From: Elusimicrobiota bacterium
GTDB lineage: Bacteria; Elusimicrobiota; Elusimicrobia; UBA1565; UBA9628
Direction of reading: 5' to 3'
DNA length: 64,000 nt
Assembly (NCBI GenBank): GCA_026388095.1
Contig: JAPLKL010000050.1
Location: 1 to 64,000 of the forward strand
Part shown: in pieces, positions 1 through 64,000 of the stretch
Numbering within the stretch: the stretch's first letter is position 1
Layout: each line of letters begins with the position of its first letter
Program-made: the position numbers and the translations under genes
The notes under the pieces: model-generated
Seen by the model: only the letters and a program-made list of their open reading frames with translations
What the model was told of the DNA's origin: nothing
The model's database searches: none

Positions 1-68
1 AAAGCCACGCCGGTAGCATCCCCGCAACAGGGGATACCTCGGCGTGGTGGTGCAGTAGTCTAACATGT

Positions 69-1490
69 TTAGGAATATCTCACACGCACGAAATTACGGG
101 AAAATTCAGCGGAGGCGTCACAAATTGAGCGAATCATGCGCTTGAGAGGCTCATGAAGTTGGATTTCGCGAACCGTTGCGAGTCGCTCCATGCTTTTTAG
201 TAGGAAGTTGATGGCGGAGGCGTAGCGTGCATATGCGGTGGGTAGGGGTTCAATGGCGAATAGGGGACGAATACTAATAGGTGCAGGAGCACTGGGACGC
301 GCAAAGGGCAACCCGACCTCTTGCTTCTCGTACGGGACGACATCCGCCGGCTTGGCATCTTTTGCATGGCCCGCCTCAAATTCAACCTTGCGCGCCTCAG
401 GACTATTACTGGGAAATAACAGCGCGGCGAAAGCATACTTCTCATAATCGCTGTATCCTGAGTCGGACCGTGGTCTAAGGGATAGCGGAGCTGCCCCCAA
501 TTCCCAAATTACTTTTTCCTTCGGCGACTTGCCGTTGTCCGTCAATCTCATCGTGATTCCGGGCGAGCGAGAGGCCGGAAGGAAGGCCCATCTTTTGTTG
601 CGGCCCTTGGACCCCAAGAGACAGGCAGCGATGAATGGGTTTTCTAACTTCTGCCGCAATGAGACCTGGAACTTATAGGCGGCCAGCAAATCTGGATTAT
701 CCTTGAGAGCGTTGCGGAAGGCATTGAAAACAATGCCATCCTTGTCGAAGGAGAATTCGGTCTGTAAAAAGTGGTCACGGAGAAAAATGTTTTCAAGCTG
801 CGAGTTTGAAGCCCAAATCCCGATGGGAGTGGAACGGACGGGATCTTGGAAGAAGCTGAGCCAGCGCCGATCTGTCGACGATTTGTTGCCCGAGCCGATG
901 CTTAGGGCTTGATCAAGGAAGCCCACTGCCGTTTCATAGGTGGCAACGTCCAGCTTATCCTTCTTCTCAATCAAAGCTCGGCGTAAGCCGGACAGGAGTT
1001 TCTGTGTGCTGAGTTTGTCGTCCGCCTCAATTGCCAAGGAAACGCTCGCCAATGTCGAATCTGCGACCTCCCTGACATAGGCGTCTACGGCATTGGCCGG
1101 GATCATCGCCCACGGCCACACTGGGCCCATGGCTTTCCATGCCTCCGCGTAGGAGCGATATAGTTTGCCCACAACCGGCTTATCCACACTCCGATAGTCC
1201 TCGACTTCCAGAGAGAACTTCGCGGGACGCAGGTCCACTGAGACCCCAAAAAGATCGACAGGGGAGCCGGCGCTTTTTAAACCACCGAGAGCCTCCATAT
1301 GGTCAAAGGGGCCAGGGTAGCTAAAGGCGCCATACTCACGCTCGGTGTCCTGGTTGGATTCAGCTTGAACAGGGACACCCTCGTGCGCAACCAAACAAGC
1401 CGCAAAGAGTGCACACCACAAAAACAGCACGCCCTTCTGCCATGTCACAGTGCAAGCCCTCGCCGAAACTTGGCTCCTTTGATGGAACAT
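69..1490 (-). CDS. Exported protein of unknown function (473 aa)
   Basis: I do not recognise the family. The N-terminus has a basic stretch followed by a hydrophobic segment (about residues 18-36, GVLFLWCALFAACLVA) and then a small-residue region, which looks like a Sec signal peptide, so the mature chain is probably periplasmic or surface exposed. The rest is soluble-looking, with no clear repeats and no further membrane segments. It reads away from the neighbouring glycosylase gene and ends near the window edge. The tandem palindrome at 1536-1555 lies just upstream and may be its operator. The call as a real gene rests on its length, the signal peptide and the absence of a better frame. Confidence 0.7.
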   Translation of the reverse strand: MFHQRSQVSARACTVTWQKGVLFLWCALFAACLVAHEGVPVQAESNQDTEREYGAFSYPGPFDHMEALGGLKSAGSPVDLFGVSVDLRPAKFSLEVEDYRSVDKPVVGKLYRSYAEAWKAMGPVWPWAMIPANAVDAYVREVADSTLASVSLAIEADDKLSTQKLLSGLRRALIEKKDKLDVATYETAVGFLDQALSIGSGNKSSTDRRWLSFFQDPVRSTPIGIWASNSQLENIFLRDHFLQTEFSFDKDGIVFNAFRNALKDNPDLLAAYKFQVSLRQKLENPFIAACLLGSKGRNKRWAFLPASRSPGITMRLTDNGKSPKEKVIWELGAAPLSLRPRSDSGYSDYEKYAFAALLFPSNSPEARKVEFEAGHAKDAKPADVVPYEKQEVGLPFARPSAPAPISIRPLFAIEPLPTAYARYASAINFLLKSMERLATVREIQLHEPLKRMIRSICDASAEFSRNFVRVRYS

Positions 1491-1535
1491 GAAAGATTCA
1501 TCTGTCTAACGTAGAGAGTCACTTGACTAAGTAGC

Positions 1536-1555
1536 ACGGCCGTCGAGACGGCCGT
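1536..1555. promoter_or_regulatory. Tandem palindromic octamers upstream of the exported-protein gene
   Basis: The self-complementary octamer ACGGCCGT occurs twice, separated by CGAG, so the two sites sit 12 bp apart, 46 bp upstream of the start at 1490. Two palindromes a little over one helical turn apart resemble an operator, but they can equally pair as a 9-bp hairpin. The rest of 1491-1780 shows nothing I can identify. Confidence 0.35.
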
Positions 1556-1780
1556 CAATGAAGATTGTATCTCTGCCGCCTATCATTAGCAACGGAAAAG
1601 AAGCTCCAGTTTCCGTGATATCCTGCGGGCCACGCAGGGTATCACCCCAAGCCCTATCTCCGACCCAACCCCAGCCGGTCAGCAGGACTCTGGACTCTCC
1701 GGCCTGCCTTGATCGGGGCACTTCACAATGCCGAGTTGGGCGACTGGAGGGGTCGACTGAGGTGGTTGCTGGTGCACGAA

Positions 1781-2995
1781 TCAAACCCGGCGCCGCACCT
1801 CATCCGCCAACGCCGCCGGAAAAACCCTCCCCACCGAAATCTCCCCCGCCCCCACGAACTTTTCCAGCGACCCAAAAGCCTTTGCCAACCCCGCCAAAGC
1901 CCCATCCCCCCCGGGAAATCCCTCTTCGAAATGCACGGCCGGCACCAAAAGCCTCCCATCCTGCCGCGAGTTCTTCGCGTCCAGCCGCCCGATCAACCGC
2001 CCATCGTGCAAAATAGGCAGACAATAATACCCATGCCGCCTTTTCGCCGCAGGCACATACACCTCGATCTTGTAGTCGAACCCGAACAGATCCAAAGTCC
2101 GCTGGCGATGCCACAGGAAGGAATCGAACGGACAAAGCAGCGTCGTCCCCTTCACCGCCGGCCCCGGCTCCTGCAAAGCCGGCAAGTCCTCCCGCAAAGC
2201 GAACCACTCCCCGGCCAGCCCCTTCACCGCCACAGCCGAGACCTCGCCCGACTCCAGCATCGCGCGCAAAGCCCCGCGCCGGTCTTTCAATGAGAACCGC
2301 GGGAAAGAAAGGTAAGCCCCCAAATCCTTGGCCGTGGCCGCGCCCATCGCGTGCAGGCTCTGCCGGACATGCCACTTGTGGAACTCCTCGGCTGAAAGCG
2401 GCTCCACCGCCGAAAGGTCCACCACCCGCTCGGAAAGATCGTAGCGCTTGCGGAAATGCGGCCGCGAATGCACCGCCACCTTGCCCGTCATCCACAGAAA
2501 ATGAAGCGCGTGGTCGCCCGGCATCCAGTCCCACCAGCCCGTGGATTTCTTAGTCCTCTGCCCAGCAGTGAACACCGCGGCAGTCACCGGCCCCTTGTCC
2601 GCCACCACAGACTCGACCTCGCGCAGCATCTTCCCGTTAGCCTTCAGCCAGGACGACCAGCCCGTGTGGCGCGTGCGGTAGTCCAGCATGGCCCGCCGCC
2701 AGGCGGGCAGATGAGCGCGCGGCACCAGACAGGCCGCGTGAGCCCAATACTCGTAAAGGAGACGGTCCTCGTAAGCCAGCCGGTCCAGCGCGGCCTTGTC
2801 ATAGGCCCCGAAGCGGCTCCAGACCGAAAGATAATGCGCGCGTTCGATGACGTTGATGGAGTCGAGCTGCAGGCCGCCCGTGTCTTCGACGAAGGCTTGC
2901 AGGCGCTTGGCGTTGAGCGGCCCCTGCAGAGGCCGGTCCAGGTGCTGGCGCTTGAGGAAGAGCCGGCGCACGGCCTCGACCGTGATAGGCTTCAC
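1781..2995 (-). CDS. ycaQ: YcaQ/AlkZ-like DNA glycosylase (HTH_42 family)
   Basis: A member of the winged-helix HTH_42 family that includes E. coli YcaQ (AlkX) and Streptomyces AlkZ, monofunctional glycosylases that remove alkylated or crosslinked bases. The catalytic Q-x-D signature of the YcaQ subclass is visible as QLDS (Gln43, Asp45). The C-terminal half has the typical segment LCPFDSFLWHRQR...LFGFDYKIEVY...GRLDAK. At 404 residues it has the usual length. The start is GTG at 2993-2995, with a -10-like TAGACT at 3002-3007 (minus strand) six bases upstream and no Shine-Dalgarno sequence, so the mRNA may be leaderless. It lies 29 bp downstream of the ribbon-helix-helix gene on the same strand. 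Family confident; exact lesion specificity unknown. Confidence 0.88.
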   Translation of the reverse strand: MKPITVEAVRRLFLKRQHLDRPLQGPLNAKRLQAFVEDTGGLQLDSINVIERAHYLSVWSRFGAYDKAALDRLAYEDRLLYEYWAHAACLVPRAHLPAWRRAMLDYRTRHTGWSSWLKANGKMLREVESVVADKGPVTAAVFTAGQRTKKSTGWWDWMPGDHALHFLWMTGKVAVHSRPHFRKRYDLSERVVDLSAVEPLSAEEFHKWHVRQSLHAMGAATAKDLGAYLSFPRFSLKDRRGALRAMLESGEVSAVAVKGLAGEWFALREDLPALQEPGPAVKGTTLLCPFDSFLWHRQRTLDLFGFDYKIEVYVPAAKRRHGYYCLPILHDGRLIGRLDAKNSRQDGRLLVPAVHFEEGFPGGDGALAGLAKAFGSLEKFVGAGEISVGRVFPAALADEVRRRV

Positions 2996-3024
2996 TTCAG
3001 CAGTCTACAAAATGGACGACATCC

Positions 3025-3252
3025 CTATTTCGCCCGCTTGGCGAAGTAGCTCCTAGCGGAAACGGCCTTGCCCGGTTGCCTCAGATGCAGCTTCCAGGCC
3101 TTCTGCGCCGTGCGCAGACCCTCCAGCTCATGCTCGTAGGTCGACTCCACGGCCTTCCTGAGCAGATCGGCCATAGGGCAATGCAGTTCGACCGCCAAGT
3201 GCTTGAGCCCGCTATGGAGCTCCTCCGGCAGGTAGATCGTAGTCCTGACCAT
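3025..3252 (-). CDS. Ribbon-helix-helix (CopG-like) DNA-binding protein, 75 aa
   Basis: The N-terminus MVRTTIYLPEELHSGL followed by a second amphipathic helix is the classical ribbon-helix-helix fold used by CopG/MetJ-type repressors and many antitoxins. I chose ATG 3252 because AGGAGG lies directly upstream and a good promoter sits at 3272-3300. No toxin-like ORF of the usual size is adjacent on either side; the next gene downstream is the YcaQ-like glycosylase. It may therefore be a stand-alone repressor, an orphan antitoxin, or a regulator of the glycosylase. The promoter spacer contains the palindrome ACATATGT, which would suit autoregulation. Confidence 0.8.
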   Translation of the reverse strand: MVRTTIYLPEELHSGLKHLAVELHCPMADLLRKAVESTYEHELEGLRTAQKAWKLHLRQPGKAVSARSYFAKRAK

Positions 3253-3271
3253 GGGGTCGCCTCCTACGATG

Positions 3272-3300
3272 AGATTAACATGCAAACATATGTATGTCAA
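3272..3300 (-). promoter_or_regulatory. Sigma70-type promoter of the ribbon-helix-helix gene
   Basis: On the minus strand a consensus TTGACA (3295-3300) is separated by 17 bp from TAATCT (3272-3277), 19 bp before the ATG at 3252, with an AGGAGG ribosome-binding site between. The spacer contains the palindrome ACATATGT, a likely operator half for the RHH product. This is one of the best canonical promoters in the window. Confidence 0.75.
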
Positions 3301-3386
3301 TCCCCCATGGGGTGCGCCGAAAATTTGTAGGTAGCCGCCAGACCGGGCGCCCGGAATCGCGCGCCCGGCAATCTCCCGTGGGGGTC

Positions 3387-3488
3387 CCTCCCTTGGTCCG
3401 TTGCTTTTCTGCAACTTCCCTCCCCAACGCGGCGATATAGGGCATCTATTCCGAACCGTGTTGCTTGGGAGCAACGGACCAAGGGAGG
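3387..3488. repeat. Nested 18-bp inverted repeat with inner hairpins
   Basis: The 18-bp arm 3387-3404 (CCTCCCTTGGTCCGTTGC) is repeated perfectly inverted at 3471-3488. Each arm also carries its own short hairpin: GTTGC-6 nt-GCAAC at 3400-3415 and GTTGCT-4 nt-AGCAAC at 3460-3475. The arrangement could extrude as a branched cruciform upstream of the XRE gene. Confidence 0.65.
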
Positions 3489-3503
3489 CAAGGTTCGGCG
3501 GGT

Positions 3504-3957
3504 GGGAACTTTTTCGGGGGTCATCTCGTAAGATAGTATGGATTCCCAAGGGACGGTGCGTCGCATGGCGACATTGCTCAAAGAGCTGCGGCTGGACCGC
3601 GGAATCTCCCAGCGGCAGCTTGCCGATCATGCGGGCGTCAACGCTTCGGTCGTGCATTGGGCCGAGCGGGGCGAAGACGCCAAGCTCTCGACCTGGGGCA
3701 AGCTCTTTGAAGGGCTGGGCTATCGCCTCCGGATCGACGCTACGGAGCTTGCCGAGGAAGTCGGCGAGCTTCTTGCCGAGGAGCGCGACCGCAGGCGGGA
3801 AAGGCGCTCGCAAGGTCTTTGCGCGGGCAAGCGTCGTTTCTATTGACCGCTTGACGAGGGTGTAAGGCCGGCTGCCTACAAATTTTCGGCGCACCCCCCC
3901 CATGCCTGCCATCCGAGTTCATCACTAAATATACGAATGACCCGCCGAAAAGTTCCC
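3504..3957. repeat. Imperfect inverted repeat B flanking the XRE gene
   Basis: Sequence 3504-3530, beginning GGGAACTTTTTCGG, recurs inverted at 3932-3957 with a few mismatches and indels. It is interleaved with repeat A (order A, B, gene, A', B'). Each copy is followed by an AT-rich -10-like stretch and an ATG, so B may be a duplicated promoter or operator pointing inward from both sides. Confidence 0.5.
3538..3846 (+). CDS. XRE-family helix-turn-helix regulator (102 aa)
   Basis: Residues from about 10 to 65 form a Cro/C1-type HTH: LLKELRLDRGISQRQLADHAG, then VNASVVHWAERG, then a third helix region. The C-terminal third is charged and probably helical (EEVGELLAEERDRRRERR). The start could be ATG 3538 or ATG 3565; neither has a clear Shine-Dalgarno sequence, and 3538 sits close behind an AAGATAGT stretch. 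The gene lies inside two interleaved inverted-repeat pairs, suggesting it arrived as a small mobile or rearranged cassette. No toxin partner is visible beside it. Confidence 0.75.
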   Translation: MDSQGTVRRMATLLKELRLDRGISQRQLADHAGVNASVVHWAERGEDAKLSTWGKLFEGLGYRLRIDATELAEEVGELLAEERDRRRERRSQGLCAGKRRFY

Positions 3958-4000
3958 GGATAGGCCATTTGTCTGAGAAGAAATGGGCCCTAAGACTCGT

Positions 4001-4027
4001 TTGCGCCCCTTTGCGCGCAAGTATAAT
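4001..4027 (+). promoter_or_regulatory. Promoter with perfect TATAAT 7 nt before the start codon
   Basis: A perfect TATAAT (4022-4027) is preceded by TTGCGC (4001-4006, 15-bp spacing) and followed after 7 nt by the ATG at 4035. A start site at the normal distance from the -10 would put +1 at or next to the A of the ATG, so the transcript would be leaderless. Confidence 0.6.
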
Positions 4028-4034
4028 ACCGTCC

Positions 4035-4979
4035 ATGGTTTGGCGCTGCGCGCTCGCGGCTCTGGCCGCCCTATTGCCCGCCTCGTCCTCGGCCCAGGTC
4101 CGAGCCGTAGCCAAGGTCGCGGCGCCCTGGCGCGGACCCGTTGGCCCCGCGCTCGGCGCGCCGCACTTCACCAACTCGCTGGTCCCTCAGCTGCAGTCCA
4201 TGGTCCCCGCCCCGTCCTTGACCGCTCCCATGCCCAAGGTCGGCCTGCAGGCCGCGCCCATAGTCCAGACCATGGAAGCCCCCGGCCCGGCGCCGGTAGC
4301 GGCCGAGGATCAAAAATTCCAGGACTCCATGGCCGCGGCCATGACCATGCAGAGCCAGGTCCTCGGCTCCATATCCCGCGCCACAGGCTTCGACCCCCTC
4401 GTCCTATCGCTGGGCATGTCCATGCTGCGCGAAGGCCTCTCCGCCAAGGACTGGCTCGACATCGGCGCCGGCCTCCAGGACCGCGATTCCGACTGGGACG
4501 AGATGGACAAGGTCCTCGCCCAGCAGATGCGCTCCCCCCAGTTCTCGGAAGGATTCCGAAAGGGCCAGAAGATCTCCCCCGACGACCTCACCATGCTGGC
4601 CTGGACCATCAAGGACCTGCCCCGGGAAGTCGAGATCGCGCGCAACAACCAGTACCTCGGCTGGCAGTACCGCTGGGAGGCGGGCGACGCTTCCGCTGCC
4701 GGGGCCTCGTTCAAGAACGCCTCGGTCAAACGCCTGTCCAAGGACTCCTGGATGATAGACCTCGGCGCCATCCCCGGGCCCCAAGGCGCGCAGAGGCTGC
4801 GCTTCTCTCTGGAAGGATTCTCAGGGCGCGCCGCGGACGCCAAGCCCCAGCTCGACGCCCTGCTCTCCTCGCCCTTGCTCACCCCCGAGCAGAGGGCCGA
4901 CCTCCTGCGGTTGGCTCTGCGCCTGGAAGCCGAGGGCCTGCTGCCCAAAGGCTACAGCCAGTCCCGGTCCGCGCGCTAG
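4035..4979 (+). CDS. Exported protein of unknown function with Ala/Pro-rich N-terminal stretch (314 aa)
   Basis: ATG 4035 gives a clean signal peptide (VWRCALAALAALLPASSSA), while a longer in-frame ATG at 3969 would bury it. After cleavage comes a Pro/Ala/Leu-rich segment to about residue 80, then a helical region with QDSMAAAMTMQSQVLGSI and a region rich in Asp/Trp (DWLDIGAGLQDRDSDWDEMD). I do not recognise the domain. The stop codon overlaps the stop of the convergent POT transporter gene. The spaced-out N-terminus resembles those of the exported peptidases elsewhere in the window. A perfect TATAAT just upstream suggests strong, possibly leaderless, expression. Confidence 0.72.
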   Translation: MVWRCALAALAALLPASSSAQVRAVAKVAAPWRGPVGPALGAPHFTNSLVPQLQSMVPAPSLTAPMPKVGLQAAPIVQTMEAPGPAPVAAEDQKFQDSMAAAMTMQSQVLGSISRATGFDPLVLSLGMSMLREGLSAKDWLDIGAGLQDRDSDWDEMDKVLAQQMRSPQFSEGFRKGQKISPDDLTMLAWTIKDLPREVEIARNNQYLGWQYRWEAGDASAAGASFKNASVKRLSKDSWMIDLGAIPGPQGAQRLRFSLEGFSGRAADAKPQLDALLSSPLLTPEQRADLLRLALRLEAEGLLPKGYSQSRSAR

Positions 4980-6427
4980 GATTCCGACTCGGTGATCTCC
5001 TCCAGGGTCTTCTCGGCGCTCGTCGGGCCGAGCCTGCCGCGCCCGGCTTTCCGGCCGTCCAGGCGGTCGGTGACGGCGCGGAACGCCATCAATAGGATGA
5101 AGCCCGCCACCCCCACGGCCGTGAAGACGTACCAGATGTAGTGGGCGTGGGCGTAGTAGCCGGCGCGCTCCAGCTCGCTCAGGCCCGCCGGAAGCTTCGC
5201 GGGGTCCGGGCACCACTTATCCAGAAGCATGCCCGAGAGGATGAAGCCGAACAGCCAGCCGAAGGCGGAATTGAGGTGCGCGTAGCCCATGTACAGGCCG
5301 GTCTCTCCCGGAGGCGCCTGCTTGGAGGCGTACTCCAGGTAGCGGGGCGATAGGAAGCATTCGGCCAAGCCCTGGAAAAAGATGCCGATCATCATCATGA
5401 GGATGATGGTGTTGACCGTCGTGAATCCCAGGGACACCTCCTTGGCCCCTATCAAAGGCGCCAAGGAGACGGTGAAGGCGGAGAGCGGGATGATGAGGAA
5501 GGAGACCGCTATCGAGCTGATGGGCCGCCAGCGGCGCACCAGCTGGGTGATGGGGATGACGAAGAGGATGACCACGAAGGGGTTCACGTTGGCCACCCAG
5601 CCGGGCTTGGAGGAAAGCCCCACCATGCGGAACAGGTACTTGGGCATGGTGGCGTAGAGCTGGCCCTGGATCGCCCAGAAGAAGCCCGTGATGACGATGA
5701 GGCAGGCGAAGCGCCAGTTGGAGAGCGCCCGGCCCAGGCCCGCGGCCAGTTCCCGGAAGCTCTTGGCCGGGGTCTTGGCCGCGCCCTCCGGCTCGCGGTA
5801 GGCCAGCAGAGCGAAAAGCAGGGCCACGAAGGCCATGGAGGCGGAGTAGAAGTTGACGAACTGCAGCTCCCAGCCCGGGCCGCTCGGGTTGCCCAGCAGC
5901 CCCTTGAGGAAGCCCAAGAGGCCGGAAGAGTCCGATGCGGCGAAGGCCTGGCGGATGGGGTCCACGAAGCTCTTGCCCGCGAAGGCGCCGATGTTGACCG
6001 CCCAGTAGAACAGGGAGAAGGCCCGGGCCCGGTTCGTCTCGTCGGAGCACTTGGCCGTGGTCCCGGAGACCACCGGCTTGACGATGCCCGCCCCGCAGAC
6101 GATGATGGCCAGGGCCAGGATGGCGGAGGACTTGGTCGGGAAAGCGCCCAGCACCGAGTAGCCGACGCAGAGCAGGAAGAAGGCCGCGCAGAGGGACTTC
6201 TTGAAGCCGATGCGGTCGGCCAGCGTCCCCATGAATGTGGGCATGAGGTAGAGGACGAAGGAGAAGACGCCGGTGACCACGCCGGTGGCGCGGTCCGAAA
6301 AGCCGATGCGCGTGGTCAGATAGACGGACAGGAAGATGAAGCAGCCGTAGTAGGCGGCGCGCTCGAAGAGCTCGATGAGGTTGGCGAACCAGAAGGTGGA
6401 CGAGAAACGCCAGGTGGTCTTTTCCAT
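4976..6427 (-). CDS. POT/PTR2-family proton-coupled peptide transporter (MFS)
   Basis: A 483-residue polytopic protein with 12 or more hydrophobic segments. The first helix region carries the POT-family signature LIELFERAAYYG (the ExxER(F)xYY motif that couples protons to peptide transport), followed by MFS loops such as MGTLADRIGFKK. These transporters import di- and tripeptides or related solutes across the inner membrane. I use ATG 6427, not an upstream in-frame codon, because it lies 2 nt after the stop of the GreA-like gene, implying co-transcription. Its stop overlaps that of the convergent exported-protein gene. Substrate within the family is not predictable. Confidence 0.85.
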   Translation of the reverse strand: MEKTTWRFSSTFWFANLIELFERAAYYGCFIFLSVYLTTRIGFSDRATGVVTGVFSFVLYLMPTFMGTLADRIGFKKSLCAAFFLLCVGYSVLGAFPTKSSAILALAIIVCGAGIVKPVVSGTTAKCSDETNRARAFSLFYWAVNIGAFAGKSFVDPIRQAFAASDSSGLLGFLKGLLGNPSGPGWELQFVNFYSASMAFVALLFALLAYREPEGAAKTPAKSFRELAAGLGRALSNWRFACLIVITGFFWAIQGQLYATMPKYLFRMVGLSSKPGWVANVNPFVVILFVIPITQLVRRWRPISSIAVSFLIIPLSAFTVSLAPLIGAKEVSLGFTTVNTIILMMMIGIFFQGLAECFLSPRYLEYASKQAPPGETGLYMGYAHLNSAFGWLFGFILSGMLLDKWCPDPAKLPAGLSELERAGYYAHAHYIWYVFTAVGVAGFILLMAFRAVTDRLDGRKAGRGRLGPTSAEKTLEEITESES

Positions 6428-6429
6428 GC

Positions 6430-6903
6430 TCAGCTCCTCGGGTAACGGATGGCCGCCACTTCGAGCGCCCCGGATTCCTCGGTCTCGATCCGGTCCCCGA
6501 CTTTGGCGCCCATCAATGCCAAGGCCAAAGCCGAGTCCCAAGCGATCTTGTCCTGGCCGCCCTCAGCCTCGTCCTGCCCCACGATGGCCAGCGTCCGCGT
6601 CTTGCCGTCCTCGCCGCGCAGTTCCACTTTCGCGCCGAAGCGGACTTCGCCGGCCGGAGCGACCTTGGGGTCCACCGGGATGGCGCTGGCCACCCGGCCC
6701 TCAAAATAGTTCAGGTCGCGCTTGATCTGGCGCGCTTCTCGGCTGTCCTTGGCCAGCGGCTCCAGCCGCGCGCGCAGCTCGGCGGCCTCATGTCGCAGGG
6801 CCACCAGCCCCTCGGCGGTCACGTAGTTCGGGGCCGCGCTCTGGTGGCGCTCCGGCAGTTCGTCCGGATCGCCCGCGTCTTCCTTGATGAAAGCCCGGCT
6901 CAT
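6430..6903 (-). CDS. GreA/GreB-family transcription elongation factor-like protein
   Basis: A 157-residue protein starting MSRAFIKED. It has the family layout: an N-terminal antiparallel coiled coil (about residues 28-75, GLVALRHEAAELRARLEPLA) and a C-terminal FKBP-like domain with TRTLAIVGQDEA and ALMGAKVGDRIE. Gre factors enter the RNA polymerase secondary channel and stimulate transcript cleavage; the class beginning SRAFxKED is a short GreB-like variant found in many bacteria. It is the first gene of a two-gene unit with the POT transporter. ATG 6903 is preferred over the longer frame by homology of the N-terminus. Confidence 0.82.
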   Translation of the reverse strand: MSRAFIKEDAGDPDELPERHQSAAPNYVTAEGLVALRHEAAELRARLEPLAKDSREARQIKRDLNYFEGRVASAIPVDPKVAPAGEVRFGAKVELRGEDGKTRTLAIVGQDEAEGGQDKIAWDSALALALMGAKVGDRIETEESGALEVAAIRYPRS

Positions 6904-6982
6904 GGATGGAAGGTTACCATAGTTCGACGGCCTTGACACGGTTTTTACCTTCCTCCGCCACAATGTATGTTAGAGTCAAGCG

Positions 6983-7678
6983 ATGAGGCTCCGCGCCGCG
7001 GTAGCAGTGATCACCTTGCTTCTCTGCGCTCCGGCCTGGGCGGATGAGAAGACCCAGGTCATGGGGACCAAGGAGGACCGCGTCTTCTGGGTCATCCCCA
7101 ACTACCAGACCGTGCAGGACGAGCTCAGCCTTCCCACCATCTCAGCCCAGGACAAGTTCAGGATTGCGCTGAAGGATTCCTTCGACCCCTACGCCTTCCC
7201 GATCGCCGGGGTCTTCGCCGGCATCTCCCATATCGACAACGAAAACCCCTCTTGGGGACGAGGTCCCGACGGCTTCGGGAAGCGCTATATCGCCGCCCTG
7301 GCGGACCAGACCATGAGCAACATGCTCTCCGAGGCCGCCTTCCCCATCCTCCTGCACCAGGACCCCCGCTTCTTCCGGCTGGGCCGCGGCGGCTTCTGGC
7401 ATCGCCTGGGCTATGCCGCCAGCCGGGTCTTCGTCACCCGCGGCGACGACGGCTCCGCCCAGTTCAACGCCTCCGAATTCGCGGGCAACGCGGTCATGGC
7501 GGCCGCAGGGAACCTCTACCGTCCGAGGCAGGACCGCGGCGTCGGCGAATCGGCGGAGAATTTCGGGCTCCAGATCGGCGTGGACCTGGTCGGCGGCGTG
7601 TTCAAGGAGTTCTGGCCGGACATCAAGGAGAAGCTGACCGGCCGGCGGCCTACCAGGACGTCGGGGCGTAGTCCTTGA
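6983..7678 (+). CDS. Exported protein of a conserved uncharacterised family (231 aa)
   Basis: There is a clear signal peptide (LRAAVAVITLLLCAPAWA). The mature protein has the segment LLHQDPRFFRLGRGGFWHR and a later NAVMAAAGNLYRP, which I remember from uncharacterised exported proteins in Acidobacteriota and other phyla; no function is known to me. Glycine- and aromatic-rich segments and the lack of soluble-enzyme motifs are compatible with membrane association. The 3' end overlaps the convergent SDR gene by 29 bp. Confidence 0.72.
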   Translation: MRLRAAVAVITLLLCAPAWADEKTQVMGTKEDRVFWVIPNYQTVQDELSLPTISAQDKFRIALKDSFDPYAFPIAGVFAGISHIDNENPSWGRGPDGFGKRYIAALADQTMSNMLSEAAFPILLHQDPRFFRLGRGGFWHRLGYAASRVFVTRGDDGSAQFNASEFAGNAVMAAAGNLYRPRQDRGVGESAENFGLQIGVDLVGGVFKEFWPDIKEKLTGRRPTRTSGRSP

Positions 7679-9179
7679 GGAACTTGCCCCAGACGTGCGT
7701 CCCGCTCAAGTATCCCGAGAAGACCGGGTCGCAGACCCGCGCGGCGCCGTCCACGATGTCCAAGGGCGGCTGGAAGTCGTGCTCCTCCTGCTTGCGCGCG
7801 CTGTGGTGCGCGGGGTCCTCGTCGGTCACCCAGCCGGTGTCCACCGCGTTCATGTGGATGCCGTCCTTGGCGTAGTCTGAAGCCGAGGTCAAGGTCAGCA
7901 TGTTGAGCGCGGCCTTGGCCATGTTGGTGTGGGGATGCTTGTCGGTCTTGGTGCCCCGCGAGAAGCTCCCCTCCATGGCCGAGACGTTGACGATGTGCTT
8001 GTCGTGGTTGCGATGGCGCAGCATCAGGCCCTTGAGCTTGCTGCACAGGATGAAAGGAGCCACGGAATTGATGAGCTGGAGCTCCAGCATCTCGGCCGTG
8101 GGGACCTCGGCCAAGGTCAGGCGCCAGGAGTTCTTGGCGCGCAGGTCGAGCTGCTGCAGGTCCGCGTCCAGCTTGCCCATCGGGAAAGCCTCGGCGGCCA
8201 GGTCGGCCTCGTCGTAGGTGTATTTGGTCTGCGAGAGCTGCGCCGAGGCGCGCAGGCCCACCCCCGGCCCGCCCGCGTGCCAGAGCGCCAGGCCCGTGGC
8301 ATCCACCCGATCCTCTTTGTGTCCCAGCGTCACCGTCGTGGCCAGGGCGGCGTTGAGCGCATGATGGCTCGAAAGCAGGGGCAGGGCCTCGGAAGGAAGC
8401 CCCTGCGTGGAGGCCTCGCCTGCGAGCAGGTGAGCGTAGAAAGCCGGCGGGCGGCGCACGGTCTGCGCCGCGTTGTTGATGAGGACATCCAGACGCTCCA
8501 AGGTGGAGTCCAGGTAGCGGCAGAAGATGTCCACGCTCGGCGAGTGCCGCAGGTCCAGGCCGTGGACCTTCAGGCGCTCGGACCACGCGGCGAAGTCCGG
8601 CTCGCGGCTGTAACGCAGGGCCGCGTCGTGCGGAAAGCGCGTGGTCGCCACGACCTTGGCCCCGGCGCGCAGCAGCATCAAAGCCGCCTGGTAGCCGATC
8701 TTGATGCGTGCGCCCGTGATCACCGCCGTGCGGCCCTTGAGGTCCGCGGTCTGGCCGCGCTTGCGGTAGTTGAAGTCCCCGCAGGCCGGGCACATGGAGT
8801 CGTAGAAGAAATGCACGCGGCGGTACTCGCCCTTGCACACGTAGCAGTAGCGCGGCCGGGCCAGCTCCGGGCCGTGCGCTGTATGGGGACCGGTGAGTTG
8901 CGGCGGAGTGAACACCGCGGCTTGGCGGGCCTTGCGGATGACCGTGGCGCGCCGCGCCTTGCGGTCTTCGGCCTCGGCCTCTTGCCGCTCCCGGCTGCGC
9001 AGCTCCTTGGCGAAGCGGATGACCTCGCGCCGGGTCGGGTGGCAGGCGCGGCCCGCGGCCTTGAGCAAAGCGATGCGGCTCTCCTCGGGGACGCCGGCCA
9101 GCAGGGACCGGTCCGCGACGATGGCATCGAGGACCTCCTGGCAGCGGCGGATCTCTTCCGGAGAGGGCGGAGCGGACAT
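7650..9179 (-). CDS. SDR-like protein with N-terminal zinc ribbon and altered active site (509 aa)
   Basis: Residues 1-95 are helical and charged. Residues 112-133 carry C-x2-C...C-x2-C (Cys112, 115, 130, 133), a zinc ribbon. A Rossmann domain follows: AVITGARIKIGYQ (about 153-164), LDVLINNAAQT (NNAA motif) and VNVSAMEG (catalytic Ser region). The usual catalytic Y-x3-K reads T-N-M-A-K, so the Tyr appears replaced by Thr, and the glycine motif is TGxxxKIG. It may still bind NAD(P), but ordinary SDR chemistry is doubtful. At 509 residues it is twice a classical SDR. TAGAAT lies 7 nt before the ATG (9187-9192, minus strand), suggesting leaderless transcription. Confidence 0.82.
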   Translation of the reverse strand: MSAPPSPEEIRRCQEVLDAIVADRSLLAGVPEESRIALLKAAGRACHPTRREVIRFAKELRSRERQEAEAEDRKARRATVIRKARQAAVFTPPQLTGPHTAHGPELARPRYCYVCKGEYRRVHFFYDSMCPACGDFNYRKRGQTADLKGRTAVITGARIKIGYQAALMLLRAGAKVVATTRFPHDAALRYSREPDFAAWSERLKVHGLDLRHSPSVDIFCRYLDSTLERLDVLINNAAQTVRRPPAFYAHLLAGEASTQGLPSEALPLLSSHHALNAALATTVTLGHKEDRVDATGLALWHAGGPGVGLRASAQLSQTKYTYDEADLAAEAFPMGKLDADLQQLDLRAKNSWRLTLAEVPTAEMLELQLINSVAPFILCSKLKGLMLRHRNHDKHIVNVSAMEGSFSRGTKTDKHPHTNMAKAALNMLTLTSASDYAKDGIHMNAVDTGWVTDEDPAHHSARKQEEHDFQPPLDIVDGAARVCDPVFSGYLSGTHVWGKFLKDYAPTSW

Positions 9180-9238
9180 CGCTCATATTCTAGAAAAAAG
9201 CTAAGATGACGTGGGGCTTTTCACTGTCCGGAGGCTCA

Positions 9239-10522
9239 ATGTCCCATCCCATCTGCGACGCAGTCGCCAAGATGCGCCAGGCCCACAAAGTCCTGGCCGA
9301 GTTCAGCTATGCGCCCGCCGAGCTGGAAAGAGGCTATGCCAACCGCAGCCTGCGCATCGACATCGCGGCCAACAAGATCGAGACCCGGCCCGTGACCCGG
9401 CAGATGAAGGACCTCTGGATCGGCGGCAAAGGCCTGGACTTGTGGCTCATGTTCCAGGAGATAGACAAGGACACCAAATGGGACAGCCCGAACAACCCCA
9501 TCTGCATGTCCTCCGGGCCCCTGGGCGGGACCATGTCCTTCCCCGGCTCCGGCAAGACCTTGGTCACCTCCATATCGCCGACCACCCACTCGATCATGGA
9601 CTGCAACGTGGGCGGCTACTTCGGGCCCTATATGAAGTTCGCGGGCTTCGACGCCTTGACCATCGTGGGCAAGGCCAAGAGCGACATCCTCATCTACATC
9701 GATGCCGTGAACAACAAGATATCCATCGCGGAAGCCCCCCTGGAGAGCGTGGACTCGCACCTGGTGGCCGAGGAGCTCACGGAGATGTACGCTCTCGACG
9801 AGCTCGACAAGCGCAACGTCGCCGTGGTGTCGGCCGGCCGCGCCGCGGAGCACACCCGTCTGGGCGTGCTCAACTTCTCCTTCTACGATTGGCGCCGCAA
9901 GGTCGCCCGCCTCAAGCAGGCCGGCCGGGGCGGCATCGGCACCGTGTTCCGGGACAAGAAGCTCAAGGCTTTGGTCATCCGGGGCAAGCCCCTCACCCCG
10001 ACCTGGCGCGTGGCCGAGAGCAAGGCCGCGCTGCGCATCGCGGGAGCCTGCGCCTCCTGCGCCCACACGACGAAAGAGACGGTCCGGGAGATCGTCAAGA
10101 AATGGGACGGCGACCCTGACTACGTCATCGAGATGCTGCAGGACATCCAGGACCGCGACCGGCACATCTCCCAGGCGGCCATCGATTTCCTGTCTCTGGA
10201 GACGGGGGTCTCGCGCGGCCAGCTCTATCATATCGCGACCTTCTACAAGGCCTTCAGCCTCACTCCCCGAGGGGAAAAGACCATCCAGGTCTGCGTGGGC
10301 ACGGCCTGTCATGTCAAAGGCTCCGCGCAGATCGTCGCGGCCTTCGAGCGCGAGCTCAAGGTCAAGCAGGGAGAGACCACCCCGGACGGCAGGTTCACGC
10401 TCGAAGCCGTGGCCTGCCTCGGCTGCTGCAGCCTGGCGCCGGTGGCGAAGATCGGAGACGAGATCTACGGCAACCTCCAGACCACCGACGTGCGCAGGAT
10501 ATTGAAGCAGGAGCGCACATGA
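9239..10522 (+). CDS. AOR N-terminal domain fused to NuoE-like [2Fe-2S] subunit
   Basis: Residues about 33-251 match the N-terminal, pterin-binding domain of aldehyde:ferredoxin oxidoreductases (AOR/WOR/BamB family), from YANRSLRIDI to QAGRGGIGTVFRDKKLKA. After residue 270 the chain becomes a NuoE/HndA-type thioredoxin-like [2Fe-2S] domain: helical start (GVSRGQLYHIATFYKAFSL), then Cys352-x4-Cys357 and Cys393-x3-Cys397. There is no AOR C-terminal half here; it is in the third gene of the operon. ATG 9239 is chosen over 9206 because GGAGG lies 4 nt upstream. It overlaps the NuoF-like gene by 4 nt (ATGA). Probable role: supply half of the tungsto- or molybdopterin site and pass electrons to the flavin subunit in the cytoplasm. 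Confidence 0.88.
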   Translation: MSHPICDAVAKMRQAHKVLAEFSYAPAELERGYANRSLRIDIAANKIETRPVTRQMKDLWIGGKGLDLWLMFQEIDKDTKWDSPNNPICMSSGPLGGTMSFPGSGKTLVTSISPTTHSIMDCNVGGYFGPYMKFAGFDALTIVGKAKSDILIYIDAVNNKISIAEAPLESVDSHLVAEELTEMYALDELDKRNVAVVSAGRAAEHTRLGVLNFSFYDWRRKVARLKQAGRGGIGTVFRDKKLKALVIRGKPLTPTWRVAESKAALRIAGACASCAHTTKETVREIVKKWDGDPDYVIEMLQDIQDRDRHISQAAIDFLSLETGVSRGQLYHIATFYKAFSLTPRGEKTIQVCVGTACHVKGSAQIVAAFERELKVKQGETTPDGRFTLEAVACLGCCSLAPVAKIGDEIYGNLQTTDVRRILKQERT

Positions 10523-12384
10523 CCCTCGACCTCGTCCGGATCGCCGCCAAGGTCAACAAGGACCTTGGCAGCTACAAGGCCATGCTCATGGTCTGCACGG
10601 GCACGGGCTGCGTCTCGGCCAAGGGCTTCAGCATCCGGGACAGCCTGCGCGCCGAGCTCAAGGCCAGGAAGCTCGACAGGCAGTTCCTCGTGGTGGGCAC
10701 AGGCTGCAACGGCTTCTGCGCCGCGGGCCCCATCATCGTGGTGCAGCCGGAAGGGGTGTTCTACCAGAAGGTGACCGAAAAGGACATCCCGGTCATCGTC
10801 TCCGAGCACCTCATCGGCGGCCAGGTCGTAGCTAAGCTGCTCTACAAGGACCCGGTCACCGGCGCGACCCACGCCAAGATGCAGGACATCGGCTTCTTCA
10901 ACAAGCAGCAGCTCGTGGCCCTGCGCAATAAGGGCCTCATAGACCCGGAGAACCTTTCGCACTACATCGCGCGCAACGGCTACCAGTCACTGCGCGAGCT
11001 CCTTTCTGAAAAGGACATAGCGGGCACCCAGGAGCGCATCATCAAGGACGTCATCGCCTCCGGCCTGAGAGGCCGCGGCGGCGGGGGCTTCCCGACCGGG
11101 ATCAAATGGCAGGCCGGCCGCAAGGCCGCCCTGGAGCGCGGCGAACCGATCTACGTGGTCTGCAACGCGGATGAGGGCGACCCGGGCGCGTTCATGGACC
11201 GCAGCATCATCGAGACGGACCCGCACTCGGTCCTGGAGGGGATGCTCATCGGCGCCTTCGCCGCGGGCTCCAGCGAAGGCTTCGTCTATATCCGCAAGGA
11301 GTACCCGCTGGCCTTGGTCAGGCTCGACAAAGCCCTGGCCGATGCCAGAGCCCACGGCCTGCTCGGCAAGAACATCCTCGGCACGAGCTTCAGCTTCGAC
11401 ATCAAGATCCACCGCGGCGCCGGCGCCTTCGTGTGCGGCGAGAGCTCGGCGCTCATGGCCTCCATGGCGGGGCAGGCGGGCGAGCCCCGCGCCAAGTACG
11501 TGCACAACGTGGAATACGGCTACCGCGACAAGCCCACCATCCTCAACAACGTGGAGACCTGGGCCAACATCCCGGTCATCTTCGAGAAGGGCCCGGAATG
11601 GTTCGCCTCTTTGGGAACGGACGGATCCAGCGGCACCAAGGTGTTCTCCCTCGTGGGCAACATCAAGAACACGGGCCTGGTCGAAGTCCCCATGGGGATC
11701 ACTCTGCGCGAGATCGTCGAGGACATCGGCGGCGGCATCCCCAACGGCCGCAAGTTCAAGGCGGTGCAGACCGGCGGCCCGTCCGGCGGCTGCATCCCGG
11801 CGGCGCTGCTCGACATGAAGGTGGACTTCGACTCCCTGACCGAGGCGGGCTCCATGATGGGCTCCGGCGGCATGATCGTGATGGACGACCGGACCTGCAT
11901 GATCGACGTGGCCCGCTATTTCATCGACTTCCTGGTGGACGAATCCTGCGGCAAGTGCACCCCTTGCCGCGAAGGCCTGCACGCCATGAACGAGACTCTC
12001 AAACGGATCTGCGCCGGGCAGGGCCGATCGGAGGACATCGCGTTCCTGGAGGACCTGGCCGCCACGGTCAACGCGGCCAGCCTCTGCGCCCTGGGCGGCA
12101 CCGCGGGCAACCCGGTGCTGAGCACCTTGCGCTACTTCAAGAACGAGTACCACGAGCACATCCGGGAGAAGAAGTGCTCAGCCTTGGTGTGCAAGGCTTT
12201 GCTGCGCTACGATATCACGGACAAATGCACGGGCTGCACCCTCTGCGCCAAGAACTGCCCCACCCAGGCCATCACCGGAGAGCGCAAGAAGCTGCACTTC
12301 CTGGACCAGGCCAAGTGCATCAAGTGCGGCGTGTGCCGCGACGTGTGCCATTTCGACGCGGTCTCGGTGGGGAGCGGGAGCTAG
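10519..12384 (+). CDS. NuoF/HndC/HydB-like NAD(P)-binding flavoprotein (621 aa)
   Basis: Domain order: thioredoxin-like [2Fe-2S] domain (Cys26-x4-Cys31 and Cys64/Cys68), NuoF core with the FMN/NAD motif GLRGRGGGGFPTGIKW (about 183-198) and CNADEGDPGAFMDR (about 215-228), SLBB region, [4Fe-4S] motif SCGKCTPC (Cys about 476, 479, 482), and a C-terminal two-[4Fe-4S] ferredoxin (CTGCTLCAKNCP, CIKCGVCRDVCHF). This is the architecture of the flavin subunit of NADH-dependent and electron-bifurcating [FeFe]-hydrogenases. There is no hydrogenase catalytic subunit nearby, so the partner is the split AOR. It should exchange electrons with NAD(P)H, possibly also with ferredoxin by flavin-based bifurcation; bifurcation itself is inference. 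Confidence 0.9.
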   Translation: MTLDLVRIAAKVNKDLGSYKAMLMVCTGTGCVSAKGFSIRDSLRAELKARKLDRQFLVVGTGCNGFCAAGPIIVVQPEGVFYQKVTEKDIPVIVSEHLIGGQVVAKLLYKDPVTGATHAKMQDIGFFNKQQLVALRNKGLIDPENLSHYIARNGYQSLRELLSEKDIAGTQERIIKDVIASGLRGRGGGGFPTGIKWQAGRKAALERGEPIYVVCNADEGDPGAFMDRSIIETDPHSVLEGMLIGAFAAGSSEGFVYIRKEYPLALVRLDKALADARAHGLLGKNILGTSFSFDIKIHRGAGAFVCGESSALMASMAGQAGEPRAKYVHNVEYGYRDKPTILNNVETWANIPVIFEKGPEWFASLGTDGSSGTKVFSLVGNIKNTGLVEVPMGITLREIVEDIGGGIPNGRKFKAVQTGGPSGGCIPAALLDMKVDFDSLTEAGSMMGSGGMIVMDDRTCMIDVARYFIDFLVDESCGKCTPCREGLHAMNETLKRICAGQGRSEDIAFLEDLAATVNAASLCALGGTAGNPVLSTLRYFKNEYHEHIREKKCSALVCKALLRYDITDKCTGCTLCAKNCPTQAITGERKKLHFLDQAKCIKCGVCRDVCHFDAVSVGSGS

Positions 12385-12387
12385 GCC

Positions 12388-14394
12388 ATGGGCGCTCCGG
12401 TGAAGGTCAGCGTCAAAAAGGTCCCCATCCTCATCGACGGCAAGCCGGCGGAGGCCAAGCTGGGCTCCTTCCTGCTCCCGGCCCTCCGGGCGGCCGGGAT
12501 CACGGTCCCCACCCTCTGCGACCACAAGGACCTGACCCCCTACGGGGTCTGCCGCCTCTGCGTGGTGGAGGTGGAGCAGAAGGGCAAGCTGAAGCTCGTC
12601 ACCTCCTGCAATTACCCCGTGCGCGGCGAACTGAAGGTGCACACGGCCAGCGCGGCCGTGCGCAAGCACCGCCGGCTCATCGCCGAAATGTATCTGGGCC
12701 GCTGGCCCAATGTCCCGATCATCCAGGAAGCGGCCAAGCTCTGCGGGGTCTCCTCCAGCCGGTTCGCCAGCGCGCTCACGGACGAGAACCCCAAGGCCTG
12801 CATCCTCTGCGGGCACTGCGTGCGCGCCTGCCAGGAATTCGCCCAGGAGAAGATCCTCCATTTCGCGGGCCGCGGCATCAAGCGCCACCTGACCATGCCC
12901 TTCGGCGCGGTGGACAAGACCTGCATCGGCTGCACCTCCTGCGCCTACACCTGCCCGACCGGGGCCATCGAGATCGTCGACGACCTCAACCGTCCGGCCG
13001 ACCCGAAGATGATCCGCGACGCGGGGATGAAGATCAGCGCCGAGATGGCCACGCTGGACAAGTCGCAGTTCCGCATGCGCGAGACCGGCACCGCCAACAT
13101 CGTGGACGTCATGGACAAGTACGACCTCCTGCCCGTGCACAACTACAAGTTCGGCTCGCACCCGGACACGCACAAGATCGGAGCGGACATCCTCCGGAAG
13201 AAGTACTTCACCCAGGGCATGTCGGACGGCTGCTGGTACGGCTGCTCCATGGCCTGCGCCAAGACCATCGACGACTTCGAACTCAAGACCGGCCCCTATA
13301 AAGGCCAGCGCGTGTGCGTGGACGGCCCGGAGTACGAGACCTGCGGCGCGGTCTCCAACATGGGCTGCTTCGACGGCGATTTCGTCGCGGAGTTCAACTT
13401 CTACTGCGACACCTACGGCATCGACACCATCTCCGTGGGCACCACGGTGGCTTTCGTCATGGAAGCCTTCGAGGCCGGCCAGATAACCAAGAAGCACACC
13501 GGCGGCCTGGAGCTGCGCTTCGGCGCCTGCGGCGCGGTGCTGGAGCTCATGCACCAGATGGCGCGCGGGCAAGGCTTCGGGGTCGACGTAGGGCAGGGCA
13601 TCCGCTGGCTCAAGAACAAGTGGACAAAGGAATACGGCGCCGACGCGGCTTTCCTGCAGGACATCGGGATGGAGGCCAAGGGCCTGGAGTTCTCCGAGTA
13701 CATGTCCAAGGAATCCTTGGCCCAGCAGGGCGGCTACGGCCTGGCCATCAAGGGCCCCCAGCATGACGAGGCTTGGCTCATCTTCATGGACCAGATCAAC
13801 AATGCGATGCCGACTTTCGAGCAGAAGGCCGAGGCCCTGCATTACTTCCCGCTCTGGCGGACTTGGTTCGGCTTGATGGGGCTGTGCAAGTTGTGCTGGA
13901 ACGACATCGTGCCGGCGGACAACTTCAAGGAGAAGGAGCCGGCCAAGGTCCCGGACCATGTGCGCGACTACTTCAAGTTCTTCGAGGGCATGACCGGGCT
14001 CCGGCTGGACGAGCAGAAGATGCTCGACCAGAGCGCCCGGGTCTACAACCTGCAGCGCATACTCTGCCGCATGCTGGGCGTAGGCACTCGGAAGCACGAC
14101 GCCATCCCCTACCGCGCCATGGGGCCGGTCACGATCGAGGAGTACGAGTCGCGCGCCGAGCGCTACGACAAGCAGATGCAGGAGCTCCTCGGCGTGGACC
14201 CGGCGGGCAAGAGCACGGCCGAGAAGCTCAGGATCACGCGCGCCTACCGGGAGAGCCAGTACGAGAAGGTGATGGACGCGGCCTTCGCCAAGCGCGGCTG
14301 GACCAAGAACGGGGTCCCGAAGATCTCCCGGCTCAAAGAGCTCGGCATAGATCTGCCGGAGCTGGTCGCCATCGTCAAAGCGGACCAGGAGTAA
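12388..14394 (+). CDS. NuoG-like ferredoxin module fused to AOR C-terminal domains
   Basis: Residues 1-80 form a plant-type [2Fe-2S] domain (Cys44, 55, 58, 74). Residues 138-148 and 179-189 bind two [4Fe-4S] clusters (CILCGHCVRAC, CIGCTSCAYTC). The His-x3-Cys3 cluster normally between them in NuoG/HydA is absent: the segment KHRRLIAEMYLGRWPN has no cysteines. From about residue 225 the chain is AOR domains 2-3: CWYGCSMAC (Cys282, 286, 290) and Cys500 of FGLMGLC as likely [4Fe-4S] ligands, and DTISVG (346-351) as a pterin-contact motif. The second canonical contact, DxxGLC, has Gly for Asp. It follows the flavoprotein gene by 3 nt. Together with the first gene it completes one AOR. Confidence 0.88.
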   Translation: MGAPVKVSVKKVPILIDGKPAEAKLGSFLLPALRAAGITVPTLCDHKDLTPYGVCRLCVVEVEQKGKLKLVTSCNYPVRGELKVHTASAAVRKHRRLIAEMYLGRWPNVPIIQEAAKLCGVSSSRFASALTDENPKACILCGHCVRACQEFAQEKILHFAGRGIKRHLTMPFGAVDKTCIGCTSCAYTCPTGAIEIVDDLNRPADPKMIRDAGMKISAEMATLDKSQFRMRETGTANIVDVMDKYDLLPVHNYKFGSHPDTHKIGADILRKKYFTQGMSDGCWYGCSMACAKTIDDFELKTGPYKGQRVCVDGPEYETCGAVSNMGCFDGDFVAEFNFYCDTYGIDTISVGTTVAFVMEAFEAGQITKKHTGGLELRFGACGAVLELMHQMARGQGFGVDVGQGIRWLKNKWTKEYGADAAFLQDIGMEAKGLEFSEYMSKESLAQQGGYGLAIKGPQHDEAWLIFMDQINNAMPTFEQKAEALHYFPLWRTWFGLMGLCKLCWNDIVPADNFKEKEPAKVPDHVRDYFKFFEGMTGLRLDEQKMLDQSARVYNLQRILCRMLGVGTRKHDAIPYRAMGPVTIEEYESRAERYDKQMQELLGVDPAGKSTAEKLRITRAYRESQYEKVMDAAFAKRGWTKNGVPKISRLKELGIDLPELVAIVKADQE

Positions 14395-14426
14395 GGCATA
14401 CGGCAGCCGTGGGGAACTTCAAGGGG

Positions 14427-14603
14427 ATGACGACGCTGGACCGGCTGGTCGCCGCCGGCCTGCTCCGGGACTTCGAGCTGGCGGTCAAACGCGGCGCGCG
14501 CAAGGCCGCCGTCGACATCCTGATGCGCGTCGAGCTCACCGAGGCGCAGGCCCTGGTCGTCTACCACGGCGCGGAGCAACTGCGCCAGAACTTCGGCGCA
14601 TGA
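14427..14603 (+). CDS. Small helical protein of the split-AOR operon (58 aa)
   Basis: A 58-residue ORF beginning MTTLDRLVAAGLLRDFELAV, with AAGGGG just before its ATG as a possible ribosome-binding site. It sits 32 bp after the AOR C-terminal gene and overlaps the TrpF-like gene by 4 nt (ATGA), which argues that it is translated. The sequence is amphipathic helix throughout with no cysteines. I do not recognise it; it could be a small subunit or assembly factor of the oxidoreductase. Confidence 0.55.
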   Translation: MTTLDRLVAAGLLRDFELAVKRGARKAAVDILMRVELTEAQALVVYHGAEQLRQNFGA

Positions 14604-15256
14604 GAGTCAAGGTCTGCGGGATCACCAATCGCGAGGACGCCGTCTGGGCCCTCAACGACGGCGCGCATTTCATCGGCGTCGATTTCCGCAAGCGGAGCCC
14701 GCGGCGCGTCCTGCCCGCTGACGCCAAAGACTGGGTCCCCGCGCTGCCCACGTTCGCTTCGGTGGTGGGCCTCTTCGATGACGAGTCCTCCAAAGTCATC
14801 GCGAGGCTCGCCGCCGAGATGAACCTCAAGGGCATCCAGCTCAACGGCCCGCAGACGCCTCAGCGCCTGCGGGGCCTACGCCAGGCCCTGACCATCGCCG
14901 AGTGCCCCCCCTTCATCATCAAAGCTCTGGCCGTACCCGGCCCCGAGGCCATCGCGGACATCCCCCGGTGGGGCGACGCGATCGACTACGTGCTGCTCTA
15001 CGACCCCGCGGAAACCAAGCCCGGCAAGCCCGGCCGGAGCCCGCGCCCATTCGATTGGTCGCTCGCGGCCGCCGCGGCGCAGCACGGCAAGCCCGTGTTC
15101 TTGGGCGGAGGCCTCACTCCGGAGACCGTCGGGGAAATCGCGCTGAAAGCCCGACCCTTCGCCGTCGACGTGACTTCCGGCATCGAGAAGTCCACCCGGC
15201 ACAAGAACCCCGCCAAGATGCGCGCCTTCATCGCCAGCGCTCTGCTGGGGCGCTGA
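14600..15256 (+). CDS. trpF: TrpF-like phosphoribosylanthranilate isomerase (218 aa)
   Basis: A single-domain beta/alpha-barrel with TrpF hallmarks: MRVKVCGITN (catalytic Cys6), HFIGVDFRKRSPRRV, the late phosphate-binding loop FLGGGLTPETVGEI and VDVTSGIE. TrpF isomerises N-(5-phosphoribosyl)anthranilate in tryptophan synthesis. The loop normally reading LLD...GGTGKTFDW is instead LLYDPAETKPGKPGRSPRPFDW in outline, with an insertion and loss of the glycine run, so activity or substrate may differ. No other trp gene is in the window. Translational coupling (ATGA) to the small gene and its place between the AOR genes and ThiF/ThiS suggest a role in that locus. Family strong, substrate less sure. 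Confidence 0.78.
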   Translation: MRVKVCGITNREDAVWALNDGAHFIGVDFRKRSPRRVLPADAKDWVPALPTFASVVGLFDDESSKVIARLAAEMNLKGIQLNGPQTPQRLRGLRQALTIAECPPFIIKALAVPGPEAIADIPRWGDAIDYVLLYDPAETKPGKPGRSPRPFDWSLAAAAAQHGKPVFLGGGLTPETVGEIALKARPFAVDVTSGIEKSTRHKNPAKMRAFIASALLGR

Positions 15257-15284
15257 CGCCGCCTAAGTTGGTAGAATAGGGCTC

Positions 15285-15890
15285 ATGCCCATCTTCGCCC
15301 GCAACGTCAAAGGGATGACCGAGATCCTGCGGCGCTGCACCGTGGGCGTGGCCGGGTGCGGCGGCCTGGGCTCCAACGCCGCTCTGGCCCTGACCCGGGC
15401 CGGGGTCGGCCGGCTCATCCTGGCGGATTTCGACGAGGTGGAGGCCTCCAACCTCAACCGCCAGCAGTTCGTCCAGAAGGATATCGGCGTCGAGAAGGTC
15501 AAGGCGCTGGCCGGGCACCTGCGCGCCATCAACCCGGACATCGAGCTTTCGGAGCACTGCTGCAGGATATCGCCGGAGAGCGTGGCCGCGCTCTTCGGCG
15601 AGGCTGACCTGCTCATCGAGGCTTTCGACAAGGCCGAGGCGAAGAAGTGGCTCATCGAGTCCTGGTGCCGGGCCTTCCCCGGCAAGCCCATCGTGTGCGG
15701 TAACGGGGTGGCGGGCTACGGCGGCACCGCGGCGCTGAAGGTGGAGCAGGTCGGCGACCGCATCTGGTTCTGCGGGGACGGCGAGAGCGACATGTCTTTA
15801 GGCCTGTGCTCGGCGCGTGTGGCGATCGTCGCCAACATGCAGGCCAACCTGGCCATCGAGCTGCTCATGAAAGCGCGGAGCGGCGCATGA
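15285..15890 (+). CDS. thiF: ThiF/MoeB/HesA-family E1-like adenylyltransferase (201 aa)
   Basis: The ATP-binding Rossmann motif is VGVAGCGGLGSNAALALTRAG, followed by LADFDEVEASNLNRQQ, the conserved Asp and Arg segment of E1-like enzymes. At 201 residues it is the short ThiF form without the zinc-binding C-xx-C pairs or rhodanese domain of MoeB. These enzymes adenylate the C-terminal Gly-Gly of a ThiS or MoaD partner, here encoded directly downstream with a 4-nt overlap. Next to a tungsten/molybdenum pterin enzyme the pair may serve dithiolene sulfur transfer rather than thiazole synthesis; that is inference from context. TAGAAT (15272-15277) lies 7 nt before the ATG, so the pair can also be transcribed separately. 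Confidence 0.82.
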   Translation: MPIFARNVKGMTEILRRCTVGVAGCGGLGSNAALALTRAGVGRLILADFDEVEASNLNRQQFVQKDIGVEKVKALAGHLRAINPDIELSEHCCRISPESVAALFGEADLLIEAFDKAEAKKWLIESWCRAFPGKPIVCGNGVAGYGGTAALKVEQVGDRIWFCGDGESDMSLGLCSARVAIVANMQANLAIELLMKARSGA

Positions 15891-16084
15891 TCGCGGTCAA
15901 CGGCAACAAGCTCCCCTGGAAGGAAGGGATGACCGTCAACGATGCGCTGGCCGCCATGAAATACGATTTCGCCCATATCACCGTGACGGTGAACGGGGAA
16001 TTCGTGGAGCCCGACGACTTCGACTCCTGCGCTCTCCCCGACCTGGCCGACATGAAGGCCATCCACCTCCACCACGGGGGCTGA
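15887..16084 (+). CDS. thiS: ThiS/MoaD-like sulfur-carrier protein (65 aa)
   Basis: A beta-grasp ubiquitin-like protein beginning MIAVNGNKLPWKEGMTVNDA and ending in HHGG, the exposed di-glycine that is adenylated and thiocarboxylated. The start overlaps the ThiF stop (ATGA). Its 65-residue length fits ThiS; MoaD proteins are usually somewhat longer. The function as sulfur donor is well founded, but whether the acceptor is thiazole or the metallopterin cannot be told from sequence alone. Confidence 0.82.
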   Translation: MIAVNGNKLPWKEGMTVNDALAAMKYDFAHITVTVNGEFVEPDDFDSCALPDLADMKAIHLHHGG

Positions 16085-16099
16085 ATCATGCCGTTCCGA

Positions 16100-16152
16100 G
16101 GTCCCGACGCTCCGCGTCGGGACCCGCCCAGACAAGCGCAGCTTGTCTGGGC
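16100..16152. terminator. Two adjacent strong hairpins between convergent genes
   Basis: An 11-bp stem with a 3-nt loop (16100-16110/16114-16124) is followed after one base by a 12-bp stem with a 3-nt loop (16126-16137/16141-16152), both perfect. They lie between the ThiS stop and the convergent exported-protein gene. No T-run follows closely, although TTTTTT occurs at about 16176-16181. A bidirectional termination or RNA-stability role is likely. Confidence 0.6.
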
Positions 16153-16241
16153 CATCCCTCGGCTAGCCACTTCCGTTTTTTAGGAAACTCCCCTTGCTGC
16201 CGGCCCGACGCCCCTGTCCCTCTGACGCCTGCCCGTCGGGC

Positions 16242-16718
16242 TCATCCCTTGATGAAGTCCTGGAAGAGGCCGTTGTCCAGGTAGAACGGCTGGGAAAGGA
16301 CCGGGACGAACTTGCTTCCGTTCCATTCTCCGATCACGAGCTCGATGTGGTATTGTCCCTGCGGCAGGTCCTTGAGTTTGACCGTGATCCTGGTGTCGGA
16401 ATGGTTCCAGCACTCGCCGGGGGCGAGCTGCTTGTTGAACTTGACGCCGCCTAGATTATGGAAATGCGACTTGCCGGAGCGGGCCGATCCGTCGTCGACG
16501 TAGAGCCAGATGTGATAGTTCAGGCTGCCGGACGGGGCTTGGTCCTTGTTGCAGAGCTGCGATGAAACGTGCCAGATGGATTGGTTCGGGTCGAAGTCCA
16601 GGACGGCCCGGTCAAGCCGAAGCTTCGTGGCGGCGTGGGCCGTGGAAGCGCACGCGGCCGCCAGGATCACGCACAACGCGGACTTCCTCATGAGGGCACG
16701 GCCGGTGAAGGGATTCAT
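16242..16718 (-). CDS. Exported protein of unknown function (158 aa)
   Basis: A signal peptide covers about residues 10-29 (MRKSALCVILAAACASTAHA). The mature part looks like one beta-rich domain: alternating strands such as LRLDRAVLDFDPNQSIWHVSS and YHIWLYVDDG, two cysteines, and ITVKLKDLPQGQYHIELVIG, which resembles an Ig-like or CARDB-type fold. I do not recognise the family. The minus-strand TATACT (16725-16730) lies 6 nt before ATG 16718, which supports that start and a leaderless mRNA, although ATG 16691 gives a more typical signal peptide length. Confidence 0.7.
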   Translation of the reverse strand: MNPFTGRALMRKSALCVILAAACASTAHAATKLRLDRAVLDFDPNQSIWHVSSQLCNKDQAPSGSLNYHIWLYVDDGSARSGKSHFHNLGGVKFNKQLAPGECWNHSDTRITVKLKDLPQGQYHIELVIGEWNGSKFVPVLSQPFYLDNGLFQDFIKG

Positions 16719-16782
16719 ACGGCAAGTATAGCTCAGCGGCGACGTTCTCGCAATAAAAGGCCTCGGAGCGCTAAGGGTACAA

Positions 16783-18390
16783 TTAGGCCCGCGGCCCGGC
16801 GTCAGGGGCCTCGCGGCCGCCGGAGAGGCGTTTGACGAAGTCGCCCCACTGGGTCAGCTGGTGCCAGATGAGCCCCAGATAGCGCGCCCCGTACTCCTGC
16901 CAGAGATACGAGCTCATGGGCAGCCAGATGGACACGCCTGAAGAGGCGCTGATGTCGGCGGTGGCGTCGTTGGCCACCACCAAGGCCTTGTGGGCCGCCG
17001 TGACCGCGGCGATGACCGGCGCTGAGACCAGCGCCACCGGGGCGTTGGCGAGCTTCGCGACGAAGTCCATGAAGTCGCCGTAGTCGGAAATGGCGTAGCG
17101 CTGGGTCGCCTGCGCCGCCTTGCGCGCTTGGGCGAATTTGGCGGCATCGAGTTTGGCGAGTTCCTGGCCGAGGGTCTTGACGGCCTCGATGAAGGCGGGG
17201 AGCTTCGTAAGGTCGACGCCCGAGAAGTTCACGTTGCGGTCGTAGGCCGCGACATACTGCTCGGTGAGCGCCTTGCGGAGCGCCGCGCCGTCATCGGCCT
17301 CGGCCGCCAGCCATTGCTTGAGGACCTTCTCGTAGGGCCAGCCGGCGCCGGGCTCGGTCTGCTCTGAGCCCGCCATGTAGTGGACGGAGTCGGCGACCTG
17401 GGCCATGACCTCGGCCATGGCCATGAGGCAGGCGTCGAAGCCGAGGACGTCGATGGGGCGGCCGATGAGGTCCCTGAACTTGCGCATGACCACGCCGAGC
17501 TGTTCGGTCGTTATGTGGTTGCCGGTCTGGTCGTCCCAGCTGATGTCGAGAGGGCTGAACGCGCCCTTGTTCCTGGCGTGCCAGCCGGCGCCGTGGTCCC
17601 AGAGGTCGACCATGTAGTGGGCGGCCGGGAACTTCTCGGCGGCCCAGCGCATGAACTCGTAGAGCTGGTCCGCGCTGCCCATGTCCACGGCCGGCAGTTC
17701 CTCGATGACGGGCGAGCTGACCTCGCCGGTCTCGGAGCGCTGGATGAGCATGCGTTTGGTGGGCTTGCCGAGGGAGGCCCACTGCACGACGATGTTGACG
17801 CGGTCGTTGGAGCCGACCTTCTCCATCTGCTTGATGTTGACCTCGCCGAAGTCGTCGAGGTTGTTGTGGCCGTTGAGGAAGACCATGAAGGTCCATTCCT
17901 TGGACTCGGTCTTCTGTTTGGTGCCGTCGAAGAGGGCGGAGGCGGCGAGCTCCTTGGTCTGGCCTTGCGGCTTGGGCTCGGCCGCGGCTTGCAGGGAGCC
18001 AAGGGAGGTCTGGGCCTGCGCGGCATCGGCAGGCAAGGCGGCGGGGGCGGCCAACGGGGCGGCGGGCTTGGCTGTGATGAGAGCCGCTTGCGGCTTGGCC
18101 GCGGGCAGAGCGGAGATGATCGCGGCGGCCGTCTGCATGATTTGCGCCGGGGCCGCCTGGACCGCGGGGGCGGAGAGGCCTGAGACCGGGGATAGGCTGA
18201 GACGGCCTGAGCCAAGGGACTGGGAGCCGAGGCTCATGGAGCCTGAGCCTAGCTGGGTCATAGCGGAGCCGACTGCCACAGGGACGGAAGCCGACGGCGT
18301 GGCGACGGGCGCGACCAGGACGTTGGCCGCGTTGACCACGGGGCAAAGGAGGAATTGGGCGATGAGCAGAATGGTGGATACCGATTTCAT
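16783..18390 (-). CDS. Exported clostripain-family (C11) cysteine peptidase (535 aa)
   Basis: The signal peptide (residues 1-21) is followed by about 130 residues of Ser/Leu/Ala/Pro-rich low-complexity sequence with SLGSGRLSLSPVSGLSAP, probably a linker or propeptide. The C11 catalytic domain starts near residue 165 (WTFMVFLNGHNNLDDFG). The catalytic His266 is in WDHGAGWH and the nucleophile Cys321 in GFDACLMAMAEV, both conserved for C11 peptidases, which cleave after Arg or Lys. It probably acts outside the cytoplasmic membrane. TAGGAT (18397-18402, minus strand) lies 6 nt before the ATG. The 148-bp gap to the next gene shows no gene. Confidence 0.87.
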   Translation of the reverse strand: MKSVSTILLIAQFLLCPVVNAANVLVAPVATPSASVPVAVGSAMTQLGSGSMSLGSQSLGSGRLSLSPVSGLSAPAVQAAPAQIMQTAAAIISALPAAKPQAALITAKPAAPLAAPAALPADAAQAQTSLGSLQAAAEPKPQGQTKELAASALFDGTKQKTESKEWTFMVFLNGHNNLDDFGEVNIKQMEKVGSNDRVNIVVQWASLGKPTKRMLIQRSETGEVSSPVIEELPAVDMGSADQLYEFMRWAAEKFPAAHYMVDLWDHGAGWHARNKGAFSPLDISWDDQTGNHITTEQLGVVMRKFRDLIGRPIDVLGFDACLMAMAEVMAQVADSVHYMAGSEQTEPGAGWPYEKVLKQWLAAEADDGAALRKALTEQYVAAYDRNVNFSGVDLTKLPAFIEAVKTLGQELAKLDAAKFAQARKAAQATQRYAISDYGDFMDFVAKLANAPVALVSAPVIAAVTAAHKALVVANDATADISASSGVSIWLPMSSYLWQEYGARYLGLIWHQLTQWGDFVKRLSGGREAPDAGPRA

Positions 18391-18538
18391 AGCCCCATCC
18401 TACTGCAAAGGACATGCCACGGGAATGAGTCGATGGGGGAAGGCGAGCGCAGGCTTTGGGCCCGGATGCGGGTAGCCCAGAATGCCTACAGCCCTCCCCT
18501 TGGGATGAGAGGCTCGCTGCCTGAGCGCGGCGGATCCT

Positions 18539-19204
18539 TCAGCGCAGCTGCGCCGACGCCGTCTCTACGGCGCCGGAGGCGGACTCGTTGAGCTCCCTGA
18601 CCTTCTGCTCGGCGGCTCGCCCCAGCGCCCGGGACATCCGGTCTCGGCGATCCTGCTCGGCCTTCAGCTGGTCCCATAAGCCCTTGGTCTGAGCCTCAAG
18701 GCCACGGGCCTGGGGGGCCGGAGCCGAATCCACCTTCAGCTTGGTGATCTTGGCTTCGTTCTCCGTGATCTTGGACTTCAGATCCGCGATCTTCTGTTCC
18801 ACCGCCGCGAGCTTCTCCGAGGCCGATCTCAACCATGCCATGAAGTCGTCGTGCGCCTTCTGGTACGAATCCGCGACAGGCTGGAGCTTCGCCGCGCTGG
18901 CCTGCAGCGGCTTCTCCACCGGTTTTTCCTCGGGAGCCTTGGCCGGCTCCTCCTTCGGCTTGGCCTGAGCGGGCTTCTCCACCGGCTTGACCTCGGGCGC
19001 GGCGAGGGCCGTGGTCGGCGCCGCCGGCGAGGCCGCGGGCGCCTCCGGAACCGCCGCCGAAGCCGTTGGCGCGGGCGCGACAGCCGCCGGGGCGGAGTCC
19101 TGGGAAGGTTCGGCAACTGCCGGCGCGCTCACTTCGCCGGCGCGCGACGCGGCGGCGCAAATGGACAGGGCTAAGACCAGAAACAGCGCGGTGTATCGGC
19201 TCAT
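18539..19204 (-). CDS. Exported Ala/Pro-rich coiled-coil protein (221 aa)
   Basis: ATG 19204 follows a strong AGGAGGGAG ribosome-binding site and opens a signal peptide (SRYTALFLVLALSICAAASRA); an upstream in-frame ATG would spoil it. Residues 22-100 are Ala/Pro/Val/Lys-rich with repeated EKP and EEP units (KPKEEPAKAPEEKPVEKP), a likely extended periplasmic spacer. Residues 105-221 are a coiled coil (EKLAAVEQKIADLKSKITEN). No enzymatic motif is visible. A role in spanning the periplasm or binding the cell wall is only a guess. Confidence 0.72.
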   Translation of the reverse strand: MSRYTALFLVLALSICAAASRAGEVSAPAVAEPSQDSAPAAVAPAPTASAAVPEAPAASPAAPTTALAAPEVKPVEKPAQAKPKEEPAKAPEEKPVEKPLQASAAKLQPVADSYQKAHDDFMAWLRSASEKLAAVEQKIADLKSKITENEAKITKLKVDSAPAPQARGLEAQTKGLWDQLKAEQDRRDRMSRALGRAAEQKVRELNESASGAVETASAQLR

Positions 19205-19239
19205 CTTCTCCCTCCTGGGCAGGCTGGACGCCTCAATGA

Positions 19240-20103
19240 TCATTCTACAACAGGTGGGGCGCAGGCGAAACAACCCTGTTTGGCACCTTTCACATCTCCG
19301 CCTCTGGACAGCAGCCAAGCGATGAGCGGCGGGAAGGCCAGGATGCAGCCGTTGACGTAGATGGAGTGCGGCACCACGGTCCAGCGGCTGTTGAGGATGG
19401 ACACGGCCAGCTGGACGCCGAGGAACACCGTGGTCTTTCCGAGCCGCAAGGCCAGCGCATGGTACTTGCGCGACATCGCATCCATGAGGCTGCGCTCCCG
19501 ATGCGTGACCATGTACACGAACATCTCGATGAGCGCGAAGTTGCTCAGCAGGATCATGCTGCCCATGCCGGTCAAGAAGACGGCGGGAAGGCTGGGCAGC
19601 GGGCCCGGGCGCATGTTGACCCCGTCCAGGAAATCGAGGTCTCCGAAGTCGAACTGCGAGATGCCGATGTAGGCGACCATGCCGAGGTACCAGGCGACGA
19701 GGGCCAGCCTGTGGATGGCCTGCAGGCGGCTGCCTGCCGCGGGCCTGAAGAAGACCAGCGTGGAGCCGGCCAGGCAGACCGCGAACCAGGTCCGATCGAT
19801 GGGCGGCGCCGGCGACTCGAGGTGATGGATGTCCATGTGGCTGACGGCGAAGACGTACCAGAAGAGGATGGTGAAGGACAGGATGTGATAGGGGGTCAGG
19901 ACGGGAAGGATCTCCTCGAAGAACAAGGGCATGACGAACAGGCCGAAGAGGAATATGGTGCAGGACAGGACCCCGTAGTCGCCGTGGGCGACGAACGGAG
20001 CGCTGATGAGATAGAAGACGAGCACGAGGACGGGCACGGCCAGGAGCCGGGCCCGGTCCTTCTTGACTCTCCAGAGCAGGGGCAGGAAGGACGCGGCGAA
20101 CAT
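19240..20103 (-). CDS. Polytopic membrane protein of unknown function
   Basis: A 287-residue product with about seven hydrophobic helices, for example LLAVPVLVLVFYLISAPFVA and LSCTIFLFGLFVMPLFFEE. Conserved-looking polar residues occur in HMDIHHLESP. I do not recognise the family. The frame stays open for 15 codons upstream of ATG 20103 and reads hydrophobic (FLPLFISLFAG), so the true start may be a non-ATG codon slightly upstream. It ends 35 bp before the start of the coiled-coil gene on the same strand. Confidence 0.65.
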   Translation of the reverse strand: MFAASFLPLLWRVKKDRARLLAVPVLVLVFYLISAPFVAHGDYGVLSCTIFLFGLFVMPLFFEEILPVLTPYHILSFTILFWYVFAVSHMDIHHLESPAPPIDRTWFAVCLAGSTLVFFRPAAGSRLQAIHRLALVAWYLGMVAYIGISQFDFGDLDFLDGVNMRPGPLPSLPAVFLTGMGSMILLSNFALIEMFVYMVTHRERSLMDAMSRKYHALALRLGKTTVFLGVQLAVSILNSRWTVVPHSIYVNGCILAFPPLIAWLLSRGGDVKGAKQGCFACAPPVVE

Positions 20104-20252
20104 CCCCGCAAATAGGGAGATGAACAGGGGCAGGAAGTCGTGGGGGCTATGGGGCGTACGCTATGATAGCAAACCGCCGTCGGAACGGACTCCAGCCGCG
20201 GCCCTTGATTTGCGGCCTATGCGGGGTTACTATTAGGCGCGCGGGGCTGTGG

Positions 20253-20918
20253 ATGAAGAACGTCTTTGTGACCTTGACGCTGGCGGCCCTGGGGGCCATG
20301 CCTGCCCGGGCAGGGGTGGAACAGGGCGACATGACCCCGCTGATGTCAGCGGTCTATGGAGGCCATGACAGGGCGGCCCTGGCCCTGCTCGACTCGGGCG
20401 CGGACGTCAACGCCAGGACCAAGCAGGGGATGACTGCCTTGATGTATGCCGGCATCAGGGGGCGGGCGGCGGTGTCTGCGGCGCTGATCAAGAAGGGCGC
20501 CGAGGTGAACGCGCAGGCCGAGTCGGGTCTGACCGCGCTGTTGTGCGCGGTCCTGTTCGAGCGGGCGGGGCTGGCTCAGATGGAAGCGCTCATCAAGGCC
20601 GGGGCCGACGTGAATGCGAAGGGGCCGCCGAAGGGCACGACGGCTTTGATGTCGGCGGCCAACGACGACCGGGTCGAGGTGGCGCGGCTGCTGATGCGCT
20701 CCGGCGCGGATGTGAACGCCCAGCAGGGTGGGGGCGGCTGGACGGCCTTGATGCGGGCGGCGGTGACGGGGTCGGCGGGAGTGGCTAGGCTGCTGATCGA
20801 GGCGCACACCGACCTTGGCGTGAAGGACGGCCACGGCAGGGACGCGCTGGCTTTGGCTCAGAAGCACGGGCATGCGAAGGTAGCCAGGCTTATCCAGGAT
20901 GCGGGCCGGGCTCGCTGA
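20253..20918 (+). CDS. Exported ankyrin-repeat protein (221 aa)
   Basis: ATG 20253 begins a signal peptide (KNVFVTLTLAALGAMPARA). The mature chain is five to six ankyrin repeats, recognisable by repeated T-ALM-AA---G and LL--GADVNA units (TPLMSAVYGGHD, ALLDSGADVNA, TALMSAANDD). Such repeats mediate protein-protein contacts; the location is probably periplasmic. A longer in-frame ATG at 20163 gives no signal peptide at the terminus. The partner is unknown, and no catalytic domain is attached. The 233-bp space downstream (20919-21151) shows no further gene. Confidence 0.8.
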   Translation: MKNVFVTLTLAALGAMPARAGVEQGDMTPLMSAVYGGHDRAALALLDSGADVNARTKQGMTALMYAGIRGRAAVSAALIKKGAEVNAQAESGLTALLCAVLFERAGLAQMEALIKAGADVNAKGPPKGTTALMSAANDDRVEVARLLMRSGADVNAQQGGGGWTALMRAAVTGSAGVARLLIEAHTDLGVKDGHGRDALALAQKHGHAKVARLIQDAGRAR

Positions 20919-21151
20919 ATCCTGAGAGGGCTATCGCGCTTGTGGCGAGGGGGCGACTGCACTAATCTCCATTATTTTGGGCGGGCTGCGCCCAGGCGTG
21001 GGTCGCGAAGAGGGCTGGGAGCGAGAGTTTGGCGATTGCATTTGTGAATGTCAGATTGATCTCCCCAATTCCGCCGCTTTGCTTCCACGACCTTCTTGGC
21101 CGCGGGCTAGTTTGAGGGATTTTTGACTATCGAAAGTTATAGTATCCCTAC

Positions 21152-21412
21152 ATGAAACGGCTGGTCCTGGGCATCGCCGCCTTCGGCTTCCTCGCCTTGA
21201 TCGGGGCGCAGTCCTTCCATAGCCACCAGGGCGCGGTCCGCGACGACTGCCAGCTCTGCGTGCTCGGAGCGCAGAGCGTCCGGCAGGCACCGACCGCGGT
21301 GGCCGCCCCCGTCCCGGCCCAGTTCAGCGAGCCGCTGCCCCAGGAATCCGTGGCCAAGCCTCGGGCGTCTTGCCATCGCGAATCTCCCGCGCGGGGCCCG
21401 CCGGCATCCTGA
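21152..21412 (+). CDS. Small exported Cys/His protein at the head of the zinc-uptake genes (86 aa)
   Basis: A signal-peptide-like N-terminus (KRLVLGIAAFGFLALIGA) is followed by QSFHSHQGAVRDDCQLC, a short His/Cys cluster typical of small metal-handling proteins (reminiscent of DUF2946-type proteins). It directly precedes the outer-membrane protein and ZnuA on the same strand, which suggests a role in periplasmic zinc binding or sensing. TATAGT (21138-21143) lies 8 nt before the ATG, again a leaderless-type start. The C-terminal third is Pro/Ala-rich and ends CHRESPARGPPAS. Confidence 0.68.
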   Translation: MKRLVLGIAAFGFLALIGAQSFHSHQGAVRDDCQLCVLGAQSVRQAPTAVAAPVPAQFSEPLPQESVAKPRASCHRESPARGPPAS

Positions 21413-21492
21413 CCTTCCCCAAGCCCGCAGTCCAGGCGGTTCTCTCCCTGTTTACGGGAGACCTTCGGTGATCACAAACTGAGAGGTATCAC

Positions 21493-22701
21493 ATGCGATA
21501 CACATTGTTTTCCATACTCCTGCTGCTGCCCCTTTCGGCAGCGGCGCAAAACGAAGCCAGTTCCGGGGCCCCGAGCACTTTGCTGCAGCGGGTCAACGAC
21601 CTGGAGCAACGGCTCGGAAAGATCGAAGGCGCCCCGGCCAAGACCTCCATCTCGGCCTTCAATCCGGCCATGGGCTTGGCCATCGACCTTGCCTACACCC
21701 ACGGCCCCAACGACAGGTCGAACTTCCTGTTCCGCGCCGCGGAAGTCGGCATCGAGGCGCCCGTCGATCCGTTCCTCAAAGGCTGGGGCGTCATCACCGG
21801 CTCCCAAAGCGGCGTGGACGTGGAGGAGGCCGCCTTGCAGACCACCTCGCTGCCTTACAACCTGACGGTCACGGGAGGCCGGCTCTTCGCCTCCTTTGGC
21901 CGCCTGGCTCATTTCCACGACCACGAGTTGCCCGTGACCGACCGGCCGAAATCCCTGGACACCTTCATAGGCGGAGAGACCCAGGCCGACGGCGTGGAGG
22001 TCTCATACCTCTTCCCCACGGACATATACATTAACGCCACGGCCGGCATGTACAACAAGCTGGGCGCGGACAACGCCCGCGCCGACAACGCGGTGGCGCG
22101 TTCGCTCGAGAACTTCACCTACCTGGGCCACCTGAACAGCTATCACGACCTCGGCGACGACCACTCCGTCGAGCTGGGCGTGGACTCGGCCTGGACCCCG
22201 AAGCGCTGGGTCACCGACTCCACGGGCCTCATCAACACGCGCAGGAACACCTGGCGCACGCTCAACGGGGTGGACCTCACCTACCGCTACCACCCCGCCC
22301 AAGGCGGCATGTACCGGGGAGCGGTCTGGGGCACGGAAGTGATGCAGAACACCGAGATGCGCTTCAACACCGCCCCCGACCCCGCCAACGGCAACGCTCC
22401 CTTCAACCTGCCCACGGACCGGGTCCGCGCCTATTCGGGCCTCTCTTACGTCCAGTTCAAGCTGGGCCCGCGCCTGCACCCGGGCGTGCTGGTGGACCTG
22501 ACCGAGGACCTCGACCAGGCCCGCAAGATCACCCGGACCTACTCAGGCTTCCTGAGCTGCGACGTCTCCGAGTTCCAGCGCCTGCGGGTCGTGTATTCGC
22601 ACCAGATGGACAACGTTCCCGGGACGCGGGGCGCCGACATCGTCTCTTTGCAGTGGACCGGCATCATGGGACACCACGTGCACGGCTTCCGCGACCGCTA
22701 G
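21493..22701 (+). CDS. Putative zinc-associated outer-membrane porin (402 aa)
   Basis: Signal peptide (RYTLFSILLLLPLSAAAQ), a short coiled-coil stretch (STLLQRVNDLEQRLGKIEG), then alternating beta-strand sequence to a C-terminal MGHHVHGFRDR. The layout (coiled coil plus barrel) is that of porins such as OprP/OprO or related specific channels. Position between the small Cys/His protein and ZnuA suggests a zinc-limited porin. The His-rich segment RLAHFHDHELP and the histidines near the C-terminus are compatible with metal handling. A GAGAGG ribosome-binding site precedes the ATG. Outer-membrane location is inferred. Confidence 0.74.
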   Translation: MRYTLFSILLLLPLSAAAQNEASSGAPSTLLQRVNDLEQRLGKIEGAPAKTSISAFNPAMGLAIDLAYTHGPNDRSNFLFRAAEVGIEAPVDPFLKGWGVITGSQSGVDVEEAALQTTSLPYNLTVTGGRLFASFGRLAHFHDHELPVTDRPKSLDTFIGGETQADGVEVSYLFPTDIYINATAGMYNKLGADNARADNAVARSLENFTYLGHLNSYHDLGDDHSVELGVDSAWTPKRWVTDSTGLINTRRNTWRTLNGVDLTYRYHPAQGGMYRGAVWGTEVMQNTEMRFNTAPDPANGNAPFNLPTDRVRAYSGLSYVQFKLGPRLHPGVLVDLTEDLDQARKITRTYSGFLSCDVSEFQRLRVVYSHQMDNVPGTRGADIVSLQWTGIMGHHVHGFRDR

Positions 22702-22731
22702 ACCATGAACTTTGAATCTATGGAGAACCCC

Positions 22732-23679
22732 ATGAAAATCAAATCGCTGGCGCTGTTGACGGTCCTGATCTGGGCGGCATCTTCTTCTAGGAGCTATGCC
22801 GCCCACCAGTTGCGCATCGTCGCGACCATCCCGGATCTCGTCGATATCACGCAGCGCGTCGGCGCGGACCTGGTCAAGGTCGACGGCCTGGCCAGAGGCA
22901 CGGAGGACATCCACCAAGTGGTGATGAAGCCGAGCTTCGTGACCAAGCTCAACAAGGCGGATGCGGTCGTGTATCTGGGCCTCTCGGTCGAGCACGCCTT
23001 CCTGCCCGGCCTGCTCGACGTGGCGCGCAATCCCAAGATGCGCCAGGACCCGGTCAGCCAGGGCTGCATCGGGGAGGGCTGCATCGATTGCTCCGAGGGC
23101 CTGACCGTGATGGAGAAGCCGACGAGCTTGAGCCGGGCCGAAGGCGAGATCCACCCGCAGGGCAATCCGCACTACAATGCGGACCCCGAGGACGGGGTGC
23201 TCATCGCCAAGAATATCGCGGCCGGGCTCTCGCGCATCGACCCGGAACACGCAGACGACTACCGGAAGAACCTCAAAGCCTACCTGGCGGAGTTGGAGCC
23301 GAGGATCGCGGAGTGGAAGAAGCTGGCCGCTCCCCTCAAGGGCCTCAAGGCGGTCTCTTTCCACAAGGACGTGTGCTATCTCGGTCGCTTCACGGGCATC
23401 GACTTCGTCGACACCTTGGAGCTCAAGCCGGGAGTGGCGCCTACGCCCACGCACCTGGAGGCTCTGGTCAAGGAGATGAAGGAGCAGAGAATAAAGCTCA
23501 TCGTTCGGGAACAGCAGTACGATGCCAAGACCTGCGAGTGGCTGGCCGAGAAGACCGGGGCCAAGATCGCGGTCATCGGCACCATGGCCAACTCCTTTCC
23601 AGGGGTCGACACCTTCGAGAAGCTCTCGGAACACAATCTCAAAGCGCTCCTGGGAACGCTGGGGGGCAAGGGCTCGTGA
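22732..23679 (+). CDS. znuA: ZnuA-type zinc ABC transporter substrate-binding protein (315 aa)
   Basis: Family features of cluster A-I solute-binding proteins are present: IVATIPDLVDITQRVG, EDIHQVVMKPSF (first metal His), GEIHPQGNPHYN (second His), SFHKDVCYLGRFTG and a late VREQQYD. It captures Zn2+ (or Mn2+) in the periplasm for ZnuBC. The usual His-rich loop is missing; instead there is a Cys cluster (GCIGEGCIDC). I start at ATG 22732, after GGAG and giving a proper signal peptide (KIKSLALLTVLIWAASS); ATGs at 22705 and 22720 would add a hydrophilic extension. It overlaps the next gene by 4 nt. ZnuC and ZnuB are about 5 kb downstream. Confidence 0.88.
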   Translation: MKIKSLALLTVLIWAASSSRSYAAHQLRIVATIPDLVDITQRVGADLVKVDGLARGTEDIHQVVMKPSFVTKLNKADAVVYLGLSVEHAFLPGLLDVARNPKMRQDPVSQGCIGEGCIDCSEGLTVMEKPTSLSRAEGEIHPQGNPHYNADPEDGVLIAKNIAAGLSRIDPEHADDYRKNLKAYLAELEPRIAEWKKLAAPLKGLKAVSFHKDVCYLGRFTGIDFVDTLELKPGVAPTPTHLEALVKEMKEQRIKLIVREQQYDAKTCEWLAEKTGAKIAVIGTMANSFPGVDTFEKLSEHNLKALLGTLGGKGS

Positions 23680-24173
23680 GCGGACTGCTGGCCGCGGTCC
23701 TGGGGCTATGCGCGCTGGGCTCTTTCGCCCAGCAGCCCCAGGCCGCAGCCGTTGGTCCGGCCGCGCGGGCCCGCAGCCTGGCCGTGGCGGCTGAGAGCTT
23801 CGTCCCGCGTCTGGAAGAGCTGGGCCGGCGCTCCTGGAAAGCGGGATTCAAGGGCGGCCAACTCGACGACGACCTTTGGCAGTTGGCGCGCCAGATCCGC
23901 CGCCATCGGCAAGAGGTCCAGGCCTTGGCCCGAGAGGCAAAGGACCTCAAGCCTGAAGACGCGCCCGAGCTCCTCAAGGCCGCCGCGGCGCTGCGGGAGA
24001 AATCCGTTTCCCTGCAAAGCGCGGCAGAGCGGGGTTTCGAGAAGGATTTTCGTCCCCATGGCTTCACACACCAAGGGTGGAACATCAAACGCGAAGCTTC
24101 CCGAAGCTGCAAAGCCGCCGAGGAGATCGAAGCCTCCGTCGAACCAAGATCCAACAAGGCCCTAAGACTCTGA
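23676..24173 (+). CDS. Small exported helical protein translationally coupled to ZnuA (165 aa)
   Basis: A GTG start at 23676 overlaps the ZnuA stop (GTGA) and gives a short signal peptide (SGLLAAVLGLCALGSFA). The rest is helical, with RQIRRHRQEVQALAREAKDL and a charged C-terminus. No known domain. Coupling to znuA suggests a zinc-related periplasmic role such as a chaperone or sensor; this is inference only. It lacks the His/Asp cluster of ZinT. Confidence 0.6.
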   Translation: MSGLLAAVLGLCALGSFAQQPQAAAVGPAARARSLAVAAESFVPRLEELGRRSWKAGFKGGQLDDDLWQLARQIRRHRQEVQALAREAKDLKPEDAPELLKAAAALREKSVSLQSAAERGFEKDFRPHGFTHQGWNIKREASRSCKAAEEIEASVEPRSNKALRL

Positions 24174-24194
24174 TCCGTTCCCAAGCGCGAACAC

Positions 24195-25214
24195 ATGAGG
24201 ACCTATTTCCGGGAAACAGCGCTGATAGTCGCGGGCACCCTCGCGGGCCTGGCGCTCATGGAACTCGGGCTGCGCGCTTTCTTCAGGACGCGCGTGGATT
24301 CCCTGACCGCAGGCAACATCTATCTCGATGCAGGGACCTGCAGGATGTGCCGTTATTCGGACCGGTACGGCTATGAGCTCATACCGAACGCGCAGGACGG
24401 CGTCAATACGCTGGGCATGCACGACCGGGAGCGCTCCATCGTCAAGAAACGCGGCGTATTCAGGCTCATGGTGCTCGGCGATTCCATCACCGAATACGGC
24501 AGATGGACCAAGTACCTCGAGGCTCTGCTGAACCGGCACGGCAGCTATGAAGTCATGAACTGCGCTGTCAGGGGCTGGGGCCTGTACCAGTATCACGCCT
24601 ACGCGTTGCGCAATGTCGCAACGCTGAAGCCCGACCTTGTGCTCTTGGCGCTCTGCCTCAACGATGTGGAAAGCGCGGATGTCGTGCACACCATCCTCGC
24701 TGACAAAGGCACCGGCAAGGTCAAGAGCTATTTCCTTAAAGGCAGCTGGAAAGACGGCAACCGGACGTTGACCATCTCCTATAATCGCTATCTGTTCGAG
24801 CATTCGTATGCGTACCGGCTGATCTTCTCCCGCTTTTTCTTCGCACGCTCGCTGGACCAAGCGCTGGCACGGTCCCATGAGCCGGCGGTACGGAAACTGC
24901 GCGAGATCAGGAATAAGACGAACGGCCATGTTCTGGCTGTCATCTTCCCGTATCTCAAGCCATTGGGCACTTACTCCGGGTATGAACGAAGGGAATATGA
25001 GTCGACCAAGTCCTTCCTTGCTGAAGCCGGCATAGAGTCCATCGACCTTACCCCCGACTTCAACGCGTACCAGCAGGGCATCGTCGCATTCAGAGACGAC
25101 CCCATAGACCAGATCCATTTCAATGACCGGGCCAACAGGATGAAAGCGGAGCTTTTGCATCAACGGATCAGCCTGTATCTGCGACGCTCCCGGACACATT
25201 TGACCGGGACTTGA
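24195..25214 (+). CDS. Membrane-anchored SGNH/GDSL-family hydrolase (339 aa)
   Basis: One N-terminal hydrophobic helix (ALIVAGTLAGLALMELGL) anchors a periplasmic domain. The SGNH blocks are visible: GDSITEYG (nucleophile Ser, about residue 97), a mid-chain GWGLYQYHAYAL, LCLNDVE (Asn block) and DQIHFN (Asp and His of the triad). Such enzymes are esterases or acyltransferases acting on envelope glycans or lipids. A second, clearly distinct SGNH protein is encoded at 37055-38086. It follows the zinc genes by 21 bp but its link to zinc is unclear. Confidence 0.82.
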   Translation: MRTYFRETALIVAGTLAGLALMELGLRAFFRTRVDSLTAGNIYLDAGTCRMCRYSDRYGYELIPNAQDGVNTLGMHDRERSIVKKRGVFRLMVLGDSITEYGRWTKYLEALLNRHGSYEVMNCAVRGWGLYQYHAYALRNVATLKPDLVLLALCLNDVESADVVHTILADKGTGKVKSYFLKGSWKDGNRTLTISYNRYLFEHSYAYRLIFSRFFFARSLDQALARSHEPAVRKLREIRNKTNGHVLAVIFPYLKPLGTYSGYERREYESTKSFLAEAGIESIDLTPDFNAYQQGIVAFRDDPIDQIHFNDRANRMKAELLHQRISLYLRRSRTHLTGT

Positions 25215-25279
25215 GGCGCCGGGGCCATACTATATAGACTTTCGGACAGCGCGGCCGCGCCTCGCCGCGCAGGTGTCTC

Positions 25280-26512
25280 ATGCCGGCAACTAGCGACCTT
25301 TACGCCGAGCTGATGATGGAGTACTACCGCTTGGAGGAATCCCTCCTGGCGGAGGCCTCTTCAGGTCTAGCCGCGGCCAAGACTCCTGAGGCGGGGCGCG
25401 CCGTGCTCGGGCTCGCCGTCTCCCAACTGCGCGAATTCGTGCTCAGGGCCCTGCAGAGCCAGGCCATGCGGCTCAGCGAGATCAAGGACGCCTTGAAATC
25501 GACCGGCGACTCTTTGGCCTCGGCCCAGTTGAGGATGGAAGACATGGAGCGCGAGAACGCCGAGGCGGCCGCGGTCCTCTTCAAGATGAAGGTCCGCAGC
25601 GAGTCGTCGCCGCAGGCGGCGCAGGCGCAGGAGTTGGCCGACCGGGTCATCGAGCAGGAGCGGCTGCTCCAGAAGCGCGAAGGCGAACTGGCGGGCCTGC
25701 GCAGGCAGGTCCATGATGCCAAGGCCGAACGCGAGTCCCTGTTGCGGCGCCTGGAGGCGGAGGAGCTCCGCGCCGAGGCGCCGGAGCCCGCGGCCGCGCC
25801 GCAGACCGGCCCCGAAGTCCTGGAGCTGAATCAGAGGCTGCAGGAGGCGCAGGCGGCACTGCTCCGACTGAGGGCCGACAGCGAAGGTCTGGCGCGCCGC
25901 CTGCAGGAAGCCGAGGCGTCGGCCCTGCACAAGGAGGCCGAGCGCGCCGCCTTGGACCAGCGCCTGGCGCAAGTCGAGCCCGCGGCCGTGGCCGAACTCG
26001 AGCACCTGGGCGGCCTCCTGGCCGAGGCTCGCGCCCTGGTCAAGCAGCAGGAGGCCGAACTGGCGGCGCTACAGGCTCGGCCGCAGCCGGCCGACGAGGT
26101 CCCCTCTTTGAGGGCGCGCTTGGCCGAGCTGGAGCGCCGCCTGGCTGCGGAACCCGTCCCGGATGTCGAAGCCCTGCGCAGCCAGCTCAAAGAAGAGGAG
26201 AACTTCCGCAACGGCTTCATCCAGCGCATACACGCCCTGGAGGCCGCGCGCCACCGCGCCCAGGAGGAGGCCAAGGTCGCGGCGGCGAAGATCGCCGCGG
26301 CCGAGAAGGTCCCTTGGGCCCAGGAGCGCGCCGCGCTCCTCGCGCAAGTCGGGGGGCTGGAGGTCGAGCTCAACCGCCAGCGCGCGGTCAACGAGAACAT
26401 CCGGAGCGAATGGACCGAGACCTCGGCCCGCCAGGAGGCGATGCGCCTGGCCGAGATCGCCGGGCTCAAGCGCGAGCTCGAGAAGCTCCGGCCCTCCCGC
26501 AAGCCCGGCTAG
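25280..26512 (+). CDS. Long coiled-coil protein (410 aa)
   Basis: After a helical N-terminus (LYAELMMEYYRLEESLLAE) nearly the whole chain, from about residue 60 to 400, is Glu/Ala/Leu/Arg-rich heptad sequence (ERLLQKREGELAGLRRQVHD). There is no signal peptide and no membrane segment, so it is probably a cytoplasmic structural or scaffold protein. It overlaps the convergent M50 peptidase gene by 4 bp. Function unknown. Confidence 0.72.
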   Translation: MPATSDLYAELMMEYYRLEESLLAEASSGLAAAKTPEAGRAVLGLAVSQLREFVLRALQSQAMRLSEIKDALKSTGDSLASAQLRMEDMERENAEAAAVLFKMKVRSESSPQAAQAQELADRVIEQERLLQKREGELAGLRRQVHDAKAERESLLRRLEAEELRAEAPEPAAAPQTGPEVLELNQRLQEAQAALLRLRADSEGLARRLQEAEASALHKEAERAALDQRLAQVEPAAVAELEHLGGLLAEARALVKQQEAELAALQARPQPADEVPSLRARLAELERRLAAEPVPDVEALRSQLKEEENFRNGFIQRIHALEAARHRAQEEAKVAAAKIAAAEKVPWAQERAALLAQVGGLEVELNRQRAVNENIRSEWTETSARQEAMRLAEIAGLKRELEKLRPSRKPG

Positions 26513-27684
26513 GTCCGCTCCGATAGCGAGCGCTCGAACTCCTGGAAATCCGGATCGTCCCGGATCTCGTCGAAGTCGCGGGAGCGGAGCTCCTGGGCCG
26601 GGTCCGCAAGCCCGTTGCGCACCGCGGTCTTGAGCCACCGCACGGCTGGGCCGGCGTCGCCGCTCGCCGCATAGGCGCAAGCGACATCGCGTGCGATGCC
26701 GGGGTCCGGCTGCTCCAGGAAGTTGCGCTTGCCCAGCTTGATGGATTCCCCGTATGCGCGGGTCCGGAAGGCCAGGTCCTGCAGGGCCAGGCGGCTTGGG
26801 AAAGAAAGCTCGTCTCCCAGGCTCTTGAGCAGCGGGTAGGCCGCGCCGTAGCGCTTGTCCTCGTAGAGCCAGCGCCCCAATTGCTCGGTCGCGGCCCGGT
26901 AGATGAAGCCGGCCTGGGCGCGCTGGCGCAGCTCGATCAAGCGGCGCACGGCCTCCTCTCCCTTGCCGCCGGCCCAAAGCTCCTGGGCCGCCTCAAAATC
27001 CCGCTGCAAGCCCGGGTCCTCGTCCTGGGAGGTCAAGGTCAAGGACTGCCTCCAGCTCCGGTACGCGCCCGCCGCGAACACGGCCGCGATCAGCGCGTTG
27101 GTGCTGCTTCCCAGGAGCCAGAAGCCCGCCGCCATCAGGACCGCGGCCGCCAAGCCGACGGCGTGCGAGATCCTCAGCCCCCGCAAGCCCAGGCCCGCCT
27201 GCAGCATGGTCCGGACCAGCATGCCGCCGTCCATCGGCTGCACCGGCAGGAGATTGAACAGGCTGAAATAGAGGTTGACCCTCGCCAGCGCGAGCAACAA
27301 GAACAGAACGCGGGGAGAGCGCGTGAGCTGAAGCCCCGCATGGGCCCCGGCCGCTTTGGAGGCGAGCCAGGCCAGGGCCAGGCCCGTGATGCAGCCGCTG
27401 GCCTGGATCGAGCATCTCTGCCAGGTCTTGAAGGCCTCTCCCTGCCTCGCCCGGGTGGTGCCGCCGAAGCCGTGCAGTTCGATGTCCGCTCCCGAGCCGA
27501 AAGCCAGTATGGTCAGGGCGTGCCCCGCCTCGTGCGCGAAGACCGACGACGCGATGGCCAGCATCCAGAGGAGGGCGACGTCGGCGCTCCCATGGCCGGC
27601 GTACCAGCCGAAAACGGCGACGATGACCCAGAAGGAAGGCCGCACGCTCAGGCTTATCCGGCTTCCCGGCAGGGGGACCCGCAT
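26509..27684 (-). CDS. M50-family membrane metallopeptidase with TPR-like C-terminus (391 aa)
   Basis: Site-2-protease-like features: a zinc-binding HEAGHALTI motif in an early membrane helix (about residue 51) and the third ligand in LLPVQPMDGGML (about residue 152), with several hydrophobic segments. Residues about 225-391 are helical with repeated aromatic/Ala positions resembling tetratricopeptide repeats. M50 enzymes cleave membrane-spanning substrates in regulatory cascades. It follows the ZIP gene by 15 bp, so the two are probably one transcript. Whether it regulates zinc genes is not known. Confidence 0.82.
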   Translation of the reverse strand: MRVPLPGSRISLSVRPSFWVIVAVFGWYAGHGSADVALLWMLAIASSVFAHEAGHALTILAFGSGADIELHGFGGTTRARQGEAFKTWQRCSIQASGCITGLALAWLASKAAGAHAGLQLTRSPRVLFLLLALARVNLYFSLFNLLPVQPMDGGMLVRTMLQAGLGLRGLRISHAVGLAAAVLMAAGFWLLGSSTNALIAAVFAAGAYRSWRQSLTLTSQDEDPGLQRDFEAAQELWAGGKGEEAVRRLIELRQRAQAGFIYRAATEQLGRWLYEDKRYGAAYPLLKSLGDELSFPSRLALQDLAFRTRAYGESIKLGKRNFLEQPDPGIARDVACAYAASGDAGPAVRWLKTAVRNGLADPAQELRSRDFDEIRDDPDFQEFERSLSERT

Positions 27685-27699
27685 CGGGGCAAGACCCGA

Positions 27700-28449
27700 T
27701 CAGCCCACCAGCAGGAGCAGGGCCATGAAGCCCACGCCGGCGGCGATGAGCAAAGAGTGCCAGAAGGCCGAGGACAGGCTCACCTTCTCCTGCAGCTCGG
27801 GGACCAGGTCCGACCCCGCGATATAGATGAAGCCCCCGGCCGTGATGGGCAGGATCACGTCCGAGAAGCCCTGCAGCACGGGCCCCAGGAGCAAAGCGAC
27901 GACGCCGCCGAGGATGGCGGTCAAGGCCGAGAGGAAGTTGCACAGCAGGGCCCGCCGCACGCTCAGTCCGCCGTGCACGAGGATGGCGAAATCCCCGATC
28001 TCGTGGGGCACCTCGTGGAAGACGACCGCCAAGGTCGTCGTGATCCCTATCGGGATGCTCACCCCGTAGCTGGCGCCGATGAGCATGCCGTCGATGAAGT
28101 TGTGCGCGCCGTCCACGATGAGGATGAGCGGGACCAGGGGCTTGACCCGCGCGGGCTTCGCGAAAGCGCTGCCCTGTCCCCAGCGGATGAACTTCTCCCC
28201 GATGAAGAAGATCAGGATGCCCAGGAGCACCCAGAAACCGGTCGCCGGTCCCGGACCCAAGGTCTTGAAGGCCTCGGGCAGGATATGGATGAAGGCGTCG
28301 CCGAAGAGGGCGCCTACCGCGAAGCTCACCAGGAGGAAGAGGATCTCCCGGAGCCGCTCCTCTTGCAGGGAAAGCGTGAATACGCCCATCAGCGAGAGCA
28401 GGCTCACGAGGACCAGGCTCGTGATCGCCCAAAGCCAGGTGGCGGCCAT
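27700..28449 (-). CDS. ZIP-family divalent metal transporter (249 aa)
   Basis: Eight hydrophobic helices are predicted. The signature HNFIDGMLIG (helix IV) and HEVPHEIGDFAIL (helix V) are the paired ZIP metal-binding helices. ZIP proteins import Zn2+ (also Fe2+ or Mn2+) into the cytoplasm. It is transcribed divergently from znuCB, with only 38 bp between start codons, so both units probably share control. TAGACT (28457-28462, minus strand) is 7 nt before its ATG. Confidence 0.87.
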   Translation of the reverse strand: MAATWLWAITSLVLVSLLSLMGVFTLSLQEERLREILFLLVSFAVGALFGDAFIHILPEAFKTLGPGPATGFWVLLGILIFFIGEKFIRWGQGSAFAKPARVKPLVPLILIVDGAHNFIDGMLIGASYGVSIPIGITTTLAVVFHEVPHEIGDFAILVHGGLSVRRALLCNFLSALTAILGGVVALLLGPVLQGFSDVILPITAGGFIYIAGSDLVPELQEKVSLSSAFWHSLLIAAGVGFMALLLLVG

Positions 28450-28487
28450 AGCTGAGAGTCTACGTTATTTTGGATAATCTTGGCTTG
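28450..28487. promoter_or_regulatory. Divergent zinc-gene promoter region
   Basis: This 38-bp gap holds both promoters: minus-strand TAGACT (28457-28462) for the ZIP gene and plus-strand GATAAT (28473-28478) for znuC. Between and across them lies TTAT-5 nt-ATAA (28465-28477), a short palindrome that could be a Zur- or Fur-like operator covering both start sites. The operator is weak evidence on sequence alone. Confidence 0.5.
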
Positions 28488-29207
28488 ATGAAGGAGCCGC
28501 TGATCCGCTTCAAGCACGCGAGCCTCGGCTACGGCAGGGTCCCGGTCCTGACCGGCGTCGATCTGGAGATCCCGGCTCAGGCCTGCGTCGGGATTCTGGG
28601 CCACAACGGCTCGGGCAAGACCACCTTGCTCAAGACCATCCTGGGCTTGATCCCCTGCATGAAAGGGCATCCCGTTTCCCATGGGCTCGGCCTGGCCGCG
28701 CCGCGCTTCGGCTACGTCCCTCAGAAGGAACGGCTGGACCCCATCTACCCCCTCTCCGCCTACGACGTGGCGGCGCTGGGAGCCTATCGCCGCTTGGAGC
28801 TCTTCGCCAAGCTGCGCGGCCGCGACCACCGGCAGCTCATCCAACGCTGCCTGGCCGACTGCGGGGCGGCGGGCCTGGCCGGCAAGGCCTACAGCGACCT
28901 CTCAGGCGGACAGAAACAGCGGGTCCTCATCGCCCGCGCCCTGGCGGCCGAGCCCGAGGTCCTGGCCCTGGATGAGCCTTTGGCCGGCATCGACATCACG
29001 ACCCAGAAAGCCCTGCTCAAGCTCCTCCAGTCGCTCAAGGAGCAGCGCGGGCTGACCATCCTGATGGTCAGCCACCGCGTCCAGGCCGAGAAGGGGCTGT
29101 TCACCCACATCATCTGGTGCGATGAAGGCCAGGCCGTGATGGGCACGACGGAGGAGATGCTCGCCCACGGCGGCAAGCTCAGCGAGATGTTCCGGGGCGA
29201 GCTATGA
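28488..29207 (+). CDS. znuC: ZnuC-type zinc ABC transporter ATP-binding protein (239 aa)
   Basis: Walker A GHNGSGKTTLLK, the ABC signature LSGGQKQRVLIARAL, Walker B VLALDEPLAGID and the H-loop MVSHR are all present, so it is a complete ATPase. It drives ZnuA/ZnuB zinc import. I use ATG 28488; the frame can extend to TTG 28470, but that would put the GATAAT box inside the gene. It overlaps znuB by 4 nt. Confidence 0.9.
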   Translation: MKEPLIRFKHASLGYGRVPVLTGVDLEIPAQACVGILGHNGSGKTTLLKTILGLIPCMKGHPVSHGLGLAAPRFGYVPQKERLDPIYPLSAYDVAALGAYRRLELFAKLRGRDHRQLIQRCLADCGAAGLAGKAYSDLSGGQKQRVLIARALAAEPEVLALDEPLAGIDITTQKALLKLLQSLKEQRGLTILMVSHRVQAEKGLFTHIIWCDEGQAVMGTTEEMLAHGGKLSEMFRGEL

Positions 29208-30103
29208 GCCAGCTCGTGGCCATGCTCAAGCCGGACTTCCTCCTCCACCACGCCCTCTATGGCAGCGTGGCGATGGGCTTCGTCTGCCCCTTGGTGGGAG
29301 TCTACTTCCTGCTGCGGCGTCTGGTCTTCTGGGGCGTGGCTTTGCCCCAGGTCTCGGCCGCCGGCATCGCCTTCTCCTTCATGCTGCAGGGTCTGGGCCT
29401 ATCCATCCTCGCCGGCTCCGAGACCCAGGAGAAGCACCTCGCCATCGTCGCGTCGCTGCTCTTCACGGGCTTGAGCATCCTGTTCCTGGCCTTCCTGGAG
29501 CGGCGCGGCAAGGGCGTCTCCGAAGGCCGCATCGGCTCTCTCTACGCCCTGGCCTGGGCCGCCTCCATCCTGTTCGTGGCCTGGAACGCGGCCGGCGAGA
29601 CGGAGATGCTGGGCCTGCTCAAGGGCGAGATCGTGGCCATCTCGGAGAGCGACTTCCACGCCATGCTCGACATCTTCGGTCTGATCGCGGCCTGCATGTT
29701 CCTCTTCCAGAGGGAATTCCTGCTCGTCTCATACGACCGGGACATGGCGGTGACCTTGGGCCGCAACGTGCTGGTCTGGGACATGCTCCTATATCTGATC
29801 GTGGGCCTGACCGTATCGCTGGGAGTGATGACCGTGGGACCGCTGGTCATCTTCGGCTTCTTGGTGGTCCCGCCCATGGCGGCCCTGCCCTGGGCTCGGG
29901 GCATGACGTCCTTCTCGGTCCTGGCCTCTCTGTGCGGCGGCGCCAGCGCGCTCGCCGGCTTCGACGTCTCCTACTCCTACGACTTGCCCTTGGGCCCGGT
30001 GGTGGTCTGCGTCGCCTGCGCCTTCCTGGCCCTGTCCTGGCTCGCCCAAGCGGCGCTCGGGCTCAGAGGCCGCCGGGGCTTGGTCGGGCGCTCCGGCGCC
30101 TAG
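29204..30103 (+). CDS. znuB: ZnuB-type zinc ABC transporter permease (299 aa)
   Basis: A polytopic inner-membrane permease of the ABC-3 family, with segments such as SVAMGFVCPLVGVYFLLRR near the start and VGLTVSLGVMTVGPLVIFGF near the end, matching Znu/Mnt permeases. It forms the channel of the importer with ZnuC. ATGA overlap with znuC shows translational coupling. The downstream gene is convergent and begins its coding end at 30105. Confidence 0.88.
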   Translation: MSQLVAMLKPDFLLHHALYGSVAMGFVCPLVGVYFLLRRLVFWGVALPQVSAAGIAFSFMLQGLGLSILAGSETQEKHLAIVASLLFTGLSILFLAFLERRGKGVSEGRIGSLYALAWAASILFVAWNAAGETEMLGLLKGEIVAISESDFHAMLDIFGLIAACMFLFQREFLLVSYDRDMAVTLGRNVLVWDMLLYLIVGLTVSLGVMTVGPLVIFGFLVVPPMAALPWARGMTSFSVLASLCGGASALAGFDVSYSYDLPLGPVVVCVACAFLALSWLAQAALGLRGRRGLVGRSGA

Positions 30104-30104
30104 G

Positions 30105-30806
30105 CTAAGGCTTCGGCGCCGGGGGCAGCCAATCCTTGGGCACCACGACGAGGTCCAACAGGACGACCTCTTGGCTGACCGCGAACAGGACCCGCGCGGG
30201 CTCGAGATAATCGTCCCTCTGCGCCAGCACGGCGCGGCGCTGGGACTCGGAGCGGGCGCGCAGCGGCGGGATGAGGTCCTCGAACTGCCCCTGGTACCCC
30301 TCGGTCGAGACGGAGACCGAGACCTGGTCCGCCGCCTCGGAAAGGTCGCAGGTGTAATGCCCGTTCAAGTCGGTCGGGCATGTCGCAGCCACGCCCGTGG
30401 CCCCAGGGGGACCGAGCGCCAAGATCACCTGCGCTGCGGCCAAGGGCTTCTTGTTGGCAAGGTCGTACACCACACCGTAGAATCTCCGCTTCCCAGGGCC
30501 TGCGGCGGGCGGGACGGGCGCGGGCTGCGCCTCGGGATCGGGGACAGGGGCGGTCGCGGCCGCAGCTGCGGCCGCGCCTCCCGGGCCCGCAGCCTTTGCG
30601 GCCGCCGCAACGTCGGCCGCCGCCGCCGCCCTGGCGGCCGCGGCGGCGGCCCGGCGGTCCACGGCCATCCGATGCAGCGTCCAAGCGCCCCAGACCGCGG
30701 CGAGGAGCAGGCCGCACAGGAGCAAGAGCACCGGATGGCGCTGCCGCGGAGCCGGCCGGTCCTCATCAAGATCCTCCTTGTAGAGGTCCTTCTCATCGTA
30801 CTGCAT
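30105..30806 (-). CDS. Single-pass membrane protein with Ala-rich linker and carboxypeptidase-regulatory-like domain (233 aa)
   Basis: A charged cytoplasmic N-terminus (QYDEKDLYKEDLDEDR) precedes one helix (PVLLLLCGLLLAAVWGAWTL). Residues 50-110 are almost pure Ala with Pro, a flexible linker. Residues 108-180 look like a beta-sandwich of the CarboxypepD_reg type (RRFYGVVYDLANKKPLAAAQ, then DLNGHYTCDLS). It is 2 nt downstream of the small membrane-protein gene. A periplasmic binding role is likely but undefined. Confidence 0.7.
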   Translation of the reverse strand: MQYDEKDLYKEDLDEDRPAPRQRHPVLLLLCGLLLAAVWGAWTLHRMAVDRRAAAAAARAAAAADVAAAAKAAGPGGAAAAAAATAPVPDPEAQPAPVPPAAGPGKRRFYGVVYDLANKKPLAAAQVILALGPPGATGVAATCPTDLNGHYTCDLSEAADQVSVSVSTEGYQGQFEDLIPPLRARSESQRRAVLAQRDDYLEPARVLFAVSQEVVLLDLVVVPKDWLPPAPKP

Positions 30807-30808
30807 GC

Positions 30809-31072
30809 TCAGTCCCCCAGTCCCGACGCCGCCCAGACGAGTCCGACCAAAACCACCAACCCGCCGGCGGCCTCGGCCAGGCCGCTGTGCAAGACAGCGC
30901 CGAGCCCCGCGATGATGAGCCCCAGGGTGCCGACCCCCGCGCCGCGGGCCGCGGCCGGATGGCTCCAGTCCTTGGCCCGGACGATGGCGGCGTAGAGGAA
31001 GGCGCCCACGCCCGCGGCCGCGGCTCCCACGACGGCCCAGGCGAAGACGCGGCCCAGCCAGGAATCAGGCAT
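30809..31072 (-). CDS. Small membrane protein, two to three helices (87 aa)
   Basis: Hydrophobic segments VFAWAVVGAAAAGVGAFLYA, GTLGLIIAGLGAVLHS and AAGGLVVLVGLVWAAS fill most of the protein. TAGAAT (31081-31086, minus strand) lies 8 nt before ATG 31072. It is co-transcribed with the next gene (2-nt gap). No family recognised. Confidence 0.62.
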   Translation of the reverse strand: MPDSWLGRVFAWAVVGAAAAGVGAFLYAAIVRAKDWSHPAAARGAGVGTLGLIIAGLGAVLHSGLAEAAGGLVVLVGLVWAASGLGD

Positions 31073-31094
31073 CGGCCGCTATTCTACCAAAACG

Positions 31095-31126
31095 CGCCGC
31101 CCAGACGCCTGAGCGTCTGGGCGGCG
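31095..31126 (-). terminator. Intrinsic terminator of the gluzincin gene
   Basis: A perfect 14-bp stem with a 4-nt loop (31095-31108/31113-31126) lies just past the stop of the peptidase gene. On the minus strand it is followed by CGTTTTGG, a short T-run. The position between a gene end and the next promoter supports termination. Confidence 0.65.
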
Positions 31127-31147
31127 GTTGCGCGGACGGCGGGAACC

Positions 31148-33469
31148 TCAGGACACGAGACTGAGCACCCAGCTGGTGAAGCGCCGGGCGAGAGTGACGA
31201 CCGTTCCCGGGTTCTGGGGCAGCGTGATGCCGTGGATATTGGCCACGGCGCGGATATCGGCCTCATGAGGCATGTTGCCGTTGGCGTCCATGTCGGAGAG
31301 CAGCACCTGGGCCATGGCGGCCGGGATGTTGGAGGCCTTGGCGAACATGGTCGGGAGGATCAGCGCCTCGGCCAGAGCCGCTCCGGCCGCGTCTCCCATC
31401 TTGGCCATGAAGGCCTTGCGCAGCTTCCAGGCGAAGCCCTGCCAGGCCTGACCCTGGTCGTGGACCTCATCGTTGTCGCTGTACTGGTAGGTGTTGTCGC
31501 CGTGGCGGATGTAGTCGACGGGCTTGCCGTCCGGTCCCGGCCGCGGCTGCTTGAGGAAGTGCTCGCCGATGATCGGGTTGTTCAGGAGGAACATGGAGAC
31601 GATGTCGCCCCAGCCCTCGGAAAGACCGCCGTTGACGATGCCGCCGGTCATGTCGTCCCAGTAGTGGCCGTACTCGTGGTCGGCGACGGTGTCGTAGGCC
31701 GAGTTCACGCAGTTCTCGCTCGACTTGAAGAAATTCAAGCTCGGGCGGCCCGGCGTGTAATAGGCGTTGCATTCATCATCGACGTTGGTGCGCACGACGA
31801 TGGGCTTGCTATCCATCTTGTCGTTGGTGACCTTGTGCGTCTTGAGGAAGTCGTAGGCCAGGTTAACTTTCTGGAAGGCGCTGATCTGGGCCAACGCGTT
31901 CTCGTCGTTCAAGGTCGAGTTTGGGTTGAAGACGACCTTCAGGCCGGTGTCGCCGGGCTTGACCGTGACGTTGACGGACATGGTCTTGCCGGAGCTGTCC
32001 TGCAGGTCCACGTAGGGGCCGGACAGCTTCGCGGTCAAGGTCAGGCCCTCCGGCCCGACCTGGAGCGGCGAGTCGGTCTTGAAGCCGCCGTCCTTGTCGG
32101 TCACGTAGGTCTTTCCGCCGATCTGGACCTTCAGATTGCTCAAGGCGATCTCCTTGAGCTCAGCGGTGGGCAGGATCGGGCCATGGTCCACGGCCTTGCC
32201 GGTGACCGTGCCGGCCACTCCCTGCGCGTCCGCGCCCGCGCGCGGGTCCCAGGCGAAGGCCTCGCCCGAGACCACGTCAACGGCCAGCATGATCGGCCCT
32301 GGGCCGTTCTCGATGAGGTAGATATTGGCCGCGTGCCAGGCGCCCTTGACGTAGACGATCTTCTTCTCCAGGAAGGTGGCCTCCAGGCCGTACATCTGGG
32401 TGTAGACGCCCAAGCGCTCCAGGGCCTTGTCCTTCAACTGGTCGTCCGGGAAGCGCGGGGTGGTGTCCACGGAAGTCTTGGGGTAGAGCTTGGCCATGGC
32501 AGCCATGACCACGGGCCGGTTCTGGATCACCTTCATGGTGAAGCTCAGGCCGGTGCCGTGCATCACGATGCCGCCCTGCTGCTGCTGGAAGTAGGCGTAG
32601 ATGGTGTCGGCTTGATGGCCGACTCCCGCGATGCGGCGCACATGGATGGTGGCCAGCTGCGAGCTGGAGATCCCGTACTTGACCGGATCGGCGTCCACCA
32701 TGGCGCGCAGGGCGCGCTCCACGTCCGCCTCATTGGTCGGGTCGGCCTTCAGGATGGTGGGGCCGGAGCTGAAGATGTCCGCGCCGGTGGAGAGCACGCC
32801 GGGCAGGTCGAAGTTCTCGATGGAGACGCCCTTGCCCTTGCTGGTGTCCGGCGCCGAGGGGGCTTCGTCGAGGACCATGCCCTGCGGCAGGTTGGTCTTC
32901 TGCGGCAGGATGCTCGCGACCGCGCCGGGCGCGGCGGGCTTGGAATTGTCGAAGACCCGTCCGAGGTTGAGCTTGGCGGCGATGGCCGAGGCCAGGCGTC
33001 CGATGAGGCTCTTACGCTGGACGGGGGCCGCGACGGGGTCGGCGGAAGCCTCGGCGGAAAGGGCAGCCAACTGGGCCTGCGGGGCCTGGGCCGGAGCCGC
33101 TAAGACCGGACCGGCGGCCACGACGGAAGCGCCGGGGCCCTCGACCACGGCCGCGACGGGGGCCGCGGGGGCGGCCGCCTCGGGAGCGGCGAAGGTCATG
33201 GCGGCCTGCGCGCCGGGAGCCGCGACGATCGGGGTCTGCGGCAAGGCCAAAGCCCCGCTGAGGCTGAGACGGGAGGCCGGGGTCAGGAGGGAACCGTTGC
33301 CGAGATTCTGGGAAGCGGCGTTGACGGGAAGGCCGGTGATCCCTCCAGGCACGGCGCTCTGGGTGACCTGAGTCTGCACCGCCACGGCCGAGAAGACCGG
33401 CAGGGGGACGGAGGTCAGGGTCAGGACCAGAGAGATGAGGACGGCGGGTAGCTTGCTGATGTTCTTCAT
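31148..33469 (-). CDS. Exported gluzincin metallopeptidase (M4/M36-like, 773 aa)
   Basis: Signal peptide (ISKLPAVLISLVLTLTSVPL) followed by a long Ser/Leu/Ala/Pro-rich stretch with NLGNGSLLTPASRLSLSGAL, then an FTP/PepSY-like propeptide region (residues about 270-420). The catalytic HEYGH lies near residue 597 with the downstream glutamate in GGLSEGWGD about 20 residues later, the gluzincin arrangement of thermolysin and fungalysin. It is probably autoprocessed after export and acts extracellularly. TAGAAT (33479-33484, minus strand) is 9 nt upstream of the ATG. The N-terminal low-complexity region is shared in style with the C11 peptidase. Confidence 0.84.
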   Translation of the reverse strand: MKNISKLPAVLISLVLTLTSVPLPVFSAVAVQTQVTQSAVPGGITGLPVNAASQNLGNGSLLTPASRLSLSGALALPQTPIVAAPGAQAAMTFAAPEAAAPAAPVAAVVEGPGASVVAAGPVLAAPAQAPQAQLAALSAEASADPVAAPVQRKSLIGRLASAIAAKLNLGRVFDNSKPAAPGAVASILPQKTNLPQGMVLDEAPSAPDTSKGKGVSIENFDLPGVLSTGADIFSSGPTILKADPTNEADVERALRAMVDADPVKYGISSSQLATIHVRRIAGVGHQADTIYAYFQQQQGGIVMHGTGLSFTMKVIQNRPVVMAAMAKLYPKTSVDTTPRFPDDQLKDKALERLGVYTQMYGLEATFLEKKIVYVKGAWHAANIYLIENGPGPIMLAVDVVSGEAFAWDPRAGADAQGVAGTVTGKAVDHGPILPTAELKEIALSNLKVQIGGKTYVTDKDGGFKTDSPLQVGPEGLTLTAKLSGPYVDLQDSSGKTMSVNVTVKPGDTGLKVVFNPNSTLNDENALAQISAFQKVNLAYDFLKTHKVTNDKMDSKPIVVRTNVDDECNAYYTPGRPSLNFFKSSENCVNSAYDTVADHEYGHYWDDMTGGIVNGGLSEGWGDIVSMFLLNNPIIGEHFLKQPRPGPDGKPVDYIRHGDNTYQYSDNDEVHDQGQAWQGFAWKLRKAFMAKMGDAAGAALAEALILPTMFAKASNIPAAMAQVLLSDMDANGNMPHEADIRAVANIHGITLPQNPGTVVTLARRFTSWVLSLVS

Positions 33470-33590
33470 GGTAAGCCAATTCTATCGCAACCGCCCGGCG
33501 CGCGTAGTGAGTCCTTGGGGCAAGAGGCCCTCGGCATGAGGCCCAGGGATTTCCGGGACCAAGGACTCACCTTTTAAGTAGAATGGCCGC

Positions 33591-34874
33591 ATGCCCATTT
33601 TGGCCGTCGGCCAGCCCATTCCCCCTCTTCGCCAAGCCCTGGAGGCCGTCCCCGTCGAAGAGAAGGGCCAGCCGCTGTTCCTGCTCCAGGACCTGGAGGG
33701 CATCGCGGCGCAGGCGGTGGCGCTCTCGCCCGCGGGCCTGGCCCTGGCCGCCTGCTTCGACGGCAAGCGCTCGGCCGCCGAAGTGGCCGCGGTCTTCGCC
33801 AAGAACACCCGGCATCTGCTCAAGACCGAGGAGGTCCTCGGGCTCGCCCAGGACCTGGAGAAGAGCCTGCTTCTGGAGACGCCGCAGACCCAGGCTCTGC
33901 GCCGCAAGGTCCTCCAGGAGTTCCGCGACTCGCCGGTGCGCAAGGCCAGCTCGGCGGGGCGGACTTATCCGGACGAGGCGCTCGCTTTGTCCAAGATTCT
34001 GGGCGGCTTCTTCAAGGACCCCAAGGGTCCGGGGAAAGAGCCCGCGGCCGAGCCGGCCGAGCCGGCGCCGCTGGGCTTGATCGCGCCGCACATCGACTTC
34101 GAGCGCGGCGGCCCGGCCTACGCCTGGTCCTACCAAGCGCTCTCCGAGACCCGGCCTCCCGACGCGGTCGTGGCCCTGGGAGTGGCGCACATGTCTCCCA
34201 ATTCTCCCTGGGTGATGACGCCCAAAGCCTTCGCGACCCCCTACGGAGACGTCGCCCTGCACCAGGGGCTCTATGATGAGATCCGCTCGGCCTTGTGGTA
34301 CGACCCGCGCGACGACGAGTGGGTCCACCGCAACGAGCACTCGCTGGAGCTCCAGGCCGTGTGGCTGCGCTATCTCTGGCGGGAGAAGACCCCGCCCTGG
34401 GTGCCCATCCTGGTCTCCTCCTTCGAGCGCTTCGCGGCCGAGCAGCCTCCCTCCCAGGTCGAGACGGTGGAAGGCGCCTTGAGGAAGATGGGCGCCGCCC
34501 TGCGCCGCCGCGCCCTCAAGGGCGAGCGAATCATGGTCCTGGCCGGAGTGGACCTCTCCCATGTGGGACCGCGTTTCGGAGACCAGGAGGACGTTACACC
34601 TGAGGCGAAGAAGCTGGTCGAAAAGGATGACCGCGCCAGTCTGGAGCACGCCCTTCGCCTGAAGGCCGACGACTTCTATCTCTCGGTGGTCAAAGACGGC
34701 AACAAGCGCAAAGTCTGCGGCCTCTCCGCGCTCTACACGGCGCTGCGCCTGCTCCAGGCCCTGGCCGGCGACGCGCCCGGAGCTGGGAAGCTGCTGGCCT
34801 ACGGCCAGGCTGACGACCCGGCCGGAGGCTTCGTCTCCTTCGCCAGCGCCATTTTCCCGGCCGGCGGAGCGTGA
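33591..34874 (+). CDS. amrB: AmmeMemoRadiSam system protein B (MEMO1-like, 427 aa)
   Basis: Residues about 150-427 form the Memo fold: LGLIAPHIDFERGG, ALGVAHMS, RNEHSLELQAVWL and VLAGVDLSHVGPRFGD match the conserved family blocks, including the His residues of the proposed metal site. The N-terminal 140 residues form an additional helical module (LEGIAAQAVALSPAGLALA) reminiscent of PqqD-type winged-helix units. The AmmeMemoRadiSam trio (AMMECR1, Memo, radical SAM) is widespread but its function is poorly defined; the other two members are not in the window. TAGAAT (33579-33584) lies 6 nt before the ATG. Its stop is one base before the convergent immunity gene. Confidence 0.86.
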   Translation: MPILAVGQPIPPLRQALEAVPVEEKGQPLFLLQDLEGIAAQAVALSPAGLALAACFDGKRSAAEVAAVFAKNTRHLLKTEEVLGLAQDLEKSLLLETPQTQALRRKVLQEFRDSPVRKASSAGRTYPDEALALSKILGGFFKDPKGPGKEPAAEPAEPAPLGLIAPHIDFERGGPAYAWSYQALSETRPPDAVVALGVAHMSPNSPWVMTPKAFATPYGDVALHQGLYDEIRSALWYDPRDDEWVHRNEHSLELQAVWLRYLWREKTPPWVPILVSSFERFAAEQPPSQVETVEGALRKMGAALRRRALKGERIMVLAGVDLSHVGPRFGDQEDVTPEAKKLVEKDDRASLEHALRLKADDFYLSVVKDGNKRKVCGLSALYTALRLLQALAGDAPGAGKLLAYGQADDPAGGFVSFASAIFPAGGA

Positions 34875-34875
34875 T

Positions 34876-35301
34876 TCAGAGGGACGGCAGGCTTTCCTCT
34901 ATATAGGGGACATCCACGAGCCCGCGCAGCGCCGGGCTCTTCCACCAGCCGCGGTCGGTCTCCAGGATGACCTGGCCGCCCCGCCGCATCAAGATCGGGA
35001 GCTCCCAATTGAAAAGCACGACCATGTCGCCCTGCGCCACCTTCAACAAAGCCATGAGCACCCGGATGAGATTGAAATTGCCGGCGTAGCCGTCGTCGGC
35101 GTTGTAGACCGACAGGTCCAGGCGCACCACCAGGTCGGCCTGCGAGATGAAGCCGTAGGCCTCGCGGATGGCATGGACGCGAGGCGGCTGCGGGCGGCCG
35201 GGATGGAGCGTCAATCCGCGCACCTCCCCGATCTTGGCGGCGGCGAGCAGGCCCTCGGCGGGACGCGGGTCGGCGAAATGCAGCTCGTACTCTATCGACA
35301 T
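34876..35301 (-). CDS. Putative immunity protein for the adjacent tRNase toxin (141 aa)
   Basis: A small soluble protein beginning SIEYELHFADPRPAEGLLA with a later LLKVAQGDMVVLFNWELPIL and RRGGQVILETDRGWW, a pattern I associate with SitI3-type immunity proteins. Its ATG immediately follows the toxin stop (TAG then ATG), the standard toxin-immunity order. It should stay in the cytoplasm and block the nuclease domain of the product of 35302-37011. The family match is from memory and moderate; the position makes the role likely. Confidence 0.68.
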   Translation of the reverse strand: MSIEYELHFADPRPAEGLLAAAKIGEVRGLTLHPGRPQPPRVHAIREAYGFISQADLVVRLDLSVYNADDGYAGNFNLIRVLMALLKVAQGDMVVLFNWELPILMRRGGQVILETDRGWWKSPALRGLVDVPYIEESLPSL

Positions 35302-37011
35302 CTATTTGGCCGCGACCGGCAAAGGGACGACTTTCCCGGCCTTGACCAGCGGAGTCACAGTCCCCGTCCGCACCACCAGGATGTCGCCCAGATTTGGGAT
35401 GGGGTGCTGCAGAGCCTGCGCCTGCAAGGCGCCGAGCTCCACGGAGGAGCCGTCGAGGTTGAGCACGAAGCTGTGCGCCTGGTTCCGGGCGGCCTTGCCT
35501 TCCAGAGTGGTCCATATGTTGGCGGCTTTCCCGGTGAAGGGCGAGTAGCAGTCGTGCCCGACGCCGTCGATGAGATAATCCGCCCCGGCGCTGAGGCCGT
35601 TCTGGTGCACCCGATAGCCGTTCTGGGCCAGGAGCTGGGCCGCATCGTTCTGCCTCTGCAGGGCCAGCTTGTTGGAGGGGTTCTCCGCCGGGTTGATGGA
35701 AGCCGGCGTCCCGGTGAGCTCGCCCTGCCCCGGCACCGGCCCGAAGGCCCGCTCCAGCGGCCCCTTGACGGAGGCGGGCAGGCTGGCGTCCAAGGCCGCG
35801 GCGCCCCGGCCCACTCCGAGCCTGCTCATCTGGGCCGAGAGCGCCGAGGTCATGGAGTCGATAGCCGCCCGGCCGGGCTTGGTCTTGCCGACGCCATAGC
35901 CGATGGCGCTCATGAGGGCCAAGACCAGGACCGTGCCGCCCACCTGGCCCAGCCGCAGGAGGGATTGCGACTTCTGCAGGGTCCCGACCCCGGCCTGCAA
36001 CAACGCCCGGCTGGCATCCCAGCCTTCCTTGAACAAGGGTCCCAAGGTCGCGGCCAGCATGCCCAAGGAGGCGAGGCTCACGGCGACCTTGGCGACCAGT
36101 CCGAAGCCGGAGAGGGCCGACATCACCAGTCCCAGCACGAGGAACATCAGGTTCGTCGCGATTCCTTGGATCGTGCCGAACTGGGCCTTGAAGGCCTCCA
36201 CGACCCCGGCTATGAGCGGCGCCAAGGTGGGATGCTCCCGGCAAAGCCCCGCGATCTGCGGGTGCGCGCCGAGCGCCTGCCGGCACGGCGCCGCCAAGCG
36301 GTCCTTCTCAGCATCCTCTGCAGGCTGCGGAGCCGGAGATTCGCCGAAGGCAGGGACATCCTGCAGCTTCAAGCCCTTCATCGTCCGGCTGGTCCTGGGC
36401 GAGGCGGCGCCGCTCCCGCCTGTCGAAGAGACCGCGCCCGCGTTCAGGCGGCCCGCGGCCGTATCCAGGTCCCAGAACCTGCGCCCCTGGGAGCCGTCCA
36501 CGGCCGCGTTCCAGCGCTGCGGGTCAACGACGGCCTGGGCCTTCTTCAACTCGGCCGGAGGCCGCACCGCCTGCGTGGGGACAGCGCCGCCGACCGTCGT
36601 CCCGGGGAACATCCTGCCGAGGAGCGCGGCCACCTCCTCCAGCCGCGGCCGGAAGATGGCGCCGGCCTGTGCCGGGACCTTCGCACGGCCGGCCCTGCAC
36701 TCCGGAGTGAGCCCGGTCCAGAAAGGCGCCTCCGCCTGCAGGGCCTCGCCCGCGGCCTTCTGGAGTTCCAGCAGGTCCTTCTCGCCAGGCTTGGGCGAGG
36801 CCAGCAGTTCTGATATGGATTCGAGCGCGGCGCCCGCCGCGGCATGGTCTTTCTGGGCATAGCCCCCGGCGCGCAGATCTTCGACGGCGGGGGATAGCCG
36901 GTTCCAGACGGCGCGCAGATCCGCCCGCGTGGAGGCAGGGTCCGAAGCGCGACCAGGAGCGCTGAGGAGGAGCAGGCAGAGCGCGTACGCCAAGGAGGCT
37001 CGGGGTGGCAT
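35302..37011 (-). CDS. Exported polymorphic toxin with C-terminal CdiA-type tRNase domain (569 aa)
   Basis: Layout: signal peptide (residues 1-22), a helical periplasmic region to about 240 (with Cys pairs), hydrophobic helices at about 265-345 (NLMFLVLGLVMSALSGFGLV, GTVLVLALMSAIGYGVG), then a C-terminal domain from about 455. That domain reads RQNDAAQLLAQNGYRVHQN, DYLIDGVGHDCYSP, ANIWTTLEGKA and SFVLNLDGSSVELGALQAQ, the pattern of the CdiA_C_tRNase toxins of contact-dependent inhibition. There is no two-partner-secretion domain, LXG or WXG segment, or Rhs repeat, so it is not a standard CdiA. The membrane helices could be the translocation or pre-toxin part. The immunity gene follows with no gap. 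Confidence 0.82.
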   Translation of the reverse strand: MPPRASLAYALCLLLLSAPGRASDPASTRADLRAVWNRLSPAVEDLRAGGYAQKDHAAAGAALESISELLASPKPGEKDLLELQKAAGEALQAEAPFWTGLTPECRAGRAKVPAQAGAIFRPRLEEVAALLGRMFPGTTVGGAVPTQAVRPPAELKKAQAVVDPQRWNAAVDGSQGRRFWDLDTAAGRLNAGAVSSTGGSGAASPRTSRTMKGLKLQDVPAFGESPAPQPAEDAEKDRLAAPCRQALGAHPQIAGLCREHPTLAPLIAGVVEAFKAQFGTIQGIATNLMFLVLGLVMSALSGFGLVAKVAVSLASLGMLAATLGPLFKEGWDASRALLQAGVGTLQKSQSLLRLGQVGGTVLVLALMSAIGYGVGKTKPGRAAIDSMTSALSAQMSRLGVGRGAAALDASLPASVKGPLERAFGPVPGQGELTGTPASINPAENPSNKLALQRQNDAAQLLAQNGYRVHQNGLSAGADYLIDGVGHDCYSPFTGKAANIWTTLEGKAARNQAHSFVLNLDGSSVELGALQAQALQHPIPNLGDILVVRTGTVTPLVKAGKVVPLPVAAK

Positions 37012-37054
37012 GGGTTGCCTCGCCTATCCTATATACCCCCGGAATCCGCGGATT

Positions 37055-38086
37055 TCAAGAGGGCGGTCCGGGAACAGGCCGCTCAAGGCCCCCGTGCGAA
37101 TGATGACGCCTCACCCAAGGCGCGAGCAGATCGGCCAGCACGCGGTGGCCGGCGGCGTTCAAGTGCATGGCATCCAGGAAGAAGCGGCGGGGGTCCTGCC
37201 CCCGGCGCGTCTCCATCTCCGCCGCGAAATCCACCAGGCCGACGCCGGTCTGCGCCGCCACCTCGCGCACGGCCCCCACATATTTCTCATGATCCGCCAA
37301 CTCTCCCAGAGAGTGGCTCGCGAACCAGCCTTGGCCGGCCTGAGCGAGCCGCGGCTCGGCCGGCGCAGTGATCAGCACGACCTGGGCGCCGGCGTCCCGG
37401 GCATCGCCGATGATGCCGCGCAGGTTATCCTTGAACTGGGACAGCGGCACTTGCGCCGCCCAGCGCATCCTTTTGAAGACCGGGCTCTCCGCATCCCACA
37501 GGCTGGCTTGGAACCTCAGCAGGAGGCTCGCCAAACGCCAATGGACCGCCCAGCGGCGGATGCCAGCGAACGTCTTCTCGCTGGCGGCGGCGCGCCAATG
37601 GTCGTTCCACCCGTAGTAGACCGTGACCAGCTGCGGCCGGAACTCCAGCAGACGGGATGTCCGGAGCCAGCGCCGGCCGGAAAAGGAATTGTGTCCCGGC
37701 ACGCCGGCATTCATGGTCTCCAGGCCGCGCGCCGACAGCAAAGCCGGATAGGTCTCCGATTCAGCGAGCCTCACGCCGAACGTGCAGGAATCCCCCAGGC
37801 TCAGGACCAGGGGCCTCCTGGGCTCGGCTCCCCGCGTCCCGTACGCGCTGACGCGCGCCGGAGCTCCGAAGACCTCCGAAGGGTATAAGCCCGGCTTGGG
37901 TCTATAGCGGCACTGCAGATCGTCCAGCGCCCAGCGCGAGCAGTAGCGCCAATGCGGCTGGACTCCCAGCGCGGCAAGACCGAGTTCGGCCAACAGGAAT
38001 CCCGCGATCAGGCCGGGCAACGCCCATACGGCCCAGCCGCTGAAACGGCCCCGTCGCGACCCTCCCGCCTGGCCTGTCACGAGCAT
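37055..38086 (-). CDS. Membrane-anchored SGNH/GDSL-type hydrolase (343 aa)
   Basis: A single N-terminal helix (AVWALPGLIAGFLLAELGLA) and then an SGNH domain: LSLGDSCTFGVRL (nucleophile Ser), NAGVPGHNSFSG (Gly block), YYGWNDHW (Asn block) and DAMHLNAAGH (Asp and His). It resembles O-acyltransferase or esterase partners of envelope polysaccharide systems. It has low sequence similarity to the SGNH protein at 24195-25214 beyond the catalytic blocks, so it is not a recent duplicate. It ends 43 bp before the toxin gene start on the same strand. Confidence 0.82.
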   Translation of the reverse strand: MLVTGQAGGSRRGRFSGWAVWALPGLIAGFLLAELGLAALGVQPHWRYCSRWALDDLQCRYRPKPGLYPSEVFGAPARVSAYGTRGAEPRRPLVLSLGDSCTFGVRLAESETYPALLSARGLETMNAGVPGHNSFSGRRWLRTSRLLEFRPQLVTVYYGWNDHWRAAASEKTFAGIRRWAVHWRLASLLLRFQASLWDAESPVFKRMRWAAQVPLSQFKDNLRGIIGDARDAGAQVVLITAPAEPRLAQAGQGWFASHSLGELADHEKYVGAVREVAAQTGVGLVDFAAEMETRRGQDPRRFFLDAMHLNAAGHRVLADLLAPWVRRHHSHGGLERPVPGPPS

Positions 38087-38131
38087 CTTCCCTGTGGCTT
38101 GCGAACGCGGGTTCCCGGCAGGGGCCCGCAG

Positions 38132-39694
38132 TCAGTTCACCTGCAGTCCGAAGAACTCTCCCCCTTCCTTCAGCAGCCGCTGGAGGTGCTCCGGTCCCTG
38201 GAAGCTCTCGCCGTAGAGCTTGGCGATGGGCTCGGTGCCCGAGAGCCGGGCCAACAGCCAGGAGTCCTGCAGGTAGATCTTGACCCCGTCGGTATCGCGC
38301 ACGCCGGTCACCTTCTGGCCGGCCAGCTCCTTCAAGGAAGCGCAGGAAGCCGCGTTCATGGACTTGATCTTCTGGCGCTGAGCCTCGGAGATGGCCACGT
38401 CCACGCGGCGGTAGGCAGGGTCGCCGTAGCGGCTGGTCAGGTCCCGGTAGAGCTCCAGGAGGTCCTTGCCCGTGCGCGCCATGACCTCGGCCAGCAGGAG
38501 CACGGCGAGGATGCCGTCCTTCTCCGCGGTCCAGCGGTAGATGGAGAGGCCCGCGCTCTCCTCGCCGGCCAGGATGTAGCGGTCCTGCCGGATGCCCTCC
38601 ACGTACCACTTGAAGCCCACGTTGACCTCGTCGGCCTTGCGGCCCTTGGCCTGCGCGATGCGGTCCAAGAGATGCGTGGTCCCTATGGTCCGGCCCACGG
38701 TGAGGCTGGAGGGCCAGGCGGGCCGGTTGTCGAGGAGGTAGGCCGTGAGGACGCAAAGGGCTTGGTTCGGTGTGAGCAGTCCCGAAGTCTTGGTCGCGAC
38801 GCCGAAGCGGTCCGCGTCCGGGTCCGAGGCGCCGACGAAGTCGTACTTGCCGGCCCGGGCCAGGTCCAAGAGCGGCTTCATGGGATAGACCGAGGAAGGG
38901 TCCATGCGGATCTGGCCGTCGTGGTCGCGCGGGATGAAGCCGAAGGTGGGGTCCACGGTCTTGTCGACCACGCGCAGGTTCTTCAAGCCCAGGTCCCGGC
39001 GCAGCGCCTCATAATAAGGAATGGAGGTCCCGCCGAGGGGGTGGATGCCGATGCGCAGGCCGGAGCTCTTGATGACATCCAGGTCCACGACCTCGGCCAG
39101 CCTCTTGAGGTAAGGGCCGACGAGGTCCGGGACTTCGAGGAGGCCCTGGGCCTTGGCCTTGGCCAAGGACAGGCGGCGGATGGCCTTGGGGTCGTCGAGG
39201 CATCCGTTGGCGTACTTTTCGATGACCGAAGTGAACTCCGCTCCAGCCGGGCCGCCGCTGGCGGGATTGTACTTGAGGCCCATGTCCTGCGGCGGGTTGT
39301 GCGAGGCGGTCCCGTTGAGGGAAGCCGCGGCGCGGCCCGCGATGATCTCGAGCGAAAAGACGGGCGTGGGCAGGGGGATGTCCGCCAGGCGCACCGGGAA
39401 GCCGTTGCCGGCGAGGACCTCGGCGCAGATCTTGGCCGTCTCGGCGCTCATCAGGCGGGTGTCGCCGCCGAGGAGGATGGGCCCCTTGATGCCCCGCTCC
39501 GTGTGGAGCCGGGCCACGGCCTGGGCGATGGCTTCGGCGTGGCGGCGGGAAAAGCCTCCGCCCAGCCGGCCGCGATGGCCGGAGGTCCCGAATTTGACCC
39601 GCTCGAGAGGGACGCTGGGCGAGTCGAACTCCCGGGCGAAGTGGTGGACGTTGATGACTTCCGGGCTCAAGCGGCCGGCTTCGGGGTGGGGCAT
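38132..39694 (-). CDS. pgm: Phosphoglucomutase, alpha-D-glucose-specific (520 aa)
   Basis: The phosphoserine loop is NGTASHNPPQDMGLKYNPAS, with Ser131 followed by HNP; many relatives have Ser or Pro where this one has Ala before the Ser. The metal-binding loop is GASDPDADRFG and the N-terminal FGTSGHRG is intact. It interconverts glucose-1-phosphate and glucose-6-phosphate for glycogen and envelope sugar synthesis. AAGGAGGAACC precedes ATG 39694, which makes this start secure and the overlap with the glycosyltransferase-Lnt gene 28 bp. Confidence 0.88.
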   Translation of the reverse strand: MPHPEAGRLSPEVINVHHFAREFDSPSVPLERVKFGTSGHRGRLGGGFSRRHAEAIAQAVARLHTERGIKGPILLGGDTRLMSAETAKICAEVLAGNGFPVRLADIPLPTPVFSLEIIAGRAAASLNGTASHNPPQDMGLKYNPASGGPAGAEFTSVIEKYANGCLDDPKAIRRLSLAKAKAQGLLEVPDLVGPYLKRLAEVVDLDVIKSSGLRIGIHPLGGTSIPYYEALRRDLGLKNLRVVDKTVDPTFGFIPRDHDGQIRMDPSSVYPMKPLLDLARAGKYDFVGASDPDADRFGVATKTSGLLTPNQALCVLTAYLLDNRPAWPSSLTVGRTIGTTHLLDRIAQAKGRKADEVNVGFKWYVEGIRQDRYILAGEESAGLSIYRWTAEKDGILAVLLLAEVMARTGKDLLELYRDLTSRYGDPAYRRVDVAISEAQRQKIKSMNAASCASLKELAGQKVTGVRDTDGVKIYLQDSWLLARLSGTEPIAKLYGESFQGPEHLQRLLKEGGEFFGLQVN

Positions 39695-42516
39695 GGTTCC
39701 TCCTTGGGACGTCCCTGCGCCCGGTATTCTACTACAAGGAGCGGGAGGGCGGCGCCCAGCAGCAGCAAGACGGCCAGGAGATAGAGCCCTCGCCCCAAGG
39801 CGATGTACGGAGTCCTCTCCTCCAGCAAGGCCACCGTCGCCACGATGACGCCTTCCTGGCGCGGGGCGATGCTCTGGAGGATGCGGCCCGCGGGATCCAC
39901 CACCGCGCTCACGCCGCTGTCGGTGACGCGCAGCAGATAGCGTCCGTTCTCCACGGCGCGCATGGCGGCCAGGAGCAGATGCTGGCCGGGCACCATGGTG
40001 TCGTCAGCCCAGGCATCGCTGGCCCGGTCCACGAAGAGGTCGGCGCCCAACCGCACGAAACGCCTGGCGTCCTCGGCCATGAAGTCCTCATAGCAGATGA
40101 GCACGCCGAGCCGGGCCCGGCCCGGCAGCTCGAGCAGCTTCTGCCGCCGGCCGCGAGCCAGGGCTCTGGTGTTGGGGCTTATCCGGCGCAGGACCGGCAG
40201 GAACCTTCCGCAGGGCATATAGTCCGCGAACGGGGTCAGGGTCCTTTTCTCCACGGCGCCCAACGGCCGCTGGGAGGCCCCGTTGAGCAGGCAGATGGTA
40301 TGCTCGCCGCCCGGATCGCTGCCGACCCCGCAGGAGAGCAGGGGGATGCGGAAGGGCATACGCGCCCGCAGGGCGTCGGCCAGGGGCGAGCCTTCCAGGC
40401 GCGGCTCGGATCCGTCCTGCGGCCCGTACTCCACCGGCCCAGGATAGATGTTCCCCGGCCAGATGAGCAGGTCCAGTCCGCCGGAGCCCGCGGCCGGGCG
40501 GCTGAGTCGGGTGTAGGCGGGCAGGTTCTGCGCGGCGATCTCGGCCAGGGGCAGGGGGTAGAGGTTGTCGTGCTCATAAGAGAGCGGGCCTTGGACCATG
40601 CCCACGCGCAGGGCGCGGCCTTGCGCGATCCGGACGGCCGTCTGCGCGTCGATCTGGCGCATGCGGCGCCGCCCCCAGGCTTCGTTGGCCGCGAGCAGCG
40701 CGGCCGCGCCTGCGGCCAAAGCCAGGCGCCGCCGGAACAAGGCCGGGGCCCGGCCCCAAGACTCGAGACAGAGGAAGACCGCCGCGTTGAAAGCCGCGAT
40801 GAGCCAAGCCAGCCCGGCCATGCCGAGCACCGACACGATCTGCACGGAGGGCAGATGGAAGAACTGGGTGTTGGCCAACTGCGCGGGGAAGAGCATGGGG
40901 ACGAGGCCCTCGGCCGCCACCACGGCTGGGATGAAGGCCGCGGCTGTGGCCGCCGCCGGGTCGATGGCGCGGCGCCGCTGCCAGGCTTGCCCCAGCCAGC
41001 GGGCCGCCCCGCAGGCCAGGGCGAAGATGAGCCCGTGATAGGCGCACATCGCGGCGAACCAGAACGCCGGCTCCGGCATGGGTATGTTGAGCCAGCGCTG
41101 CGTGACCCCCAGCAACCAGGGCACGCCGGCGGCGAACCAGGCGCCGCCGAACAGCCAGCCCCAGAGGAAGCTCCGGCCCGGGGTCTCATCCCGGATGGCC
41201 CACAGCAAAGGGACAAAAACGAACCAGGATAGCGCCCCCCACGGTCCCGGCCAACAGCCCGCGCCTAGCGCGCAGCCGGCCAGCACCACGAGGCCCGCGC
41301 GTCCCAGCCGCCGGACGCGGGAGGCGCCGCAGGCCTGCGCGTCCGTGACCACCTCGACCTCTCGAGGGCCGTGGATGCGGTAGTGGACGCCTCCCCAGTG
41401 GATGTCGCTGCTGCAGGCCGAGCGGAGGTAGGTCAGGACGTAAAGAGCCAGGACCAAAGGTGAGTAGAGCGCGGCCAGCAGCGGGAACCGCCGGTAGGCG
41501 GGATTTATCCCGGTGAAGCGCTCGGGCAGGAACCTGCGGAAGGTCCGGAACACGAAGTAGAGGTTGAGGGCGTCCGCGAGCAGGGCGTAGGCCGCCAGCG
41601 GCCAGGCCCGCTGCCTGACGGCCCAGGTCAGGATCCAGAGCTTGACCAGGAGCTGGACGGCGCCCAGGCCCCAGAAGCGCAGGTCGTAGACGCGGAAATA
41701 GAGCACCCATCTGCTGAGGTTGTCGTAGAGCTGGCGGAAATCGAACGATTCCCGGCATACCGTCATGGCGCGGGTGACGAACCGGATCTGCCGTCCCCAG
41801 CCGCGGGCCTTCGCGGCGAGGGCCAGGTCGTTGGTGATGGTCCCCTCCCAGATCCCGCGCACCCCCAACTCCTCGAAATCCTTCCGGCGCATGGCCAAGG
41901 ACGCCCCGTCCACGCCGTCCATGAGGATGAAGTACGGTATCCCGTAGCCCATCCAGGCCATGCGCAGCAGGTTCCACAGCCCCTTGCGCTCCGGCACGTA
42001 AAGGAAGGTGCTGGTGGCCAGCACGACCGCGGGGTCAGCCAGGGGGGCGACCATCTCGCGCGCCCAACTCGTAGTGACCTGCTGGTCCGTGACCGCGAAC
42101 AACAGGACCTCGGCCTGGGGCCTCGCCCGGTCCAGGGCGTAGAACACGTCCGTGATCCACCCGCTCGAGCGGGTGGGCCGCGCGTTGGAGGCCAGGAGGA
42201 TGGCCGAGGCGCCGCTGCGCTGCGCCAGGAGCGACTTGAGGCGGACGTAGGCCGGGTCGGATTCTGACGGGGTGACGAAGATGAATTCCAGCGCGCCCGG
42301 ATAGTCCTGATCCAGGAGGGAACGGATGTCGCTCTCGAAACGCTCCGGGGCCCCCTTGCAGGGGAGCAGGACCGCCAGCGACGGGTGGTGCCGGGCGACC
42401 GGGGAGGCGAACTCGCGGCGCATCTTGCGGAAGAACATCAAAGTGGAGGCGAACTGCGCCGCGGCCATCGCCGTGGCCGCGCAGAACAGATCGTAGGCTA
42501 TGAAGCTCACGTGCAC
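39667..42516 (-). CDS. Glycosyltransferase (GT2/GT21-like) fused to an apolipoprotein N-acyltransferase-like domain (949 aa)
   Basis: N-terminal half: a membrane helix then a ceramide-glucosyltransferase/HpnI-like GT (LAVLLPCKGAPERFESDIRS, AVTDQQV, TITNDLALAAK, NLSRW) with C-terminal helices. C-terminal half, from about residue 430: Lnt-like membrane helices and nitrilase domain. The Lys (AVEKRTLTPFADYMP) and Cys (GVLICYEDF) of the Lnt triad are present, but the Glu of the WPE motif is Gly (LLIWPGNIYP). Lnt N-acylates lipoproteins in the periplasm. I prefer the GTG at 42516 (TATTGT six bases upstream, hairpin and T-run just before) to the ATG-like start at 42585. The order is opposite to the Lnt-GT fusion of mycobacteria. 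Confidence 0.82.
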   Translation of the reverse strand: MHVSFIAYDLFCAATAMAAAQFASTLMFFRKMRREFASPVARHHPSLAVLLPCKGAPERFESDIRSLLDQDYPGALEFIFVTPSESDPAYVRLKSLLAQRSGASAILLASNARPTRSSGWITDVFYALDRARPQAEVLLFAVTDQQVTTSWAREMVAPLADPAVVLATSTFLYVPERKGLWNLLRMAWMGYGIPYFILMDGVDGASLAMRRKDFEELGVRGIWEGTITNDLALAAKARGWGRQIRFVTRAMTVCRESFDFRQLYDNLSRWVLYFRVYDLRFWGLGAVQLLVKLWILTWAVRQRAWPLAAYALLADALNLYFVFRTFRRFLPERFTGINPAYRRFPLLAALYSPLVLALYVLTYLRSACSSDIHWGGVHYRIHGPREVEVVTDAQACGASRVRRLGRAGLVVLAGCALGAGCWPGPWGALSWFVFVPLLWAIRDETPGRSFLWGWLFGGAWFAAGVPWLLGVTQRWLNIPMPEPAFWFAAMCAYHGLIFALACGAARWLGQAWQRRRAIDPAAATAAAFIPAVVAAEGLVPMLFPAQLANTQFFHLPSVQIVSVLGMAGLAWLIAAFNAAVFLCLESWGRAPALFRRRLALAAGAAALLAANEAWGRRRMRQIDAQTAVRIAQGRALRVGMVQGPLSYEHDNLYPLPLAEIAAQNLPAYTRLSRPAAGSGGLDLLIWPGNIYPGPVEYGPQDGSEPRLEGSPLADALRARMPFRIPLLSCGVGSDPGGEHTICLLNGASQRPLGAVEKRTLTPFADYMPCGRFLPVLRRISPNTRALARGRRQKLLELPGRARLGVLICYEDFMAEDARRFVRLGADLFVDRASDAWADDTMVPGQHLLLAAMRAVENGRYLLRVTDSGVSAVVDPAGRILQSIAPRQEGVIVATVALLEERTPYIALGRGLYLLAVLLLLGAALPLLVVEYRAQGRPKEEPCPTPKPAA

Positions 42517-42530
42517 GCAAAGACAATACC

Positions 42531-42556
42531 AAAAAATCCCCGGACGCGCCGGGATG
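42531..42556 (-). terminator. Hairpin plus T6 upstream of the glycosyltransferase-Lnt gene
   Basis: On the minus strand a 7-bp stem with one bulge (ATCCCGG...CCGGGGAT) is followed by TTTTTT. It lies within the sequence that an alternative start at 42585 would translate. It may be an attenuator or simply support the later GTG start. Confidence 0.4.
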
Positions 42557-42584
42557 CGGGGCAGCGCCATGTTGGGCAGCGCCA

Positions 42585-42613
42585 TTGACAGATGCCGGAA
42601 GGCCTGCCATAAT
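42585..42613 (+). promoter_or_regulatory. Sigma70-type promoter of the single-pass membrane protein
   Basis: TTGACA (42585-42590) and CATAAT (42608-42613) are separated by 17 bp and lie 16 bp before the ATG at 42630. CGAGGA between them and the ATG can act as a ribosome-binding site. Confidence 0.7.
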
Positions 42614-42629
42614 TAATCGAGGACTGGAC

Positions 42630-43472
42630 ATGGAACAATCGCCCTTGCCCCCGCTGCGCGGCCGTCGCGACCGCACCACCGTGACCTTGCTCGCCGTGGT
42701 GGGCGGGGTGACCGTCATCATGCTCTTGGCAGCCTATCTCATGATGGGCGGCTTCGAGACGCACGGGGGGCGCATCAATGAAGGGTTCCGCTTCGGGTCC
42801 GCCACCACGCCGGCCCAGGCCTCACGGCCGCCGCTGAGCCAGCCGGCCTTGCCGCAGGCCCAACCGGAGCAGCCGGGGTCGACCGGGGACTCCTTGGCCT
42901 TCGTGACCAACCAAGAATCCTTCCCCCCGGTCGCGGGAAACGTCCCGGCCAAGAAGGTCGCCGCTCAGGCGATAGACCGCACTCGGGAGAAGCAGTTCCT
43001 GGCCCAATACGACGGTCAGATCAAGCAGTACCAGGCCCAGCTCAGCGCCATCGGCTTGCGCTACCGGGAGAAGAGACCTATCGTGAAGGAAGTGGATGAA
43101 GACTTCTCCAAGTTGACCCGATACATGGCCGTCAAGCGCCGCTACGAGGCCGATCGCGACCTCTATCAATGGGCCCGGGACACGGCCTCCTTGCCGGAGG
43201 TCCGCACCACGATCCGCAAGTACCTATCCCGGCCCGAGGCCTGGAGCGTGGCCGTGGACATGGCGATCGATGCGCTCAAACAGCCGCCGCCGGCGCCGAT
43301 CTACAAGGAGATCCAGCACTTCATGCTGACCGACTCCGTCATGAGCGACATCACTGACGACGTGATGCGCAGCGCCAAGCCCAACATGCCTAACGCGGTC
43401 TCGGCCATGGTGGGCAAGGATGTCACCCCGCTGCAGCAGGTGATGACGGGCCTCAACCTTCAAAATAAGTAG
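42630..43472 (+). CDS. Single-pass membrane protein of unknown function (280 aa)
   Basis: A basic N-terminus (LPPLRGRRDRTTVTLLAVVGG) leads into one helix (TLLAVVGGVTVIMLLAAYLMM). A Pro/Gln-rich linker (residues about 70-95) and a helical domain with AIDRTREKQFLAQYDGQIKQY and YLSRPEAWSVAVDMAIDAL follow. The family is unknown to me. ATG 42630 is chosen over an upstream TTG because the promoter and ribosome-binding site point to it. Confidence 0.72.
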   Translation: MEQSPLPPLRGRRDRTTVTLLAVVGGVTVIMLLAAYLMMGGFETHGGRINEGFRFGSATTPAQASRPPLSQPALPQAQPEQPGSTGDSLAFVTNQESFPPVAGNVPAKKVAAQAIDRTREKQFLAQYDGQIKQYQAQLSAIGLRYREKRPIVKEVDEDFSKLTRYMAVKRRYEADRDLYQWARDTASLPEVRTTIRKYLSRPEAWSVAVDMAIDALKQPPPAPIYKEIQHFMLTDSVMSDITDDVMRSAKPNMPNAVSAMVGKDVTPLQQVMTGLNLQNK

Positions 43473-43568
43473 CCGCCCGGAGCGGAGCCCCGCGGCGGCT
43501 ATGCCAACATGTCCCGCGCACCTCTCCAGCGAGGAGAGGCGCGCGCCTGGATCGTCACCCGCCTTGGT

Positions 43569-43727
43569 TCAGCCGCAGCATCCGCCCTGCGGTTGTTGGC
43601 TGGTGTTGCTGTTGCCGGAATTGCTGGTGTTGGTGTTGCTGTTGGTGCTCTGCGCAGAAACACCGATCAGCCCCATTGCGGCCAAGGACACCATGATGAC
43701 CATCAGCCTGTATATGCTTGTCTTCAT
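43569..43727 (-). CDS. 52-residue exported Asn/Thr/Ser-rich protein ending in CCG
   Basis: The minus strand encodes a complete signal peptide (KTSIYRLMVIMVSLAAMGLI, then GVSAQ) and a 26-residue mature peptide of Ser, Thr, Asn, Gln and Gly ending GGCCG. GGAGAG lies just upstream and TATACT (43763-43768, minus strand) further up. The mature part is low complexity and its codons are AAC, ACC, AGC. No ORF on the plus strand explains the sequence better. It resembles a secreted matrix or adhesin peptide; function unknown. Confidence 0.68.
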   Translation of the reverse strand: MKTSIYRLMVIMVSLAAMGLIGVSAQSTNSNTNTSNSGNSNTSQQPQGGCCG

Positions 43728-43806
43728 CTCAGCTCTCCAGATATCGTCGAACTGCTAACGAAAGTATAGCCCCGCAATCCCCGGCGCGCAATAGGATAAT
43801 CAGGGT

Positions 43807-44601
43807 TTACCGATTTTTTATCTTTCTCCACTGCGCAGCAGCCAGGACCACGCCCGCGCCGGACAAGGAGAGCAGGGCCAGGAGCTGCGCGGTGCTCAGG
43901 CCGAAGAAGGTGATGCGCCCCGGGTCGCTGGCCCGCAAGAAGTCCTCCCCGAAGCGCAGCAGGGCGTAGAGCGCGACGCTGAGCAGGAAAGCCGACCCGG
44001 GCCTTAGTCCCCCCTTGCGGATGCGCGGCGCCACGACCGAATGGAGCAGAAGGAATATGAGTCCGGCGCCCGCGGCTTCGTAGAGCTGCGTGGGATGAAG
44101 AGGGACGCCCAACAGAGTGGCCGGGACTCCGCTCATCCTGTCCTTGAAGACGATGCCCCAAGCCCCTCCCGTGGGCCGGCCGTAGCAGCAGCCGTTGAGC
44201 AGACAGCCCAGGCGCATGAGCACGAGACCCAAGACCGCCGCGGCCCCCAGAGCATCCGCCACAGGAGCGCTCGCCAGCTTCCGGCGGCGGCAGAACAGGA
44301 ACGCCGCGGCGGCCGCGCCCCAGAACACGCCGAAGAAAGAGCCGCCCGCCACGCGCCCGTCCAGCAGCCGTCCCAGATTGGCGGCCAGCCCCCGTCCATA
44401 GAGCACGGCGTAGACGCCGACGCTCCCCGCGAACACCCCCAGCATCAGGGCGAATATCAAGCCCCAGAAATCCTCCAACGACAGGCCCAGGGCCGTCCTG
44501 CGGGACCGCAGGTAGAGCGTCGCGGCCAGGGCCGCCAGCCAGGCGAAGACGGGCGCGGAATGCAGGTCGTAGCCCAGAAAAGACAGGAGTATCGGCTTCA
44601 T
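43807..44601 (-). CDS. lgt: Prolipoprotein diacylglyceryl transferase (Lgt, 264 aa)
   Basis: Polytopic protein with the Lgt signature motif reading MRLGCLLNGCCYGRPT and the conserved VPLHPTQLYEA segment near residue 170. Lgt adds the diacylglyceryl group to lipoprotein signal Cys residues in the inner membrane. ATG 44601 overlaps the stop of the membrane-protein gene at 44598 (ATGA); a longer frame upstream belongs to the other gene. The GCCYG version of the signature is found in a subgroup of Lgt homologues, so exact activity is a little less certain. Confidence 0.84.
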   Translation of the reverse strand: MKPILLSFLGYDLHSAPVFAWLAALAATLYLRSRRTALGLSLEDFWGLIFALMLGVFAGSVGVYAVLYGRGLAANLGRLLDGRVAGGSFFGVFWGAAAAAFLFCRRRKLASAPVADALGAAAVLGLVLMRLGCLLNGCCYGRPTGGAWGIVFKDRMSGVPATLLGVPLHPTQLYEAAGAGLIFLLLHSVVAPRIRKGGLRPGSAFLLSVALYALLRFGEDFLRASDPGRITFFGLSTAQLLALLSLSGAGVVLAAAQWRKIKNR

Positions 44602-45362
44602 AAGGACTCCGCCGTCAGCCGGGCCGCCTTCAAAGAAGCGAACACGAGCGCCGAGTCCAGGAACATCCCGTAGAGGATGCCCAGCGCGATGCCCCCTTCC
44701 CACCGGCCCTGCAGATAGTAAGCCCAGCAGCCATTGGTCGTACCCCAGAAGTCCGCGCAGAAGACGTAGACCAGCCCGGTCACCAGGACGCTGGCATCGC
44801 GAGGGTCCGGCCGGTAGAGCAGCGCGGCCGCGAGCAGGGCGAAGACCGCGGCGCTCGAGAGCCGCGGCGCCGCCGGCAGGACGAACGCCCAGAACACGAG
44901 CGCAAAGGCGGCCGCGTAGCCCCAATAGGCGGCGCCGCGCCGGGCCGCGAGCCGGCCGCCGAAACGGGCCTCGAGCGCAACCGCCGCGCGGTCGATGACG
45001 AGCGCGCCGAGGATCCAGCCCGGGATGATCCAGAGCGGAGGCGCTTCGCCCGTATAGTAGGCCCAGACCCCAGTCCGCGTACCCCAAGCCTCGACGCACC
45101 AGCCCAGGAGCGCGGCGTAGAAGACGATCCACGCGTCGCGCTTCGGCGTGATCCTGGCCGGGACCGTGCGCAGGGTCATGAGCACGATGGAGCCCAGAAG
45201 AGCGATCTCCCCGATGACGCGCCAGCGGGCTGGGCCGCCATGCCGGAGCTGGCCCATCGTCACCCGGAACGCCTGGGCGAAAAGGTCCCGGCGCCAGAGC
45301 GCGACGGCCGCCAGCAGGGACGCCGCCCCGACCGCGTAGAGGAGCCGCCTGCGGCCGTTCAT
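44598..45362 (-). CDS. Membrane protein with an internally repeated WGTxxGxWAYY motif (254 aa)
   Basis: About seven hydrophobic helices. The motif EAWGTRTGVWAYYTG (about residue 92) recurs as DFWGTTNGCWAYYLQG near the C-terminus, indicating duplication of a three-helix unit. I do not know a function. Translational coupling to Lgt hints at envelope lipid metabolism. TACAAT (45371-45376, minus strand) lies 8 nt before the ATG. Confidence 0.68.
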   Translation of the reverse strand: MNGRRRLLYAVGAASLLAAVALWRRDLFAQAFRVTMGQLRHGGPARWRVIGEIALLGSIVLMTLRTVPARITPKRDAWIVFYAALLGWCVEAWGTRTGVWAYYTGEAPPLWIIPGWILGALVIDRAAVALEARFGGRLAARRGAAYWGYAAAFALVFWAFVLPAAPRLSSAAVFALLAAALLYRPDPRDASVLVTGLVYVFCADFWGTTNGCWAYYLQGRWEGGIALGILYGMFLDSALVFASLKAARLTAESL

Positions 45363-45370
45363 GTCGTGGG

Positions 45371-45419
45371 ATTGTACAACATCTGGATTCTTGCCAAACT
45401 CATCCGATATCGCTAGGAT
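45371..45419. promoter_or_regulatory. Divergent promoters for the membrane-protein/Lgt unit and the GIY-YIG gene
   Basis: Minus strand: TACAAT (45371-45376), 8 nt from ATG 45362. Plus strand: TTGCCA (45391-45396), 17-bp spacer, TAGGAT (45414-45419), 8 nt from ATG 45428. Both place the expected transcription start at or near the start codon. An AGAGGGG before ATG 45428 would then be mostly outside the mRNA. Confidence 0.6.
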
Positions 45420-45427
45420 GAGAGGGG

Positions 45428-45778
45428 ATGGAACGCAAGTCTCTCCGCATGATCCGCGGCATCCGGGAGGCTCCGGATGCGGGCCGCGGCTGGTCCGTGT
45501 ACATGGTGCGCTGCGGCGACGGTTCGCTCTACACCGGCGTGGCCAAAGGGGTGGAGCGGCGCGTGGCCAAGCACAACTCCGGCCGCGGGGCGGCGTACAC
45601 CCGGACGCGGCGGCCGGTGCGCCTTCTTTACCGGGAAGACGGGCTCACCCGCTCCGAGGCCCTGGTCCGTGAAGCCGGAATCAAGTCCATGCCCAAGCCC
45701 AAGAAAGAACTCCTCGTCGGGAGGGGCCGGCGGGGGCGATTGATTTCCAGGAAGAAAAGAGCGACAATAGCCGCTTAA
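45428..45778 (+). CDS. GIY-YIG nuclease-domain protein (UPF0213-like, 116 aa)
   Basis: The core WSVYMVRCGDGSLYTGVAKG is the GIY-YIG motif in its UPF0213/YhbQ form, followed by the conserved Arg (ERRVAKHNSGRGAAYT). A catalytic Glu-like position is in LTRSEALVREAGIK. These small nuclease-like proteins are often linked to DNA repair. The C-terminus is basic (GRGRRGRLISRKKR). It overlaps the next gene by one base (TAATG). Confidence 0.82.
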   Translation: MERKSLRMIRGIREAPDAGRGWSVYMVRCGDGSLYTGVAKGVERRVAKHNSGRGAAYTRTRRPVRLLYREDGLTRSEALVREAGIKSMPKPKKELLVGRGRRGRLISRKKRATIAA

Positions 45779-47244
45779 TGTTCAAGAGCGTCCTGCTGCT
45801 GCTGGCGCTGGCCGCTCCGGCGCAGGCGGCCCCCGTGCTCGTCAAGGAGGACGGAGTCAGGCTCTCCTCAGCCGTACTCTCGGGAGCCGACGCATCGGGC
45901 ATCACGGCCGCCACCCGGTTCTTCTACGTCCGCGCCAGCACCGCGGTGTTCTCGGCCAAGACCGCCGACGGCGGTCAGAGCTTCACCGACGAACCCGGCG
46001 TGCGCCTTTCCACGGTCACCGAACCGCGGGTCAGCATCGGCTCCATCACGGCGGTCTCTGTCCTGCCCTTGGGCGCCGGAGGCTACCGCATGGTCTACAC
46101 GGCCCTGTCGACAGGCCCGGCCGGGGACCTCTATAACGTCTTCAGCGCCACCTCGGCGGATGGCCTGGCCTGGGCCAACGACACGGGCACCCGCGTCAGC
46201 GGCGGCAACGGCGTCTTCCTGGGCTCGCCGTCCTTGATCAATCTGGGCTCCGGCCAATGGCGTCTCTACTATATCCAGGGCTCCGGCGCCCCGTCCACCT
46301 ACCGCGTCTACTCCGCCCTCTCCACCAACGAGGGGCGCGACTTCGGCGCCGGCAGCAACCCGCTGTACCTGAGCGGCCAGGCCGGGGATGTGGCCGCGAT
46401 CAAACGCACGGACAACAAGATCCGCCTCTTCTACACGGCGCCGCTGGCGGGCCAGACCACAAACTCCACCCTCTTGAGCGCGCTCTCCTCCGCCGCGGAC
46501 GGGACCGTATTCCTCCCCGAGCTCGGCGTGCGCCTGGCCACTGATTCGGCGAAAGGTTACCTCAGCTCGCCCTTCGTCCTGCGCTCAACGGACACTTGGC
46601 GCTGGAAGCTCTATTACAACTACACGCCTTTCTCCGCCGGAGTCAGCACGGCCGAAGTCTTCTCAGCCTCCACCTATGCGCCGGACCCCGCGGCCATCGA
46701 CCCCAGCACCGTGCTGCGCACAGCCGGCCCCATGTCCTTCACGATAACCGGGGACAACTTCTCGATCGGCTTGCCCACGCTCCAGCTCAGCCAAGGCGGA
46801 GCCAGCATCGCGGGCACGGGGGTGACCCGCACCGACGATCAGACCCTCTCGGCGAGCTTCACGATGACCGGGCAGAATCTGGGTCTCTGGGATCTTACCG
46901 TCACCAACGACAACGGCTACACCGGCACTTTGACCAACGCCCTGAAGGTCGACTTCTCCGCCGGCACGGTGCGCCTCACGGACAACCTGATGCGGCCGCG
47001 CGACGGCACCCAGACGAGCATCGATGTCATGACCTTCAACGCCGGCCATCTGACCGTCAAGCTCTACACCTTGAACGGCGAGCTGGTCAAGACCATCTAC
47101 GACGACTACGCTCCCGAAGGCAACAACCACTTCTCCTGGGACGGCAAGACCGGCCTGGGCCACACGGTCGCCAGCGGCGTCTATCTCCTGCGCTCGGTGG
47201 GCCAGAAGGTCTCATCCAGCGACAAGATCGTGGTGATCAAGTGA
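45778..47244 (+). CDS. Exported beta-propeller-like protein with FlgD-type C-terminal Ig domain (488 aa)
   Basis: Signal peptide (FKSVLLLLALAAPAQA). Residues 20-300 contain repeated blade-like units with Y-VFSA and S-DG patterns (LYNVFSATSADGLAW, YRVYSALSTNEGRDF), similar to glycosyl-hydrolase-43 or sialidase propellers but without obvious catalytic acids. An IPT/TIG-like domain follows (FTITGDNFSIGLPTLQL), and the last 85 residues are FlgD Ig-like (VKLYTLNGELVKTIYDDYAP, SGVYLLRSVGQKVSSSDKIV). The overall design is a surface or secreted protein. It is coupled to the PorV-like gene by a 4-nt overlap. Confidence 0.75.
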   Translation: MFKSVLLLLALAAPAQAAPVLVKEDGVRLSSAVLSGADASGITAATRFFYVRASTAVFSAKTADGGQSFTDEPGVRLSTVTEPRVSIGSITAVSVLPLGAGGYRMVYTALSTGPAGDLYNVFSATSADGLAWANDTGTRVSGGNGVFLGSPSLINLGSGQWRLYYIQGSGAPSTYRVYSALSTNEGRDFGAGSNPLYLSGQAGDVAAIKRTDNKIRLFYTAPLAGQTTNSTLLSALSSAADGTVFLPELGVRLATDSAKGYLSSPFVLRSTDTWRWKLYYNYTPFSAGVSTAEVFSASTYAPDPAAIDPSTVLRTAGPMSFTITGDNFSIGLPTLQLSQGGASIAGTGVTRTDDQTLSASFTMTGQNLGLWDLTVTNDNGYTGTLTNALKVDFSAGTVRLTDNLMRPRDGTQTSIDVMTFNAGHLTVKLYTLNGELVKTIYDDYAPEGNNHFSWDGKTGLGHTVASGVYLLRSVGQKVSSSDKIVVIK

Positions 47245-48188
47245 ACTTGAGGCCGGCCTTCCTCATCGCGGCCTTGGTCCTGGCCGCCCCCCGCCTCCAG
47301 GCGGAGCCGGGGCTGACCGCCGCTTCCACGCTCCAGCGCCCCCTCGCGGCGCGCCCCCTGGGCCTGGGCGAGGCTTTCTCCGCCGTGGATGGAGGGCTGG
47401 ATTCTCTGGGGTACAACCCCGCCGGCTCGGCCCGCCTGGAGCGCCCGGAGCTGGAGACCAGCTATGTCCGCGGGATCGCCAGCGATGATTTCGGCTTCCT
47501 CGGCTATGCGCATCCGCTCCATTTCGCGACCATCACCGGGGGCCTGGTCTACTACAACGCGGGCAACATCGATATCAGCCTTTCCAACGGCACGAAGGAA
47601 TCGCGCACGGCCCAGCAGGACATGGTCGGGCTCCTGAGCGCGAGCTTCCCCCTGGCCTGGGGCCTCTGCGCCGGCGGCACGGCCAAATTCTACCGCTTCG
47701 AACTCGCACAAGAAGCCAAGGCCTCCGGCTTCGCGGGGGACCTGGGAGCCCTCTGGCATTCCCCCCTCTCAGGCCTCAACCTGGGCGCCTCCTTGCAGAA
47801 CCTCGGTCCGGACGTGAAGTTCGAGCAGGCCGGCGACCCCCTGCCGCTGACCACGCGCTTCGGCGCGGCCTACGATTTCAACCTGGCCAAGTACCACTGG
47901 GTCCAGGAGGGCGGCTGGGGGGTCTCCCGCTTCCTGGTGACGGCCGATGGGGTCAAACTGCGCGACCAGAAGAGCCTGCTGCCGGCCGCGGGCCTGGAGA
48001 TGGGGATGGGACTGGGCGAGGAAGGCTCCGGCGCGCTGCGCTTCGGCTACCTTTTCTCTCGCGACATCAGCAACTTCACGTTCGGCGTGGGCTTCCGGCA
48101 GGGCCGCTGGCGGCTGGACTACGCCCTCGGCGTCGGACGCGCGGACGTGACCAGCACCCACCACATCACCGTCGGCGCCAGCTTCTAG
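47241..48188 (+). CDS. PorV/UPF0164-like outer-membrane beta-barrel protein (315 aa)
   Basis: The GTG at 47241 overlaps the previous stop (GTGA) and yields a signal peptide (PAFLIAALVLAAPRLQA). The mature start PLAARPLGLGEAFSAVDGG and DSLGYNPAGSARL is the hallmark of the PorV/PorQ/UPF0164 barrel family, and the remainder alternates strands to a C-terminal HHITVGASF. PorV shuttles type IX secretion substrates in Bacteroidota, but this family also occurs without that system. Coupling to an exported FlgD-Ig protein suggests the barrel helps place it on the surface. Confidence 0.8.
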   Translation: MNLRPAFLIAALVLAAPRLQAEPGLTAASTLQRPLAARPLGLGEAFSAVDGGLDSLGYNPAGSARLERPELETSYVRGIASDDFGFLGYAHPLHFATITGGLVYYNAGNIDISLSNGTKESRTAQQDMVGLLSASFPLAWGLCAGGTAKFYRFELAQEAKASGFAGDLGALWHSPLSGLNLGASLQNLGPDVKFEQAGDPLPLTTRFGAAYDFNLAKYHWVQEGGWGVSRFLVTADGVKLRDQKSLLPAAGLEMGMGLGEEGSGALRFGYLFSRDISNFTFGVGFRQGRWRLDYALGVGRADVTSTHHITVGASF

Positions 48189-48197
48189 TACCCAGCC

Positions 48198-50444
48198 ATG
48201 GGGCGCCCCCGCCGCAGAGCCTCTTGGTCCCGGCTCACGGTCCTGTGCGTCTTGGTCCTGGCCGGGGCGGCGGCGGTCCTCTCCTACCGCGCCGAGTCCT
48301 TGCTCTCCCGCCTCGTGCTGGGCGGCCTGGGGCAGAGCTTCTCCACCCGGGTCTTCGCCTCCCCGGCAGCCCTGGGCGAGGGTTCGCCGCGCGACCCGCG
48401 GCGCTTCATGGCGCGCCTCGACCGCCTGGGCTACCGCCGCGTCCGCGAGCCCCGGGCGCGGGCGCCGGGTCAATACTCCTGGCGGGCGCCGGTCCTTACG
48501 GTCTTCCTCCGGGGCTTCTCGGCGCCCCTGCCGGCGCAGGACCCCGGGCTCTTCAGCGCGAGCTTCCCCGAAGGCGGCGGCGCGGCCCGGGTCGTCGACG
48601 CCTCGGGCTCGGCCGTGCCCCGGATCCGGATCGAGCCGGAGCTCGCCGCCGAGCTCTCCGGGGCCAAGAAGGTCCGGCGCGAGCCGGCCGCCTCCGAAGA
48701 CATCCCGCAGGCGCTCAAGGACGCCGTGGTCGCCACCGAGGACAAGCGCTTCTTCAGCCACTGGGGCCTGGACCCACGCGCCCTGCTGCGCTCCGGGCTC
48801 AACGACCTCAAGGGCGGCTCCATCCAGGGCGGCAGCACCATCACCCAACAGCTCGCCAAGAACCTGTTCCTCAGCTCCCGCCGCTCTTTGCGCCGCAAGC
48901 TCGTGGAGGCCGCCTTCTCCCTGTATCTGGAGGCCCGGCTGAGCAAGGAACGCATACTCGTCCTCTACCTCAACGAGATCTACATGGGCCAGGACGGTCC
49001 CGTGGCCGTTGCCGGGATCAAGGCCGCGGCCCGCTTCTATTTCGAGAAGGACCTGCGCCGGCTGAGCCTGGGGGAGTGCGCCCTGCTCGCCGGGATCATC
49101 CGCTCCCCCTACCGCTATAATCCCCGCCGCGACCGGCAAGCCGCTCAGGAGCGCCGCGACTTCGTGCTGCGCCGCATGCGCGAGGAAGGCTCCATCAACG
49201 ACGCGCGCCTGCGCGGCGCCCTGGCCGAGCCCCTGGCCGTGGCCGACCGGCCCTCGCGCGAGCGCCGGGGCCCGTCCTATTTCGTGGCCGAGGTGGTCAG
49301 GCAGGCCCTGCCCCGCTACGGTGAGGAGGCCCTCTTCCGGGAAGGTCTGAGCCTCTACACGACCATGGACCCCATGGCGCAGGACGCGGCGGAGGCCGTC
49401 GTGCGCCGCGGGCGCGCGCAGGCCGCTCTGGTGGCCCTCGCGCCGGATGACGGCCGCGTGCTGGCCTTGGTCGGCGGCCGGGATTTCGCGGAGAGCCAGT
49501 TCAACCGGGCGACCCAGGCCCGCCGCCAGCCCGGCTCGGCTTTCAAGCCTTTCCTCTACGGCGCGGCCCTGGAGAAGGGCTACACCCCGGCCTCGTTGCT
49601 CGACGACCGGCCCAAGACCTACCCGGGGGCGGCCGGCCCCTGGCGGCCGCGGAACTACGACGGGGTCTATGCGGGCACGACGACTCTGCGCAGCGCCCTG
49701 GCCCATTCCCTCAACGCGGCCGCCTTGGACCTGGCCAACCAACTGGGACCCGCCGCAGCGGCCCAGTTCGCCCGCCGTATGGGCATAGCCAGCCCGCTGG
49801 AAGAAAGCCTGGCCCTGGTCCTGGGGACTTCCGAGGTCAGCCTCCTGGAGCTGACCGCGGCCTACGCCCCCTTCGACAACGGAGGCTTCCGGGTGGAGCC
49901 GCGCCTCATCGACTCGGTCACCGACGCGCATGGCGACGTCCTGGAGTTCGCCCGCGGCGAGCGGGAGAGCGTGCTGGACCCGGCCCGGGCGTACCTGCTC
50001 ACCTCATTGCTGGAGAGCGTCACCAAGGAAGGGACGGCGAAGGACCTGCCGCGCCTGGGCTTCTCGCGGCCCTGCGCGGGGAAGACCGGGACCACCGAAG
50101 ACGGCCGCGACGCCTGGTTCGTGGGCTACACGCCGCAGTTGCTGGCCGGGGTCTGGGTCGGCGACGACCGCAACCGGCCGCTCAAGCTCACCGGAGCCAA
50201 GGACGCCTTGCCGGTCTGGGCCAGCTTCATGAAAGCGGCCGCGGAAGGGCCGGCGGCGGCCTTTGCGCAGCCGCAAGGCTTGGTGACCGTGACCATAGAC
50301 CCGGCTTCCGGCCTGCGCGCCCGGGCGGGATGCCCGCAGCGGCAGGACGAGGTCTTCTTGGCCGGCACGGAGCCGACCGCGGAGTGCCCCCTGCATCCGG
50401 GCGGGGTCTGGGGCTGGCTCCGGAAGTGGTTCCGCCGCCGTTAA
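48198..50444 (+). CDS. Class A penicillin-binding protein (transglycosylase-transpeptidase, 748 aa)
   Basis: One N-terminal helix, a UB2H-like or spacer region, then a GT51 domain with the catalytic Glu in VVATEDKRFFSHWG (about residue 181) and GGSTITQQLAKNLF, and a transpeptidase domain with the SxxK motif in QPGSAFKP (about 445), the SxN motif in HSLNAAA (about 505) and KTGTTED (about 629). It polymerises and crosslinks peptidoglycan in the periplasm. The layout is PBP1B-like. The gene follows the PorV-like gene by 9 bp. Confidence 0.9.
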   Translation: MGRPRRRASWSRLTVLCVLVLAGAAAVLSYRAESLLSRLVLGGLGQSFSTRVFASPAALGEGSPRDPRRFMARLDRLGYRRVREPRARAPGQYSWRAPVLTVFLRGFSAPLPAQDPGLFSASFPEGGGAARVVDASGSAVPRIRIEPELAAELSGAKKVRREPAASEDIPQALKDAVVATEDKRFFSHWGLDPRALLRSGLNDLKGGSIQGGSTITQQLAKNLFLSSRRSLRRKLVEAAFSLYLEARLSKERILVLYLNEIYMGQDGPVAVAGIKAAARFYFEKDLRRLSLGECALLAGIIRSPYRYNPRRDRQAAQERRDFVLRRMREEGSINDARLRGALAEPLAVADRPSRERRGPSYFVAEVVRQALPRYGEEALFREGLSLYTTMDPMAQDAAEAVVRRGRAQAALVALAPDDGRVLALVGGRDFAESQFNRATQARRQPGSAFKPFLYGAALEKGYTPASLLDDRPKTYPGAAGPWRPRNYDGVYAGTTTLRSALAHSLNAAALDLANQLGPAAAAQFARRMGIASPLEESLALVLGTSEVSLLELTAAYAPFDNGGFRVEPRLIDSVTDAHGDVLEFARGERESVLDPARAYLLTSLLESVTKEGTAKDLPRLGFSRPCAGKTGTTEDGRDAWFVGYTPQLLAGVWVGDDRNRPLKLTGAKDALPVWASFMKAAAEGPAAAFAQPQGLVTVTIDPASGLRARAGCPQRQDEVFLAGTEPTAECPLHPGGVWGWLRKWFRRR

Positions 50445-50448
50445 CAAC

Positions 50449-50466
50449 GCACCCGCATCCGGGTGC
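50449..50466. terminator. Hairpin after the penicillin-binding protein gene
   Basis: A 7-bp stem (GCACCCG/CGGGTGC) with a 4-nt loop begins 5 bp after the stop codon. The downstream sequence is A-rich (ATAGAAAAAA), not T-rich, so it is at best a weak terminator or 3' end stabiliser. Confidence 0.4.
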
Positions 50467-50485
50467 CCATATAGAAAAAAGCGTT

Positions 50486-50641
50486 CTAGCGCGCCGGGAT
50501 GCGCGCGAAAACGGCCCTTCCCCTGGCCGTCAGCGGGTACTGCTGGAGCTTGCTCTTGGGCTGGTCCGGAATGGTGAGCTCGACCAGGCGGGCTTGCATC
50601 TGGTTTGCGGCTGCGCAGATGGCGGAGTCAAAACCTTTCAT
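50486..50641 (-). pseudogene. Remnant of a winged-helix C-terminus (51 codons)
   Basis: The frame reads NQMQARLVELTIPDQPKSKL then QQYPLTARGRA, which resembles the C-terminal winged helix of AAA_4/RecG-like or related regulators (IPD-PxSxxQxYxLTxxGR). The N-terminal part that such a protein needs is absent, and the neighbouring sequence is unrelated. It looks like a decayed fragment at the edge of the defence region. The family suggestion is weak. Confidence 0.4.
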
Positions 50642-50672
50642 TGGACCCGCCGGAGGCGGGGACGGCTGCCGG

Positions 50673-51152
50673 TCACTTGCCTTTCTTCTTCAGGGCCTTT
50701 TCGATGACGATCCTGTCGGCCTTATCCTTGTCGCGGACCGTCTTCTTCGTCAGCAGCAAGCCCTCCAGATTGACCGTACTGACCGGGATGCCGTCAAGGT
50801 CGATGACTTCGCGGTAGGCCTGCAAATCGTCGTAGTTTTTCCCCCCCGCGTTGAACATTAGGTCGACGACGAACGCGTCGGCGAGACGGATCGTCTCTCC
50901 CTCGGAGAACCAGGCGGGGTCAAGTTTCTCCGCCGCGCGGTCCGGCAGCAGCAGCAGGGCCGCCTTCAGCTTTTTTCCGGTGTCTGCGTCGGCGCGCAGT
51001 AGAAGGTCGATGTCGACCGTCGCGCGGGCATAGCCGTGCGCGTAAAGAGCGTAGCCCCCGATGAGCAGATAATCGATTTTTCGCTCGTTAAGCGAGCGCA
51101 GGAGGAGCTTGAGATCCTCGATCGTCGCCGGCCTGCTGTATTGCTCGCTCAC
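50673..51152 (-). CDS. MNT-type nucleotidyltransferase (159 aa)
   Basis: The polymerase-beta fold is evident: LIGGYALYAHGYARATVDID (the G-G...DxD core) and a later FVVDLMFNAGG. Such proteins modify tRNA or a partner protein in MNT/HEPN and AbiEii-type toxin-antitoxin systems. The GTG at 51152 overlaps the stop of the small upstream gene (GTGA), so the two are coupled. A longer ATG at 51194 would overlap that gene by 46 bases. It lies next to the defence operon, which fits a TA or abortive-infection role. Confidence 0.77.
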   Translation of the reverse strand: MSEQYSRPATIEDLKLLLRSLNERKIDYLLIGGYALYAHGYARATVDIDLLLRADADTGKKLKAALLLLPDRAAEKLDPAWFSEGETIRLADAFVVDLMFNAGGKNYDDLQAYREVIDLDGIPVSTVNLEGLLLTKKTVRDKDKADRIVIEKALKKKGK

Positions 51153-51400
51153 GTCTTGCGCTGGGCAAGCTCTGCCATGCGCCGAGCCGAGCAATCCTCA
51201 TCGAATTGGTCGGCTTCCCCCTGGGTCGAGAAGCGGTGAACGCCTTTGGGAATCCCGGTGAGCCGGCCCGCTGGGAACCTTTGCAGGTCTTCGTTGAAGC
51301 GAGCGCCCTCGACGAGGAGTGATGCGGAGGCGGAAAAGGAGAGGGGTCTTGCGGTGCGCCGGCCCACGGTTCTCATGGCTTGGATACCTTCCTCATCCAA
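51149..51400 (-). CDS. Small partner protein of the nucleotidyltransferase (83 aa or 75 aa)
   Basis: The chain carries ARFNEDLQRFPAGRLTGIPK and GVHRFSTQGEADQFDED, a pattern I have seen in small proteins beside nucleotidyltransferase genes. It lacks a DNA-binding motif I can name. The start is ATG 51400 or the internal ATG 51376. The overlap with the nucleotidyltransferase suggests a two-gene toxin-antitoxin unit with this as antitoxin or accessory. Function unproven. Confidence 0.6.
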   Translation of the reverse strand: MDEEGIQAMRTVGRRTARPLSFSASASLLVEGARFNEDLQRFPAGRLTGIPKGVHRFSTQGEADQFDEDCSARRMAELAQRKT

Positions 51401-51493
51401 TTTTAACAGGTATTACGGCCTAATGCCAGGGATGGTAGGCAGGATAAACGGGATTCCATGCAACAGAATGGGCCTTATCGTAAGCGATCATCC

Positions 51494-51521
51494 AATCCAG
51501 GCCCCCGAGGGGGCCTGGATT
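51494..51521. repeat. Perfect 13-bp inverted repeat with 2-nt centre
   Basis: Arms 51494-51506 and 51509-51521 (AATCCAGGCCCCC and its complement) are perfect. TATAAT follows 4 bp later (51526-51531). It may be an operator, a terminator stem or the end of a mobile element. Confidence 0.6.
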
Positions 51522-51576
51522 CGGTTATAATACAAAAACGCCGCCGGAGTGAGCGTCAGAATCGGGTGGGATTCGT

Positions 51577-51628
51577 CAGGCTGGCAGCGTCGAGGCAGAG
51601 CCCAGGCTGGCAGCGTCGAGGCAGAGCC
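51577..51628. repeat. Perfect tandem duplication of 26 bp
   Basis: The 26-bp unit 51577-51602 is repeated without change at 51603-51628. The unit begins CAGGCTGGCAGCG. Such short tandem copies are often slippage products or binding-site arrays; no ORF depends on it. Confidence 0.75.
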
Positions 51629-51850
51629 GTGGCTACGCGGAGTGGAAATCATCCGCCGGAGGAACATCGACTGGCCAGCGAACTTGGCCTGTTCATGAGC
51701 TTGGCTCAGCCACTGGCGCTCCTGCTCAAGATCTACTGCCATTTTTAACTGGCCCTGCCTCATCGCGGTTTCAATTATTGGTTTCGCGCCTTTCATCAGG
51801 TCCCAGGAGCGGCATCGGGCCGGGCTACGTCATAAACGGATTGCCTGCTT

Positions 51851-51862
51851 ACGTGCGCACGT
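51851..51862. promoter_or_regulatory. 12-bp perfect palindrome upstream of the defence operon
   Basis: ACGTGCGCACGT is self-complementary and lies 138 bp before the helicase start. It is a candidate operator for control of the defence operon. Palindromes of this length occur by chance in GC-rich DNA, so the evidence is modest. Confidence 0.3.
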
Positions 51863-51999
51863 GCCAGCACTCCGATAGCCCAATCATGCTAAAATCTTCT
51901 ACTCGACTGAATGGTGCCCTTGCGCTTATTCCGGCCTAGTGCTGTGTTTATAGAATCATTTTCTGCCGGGCGCTGGGATGCGGGGTTGCGTCTTCTCGA

Positions 52000-54900
52000 A
52001 TGAGCAAACTAGAGGAACTCACACCGAACGCTTCAGTAAGAGGCATTTTACCGGAATGCCTTGTTGCTGTCGTCAATGTTCAATGGTTCGGCTCGGACGC
52101 CCTAGAGCTAACCTACAAAGACCCAACTGGTAAGGTGTCTAACGAGCTCTTATATCGTCAGGACGAGGCACGTGTCGAGGTGGCCCTCCAAGGACGGCCA
52201 TGGAGTTTTGACGGAGATGGCAGCCTATTCCGCTTGGTCTCCGAGGCGCACCGTATCCGATTAGCCCACCTCTTCGATCCGGTACTGGCTGTCCACACCT
52301 CGGTAGTTGAGCCACTACCGCACCAGATCACGGCGGTCTACGAGGCGATGCTCCCTCGTCAACCCCTACGCTTTTTGTTGGCCGACGACCCCGGCGCAGG
52401 CAAGACGATCATGGCGGGACTCCTCATGAAGGAGTTGCTCGCCCGAGGCGACCTGCATCGTTGTATGGTGGTCTGTCCCGGCAGTCTGGCCGAGCAATGG
52501 CAGGATGAACTTTACCGACGGTTCCACTTGCCCTTCGAAATTCTGACCAATGACAAGTTAGAAGCTGCTCGCACCGGCAACTGGTTTCTTGAGACGAATC
52601 TGGTCATCGCTCGCCTCGACAAGCTCTCCCGCAACGAGGATGTCCAAGACAAGCTGAAGGCTCCCGACTGCCGGTGGGACCTTATCGTGTGCGACGAGGC
52701 GCATAAGATGTCCGCCAGCATCTTCAATGGCGAGATCAAGTACACGAAGCGCTATAGGCTCGGCCAACTCCTCTCGACAATGACCCGGCACTTCTTGCTG
52801 ATGACCGCGACCCCTCACAACGGCAAGGAAGAGGATTTTCAGCTTTTCATGGCCCTGCTCGATGGAGATCGCTTCGAGGGGCGCTTCCGTGACGGTGTTC
52901 ACGCGTCTGATGCCTCTGATCTTATGCGTCGCATGGTCAAGGAAGGACTCCTTAAGTTCGATGGGACTCCGCTGTTTCCAGAACGAATAGCCTACACTGT
53001 TCCGTACAAGCTCTCCGATGCAGAGGCACAACTCTACAAGGAAGTAACCGACTACGTGCGCGACGAGTTTAACCGGGCGGAAGCTCTACAGAATGACAAG
53101 CGCGCCGGAACCGTCGGTTTTGCGCTCACAATTTTGCAGCGCCGTCTGGCCTCGTCACCCGAAGCCATCTACCAGTCGCTGCGCCGCCGTCGCGAACGGC
53201 TGGAAAGCAAGTTGCGGGAGTTGAAATTGCTACAGCGGGGGGCCGAAACCGGGCCTGCCATGGCGGCCGGGATACCGGTGCTGGATGCTGAGGATGTTGA
53301 GGATCTAGAGGAGGCCCCCGACAATGAGGTCGAGACGGCGGAAGAGGAGATACTCGACCAGTCGACCGCAGCGCGAACAATCGCCGAGCTCAAGGCGGAA
53401 ATCGCTACGCTGAGGCGTCTGGAGGCGCTGGCGCTCACGCTACGCCGGAGCGGCGAAGACAAGAAATGGCGCGAACTTTCCCAACTGCTGAACGAAATTT
53501 TCACATCTGCCATCCATGCCACCCAGGTAGCCGAGAGACCCATCCCCCGCGGGTCGGCGGCAATCCCGCCTCCAACTGCGTCCCCACACCAGAAGCTGGT
53601 CCTCTTCACCGAACACCGCGACACCCTCAACTACCTGGAGAACCGAGTCACAACTCTCCTCGGGCGAAAGGATTCGGTGGTGATGATCCACGGCGGCATG
53701 GGTCGTGAGGAACGAACGAAAGCGCAGGAAGCATTCAAACATGATCCCGAAGTGCAGGTCCTTTTGGCGACGGATGCCGCGGGCGAGGGAATCAACCTCC
53801 AGCGCGCGCATCTGATGGTGAACTATGATCTGCCATGGAATCCGAACCGTATCGAGCAGAGGTTCGGCCGCATTCATCGCATTGGGCAGACCGAGGTTTG
53901 CCATCTTTGGAACCTTGTCGCCGAGGAGACCCGCGAGGGTGACGTGTACCGAACCCTGCTGGAAAAGCTGGAACAGGCCCGTCAGACTCTGGGCGGCCAA
54001 GTCTTCGATGTGCTGGGAAAACTCCAATTTGAGGGGAAATCCCTGCGCGATCTCCTAATCGAGGCTATCCGCTACGGGGAACGTCCTGAGATTCGCGCCA
54101 GGCTAACGCAAGTGGTCGCCAACACCGTCGACCCTCTCAAATTGCGCGATTTGCTCGAAGAACATGCGCTCGCGCACGACGCGATGGACGCAGCCCGCGT
54201 GTACCGTATTCGAGAGGAGATGGAGCGGGCTGAGGCGCGTCGCTTGCAGCCCCATTACATCGAATCTTTCTTCCTTGATGCCTTTCAGCGTCTGGGGGGA
54301 TCGGTCAAGCAACGCGAGCCGCGCCGCTATGAGATCGCGCATGTCCCGGCTCCTCTGCGCAATCGCGATCGACTCATTGGAATCGCCGAGCCACTGTTGT
54401 CGCGCTACGAGCGCATTGCCTTCGAGAAATCCCTTATCGCACCACAGGGGCAGCCCCTTGCCGCGTTTCTGTGCCCCGGGCACCCGTTGCTTGATGTCAC
54501 CATCGACCTTACCCTTGAACGCCATCGCGATTTGCTCCGCCGCGGCACGGTGTTGGTGGATGAGCGCGACGGCGGGACACGCCCTCGTGTGCTCTTCTAC
54601 CTGGAGCATTCCATTCAGGACGCCAGCCCGGCACGAACGGGCCTGCCTGCCGCAGGCTTGGCCGCAGGGGAGCGTCGCGTCATATCCAAGCGGATGCTTT
54701 ATGTGGAGCTGGTTGCGGACGGCAATGCGCGCAATCCTCACTATGCGCCCTACCTGGATTATCGCCCGTTGGCTGCCGGCGAACCGGCAGTGGACGCGAT
54801 ATTGGCCCGACCGGAATGCGCTTGGATCACCCGGGAATTGGAGCAAAAAGCGCGGGGGTACGCCGTCGCGAATGTCGTGCCCGAACACCTTAGTGAGGTT

Positions 54901-55605
54901 CGCGCGCGCAAGCTCGATCTCATAGCTAAGACCGAGGCGGCGGTGCAGGACCGGTTGACGAAGGAGATCAGCTACTGGGACCACCGCGCCGAAGAGCTTA
55001 AGCTCCAGGAACAGGCGGGCAGGCCTAATGCGCGACTTAACTCGGATGAAGCGCGGAAACGCGCGGATGCCCTTCAGGGGCGGTTGCAGAAGCGGATGGA
55101 GGAACTTAAACTCGAACGGCAGATCGCCCCGTTGCCCCCAGTCGTGCTGGGTGGCCTTGTGTTGATCCCCGCAGGCCTGCTTGCGGCAATGACCGGTCGT
55201 CCTGTAGAACTCCAACGCGTCGCAGCCGACACCTTGGCCGCGGCAGCGCGAGCGCGCGATGCCGTGATGGTGGTCGAGCGCAGCCTGGGCTTCGTCCCCA
55301 CCGACCGCGAGACCGAGAAGCTGGGCTACGACATCGAGAGTCGCGTCCCTGGCACCGGGCGGCTACGCTTCATCGAAGTGAAAGGACGCGTTGCGGGTGC
55401 TGCCACGATCACCGTTACCAAGAATGAGATTCTATACTCGCTCAACAAGCCGGATGACTTCATTCTCGCCATCGTTGAATTCGACGGTCAGAATCAGCGG
55501 GTTCATTATGTCCGCCACCCTTTCCGGCGGGAGCCGGACTTCGGCGTGACCAGCGTGAACTACAATTTCGCGGACTTGCTGAACCGGGCCGGGGCGCCGT
55601 CATGA
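52000..55605 (+). CDS. SNF2/RapA-like helicase with C-terminal DUF3883 domain (1201 aa)
   Basis: Superfamily 2 motifs: Walker A DDPGAGKTIMAGLL (about 128-141), DEAH-box CDEAHKMS (about 230), TATPHNG (about 269), LLATDAAGEGINLQ and RFGRIHRIGQ (about 620). The C-terminal 110 residues match DUF3883 (KLGYDIESRV...FIEVKGR), a nuclease-like or DNA-binding add-on. RapA-type proteins translocate on duplex DNA. In defence clusters such helicases work with methylases and nucleases on invading DNA. It opens the operon, coupled by ATGA to the GHKL gene. Confidence 0.88.
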   Translation: MSKLEELTPNASVRGILPECLVAVVNVQWFGSDALELTYKDPTGKVSNELLYRQDEARVEVALQGRPWSFDGDGSLFRLVSEAHRIRLAHLFDPVLAVHTSVVEPLPHQITAVYEAMLPRQPLRFLLADDPGAGKTIMAGLLMKELLARGDLHRCMVVCPGSLAEQWQDELYRRFHLPFEILTNDKLEAARTGNWFLETNLVIARLDKLSRNEDVQDKLKAPDCRWDLIVCDEAHKMSASIFNGEIKYTKRYRLGQLLSTMTRHFLLMTATPHNGKEEDFQLFMALLDGDRFEGRFRDGVHASDASDLMRRMVKEGLLKFDGTPLFPERIAYTVPYKLSDAEAQLYKEVTDYVRDEFNRAEALQNDKRAGTVGFALTILQRRLASSPEAIYQSLRRRRERLESKLRELKLLQRGAETGPAMAAGIPVLDAEDVEDLEEAPDNEVETAEEEILDQSTAARTIAELKAEIATLRRLEALALTLRRSGEDKKWRELSQLLNEIFTSAIHATQVAERPIPRGSAAIPPPTASPHQKLVLFTEHRDTLNYLENRVTTLLGRKDSVVMIHGGMGREERTKAQEAFKHDPEVQVLLATDAAGEGINLQRAHLMVNYDLPWNPNRIEQRFGRIHRIGQTEVCHLWNLVAEETREGDVYRTLLEKLEQARQTLGGQVFDVLGKLQFEGKSLRDLLIEAIRYGERPEIRARLTQVVANTVDPLKLRDLLEEHALAHDAMDAARVYRIREEMERAEARRLQPHYIESFFLDAFQRLGGSVKQREPRRYEIAHVPAPLRNRDRLIGIAEPLLSRYERIAFEKSLIAPQGQPLAAFLCPGHPLLDVTIDLTLERHRDLLRRGTVLVDERDGGTRPRVLFYLEHSIQDASPARTGLPAAGLAAGERRVISKRMLYVELVADGNARNPHYAPYLDYRPLAAGEPAVDAILARPECAWITRELEQKARGYAVANVVPEHLSEVRARKLDLIAKTEAAVQDRLTKEISYWDHRAEELKLQEQAGRPNARLNSDEARKRADALQGRLQKRMEELKLERQIAPLPPVVLGGLVLIPAGLLAAMTGRPVELQRVAADTLAAAARARDAVMVVERSLGFVPTDRETEKLGYDIESRVPGTGRLRFIEVKGRVAGAATITVTKNEILYSLNKPDDFILAIVEFDGQNQRVHYVRHPFRREPDFGVTSVNYNFADLLNRAGAPS

Positions 55606-56471
55606 TCACCCGCTTGCAAACAGTCCAAAGCAGCCAGGACGGATACGAGCGACTGGGGGAACTGGCCCGAGAAACGGCTTCGCTTTCGGCCAGTCGTTTG
55701 GAGCTTAATTTGTCCCGAGTCGGTTTTTTTGCTGCCAACATGGCTGCACCCCTCGGAGCGGTGCTGGCGCGAGTAGCAGATCGGTTTAATGCCATCGAAG
55801 TGGTCAGCGTTCCGGAGATGGTGGAACACATCTTGCGGAAGAATAGTTTCCTGACGCAATACCGGTACCCGGCGTTGGACGACGTAAACCGAACCACTAT
55901 TCCGTTTCGCCGCCTCCAGCGTTCGGACGAAGGGCTATTTGCCGACTACGTGGAGCGGCACCTGAGAGGCAAGGGAATCCCTCGTATGTCCGAAGGGCTT
56001 GGCAAGGTTTTCAAGAAGAAATTATTTGAGGTCTTCCAGAATGCCGTGATCCATTCCGAGTCTGAAATCGGCATCTTCGTTTGCGGACAGTTCTTCCCGC
56101 AAAAACAAAGACTCGATCTGACGATTGCAGACGCGGGAATCGGCATCCGAGAAAACGTGCGCCGTTTTCTTGGGGAAAAGATATCTTCTATTGATGCAAT
56201 TCGCTGGGCATTGCAGGAGGGCCATACCACGAAGAGAGGGCCTCAACCAGGCGGATTGGGCCTGAAGTTCCTTCAAGAATTCGTCAGGCTGAACAAGGGC
56301 CGAATACAGATCGCCTCCCGATTTGGGTTTTACGAGTTCGGCAATGGCCAGGAGTCCTTCACGAAGATGGGTGCGGATTTCCCCGGAACGGCCGTGACCA
56401 TCGAGATCAACACTGCCGACACAGAGTCCTATGTTCTGGCGTCGGAGATACCGCCAGAGAGCATTTTCTAA
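55602..56471 (+). CDS. GHKL-type ATPase (histidine-kinase-like ATP-binding protein, 289 aa)
   Basis: The GHKL boxes are present: N box KLFEVFQNAVIHSE (about residue 142-155), G1 DAGIGI (about 177), G2 GGLGLKFLQEF (about 216). There is no DHp or receiver domain, so it is not a standard sensor kinase; it resembles anti-sigma or partner-switching ATPases. Its start overlaps the helicase stop. The STAS-like gene directly behind it would be its natural phosphorylation or binding partner. Confidence 0.83.
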   Translation: MITRLQTVQSSQDGYERLGELARETASLSASRLELNLSRVGFFAANMAAPLGAVLARVADRFNAIEVVSVPEMVEHILRKNSFLTQYRYPALDDVNRTTIPFRRLQRSDEGLFADYVERHLRGKGIPRMSEGLGKVFKKKLFEVFQNAVIHSESEIGIFVCGQFFPQKQRLDLTIADAGIGIRENVRRFLGEKISSIDAIRWALQEGHTTKRGPQPGGLGLKFLQEFVRLNKGRIQIASRFGFYEFGNGQESFTKMGADFPGTAVTIEINTADTESYVLASEIPPESIF

Positions 56472-56489
56472 ACAGAATGGAGTGGAAAG

Positions 56490-56849
56490 ATGAGTGAGCC
56501 AATTGTGGTTCGTGTATTCGATATCGTCGGTGGTCCGTTGGGTGTATCTGCCGATGATGGCCAACGCGTTTACGACAAGATCGCCCTCCTGCTGGGCGAG
56601 GGGAAGAAAGTTTCCCTCTCCTTTGAACAGGTGGAGACGATGATCTCGTCTTTTCTTAACGCGGCGATTGGGCAGCTCTACGGCAAGTTCCCTGAAGAGC
56701 GAATTAGGGAACTGCTTTCGGTCCGCGACATGGATGAAGAAGATCTTATGGTGCTCAAGCGAGTGGTGGAAAACGCCAAGGCGTATTTCAAAGACCCGAA
56801 ACGATTTGATGCGGCGTGGAAGGAAGAGGTGGGCAACAATGAAGAATAG
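56490..56849 (+). CDS. STAS-like DUF4325 protein (119 aa)
   Basis: Length and pattern (SEPIVVRVFDIVGGPLGVSA, then EQVETMISSFLNAAIGQLYG) match the DUF4325 STAS-like family, which is often encoded next to GHKL ATPases. STAS-type proteins act as anti-anti-sigma-like switches. The conserved Ser in MISSFLNAAIG sits where STAS antagonists are phosphorylated. It overlaps the PIN gene by 11 nt and is 18 bp after the GHKL gene. Confidence 0.8.
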   Translation: MSEPIVVRVFDIVGGPLGVSADDGQRVYDKIALLLGEGKKVSLSFEQVETMISSFLNAAIGQLYGKFPEERIRELLSVRDMDEEDLMVLKRVVENAKAYFKDPKRFDAAWKEEVGNNEE

Positions 56850-57390
56850 AGCTCACGACCTTTCCAAGTATGTGTTCCAGAGGGACGAGTCCCTGCTCCT
56901 AGATGCGAATGTCTGGCTCTACCTCTATCCTGCCCCGTCCGATGCGCGCCAAGGGCATGCCGCCAACTATTCGAACGCCGTGAAAGGGATGCTGACCGCC
57001 GGATCACTGCTGGTCATGGATGCGCTGATCCTCAGTGAGTACCTCAACCGCTACTGCCGGATCGAGTGGAACGCACTTCACAAGGCGGCGCAGCCGGACT
57101 TTAAGGTGTTCCGAAAATCCCCCGCTTTTAAGTCTGTGGGGGCAGGCGCCGCCACGTACGCACGCGCTATGCTCAAACTCTGCACCAGGCACGACCATCC
57201 ATTTTCCGCCGCCAACGTCACGCAAGTACTTGCTGACTTTGAGACTGGAGTGAATGACTTCAACGACGGCCTCCTCGCCGAGACTTGCCGTCATCATGGC
57301 TGGAAACTGGTCACCAACGACGGCGATTTCACCTCTGGCGGGATCGATATTTTAACCTCGCATCCGCGCCTGCTGAGGGCGTGTCCATGA
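56839..57390 (+). CDS. PIN-domain RNase-like protein (183 aa)
   Basis: Acidic active-site residues typical of PIN RNases are visible: Asp22 in LLLDANVW, Glu67 in ILSEYLNR, an Asp in NDFNDGLLAE (about 137-140) and an Asp in LVTNDGDF (about 157). VapC-type PIN proteins cleave RNA and need an antitoxin; none with a DNA-binding domain is adjacent, so control may come from the GHKL/STAS pair or the complex. GAGGTGG precedes ATG 56839. It overlaps the methyltransferase start (ATGA). Confidence 0.84.
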   Translation: MKNRAHDLSKYVFQRDESLLLDANVWLYLYPAPSDARQGHAANYSNAVKGMLTAGSLLVMDALILSEYLNRYCRIEWNALHKAAQPDFKVFRKSPAFKSVGAGAATYARAMLKLCTRHDHPFSAANVTQVLADFETGVNDFNDGLLAETCRHHGWKLVTNDGDFTSGGIDILTSHPRLLRACP

Positions 57391-60248
57391 CGGTTCCGTA
57401 TAAAAAGAAGCTTATCGAGGTGGCGCTCCCGCTGCCAGAGATCAACGATGCGTCGTCGTATGACAAGATGCCGGGAATCGGACCGCATCCGAAGGGCATC
57501 CACCACTGGTGGGCGCGGTTGCCGCTGCCGACCGCACGGGCGGTGCTGTTCGCTTCGGTCGTGACCGATCCTTCGGATGATCCGGCGTGGGCGGGCAAGA
57601 GCGAGGCCAAGCAGGATGCCGAGCGGGAGCGGCTGTTTGGGATTATCCGGCGGCTCATGGGCAAGAAACTCCATGGTCATCCGGAGATATACGCCGAGGC
57701 AAAGGCGGAGATGCTCAAGCACTGTGACGGGAAGCTCCCGCCTGTGCTCGACCCTTTTGCTGGCGGTGGTTCCATCCCGCTGGAGGCGGCACGGCTTGGC
57801 TTCGAAGCCCATGCTTCAGACCTGAATCCCGTGGCCGTGCTTTTGAACAAATGCAATCTTGAGCTAGCTCCCCGCTGGGCAAATCACCCGCCAATCAATT
57901 CTGAGGACCGCTCCAAGATTGGCGGGCGGCAAAGCTGGCACGGCACCCATGGGCTGGCTGCTGACGTGCGCTACTATGGTTGTCGTATCCATGAACGAGT
58001 ACGAAAGAAGATCGGAGGGTTCTACCCAAAAGTACGCCAGTCTAAGGAGCGTGGCGGCGGCGAGGCCAATGTCATCGCCTGGCTCTGGGCGCGAACTGTT
58101 GCAAGCCCTAATCCTGCGGCACGCGGGATACATATCCCGCTAGTGTCATCTTTCATGCTCGCGACGAGAGAGGGAAAACAGCAGGTGTGGGCTCAGTTGA
58201 CGAAAAACGAGTCCACTCCGAGAGGCTGGCGCTTCGATGTGCGAATTGGGAATCCCACGAAAGAACAAATCGTCAAAGCAAAGCTGGGAACGCGCGCTGG
58301 CAAGGCACAGGACTTTATTTGTTTCCTAACTGGAACCCCCGTGACCCGCAGCTATATCCAGGCGGAGGGGAAGGCCGGACGGCTTGGGCTGACACTGATG
58401 GCTGTGGTGGCGGATGGTCGTTCGGGTCGCGACTATCTCTCGCCGACGAAAGAGCACGAAGATTTGGCTATGCACGGCCCCGACATTGCGGTTGTGAATG
58501 ACGCGCGGTCGAGTTTTCTTTCTGGCCCATTGCCGAATCGGGCAGGCATAACGGGAGGTGTCTGCTCAGCCTACGGTCTTGATACCTGGGGAGTTTTGTT
58601 CTCTGCTCGCCAACTCATTGCCTTGATCACCATAAGCGATGCTGTGAAAGCCTGCGCGGATGAGGTGGTGCGAGATGCTGAAGCGGCAGGTATGCCTTCA
58701 CAAGACGCGGCTGACTACGGACGTACGATATGCACCTTTCTCGCTCTTGCTCTCGATCGCTGCGCAGATTTTAATAATCAGTCCTGCCGCTGGAGTCCGT
58801 CCAACCAAAAGGTGATGAATTTATTTGCGCGGCAAGCACTACCGATGGTTTGGGATTTTGCGGAAGCCAACATCCTTGGTGATTCTGTTGGGGCATGGCA
58901 GACCTGCAGTGAATATGAGGCGGATTGCATTGAGGTGCTGACCGTCGGACCCGGCACAGTTGGTATTGCCTCCCAAAAAGACGCTGCGACCGGTGGGACG
59001 ACTCCTTCCAAATTGCTCGTAAGCACCGACCCGCCATATTACAACAACATCGGCTATGCAGCCCTCAGTGACTTCTTTTATGTTTGGTTAAGGCGAACAA
59101 TTGGCACAATGCACTCGGATTGTTTTGCCACGATGCTCGCACCAAAAGAGCCAGAGCTTACTGCTACGCCGGCCCGATTCAATGGTGACCGCCAAAAGGC
59201 CAAAGAACATTTTGAGTCCGGCTTTCGCTCCGCGTTTACGTCATTCTGTGCCAGCGTAGACCATCGTTTCCCGCTCTCAGTCTATTATGCCTTCAAACAA
59301 AATGACGAAGAGGGCGCCAATGAGGAAGACGAAAGTGGCGGCGGTGTGGATCTCACCACGGGATGGGAAACTATGCTGGAGGCACTCATTTCGAGTGGCT
59401 TTCAGATTACTGCTACTTGGCCGGTTCGCGCCTCTCAGAAGTGGCGTATGGTCTCAATGGGCTCGAACGCCCTGGCGTCCTACATCGTGCTGGCCTGTCG
59501 TCCGCGACCGACGGATGCATTACGCGTGGGGCGGAATGCATTTGTTGCAGAGTTAAAGCGCGAGCTGCCGCCTGCGCTGCACCATCTTCAGCAGGGTAAC
59601 GTGGCCCCGGTGGACTTTGGTCAAGCGGCCATCGGCCCCGGCATGGCGGTCTTCTCTCGCTACGCTGCCGTGCTGGAGAGCAACGGCAAACCGATGACCA
59701 TCCGCACCGCGCTTGCTCTCATCAACGGCATCAAGGACGAATTGCTCGGCGAAGCCGTGGAGGATCTCGACAAGGATACACGATGGGCGGTGAAATGGTT
59801 CGCCCATACGGGATTTGAATGGGGCGAGGCCGGGGTGGCTAACCTGTTGGCCAACGAGCAGGCCACCGCCGTCAACGGTCTCGTCGCCGCTGGTATTCTT
59901 GAGGTCAAGGGCAACCAGGTCCGTCTGCTTCGTCCGGAGGAGTTGCCGGCCGACTGGGATCCCGCCACGGACAAGCGCCTGACGGTATGGGAGATGACCC
60001 ATCACCTGCTGCGCGTGTATGTATCCAAGAAGCAAGGCGACGCGGCCACGGCGGCGCTCTTGCGCAAGCTGGGCAGCAAAGCAGACGTGGCGCGTGACTT
60101 GGCTTACAAGCTCTTTACCGTGTGCGAGAAGAAGCAGTGGAGCAAGGACGCCCAAGGCTACAATGCACTGGTCATGGGCTGGCCGGAACTGGCCCGCCTA
60201 TCACGCGAGGACGGGAAATCACAGACACCGCAGGCAGAGCTGTTCTAA
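57387..60248 (+). CDS. DUF1156-containing DNA methyltransferase (953 aa)
   Basis: The N-terminal block KKLIEVALPLPEINDAS, then HHWWARLPLPTARAVLFA, is the DUF1156 signature. SAM-binding motif I is VLDPFAGGGSIPLEAA (about residue 120) and the catalytic motif is STDPPYYNNIGY (about residue 546), so it is an N6-adenine or N4-cytosine methyltransferase. The segment from about 420 to 1000 has no named motif. It should mark self DNA in the system. It follows the PIN gene by a 4-nt overlap and is 13 bp before the OLD-like gene. Confidence 0.87.
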   Translation: MTVPYKKKLIEVALPLPEINDASSYDKMPGIGPHPKGIHHWWARLPLPTARAVLFASVVTDPSDDPAWAGKSEAKQDAERERLFGIIRRLMGKKLHGHPEIYAEAKAEMLKHCDGKLPPVLDPFAGGGSIPLEAARLGFEAHASDLNPVAVLLNKCNLELAPRWANHPPINSEDRSKIGGRQSWHGTHGLAADVRYYGCRIHERVRKKIGGFYPKVRQSKERGGGEANVIAWLWARTVASPNPAARGIHIPLVSSFMLATREGKQQVWAQLTKNESTPRGWRFDVRIGNPTKEQIVKAKLGTRAGKAQDFICFLTGTPVTRSYIQAEGKAGRLGLTLMAVVADGRSGRDYLSPTKEHEDLAMHGPDIAVVNDARSSFLSGPLPNRAGITGGVCSAYGLDTWGVLFSARQLIALITISDAVKACADEVVRDAEAAGMPSQDAADYGRTICTFLALALDRCADFNNQSCRWSPSNQKVMNLFARQALPMVWDFAEANILGDSVGAWQTCSEYEADCIEVLTVGPGTVGIASQKDAATGGTTPSKLLVSTDPPYYNNIGYAALSDFFYVWLRRTIGTMHSDCFATMLAPKEPELTATPARFNGDRQKAKEHFESGFRSAFTSFCASVDHRFPLSVYYAFKQNDEEGANEEDESGGGVDLTTGWETMLEALISSGFQITATWPVRASQKWRMVSMGSNALASYIVLACRPRPTDALRVGRNAFVAELKRELPPALHHLQQGNVAPVDFGQAAIGPGMAVFSRYAAVLESNGKPMTIRTALALINGIKDELLGEAVEDLDKDTRWAVKWFAHTGFEWGEAGVANLLANEQATAVNGLVAAGILEVKGNQVRLLRPEELPADWDPATDKRLTVWEMTHHLLRVYVSKKQGDAATAALLRKLGSKADVARDLAYKLFTVCEKKQWSKDAQGYNALVMGWPELARLSREDGKSQTPQAELF

Positions 60249-60261
60249 TAGGAGTAAAGTT

Positions 60262-62091
60262 ATGCGAGGCATCCGTTATGTCGAAATCGAAAACTTCAAA
60301 ATATTCGGTGGAAAGATTCATGTGGATCTGGGGCATCCCGCCGTACTGATCGGACCGAATAACGCCGGAAAAACGAGCGTGATCCAGGCCCTCGCCCTGT
60401 GGAGCCGCGGCGTGCAGGCATGGTACGAGCGCAAGGGCCGGCCTCGGCAGAAAGAAAAGAGAGAACGGGTCGCAGCAGGCATCAACCGGCTGAGCATTCT
60501 TGAAGTGCCGGTCTCCGAGAATCGCTTTTTGTGGAACCGCATGCGGGTGAGGAAGGACAATACCTCCATTCGCTTGACCGTCAATGTAGGCGTCGAGCAC
60601 GGCGGACTGGTCAAGGACTGTCGCATGGAGTTTACCGTGCGTGACAGCGAGGTCCTTTACTGCCGGCCGTGTGAGGAGACGCTGAAGGACGACGCTCTAA
60701 TTGCGCATGCGAGCAGCATCCCATTTCATTTACTCTACCCGATGTCAGGAATTGAGACGGTCGAAACCCTCGTGCCCGAGGGACGCGTCAACGTGCTGCT
60801 GGGGCAAGGCCAGACGGCGCAGGTGCTCCGCAACCTCTGCTTTAAGGTCGTTGAGAACGACAAGGAAAAGGGAACATCAGACTGGGACCGCATCAGTAGT
60901 TTGATCCAGAAGCTGTTCGGCGTTGCGCTCGGCAAGCCTCGGCTCGACGAGAAACGTGGCGAGCTGGTCGTGCGCTATAGGCAGTCAGATACTGACGACG
61001 ACATGGACATCGCGCTGGCCGGGCGTGGATTCCAGCAAATGCTGCTGATCCTCGCCTATCTCTACACAAACAAGGGTAGCGTGCTCCTGATTGACGAGCC
61101 GGACGCTCATCTTGAAGTCTTGCGGCAGAAACAAGTCTACGAGATGCTCAAGGACGTGGCGGCGGAGAACAAGAGCCAAGTTGTGGTGGCCACGCATTCT
61201 GAAGTCATTGTGGACGACGCGATCGAGACCAACCTGACGTTGATTATCAATGGGACGGCCGCCGACCTGGCCACCATGCAAGACGTGAAGAACTCGTTGC
61301 GGACGTTTGGAATCGAACATTACTACAAGGCGCGAGTGTGTCCGCGAATCCTCTATGTCGAGGGATCTACGGATTTCGATACGCTGAAGGCGCTCGCGGC
61401 GAAGCTGAAACATCCTGCGTTGGATGTCCTTTCAGGGCGCATCAACTATTACTACACACGCAATGTCGGGCCCGCCGACACGCTCGACAATCGATTGGAT
61501 CGGCTTAGTGGAGCATTCCAGGAAGACATCAAACGCCATTTTTTTGCCATGAAGCGCCTGGTGCCAGTGTTTAAGGGATTAGCTATTCTGGACAGGGATT
61601 TGCGCGACATGTCTGATGAAAGCGCTGAAGGTTTGGATATCCTCTATTGGCAACGCTACGAGATTGAGAACTACTATGTCACTCCTGATCTCATTCTGAG
61701 ATTTGTTACCGGCATTTTCGATCAGGAGGGCGGTTTATTCACCGAGTTGAACGTCAACACTATGCGAGAGGTGTTGGATGAGCATCTTCTGAAGAAGGTG
61801 TTTGCTGGAGATCGCCAGCAGCTTGACGAGTATAAACAAGCCAGTGCCAGCTTGCAGAAGACTTTGCTCAACAACCTGAAGATGAGCGAGTTCGCCGAAG
61901 GCGTGTTCGAGGAGTTCGCGCGGCGGCAAAAGCAGCCAATCCTTCTGCGGAAGGGCGAATATTGCCAGATGATTGAATACGTCGCATCCGGCGACTTGCC
62001 TCCCGAAGTGACCGAGAAGTTGGACCGGCTGGCGGAACACTTTAAGGACATTGTTGCGTTTGACACGCCAAAGCTGTCTGAAACGGAGTAA
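60262..62091 (+). CDS. OLD-family AAA ATPase with TOPRIM domain (609 aa)
   Basis: Walker A LIGPNNAGKTSVIQAL (about 29-44) and Walker B VLLIDEPDAHLE (about 274) with the AAA15 spacing, then a TOPRIM core with VEGSTDFDTLKAL (about 365) and AILDRDLRD (about 443). OLD proteins such as phage P2 Old and the GajA subunit of Gabija are nucleases acting on phage DNA. GGAG precedes ATG 60262, which I choose over an internal frame. The next gene follows by 3 nt. Confidence 0.85.
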   Translation: MRGIRYVEIENFKIFGGKIHVDLGHPAVLIGPNNAGKTSVIQALALWSRGVQAWYERKGRPRQKEKRERVAAGINRLSILEVPVSENRFLWNRMRVRKDNTSIRLTVNVGVEHGGLVKDCRMEFTVRDSEVLYCRPCEETLKDDALIAHASSIPFHLLYPMSGIETVETLVPEGRVNVLLGQGQTAQVLRNLCFKVVENDKEKGTSDWDRISSLIQKLFGVALGKPRLDEKRGELVVRYRQSDTDDDMDIALAGRGFQQMLLILAYLYTNKGSVLLIDEPDAHLEVLRQKQVYEMLKDVAAENKSQVVVATHSEVIVDDAIETNLTLIINGTAADLATMQDVKNSLRTFGIEHYYKARVCPRILYVEGSTDFDTLKALAAKLKHPALDVLSGRINYYYTRNVGPADTLDNRLDRLSGAFQEDIKRHFFAMKRLVPVFKGLAILDRDLRDMSDESAEGLDILYWQRYEIENYYVTPDLILRFVTGIFDQEGGLFTELNVNTMREVLDEHLLKKVFAGDRQQLDEYKQASASLQKTLLNNLKMSEFAEGVFEEFARRQKQPILLRKGEYCQMIEYVASGDLPPEVTEKLDRLAEHFKDIVAFDTPKLSETE

Positions 62092-62094
62092 TTC

Positions 62095-64000
62095 ATGGCC
62101 ATTACCAATCACGAACGCGTCGGCAAGATGTTGGAGTTGCTGTCGTCAGGCCTAAAACCCTTCGTTGAGCGCGAGCTGAAAAACACCAATCCGCCGAACT
62201 GGTTCGCTGATACGAAGCGCACCCTCGCCGATTCCCAGCTCCAGCTTCTAGGAACACCAGAGGCCCCGCAGTGGGATGCATCCGCCATCCTCGTTACGAT
62301 GTGGAACCAGTGGAATGATGTTTTCCGCAAAACCTTGGGGCAGGCCGAACGCACGCTGGTCAGCGAGTTGCGCGAGACGCGCAACCGTTGGGCGCATCAG
62401 CGCCCGTTCAGCACCGACGACGCCTACCGAGCCCTGGACAGCGCCGCCCGGCTCCTGGCTTCCGTATCCGCACCGGAGGCGGACGAAGTCGAGAAGATGA
62501 AGATGGAATTGCTCCGCGTACGCTTCGATGAGCAAGTGCGCACGGAGAAGCGCAAGAGCGCAAGCACAACCATCGAGACACAGGCGCAGGCCGGGCTTAA
62601 ACCTTGGAAGGAGGTTGCGAGCCCCCACAAGGACGTGGCCAGCGGGAAGTATCAGCAGGCGGAGTTCGCCGCCGACCTGTGGCAGGTCCATTTAGGCGAA
62701 GGTTCTGACGAGTACCGTAAACCGAAGGAATTCTTCCGTCGCACCTACCTCACGGAGAGCCTGAGGGGCTTGCTGGCCGGTGCCGCTCAGAGGCTGAGCG
62801 GCGCAGGCGGTGATCCGGTCGTTCAGCTCCAGACGAACTTCGGCGGGGGCAAAACCCATTCCATGCTGGCGCTCTATCACCTCTTCTCCGGCATCGCGCC
62901 CGGAGAGCTTCTAGGTGTGGACTCGGTCCTCCAGCACGCCGAAGTGGCCAAGCTGCCAAAGGTAAATCGAGTTGTCTTGGTGGGCAACAAAATTTCCGCC
63001 GGCTCCCCGGTGACCAAGCCAGGCGGAACCGTGATCCGCACCTTATGGGGGGAAATCGCTTGGCAGCTCGGCTACTCGGCTGGCGGTGAGAAAGAGGCCA
63101 AGAAGGCTTTTAAGCGGATTCAGGCCGATGATGAGAGATCCACGAATCCCGGGGATGCACTGCGTGCCCTGTTCAACGACTACGGTCCGTGCCTGATCCT
63201 CATTGATGAATGGGTAGCCTACGCCCGCCAGCTTCACGATCAGGGGGACCTGCCGGGCGGCAACTTCGAGACGCACTTTACTTTCGCCCAGGCGCTGACG
63301 GAATCCGCCAAGCTTGCGAAGCAGTGCCTGCTGGTGGTCAGTCTGCCGGCGTCCGACACGACAGGATCGCCACACACGCAGGCCGATGACATAGAGGTGG
63401 GCGGTGAGCGCGGCCGGGCCGCGCTTGACCGCCTGCGCAATTCTATCGGCCGCGTGGAAGCATCTTGGCGGCCGGCCAGCGCCGAAGAGGGGTTCGAGAT
63501 CGTGCGCCGGCGACTGTTCGAGCCCTTGATCGAGCAGGACCAGTTTGTCGCCCGCGACACCGTGGCAAAGGCGTTCTTCGACCTCTATCGCACCCAGCAT
63601 GCGGAATTTCCACCAGAGTGCCACGAGAGCGACTATGAGAGGCGACTGAAGGCAGCTTATCCCATCCATCCAGAGATCTTTGATCGGCTCTACAACGACT
63701 GGTCCACTCTGGTGAAGTTTCAGCGCACCCGCGGCGTTCTGCGATTGATGGCGACCGTGATCCACAGCCTCTGGGAGAAAGGCGACCGCAGTCCGTTGAT
63801 CCTGCCCTCAAATATCCCGATTGACGATCCTCGCGTGCAGTTCGAATTGACACGCTATCTCTCCGACAATTGGGTGCCGGTGATTGAAAAGGACGTGGAC
63901 GGCCCCAACTCGGTTCCGCTGCGCATTGACGCTGAAACACCGAATCTCGGCAAGTATTCGGCCTGCCGCCGTGTGGCGCGAACGGTCTATCTTGGTTCGG
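62095..64000 (+). CDS. HEPN (Swt1-type)-DUF499 ATPase, truncated by the window end (first 635 codons)
   Basis: The frame from ATG 62095 has no stop before the edge. Residues 1-110 form a Swt1-like HEPN domain with the RNase motif RNRWAH (Arg96-x4-His101). After about residue 235 comes the DUF499 AAA-type ATPase: Walker A NFGGGKTHSML (Lys253), Walker B LILIDEWVAYARQ (about 367), then characteristic RRLFEPLIEQDQF and LVKFQRTRGVLRLMATVIHS. HEPN domains are RNase effectors in many immune systems. DUF499 and DUF1156 proteins recur together in defence islands, as I recall. Real length is unknown. Confidence 0.85.
   Translation, partial: MAITNHERVGKMLELLSSGLKPFVERELKNTNPPNWFADTKRTLADSQLQLLGTPEAPQWDASAILVTMWNQWNDVFRKTLGQAERTLVSELRETRNRWAHQRPFSTDDAYRALDSAARLLASVSAPEADEVEKMKMELLRVRFDEQVRTEKRKSASTTIETQAQAGLKPWKEVASPHKDVASGKYQQAEFAADLWQVHLGEGSDEYRKPKEFFRRTYLTESLRGLLAGAAQRLSGAGGDPVVQLQTNFGGGKTHSMLALYHLFSGIAPGELLGVDSVLQHAEVAKLPKVNRVVLVGNKISAGSPVTKPGGTVIRTLWGEIAWQLGYSAGGEKEAKKAFKRIQADDERSTNPGDALRALFNDYGPCLILIDEWVAYARQLHDQGDLPGGNFETHFTFAQALTESAKLAKQCLLVVSLPASDTTGSPHTQADDIEVGGERGRAALDRLRNSIGRVEASWRPASAEEGFEIVRRRLFEPLIEQDQFVARDTVAKAFFDLYRTQHAEFPPECHESDYERRLKAAYPIHPEIFDRLYNDWSTLVKFQRTRGVLRLMATVIHSLWEKGDRSPLILPSNIPIDDPRVQFELTRYLSDNWVPVIEKDVDGPNSVPLRIDAETPNLGKYSACRRVARTVYLGS

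Follow-up and report, generated by a model that had tools for sequence, protein, structure and literature searches.

Can a tRNase that carries only a signal peptide and its own membrane helices be delivered into neighboring cells? This question is raised by a toxin gene of an Elusimicrobiota bacterium, which lies in a contig stretch of 64,000 nucleotides (JAPLKL010000050.1, positions 1 to 64,000; hereafter the window), and by the immunity gene that follows it. We consider the two genes to be a polymorphic toxin-immunity pair with intercellular delivery at a probability of roughly 0.55; the transfer between cells and the entry into the cytoplasm are steps that we infer.

Toxin Gene and Accessory Site

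33591..34874, + strand: Memo-like gene, bordering the accessory site on one side
34876..35301, - strand: immunity gene of the SitI3 family (NF040657), 141 aa; predicted cytoplasmic, without a signal peptide
35302..37011, - strand: toxin gene (569 aa), encoding a signal peptide, a bundle of helices, a disordered linker, a membrane module with three helices, and a PD-(D/E)XK tRNase
37055..38086, - strand: GDSL/SGNH hydrolase gene between PMM and the toxin
38132..39694, - strand: phosphomannomutase (PMM) gene, the other border of the accessory site

The toxin ORF starts with ATG and is preceded by a Shine-Dalgarno-like AGGCGAGG at 37018-37025, six bases 5' of this codon; as judged from its sequence, it is a real gene. 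In comparison with the G038 orthologues, which served as the reference for both the toxin and SitI3, the membrane module, the nuclease, and the SitI3 gene are under purifying selection (dN/dS of approximately 0.19, 0.17, and 0.22, respectively), and the N-region is evolving faster (approximately 0.6).

The order Memo-SitI3-toxin-PMM was common to the window genome (G000) and G038. Memo and PMM abutted in G043 and were approximately 90 bases apart in G041, with neither toxin nor SitI3 at the site in both genomes, and another gene followed Memo in G040. The presence of the toxin and SitI3 in G000 and G038, together with their absence from the site in the close relatives G043 and G041, indicates an accessory cassette. 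The GDSL/SGNH hydrolase gene was found in the window only and is not an obligatory part, because it is missing at the G038 locus. Elsewhere in the window, a single ORF (39667-42585, - strand) had matches to glycosyltransferase family 21 and also to apolipoprotein N-acyltransferase, and the region 31148-33469 (- strand) encoded an exported, metalloprotease-like protein with HEYGH...GLSEGWGD and no Pfam match.

C-Terminal Nuclease

35341..35721, - strand: PD-(D/E)XK tRNase domain, aa 431-557 (Pfam, phmmer, and Foldseek)

The first-pass annotation had claimed a CdiA-type tRNase at the C-terminus, and the HMM comparison that it had called for bore this out, with a match to Pfam CdiA_C (PF18451) of 46.1 bits (E 5.7e-12; curated cut-off of 26.6 bits). 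A phmmer search against PDB returned a single entry, 4G6V, which is the CdiA-CT of B. pseudomallei 1026b (E 1.1e-18). The AF2 model aligned with this structure in Foldseek with a TMt of 0.90 and an rmsd of 2.0, pointing to a PD-(D/E)XK fold, and the structural match gave 39% identity across the domain. When the toxin, including module and nuclease, was compared with solved structures, the nuclease was the only fold match (Foldseek). The assignment of the C-terminus to the tRNase-type CdiA_C nucleases is well supported by family and predicted fold, and by analogy the window protein may cleave tRNA.

The active site of the 1026b toxin is formed by E187, D214, D223, and K242 (PMC9086364), for which the equivalents are Q454, D478, D487, and K506; three of the four residues are thus kept. 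Gln at the E187 position was common to the window toxin, G038, G023, and G022, and Glu was kept in the relatives from 1026b, an E. coli plasmid, a Nostoc plasmid, and G026. This substitution would fit a degraded remnant whose nuclease is inactive through loss of the catalytic glutamate. Such a remnant is very improbable, given that both Asp residues and the Lys are retained, that an acidic residue stands two positions after Q454 (RQND/RQNE), that the substitution is common to four proteins, one of which has another N-terminus, and that purifying selection acts on both the nuclease and SitI3.

No CdiA_C nuclease was found in searches of phages and viral contigs. The fold matches in BFVD were led by MuF/minor capsid proteins and probably reflect the nuclease domain.

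Immunity Gene

The immunity gene had been described as following the toxin without a gap, and this is the case: the toxin stop codon is at 35302-35304 and the immunity ATG at 35301. Its product matched NCBIfam SitI3 (NF040657) with 44.6 bits (E 1.9e-11; cut-off of 31 bits), so that its place in the SitI3 family is well supported at the sequence level. In M. xanthus, SitA3 has a PF18451 tRNase for which SitI3 provides immunity; the two form an experimentally tested pair, and expression of the SitA3-CTD in E. coli led to cleavage of tRNA-Ala (PMC5562445, PMC8546572). A SitI3-family gene directly after the toxin thus corresponds to the toxin/immunity pairing of Myxococcus SitA3/SitI3. The window immunity protein was not matched to CdiI-1026b.

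The nuclease and SitI3, in toxin-then-SitI3 order, recurred on a Nostoc plasmid and in the genomes G026 and G038; the carrier was the same in G038, whereas the proteins of G026 and the Nostoc plasmid had unrelated N-termini. On the Nostoc plasmid (NZ_CP091914.1; L097, 1064-3364), a CdiA_C toxin with a Sec-signal-like start is followed by an annotated SitI3, showing that the CdiA_C/SitI3 pairing exists in cyanobacteria too. A single-sequence tblastn search for SitI3 in plasmids gave no match, although this Nostoc pair carries an annotated SitI3. The G023 tRNase protein had no adjoining SitI3; a weak SitI3-like gene was located elsewhere, beside a cysE-like gene, and the same cysE-linked gene was found for G022, which has another CdiA_C protein. 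At L090 (784-4929, - strand), a 1381-aa protein contained an internal CdiA_C domain with further sequence after it and had no adjoining SitI3.

Since the toxin and immunity families include an experimentally tested pair, the question narrows to the carrier. Both families are already known, and the new part of the system is the carrier module.

Carrier Region

36946..37011, - strand: signal peptide without a lipobox, aa 1-22; cleavage site of SPase I type between GRA and S (sequence reading)
36610..36939, - strand: four-helix bundle, aa 25-134; AF2 pLDDT of approximately 82-95, dN/dS of approximately 0.6
36337..36594, - strand: low-confidence, probably disordered linker, aa 140-225; pLDDT mostly below 50 (AF2)
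35812..36324, - strand: Elusimicrobiota-specific membrane module, aa 230-400 (alignment, phylum search, and AF2)
36112..36171, - strand: membrane helix 1, aa 281-300 (hydrophobicity and AF2)
36031..36099, - strand: membrane helix 2, aa 305-327 (hydrophobicity and AF2)
35887..35943, - strand: membrane helix 3, aa 357-375 (hydrophobicity and AF2)

A plain Sec signal peptide, a helical N-region, and strong hydrophobic helices before the toxin domain had all been proposed at first pass, and each was recovered. Read by eye, the N-terminus (MPPRASLAYALCLLLLSAPGRA, followed by S) fits a plain signal peptide with a hydrophobic h-region at aa 5-16 and no lipobox cysteine; Sec export is predicted from this signal peptide, and the protein would be located in the envelope. 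The helical N-region corresponds to the four-helix bundle of the AF2 model, and hydrophobic segments were found at 288-306, 309-327, and 357-375, N-terminal to the toxin domain. The module (approximately 165 aa) consists of a Cys pair (C243/C257), QFGT (277-280), three hydrophobic helices, and a GK-rich end (GKTKPG), and AF2 confidence for this helical part was mostly high. The Cys pair was kept in 13 of the 14 aligned modules, as would be expected if the module segment is exported. Against solved structures, the module had no significant sequence match and no fold match.

The same architecture allows the main rival reading, namely, a membrane-anchored effector of the producing cell itself, in which the bundle would sense the periplasm and the helices would span the inner membrane, leaving the nuclease in the producer cytoplasm, with SitI3 acting as an antitoxin and release occurring under stress or phage attack. 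A signal peptide and three helices, if all of them span, predict a cytoplasmic C-terminus, a tRNase requires a cytoplasmic target, and the segment after helix 3 is net positive. However, the loop that leads into helix 3 is just as positive, and with positive charge on both sides of the helix, the orientation of the nuclease is left ambiguous. Moreover, the SitI3/CdiA_C pairs of known biology act between cells (PMC5562445), and PADLOC gave no match to the toxin or SitI3. An effector acting in its own cell is accordingly regarded as unlikely, and intercellular delivery is preferred.

Distribution of the Membrane Module

The module was detected in 14 of 341 Elusimicrobiota genomes by the phylum search, and a genome_contigs pattern scan, which used a five-row alignment and had limited sensitivity, returned Elusimicrobia loci only. 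Found only there, the module appears to be lineage-specific to Elusimicrobiota. A search for the same N-terminal region on other C-termini, as had been suggested for this protein, was positive for the membrane module, which was joined to tRNase, HExxH, Cys-protease-like, and PP2C-like C-termini and was also present in a 2965-aa multidomain protein. The tRNase type was represented by three proteins (window, G038, and G023), as was the HExxH type, two members of which were followed by a protein of 148-155 aa with four hydrophobic segments. Other C-termini were papain/C39-like (the Cys-protease-like type), PP2C-like, and one unassigned; some module proteins (L031, L048, and L049) had no effector domain. 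Library matches of the C-termini were limited to CdiA_C, ABC1, and HEAT, and the other domain names are motif readings; the HExxH C-terminus (AF2 pLDDT of 76) had no significant fold match and was called by motif alone. Among the C-termini of the module, only the tRNase is a clear toxin.

These C-termini also bear on the effector acting in its own cell. PP2C-like C-termini (by motif) in some members would suit cytoplasmic signaling, whereas papain- and HExxH-like C-termini need no cytoplasmic site. Overall, sequence and model comparison shows the nuclease family and fold, the immunity family, their linkage and conservation, and the occurrence of the module on different C-termini.

Several module loci had features of their own. 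The four-hydrophobic-segment proteins directly after the HExxH module proteins (L021, 5286-5732, + strand; L022, 2410-2877, - strand) are candidate membrane immunity proteins. The 2965-aa exported module protein (L051, 5694-14591, + strand) had ABC1-kinase and HEAT matches, with ART-like and C39-like stretches by eye, and the two genes 3' of it look like an AbiE-type pair. L030, which lies in a genome of its own (C78), encoded a module protein without an effector domain (3776-5047), and a second signal-peptide gene from approximately 5038 (+ strand), with a ParB-like C-terminus, overlapped the module gene by approximately 10 bases; this overlapping pair is possibly a split version of the toxin. 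At L029 (3498-5741; in a genome of its own, C17), a short tandem duplication at approximately 5239-5300 interrupts a module gene of the PP2C-like subfamily, and the frame beyond it reads as Arg-rich nonsense; this is probably a pseudogene or an assembly error.

Export and Delivery

The protein had been described as devoid of the usual delivery domains, and this was upheld: Pfam gave CdiA_C only, no TPS/haemagglutinin repeats were present in the toxin, and the genome (a 97.6% complete MAG of an uncultured organism) contained no match to T6SS VipB, the phage/eCIS sheath, VirB4 (T4SS), or ShlB (the CdiB-type outer membrane transporter). Among the genes beside the window toxin, and among those that follow the family members inspected, no secretion gene was recognized. 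Sec-only export of polymorphic toxins is already known (SitA, MafB, and Amoebophilus APD1/2); therefore, the absence of CDI/T6SS delivery domains is not new in itself. These searches covered four systems, and a substrate of another one (type II, Tad/type IV pilus-like, or type IX) could reach the periplasm by its signal peptide and be released by an outer-membrane machine. Although such a two-step route would agree with the Sec signal peptide and with a bundle that is folded in the periplasm, strong hydrophobic helices are unusual in a soluble secreted substrate, and with no secretion gene recognized nearby, this route seems improbable.

Comparison with known systems places the toxin between several of them. 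The toxin shares the PD-(D/E)XK fold and D214/D223/K242 with the CdiA-CT of B. pseudomallei 1026b but differs in the Gln at E187 and in lacking TPS/FHA domains, as well as in a genome without a CdiB match. Like SitA3 of Myxococcus xanthus, it combines a PF18451 tRNase C-terminus and a directly downstream SitI3-family gene with an N-terminal carrier of approximately 400 aa, a Sec-type signal, and no dedicated secretion apparatus beside the gene. SitA3, however, has a lipoprotein signal, whereas the window toxin has an SPase I-like site; the window carrier, in addition, has three hydrophobic helices and an Elusimicrobiota-only module. Delivery of a SitA-type toxin by outer membrane exchange would account for the identical toxin and immunity families, but it is the least probable route considered, as there is no lipobox, no SitB was recognized adjoining the toxin, and MYXO-CTERM matches in the genome were all sub-threshold. 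In MafB (Neisseria), Amoebophilus APD1/APD2, and the Microscilla effectors, a signal peptide precedes a constant region that is restricted to the lineage, and the C-termini are polymorphic (PMC3482391). The window toxin resembles them in its signal peptide, constant region, and varied C-termini, yet its constant region is membrane-helical and Elusimicrobiota-only, and neither a MafA-like partner nor a lipobox was recognized.

Under intercellular delivery, the toxin would be exported by Sec through its signal peptide, seated in the envelope by the three-helix module, and brought to neighboring cells by contact or vesicles. The bundle and the membrane module would then serve as an escort/entry domain that moves the nuclease into the recipient cytoplasm, where the PD-(D/E)XK nuclease would cut tRNA, and SitI3, cytoplasmic and unexported, would guard the producer and its kin. 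Evidence counted against the intercellular reading includes the ambiguous helix charges, G023 without an adjoining SitI3, Q454, the effector-less module proteins, and the single clear toxin type. A more specific proposal, put forward tentatively and held to be doubtful, is that the Sec-exported, membrane-embedded Cys-pair/QFGT/three-helix module is a new carrier/escort domain peculiar to Elusimicrobiota, which moves interchangeable effectors across the inner membranes of neighbors without a dedicated secretion machine.

Should the nuclease instead act in the cell that produces it, the protein would be an envelope-sensing, membrane-anchored nuclease, which is also of interest. If the carrier proposal is true, a phylum that is mostly uncultured would harbor polymorphic-toxin carriers of a new kind, in which the passage of a nuclease across membranes without a secretion machine could be tested.

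Follow-up and report, generated by a model that had tools for sequence, protein, structure and literature searches.

A family of exported Cys-Cys peptides in Elusimicrobiota, its linkage to an Lgt paralog and its possible lipidation at the C-terminus

Results

The peptide gene and its surroundings

The window, i.e. the whole stretch of 64,000 nucleotides analysed, carries on the minus strand (43569-43727) a gene for an exported peptide of 52 amino acids, whose translation, MKTSIYRLMVIMVSLAAMGLIGVSAQSTNSNTNTSNSGNSNTSQQPQGGCCG*, has homologs in other genomes. Residues 1-25 (43653-43727, minus strand) were read from the translation as a signal peptide of the Sec type, with positive residues followed by a hydrophobic segment; the signal peptides of all the peptides described here were judged by hydropathy. 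By our own reading of this predicted signal peptide, cleavage is likely between VSA and QS, which would leave a mature part of 27 residues made of Ser, Thr, Asn, Gln, Gly, one Pro and the two Cys of the C-terminal GGCCG (43572-43586, minus strand; translation and alignment of 24 family members). The lipobox regular expression finds no cysteine in the signal peptide, and the first Cys stands at residue 50 at the earliest, so that the lipobox of a classical lipoprotein is absent. The sequence-only reading had described a complete signal peptide, a polar Ser/Thr/Asn/Gln/Gly stretch and a CCG ending, together with a ribosome-binding site and a TATACT box belonging to the gene. All of these are found in the frame and in front of it: GGAGAG (43733-43738, minus strand) lies 5 nt and TATACT (43763-43768) 35 nt before the ATG.

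The TATACT box is part of a promoter-like TTGCGC-N17-TATACT (43763-43791, minus strand), the spacing of which is conserved in five of seven relatives. TTGnnn-17-TATACT precedes the first copy in G001 and the copies in G006, G003, G022 and G000:C74; in G002 the upstream region shows TATACT alone, and neither element precedes the second G001 copy, which is the downstream one of a tandem pair. A generic promoter scan returned nothing at the peptide gene, because TTGCGC fits just three of the six consensus bases. An inverted repeat (43515-43545) between the peptide gene and its convergent neighbour, seen in the sequence and unscored by the scan, may be a terminator hairpin, albeit one lacking a T-run.

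The peptide had been presented as an isolated gene, a view that its surroundings contradict: its locus is a neighbourhood of several genes, and its family occurs in tandem and at multiple loci. Two genes precede it in the same direction, namely lgt2 (43807-44601, minus strand), which lies directly upstream and encodes a paralog of the diacylglyceryl transferase Lgt, and crt254 (44598-45362, minus strand), which overlaps the start of lgt2 by 4 nt and encodes a multi-helix membrane protein of 254 amino acids. On the other side, hyp279 (42630-43472, plus strand) is convergent with the peptide gene and encodes a membrane-anchored exported protein of no Pfam family; beyond it lies a glycosyltransferase fused to a divergent apolipoprotein N-acyltransferase, Lnt (39667-42585, minus strand), one of three Lnt matches in the genome. 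This fusion joins an HpnI-like glycosyltransferase and Lnt in one frame of 972 amino acids. The order of these genes can be recognised in further genera and families.

The Cys-Cys peptide family

The window peptide is a member of a family of Elusimicrobiota peptides, hereafter CC peptides, which combine a signal peptide, a fast-changing polar linker and [GS]GCC[GS] at or near the C-terminus, and whose genes are often in tandem. When 57 genomes were searched with the window peptide, 18 gave matches at E <= 10, most of the weak ones being unrelated; the reading of 19 of the 20 matched loci yielded ten ORFs that are clear members, with the tails GGCCG, TGCCG, GGCGCG, GGCCS, GGCCSM or CGNCGSGA, and two tandem copies in G001. 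A contig scan with the same query gave two matching loci, both in Elusimicrobia MAGs. In the 24-member alignment, invariance or near-invariance is confined to the columns of Met1, the two Cys and the flanking Gly. The pair is followed by 1-8 residues, mainly Gly, Ser, Asn and Thr, and is thus not always terminal; CGC in G002 and CGNC in G007 are variants of it. Since homologs with the same ending occupy the same place in other genomes, the frame in the window is beyond chance. Over the signal peptide and tail, each of the ten pairs formed from five copies gives a pN lower than its pS (0.11 versus 0.26 for G000/G001). The sequence-only reading had proposed looking in relatives for small ORFs with this ending, and would have given up its claim had frame or ending proved unconserved; both are kept among the family members, which supports a real, exported and easily overlooked small protein.

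A strict DNA pattern occurred at 49 places across 294 genomes of the phylum. Fifteen of these share the identical sequence GGCGGTTGTTGCGGTTGA and were dropped; the one that was read, G000:C64, looks to us like rpoC antisense, and the remaining 14 were excluded by identity. The other 34 places were all read: ten, in eight genomes, are members, the one in G043 being cut by the contig end, and 24 are not exported-peptide ORFs. A CC-peptide profile also recovered copies outside its own alignment (G000:C33, G000:C73 and G036:C53, all read), and its matches G044:C93 and G034:C157:17170 are candidate copies. Away from the locus, the genome of the window (G000) contains three more CC peptides, at G000:C33 (L070, 3336-3605, minus strand), G000:C74 (L056, 217-384, plus strand) and, as a hybrid, G000:C73 (20076-20306, minus strand). 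The Pfam search of the window peptide gave no fitting family (best match E 0.25), and the NCBIfam scan gave a match to the WGxxGxxG family below the cutoff (E 0.0017), limited to residues 1-43, with no MYXO-CTERM model listed. A literature search did not find a description of the family, which is no proof of absence.

An Lgt clade and a membrane protein accompany the CC peptides

Lgt2 belongs to the Lgt family (PF01790, E 1.1e-33, 117.1 bits against a curated cutoff of 24.9). Its alignment to the E. coli Lgt structure 5azb covers the catalytic region and keeps the Arg and the HPxQLYE segment, residues that we take to be catalytic; the conservation of these Arg and His-region residues in the alignment makes Lgt2 a putative diacylglyceryl transferase. 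Several Lgts per genome are common among these bacteria. In a tree, the 14 locus-linked Lgts form a single clade (support 100/99) apart from the nine other Lgts; 13 of them are linked to CC peptides and one, in G045, is cut by the contig end, two fragments that were too short having been excluded. At one locus (G007:C37, L126), the Arg of the RxGC motif, which is the catalytic-region Arg of the other Lgt2s, is replaced by Lys, beside a peptide with the CGNCGSGA tail.

For crt254, no Pfam or NCBIfam family was found above cutoff and no PDB relative by profile; the hints of a lycopene-cyclase domain (0.09), CBO0543 (0.14) and DUF817 (0.044) were discarded as too weak, and an AlphaFold2 model built from three close sequences has a mean pLDDT of 40. 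The family shows two repeats of the WGT...W.Y type and invariant Glu, Asp and Arg. From its sequence, crt254 looks like a membrane enzyme.

Twelve of the 294 genomes contain crt254, and CC peptides occur in all 12, a count in which detection is unequal between genomes since crt254-positive loci were examined more closely. The Lgt2 clade is present in 11 of the same 12 (at least 276 bits, the next best Lgt reaching 222 bits); in the twelfth, G044, the contig breaks off about 0.5 kb away from crt254. The surveys of crt254, Lgt2 and hyp279 all concern Elusimicrobiota genomes, which vary in completeness and of which many are in hundreds of contigs. With the single strict DNA pattern, CC peptides are detected in 6 of the 12 crt254-positive genomes and in 2 of the 282 negative ones (Fisher p 2.9e-8, relatedness being ignored). 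The two negative genomes are G043, which is in 580 contigs and has its CC peptides at a contig end, and G036, which is a real exception: it has CC peptides at C251 (L134) and a tandem pair at C53 (L154), and its 91% complete assembly yielded no crt254 and no member of the Lgt2 clade, the Lgt of C170 being a weakly supported sister to that clade. Because crt254 sits on a separate contig in G003 and G039, where lgt2 is still beside the peptides, the pairing of peptide and crt254 is not a matter of synteny alone.

A different idea is that of a RiPP precursor, e.g. of the MNIO (DUF692) type, whose Cys would be converted to a copper-binding group. The NCBIfam scan gave the window peptide a weak match to the chryseobasin precursor of the MNIO class (E 0.091; 13.4 bits, the cutoff being 50); a signal peptide followed by cysteines recalls the bufferins; and G043, which has CC peptides, holds an MNIO gene on another contig. 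Small size, signal peptide and cysteines are what the CC peptides share with the bufferin and chryseobasin peptides, but the modifying enzyme (PF05114) is absent from the genome of the window. Seven of the 43 genomes searched have one, and among the 14 crt254 genomes in that set (G045 included) G006 alone gives a match, weak and partial. This absence largely refutes the RiPP reading, which we judge the least probable of those considered.

Cys-Cys and lipobox peptides at hyp279 loci

The hyp279 profile has matches in 38 of the 294 genomes, and 50 hyp279 loci were read for small exported ORFs convergent with the homolog within 900 nt. Such peptides were found at 31 loci, of two kinds. At 13 loci, that of the window included, they are CC peptides (19 in total), all negative for the lipobox expression; at 18 they possess an N-terminal lipobox Cys (e.g. 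LSGC, GAAC, VVGC). The remaining 19 loci have no small partner under the filter, one of them (L083) having CC peptides 1.9 kb away. An ORF at L102 flagged as both CC and lipobox is spurious, with a TTG start and without a ribosome site. All CC loci but one carry lgt2 (12 of 13), the exception, G043, being cut by the contig end, and neither lgt2 nor crt254 was found at any of the 18 lipobox loci. Since G006, G007 and G044 hold both kinds at separate loci, the lipobox ones without a linked Lgt, the two kinds are paralogous and not simple replacements of each other.

The hybrid of G000:C73 joins the two kinds in one protein: its lipobox-free signal peptide is followed by GAGCCGGGS, with the Cys-Cys in mid-protein, and then by SCAKGTHQVGDQCV, a motif characteristic of the lipobox kind. 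In searches of 13,207 targets, decoy frames included, the HMM of the lipobox family finds it at E 9.9e-6, and still at 3.8e-4 with a profile of the mature parts alone. The window peptide is matched by the full lipobox profile (E 5.5e-4) and is absent from the list of the mature-part profile; its likeness to the lipobox kind thus rests on the signal peptide.

We considered hyp279 as the defining partner of the CC peptides and rejected it as too broad, since it also pairs with lipobox peptides and has many loci without any small partner. One to three small exported peptides in tandem, convergent with a single conserved gene, could also suggest toxin- or antitoxin-like envelope peptides with hyp279 as partner, of a size and arrangement that recall the entericidins. 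Nothing in them indicates toxicity, however, and Lgt2 and crt254 would be left without explanation, so that we hold this to be highly improbable.

More serious is the proposal that nothing but an old neighbourhood for envelope biogenesis unites Lgt2, crt254, Lnt and the peptides, the last being secreted without lipid for some other function. The locus is indeed broadly syntenic, unrelated genes included, and hyp279 also pairs with peptides in the absence of Lgt2. Yet the pairing persists where crt254 is unlinked (G003 and G039), and the class of the peptide at a locus, CC or lipobox, goes with whether or not the locus has Lgt2. A mere shared neighbourhood is accordingly unlikely in our judgement.

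The Cys pair itself admits another chemistry, which the sequence-only reading had raised in suggesting crosslinking or metal binding. It would be a thiol site, forming disulfides between peptides or binding a soft metal in a crosslinked or metal-buffering coat, and the Lgt would serve other lipoproteins. Adjacent cysteines in a flexible Gly-rich tail, the CGC and CGNC variants and the tandem copies all agree with this, as does the second GC that the lipobox paralogs bear near their mature N-terminus. Family searches of the neighbours, however, identified no metal or redox gene, and a thiol site explains neither why the peptides pair exclusively with crt254 and a single Lgt clade nor why the lipobox is missing. 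Disulfide or metal chemistry is a fair rival to lipidation, improbable overall though somewhat less so than the other alternatives; the genomic context points away from it, toward the Lgt paralog, the linked membrane protein and the lipobox homologs.

Discussion

The reading that we prefer, with a probability of about 0.48, is that the CC peptides are lipoprotein-like peptides whose acceptor Cys would have moved from the N- to the C-terminus and which would be served by a dedicated Lgt. They would be small, disordered, Sec-exported peptides, derived from ordinary small lipoproteins or paralogous to them, in which the Cys of the N-terminal lipobox is gone and a Cys-Cys flanked by Gly or Ser stands at or near the C-terminus instead. 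Following export and signal-peptide cleavage, presumably by signal peptidase I, Lgt2 would add a diacylglycerol to a C-terminal Cys. The peptide would then be anchored tail-first in an envelope membrane, leaving its polar, length-variable N-terminal part free, and crt254 would probably aid the recognition, holding or processing of the tail. Relocation of the acceptor is the simplest account because a dedicated Lgt clade accompanies the kind that lacks a lipobox; a Cys closes the lipobox at the lipobox loci and never does so at the CC loci. Also in its favour are the co-occurrence of crt254, Lgt2 and CC peptides, the pairing that persists in G003 and G039, the single Lgt2 clade with its conserved Arg and HPxQLYE, and the hybrid of G000:C73. 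What the genomes show is the peptide family, its linkage and co-occurrence with Lgt2 and crt254, the lack of a lipobox and the paralogy with the lipobox kind; that a lipid is attached, to which residue, in which orientation and with what part for crt254 is inferred from these. The complete proposal is more tentative: a dedicated C-terminal lipidation system in Elusimicrobiota, in which an Lgt paralog and a new membrane family would attach diacylglycerol to Cys-Cys tails having neither lipobox nor tail helix, inserted tail-first, and which would have evolved at a locus with N-terminal-lipoprotein paralogs.

Several observations oppose the lipidation of the tail. Lgt normally requires a lipobox beside a membrane-embedded signal peptide, and a soluble tail has no membrane segment that would present its Cys to the enzyme. 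The Cys pair does not strictly close the protein; G036 has CC peptides without the enzymes; G002 has CGC, and G007 combines a CGNC tail with the Lys substitution; and in G006, G007 and G044, which have both kinds of peptide, the lipobox ones manage without a linked Lgt. The Lnt genes count on both sides. In ten genomes (hand count) one is found at a distance of no more than about 7 kb from CC peptides, and nine of these genomes have further Lnt copies, which favours the reading; Lnt acylates a free N-terminal amine, however, which an uncleaved C-terminal Cys does not offer, so that the extra copy does not fit in a simple way. A duplication of Lsp accompanying the system was sought and not found, which also counts against the model. 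The genome of the window contains, in a 505-aa frame, the C-terminal half of an Lsp-like domain (PF01252; G000:C23:50106-50270), an arrangement repeated in several relatives.

Compared with the lipoproteins of the Lgt/Lsp/Lnt pathway, the CC peptides have in common Sec export, small polar peptides, Lgt- and Lnt-family genes alongside and lipobox paralogs at sister loci; they differ in having no lipobox Cys, in bearing their cysteines at the other end and in lacking a duplicated Lsp. As they fail the lipobox test, they are not classical lipoproteins, though they may function in the same manner. The Gly-Gly-Cys-Cys of the tail resembles the GGCC-type prenylated tails of Rab GTPases, which are eukaryotic and cytosolic; the likeness is one of tail only and the proteins are unrelated.

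The nearest published idea is MYXO-CTERM, for which lipidation of a C-terminal Cys by an enzyme yet to be identified is predicted, an unproven step with Lgt as the leading candidate (PMC11980579). The examples given there include Cys686-Cys687 of TraA and a generic GCGC motif (PMC11980579). An N-terminal signal peptide and a conserved C-terminal Cys are common to the MYXO-CTERM/myxosortase proteins and the CC peptides; the latter are unlike them in having neither a C-terminal membrane helix nor an Arg-rich end, and in being small disordered peptides linked to a dedicated Lgt clade, whereas MYXO-CTERM proteins are large surface proteins (PMC11980579). Despite the shared cysteines, the missing tail helix means that the CC peptides are not MYXO-CTERM members. 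The lipidation of a C-terminal, non-lipobox Cys by an Lgt-type enzyme is an open step of the MYXO-CTERM model (PMC11980579), and the present loci offer a compact natural test, with tiny substrates, a co-occurring dedicated Lgt clade and paralogous loci that encode ordinary lipoproteins. If true, our proposal would broaden what counts as a bacterial lipoprotein and account for a group of small secreted proteins overlooked by annotation and by lipoprotein predictors.

Beside this family, the hyp279 homologs without Lgt2 (18 loci, within L096-L124) face one to three small lipobox lipoproteins, often in tandem, an arrangement that is itself a conserved pairing, still without a name.
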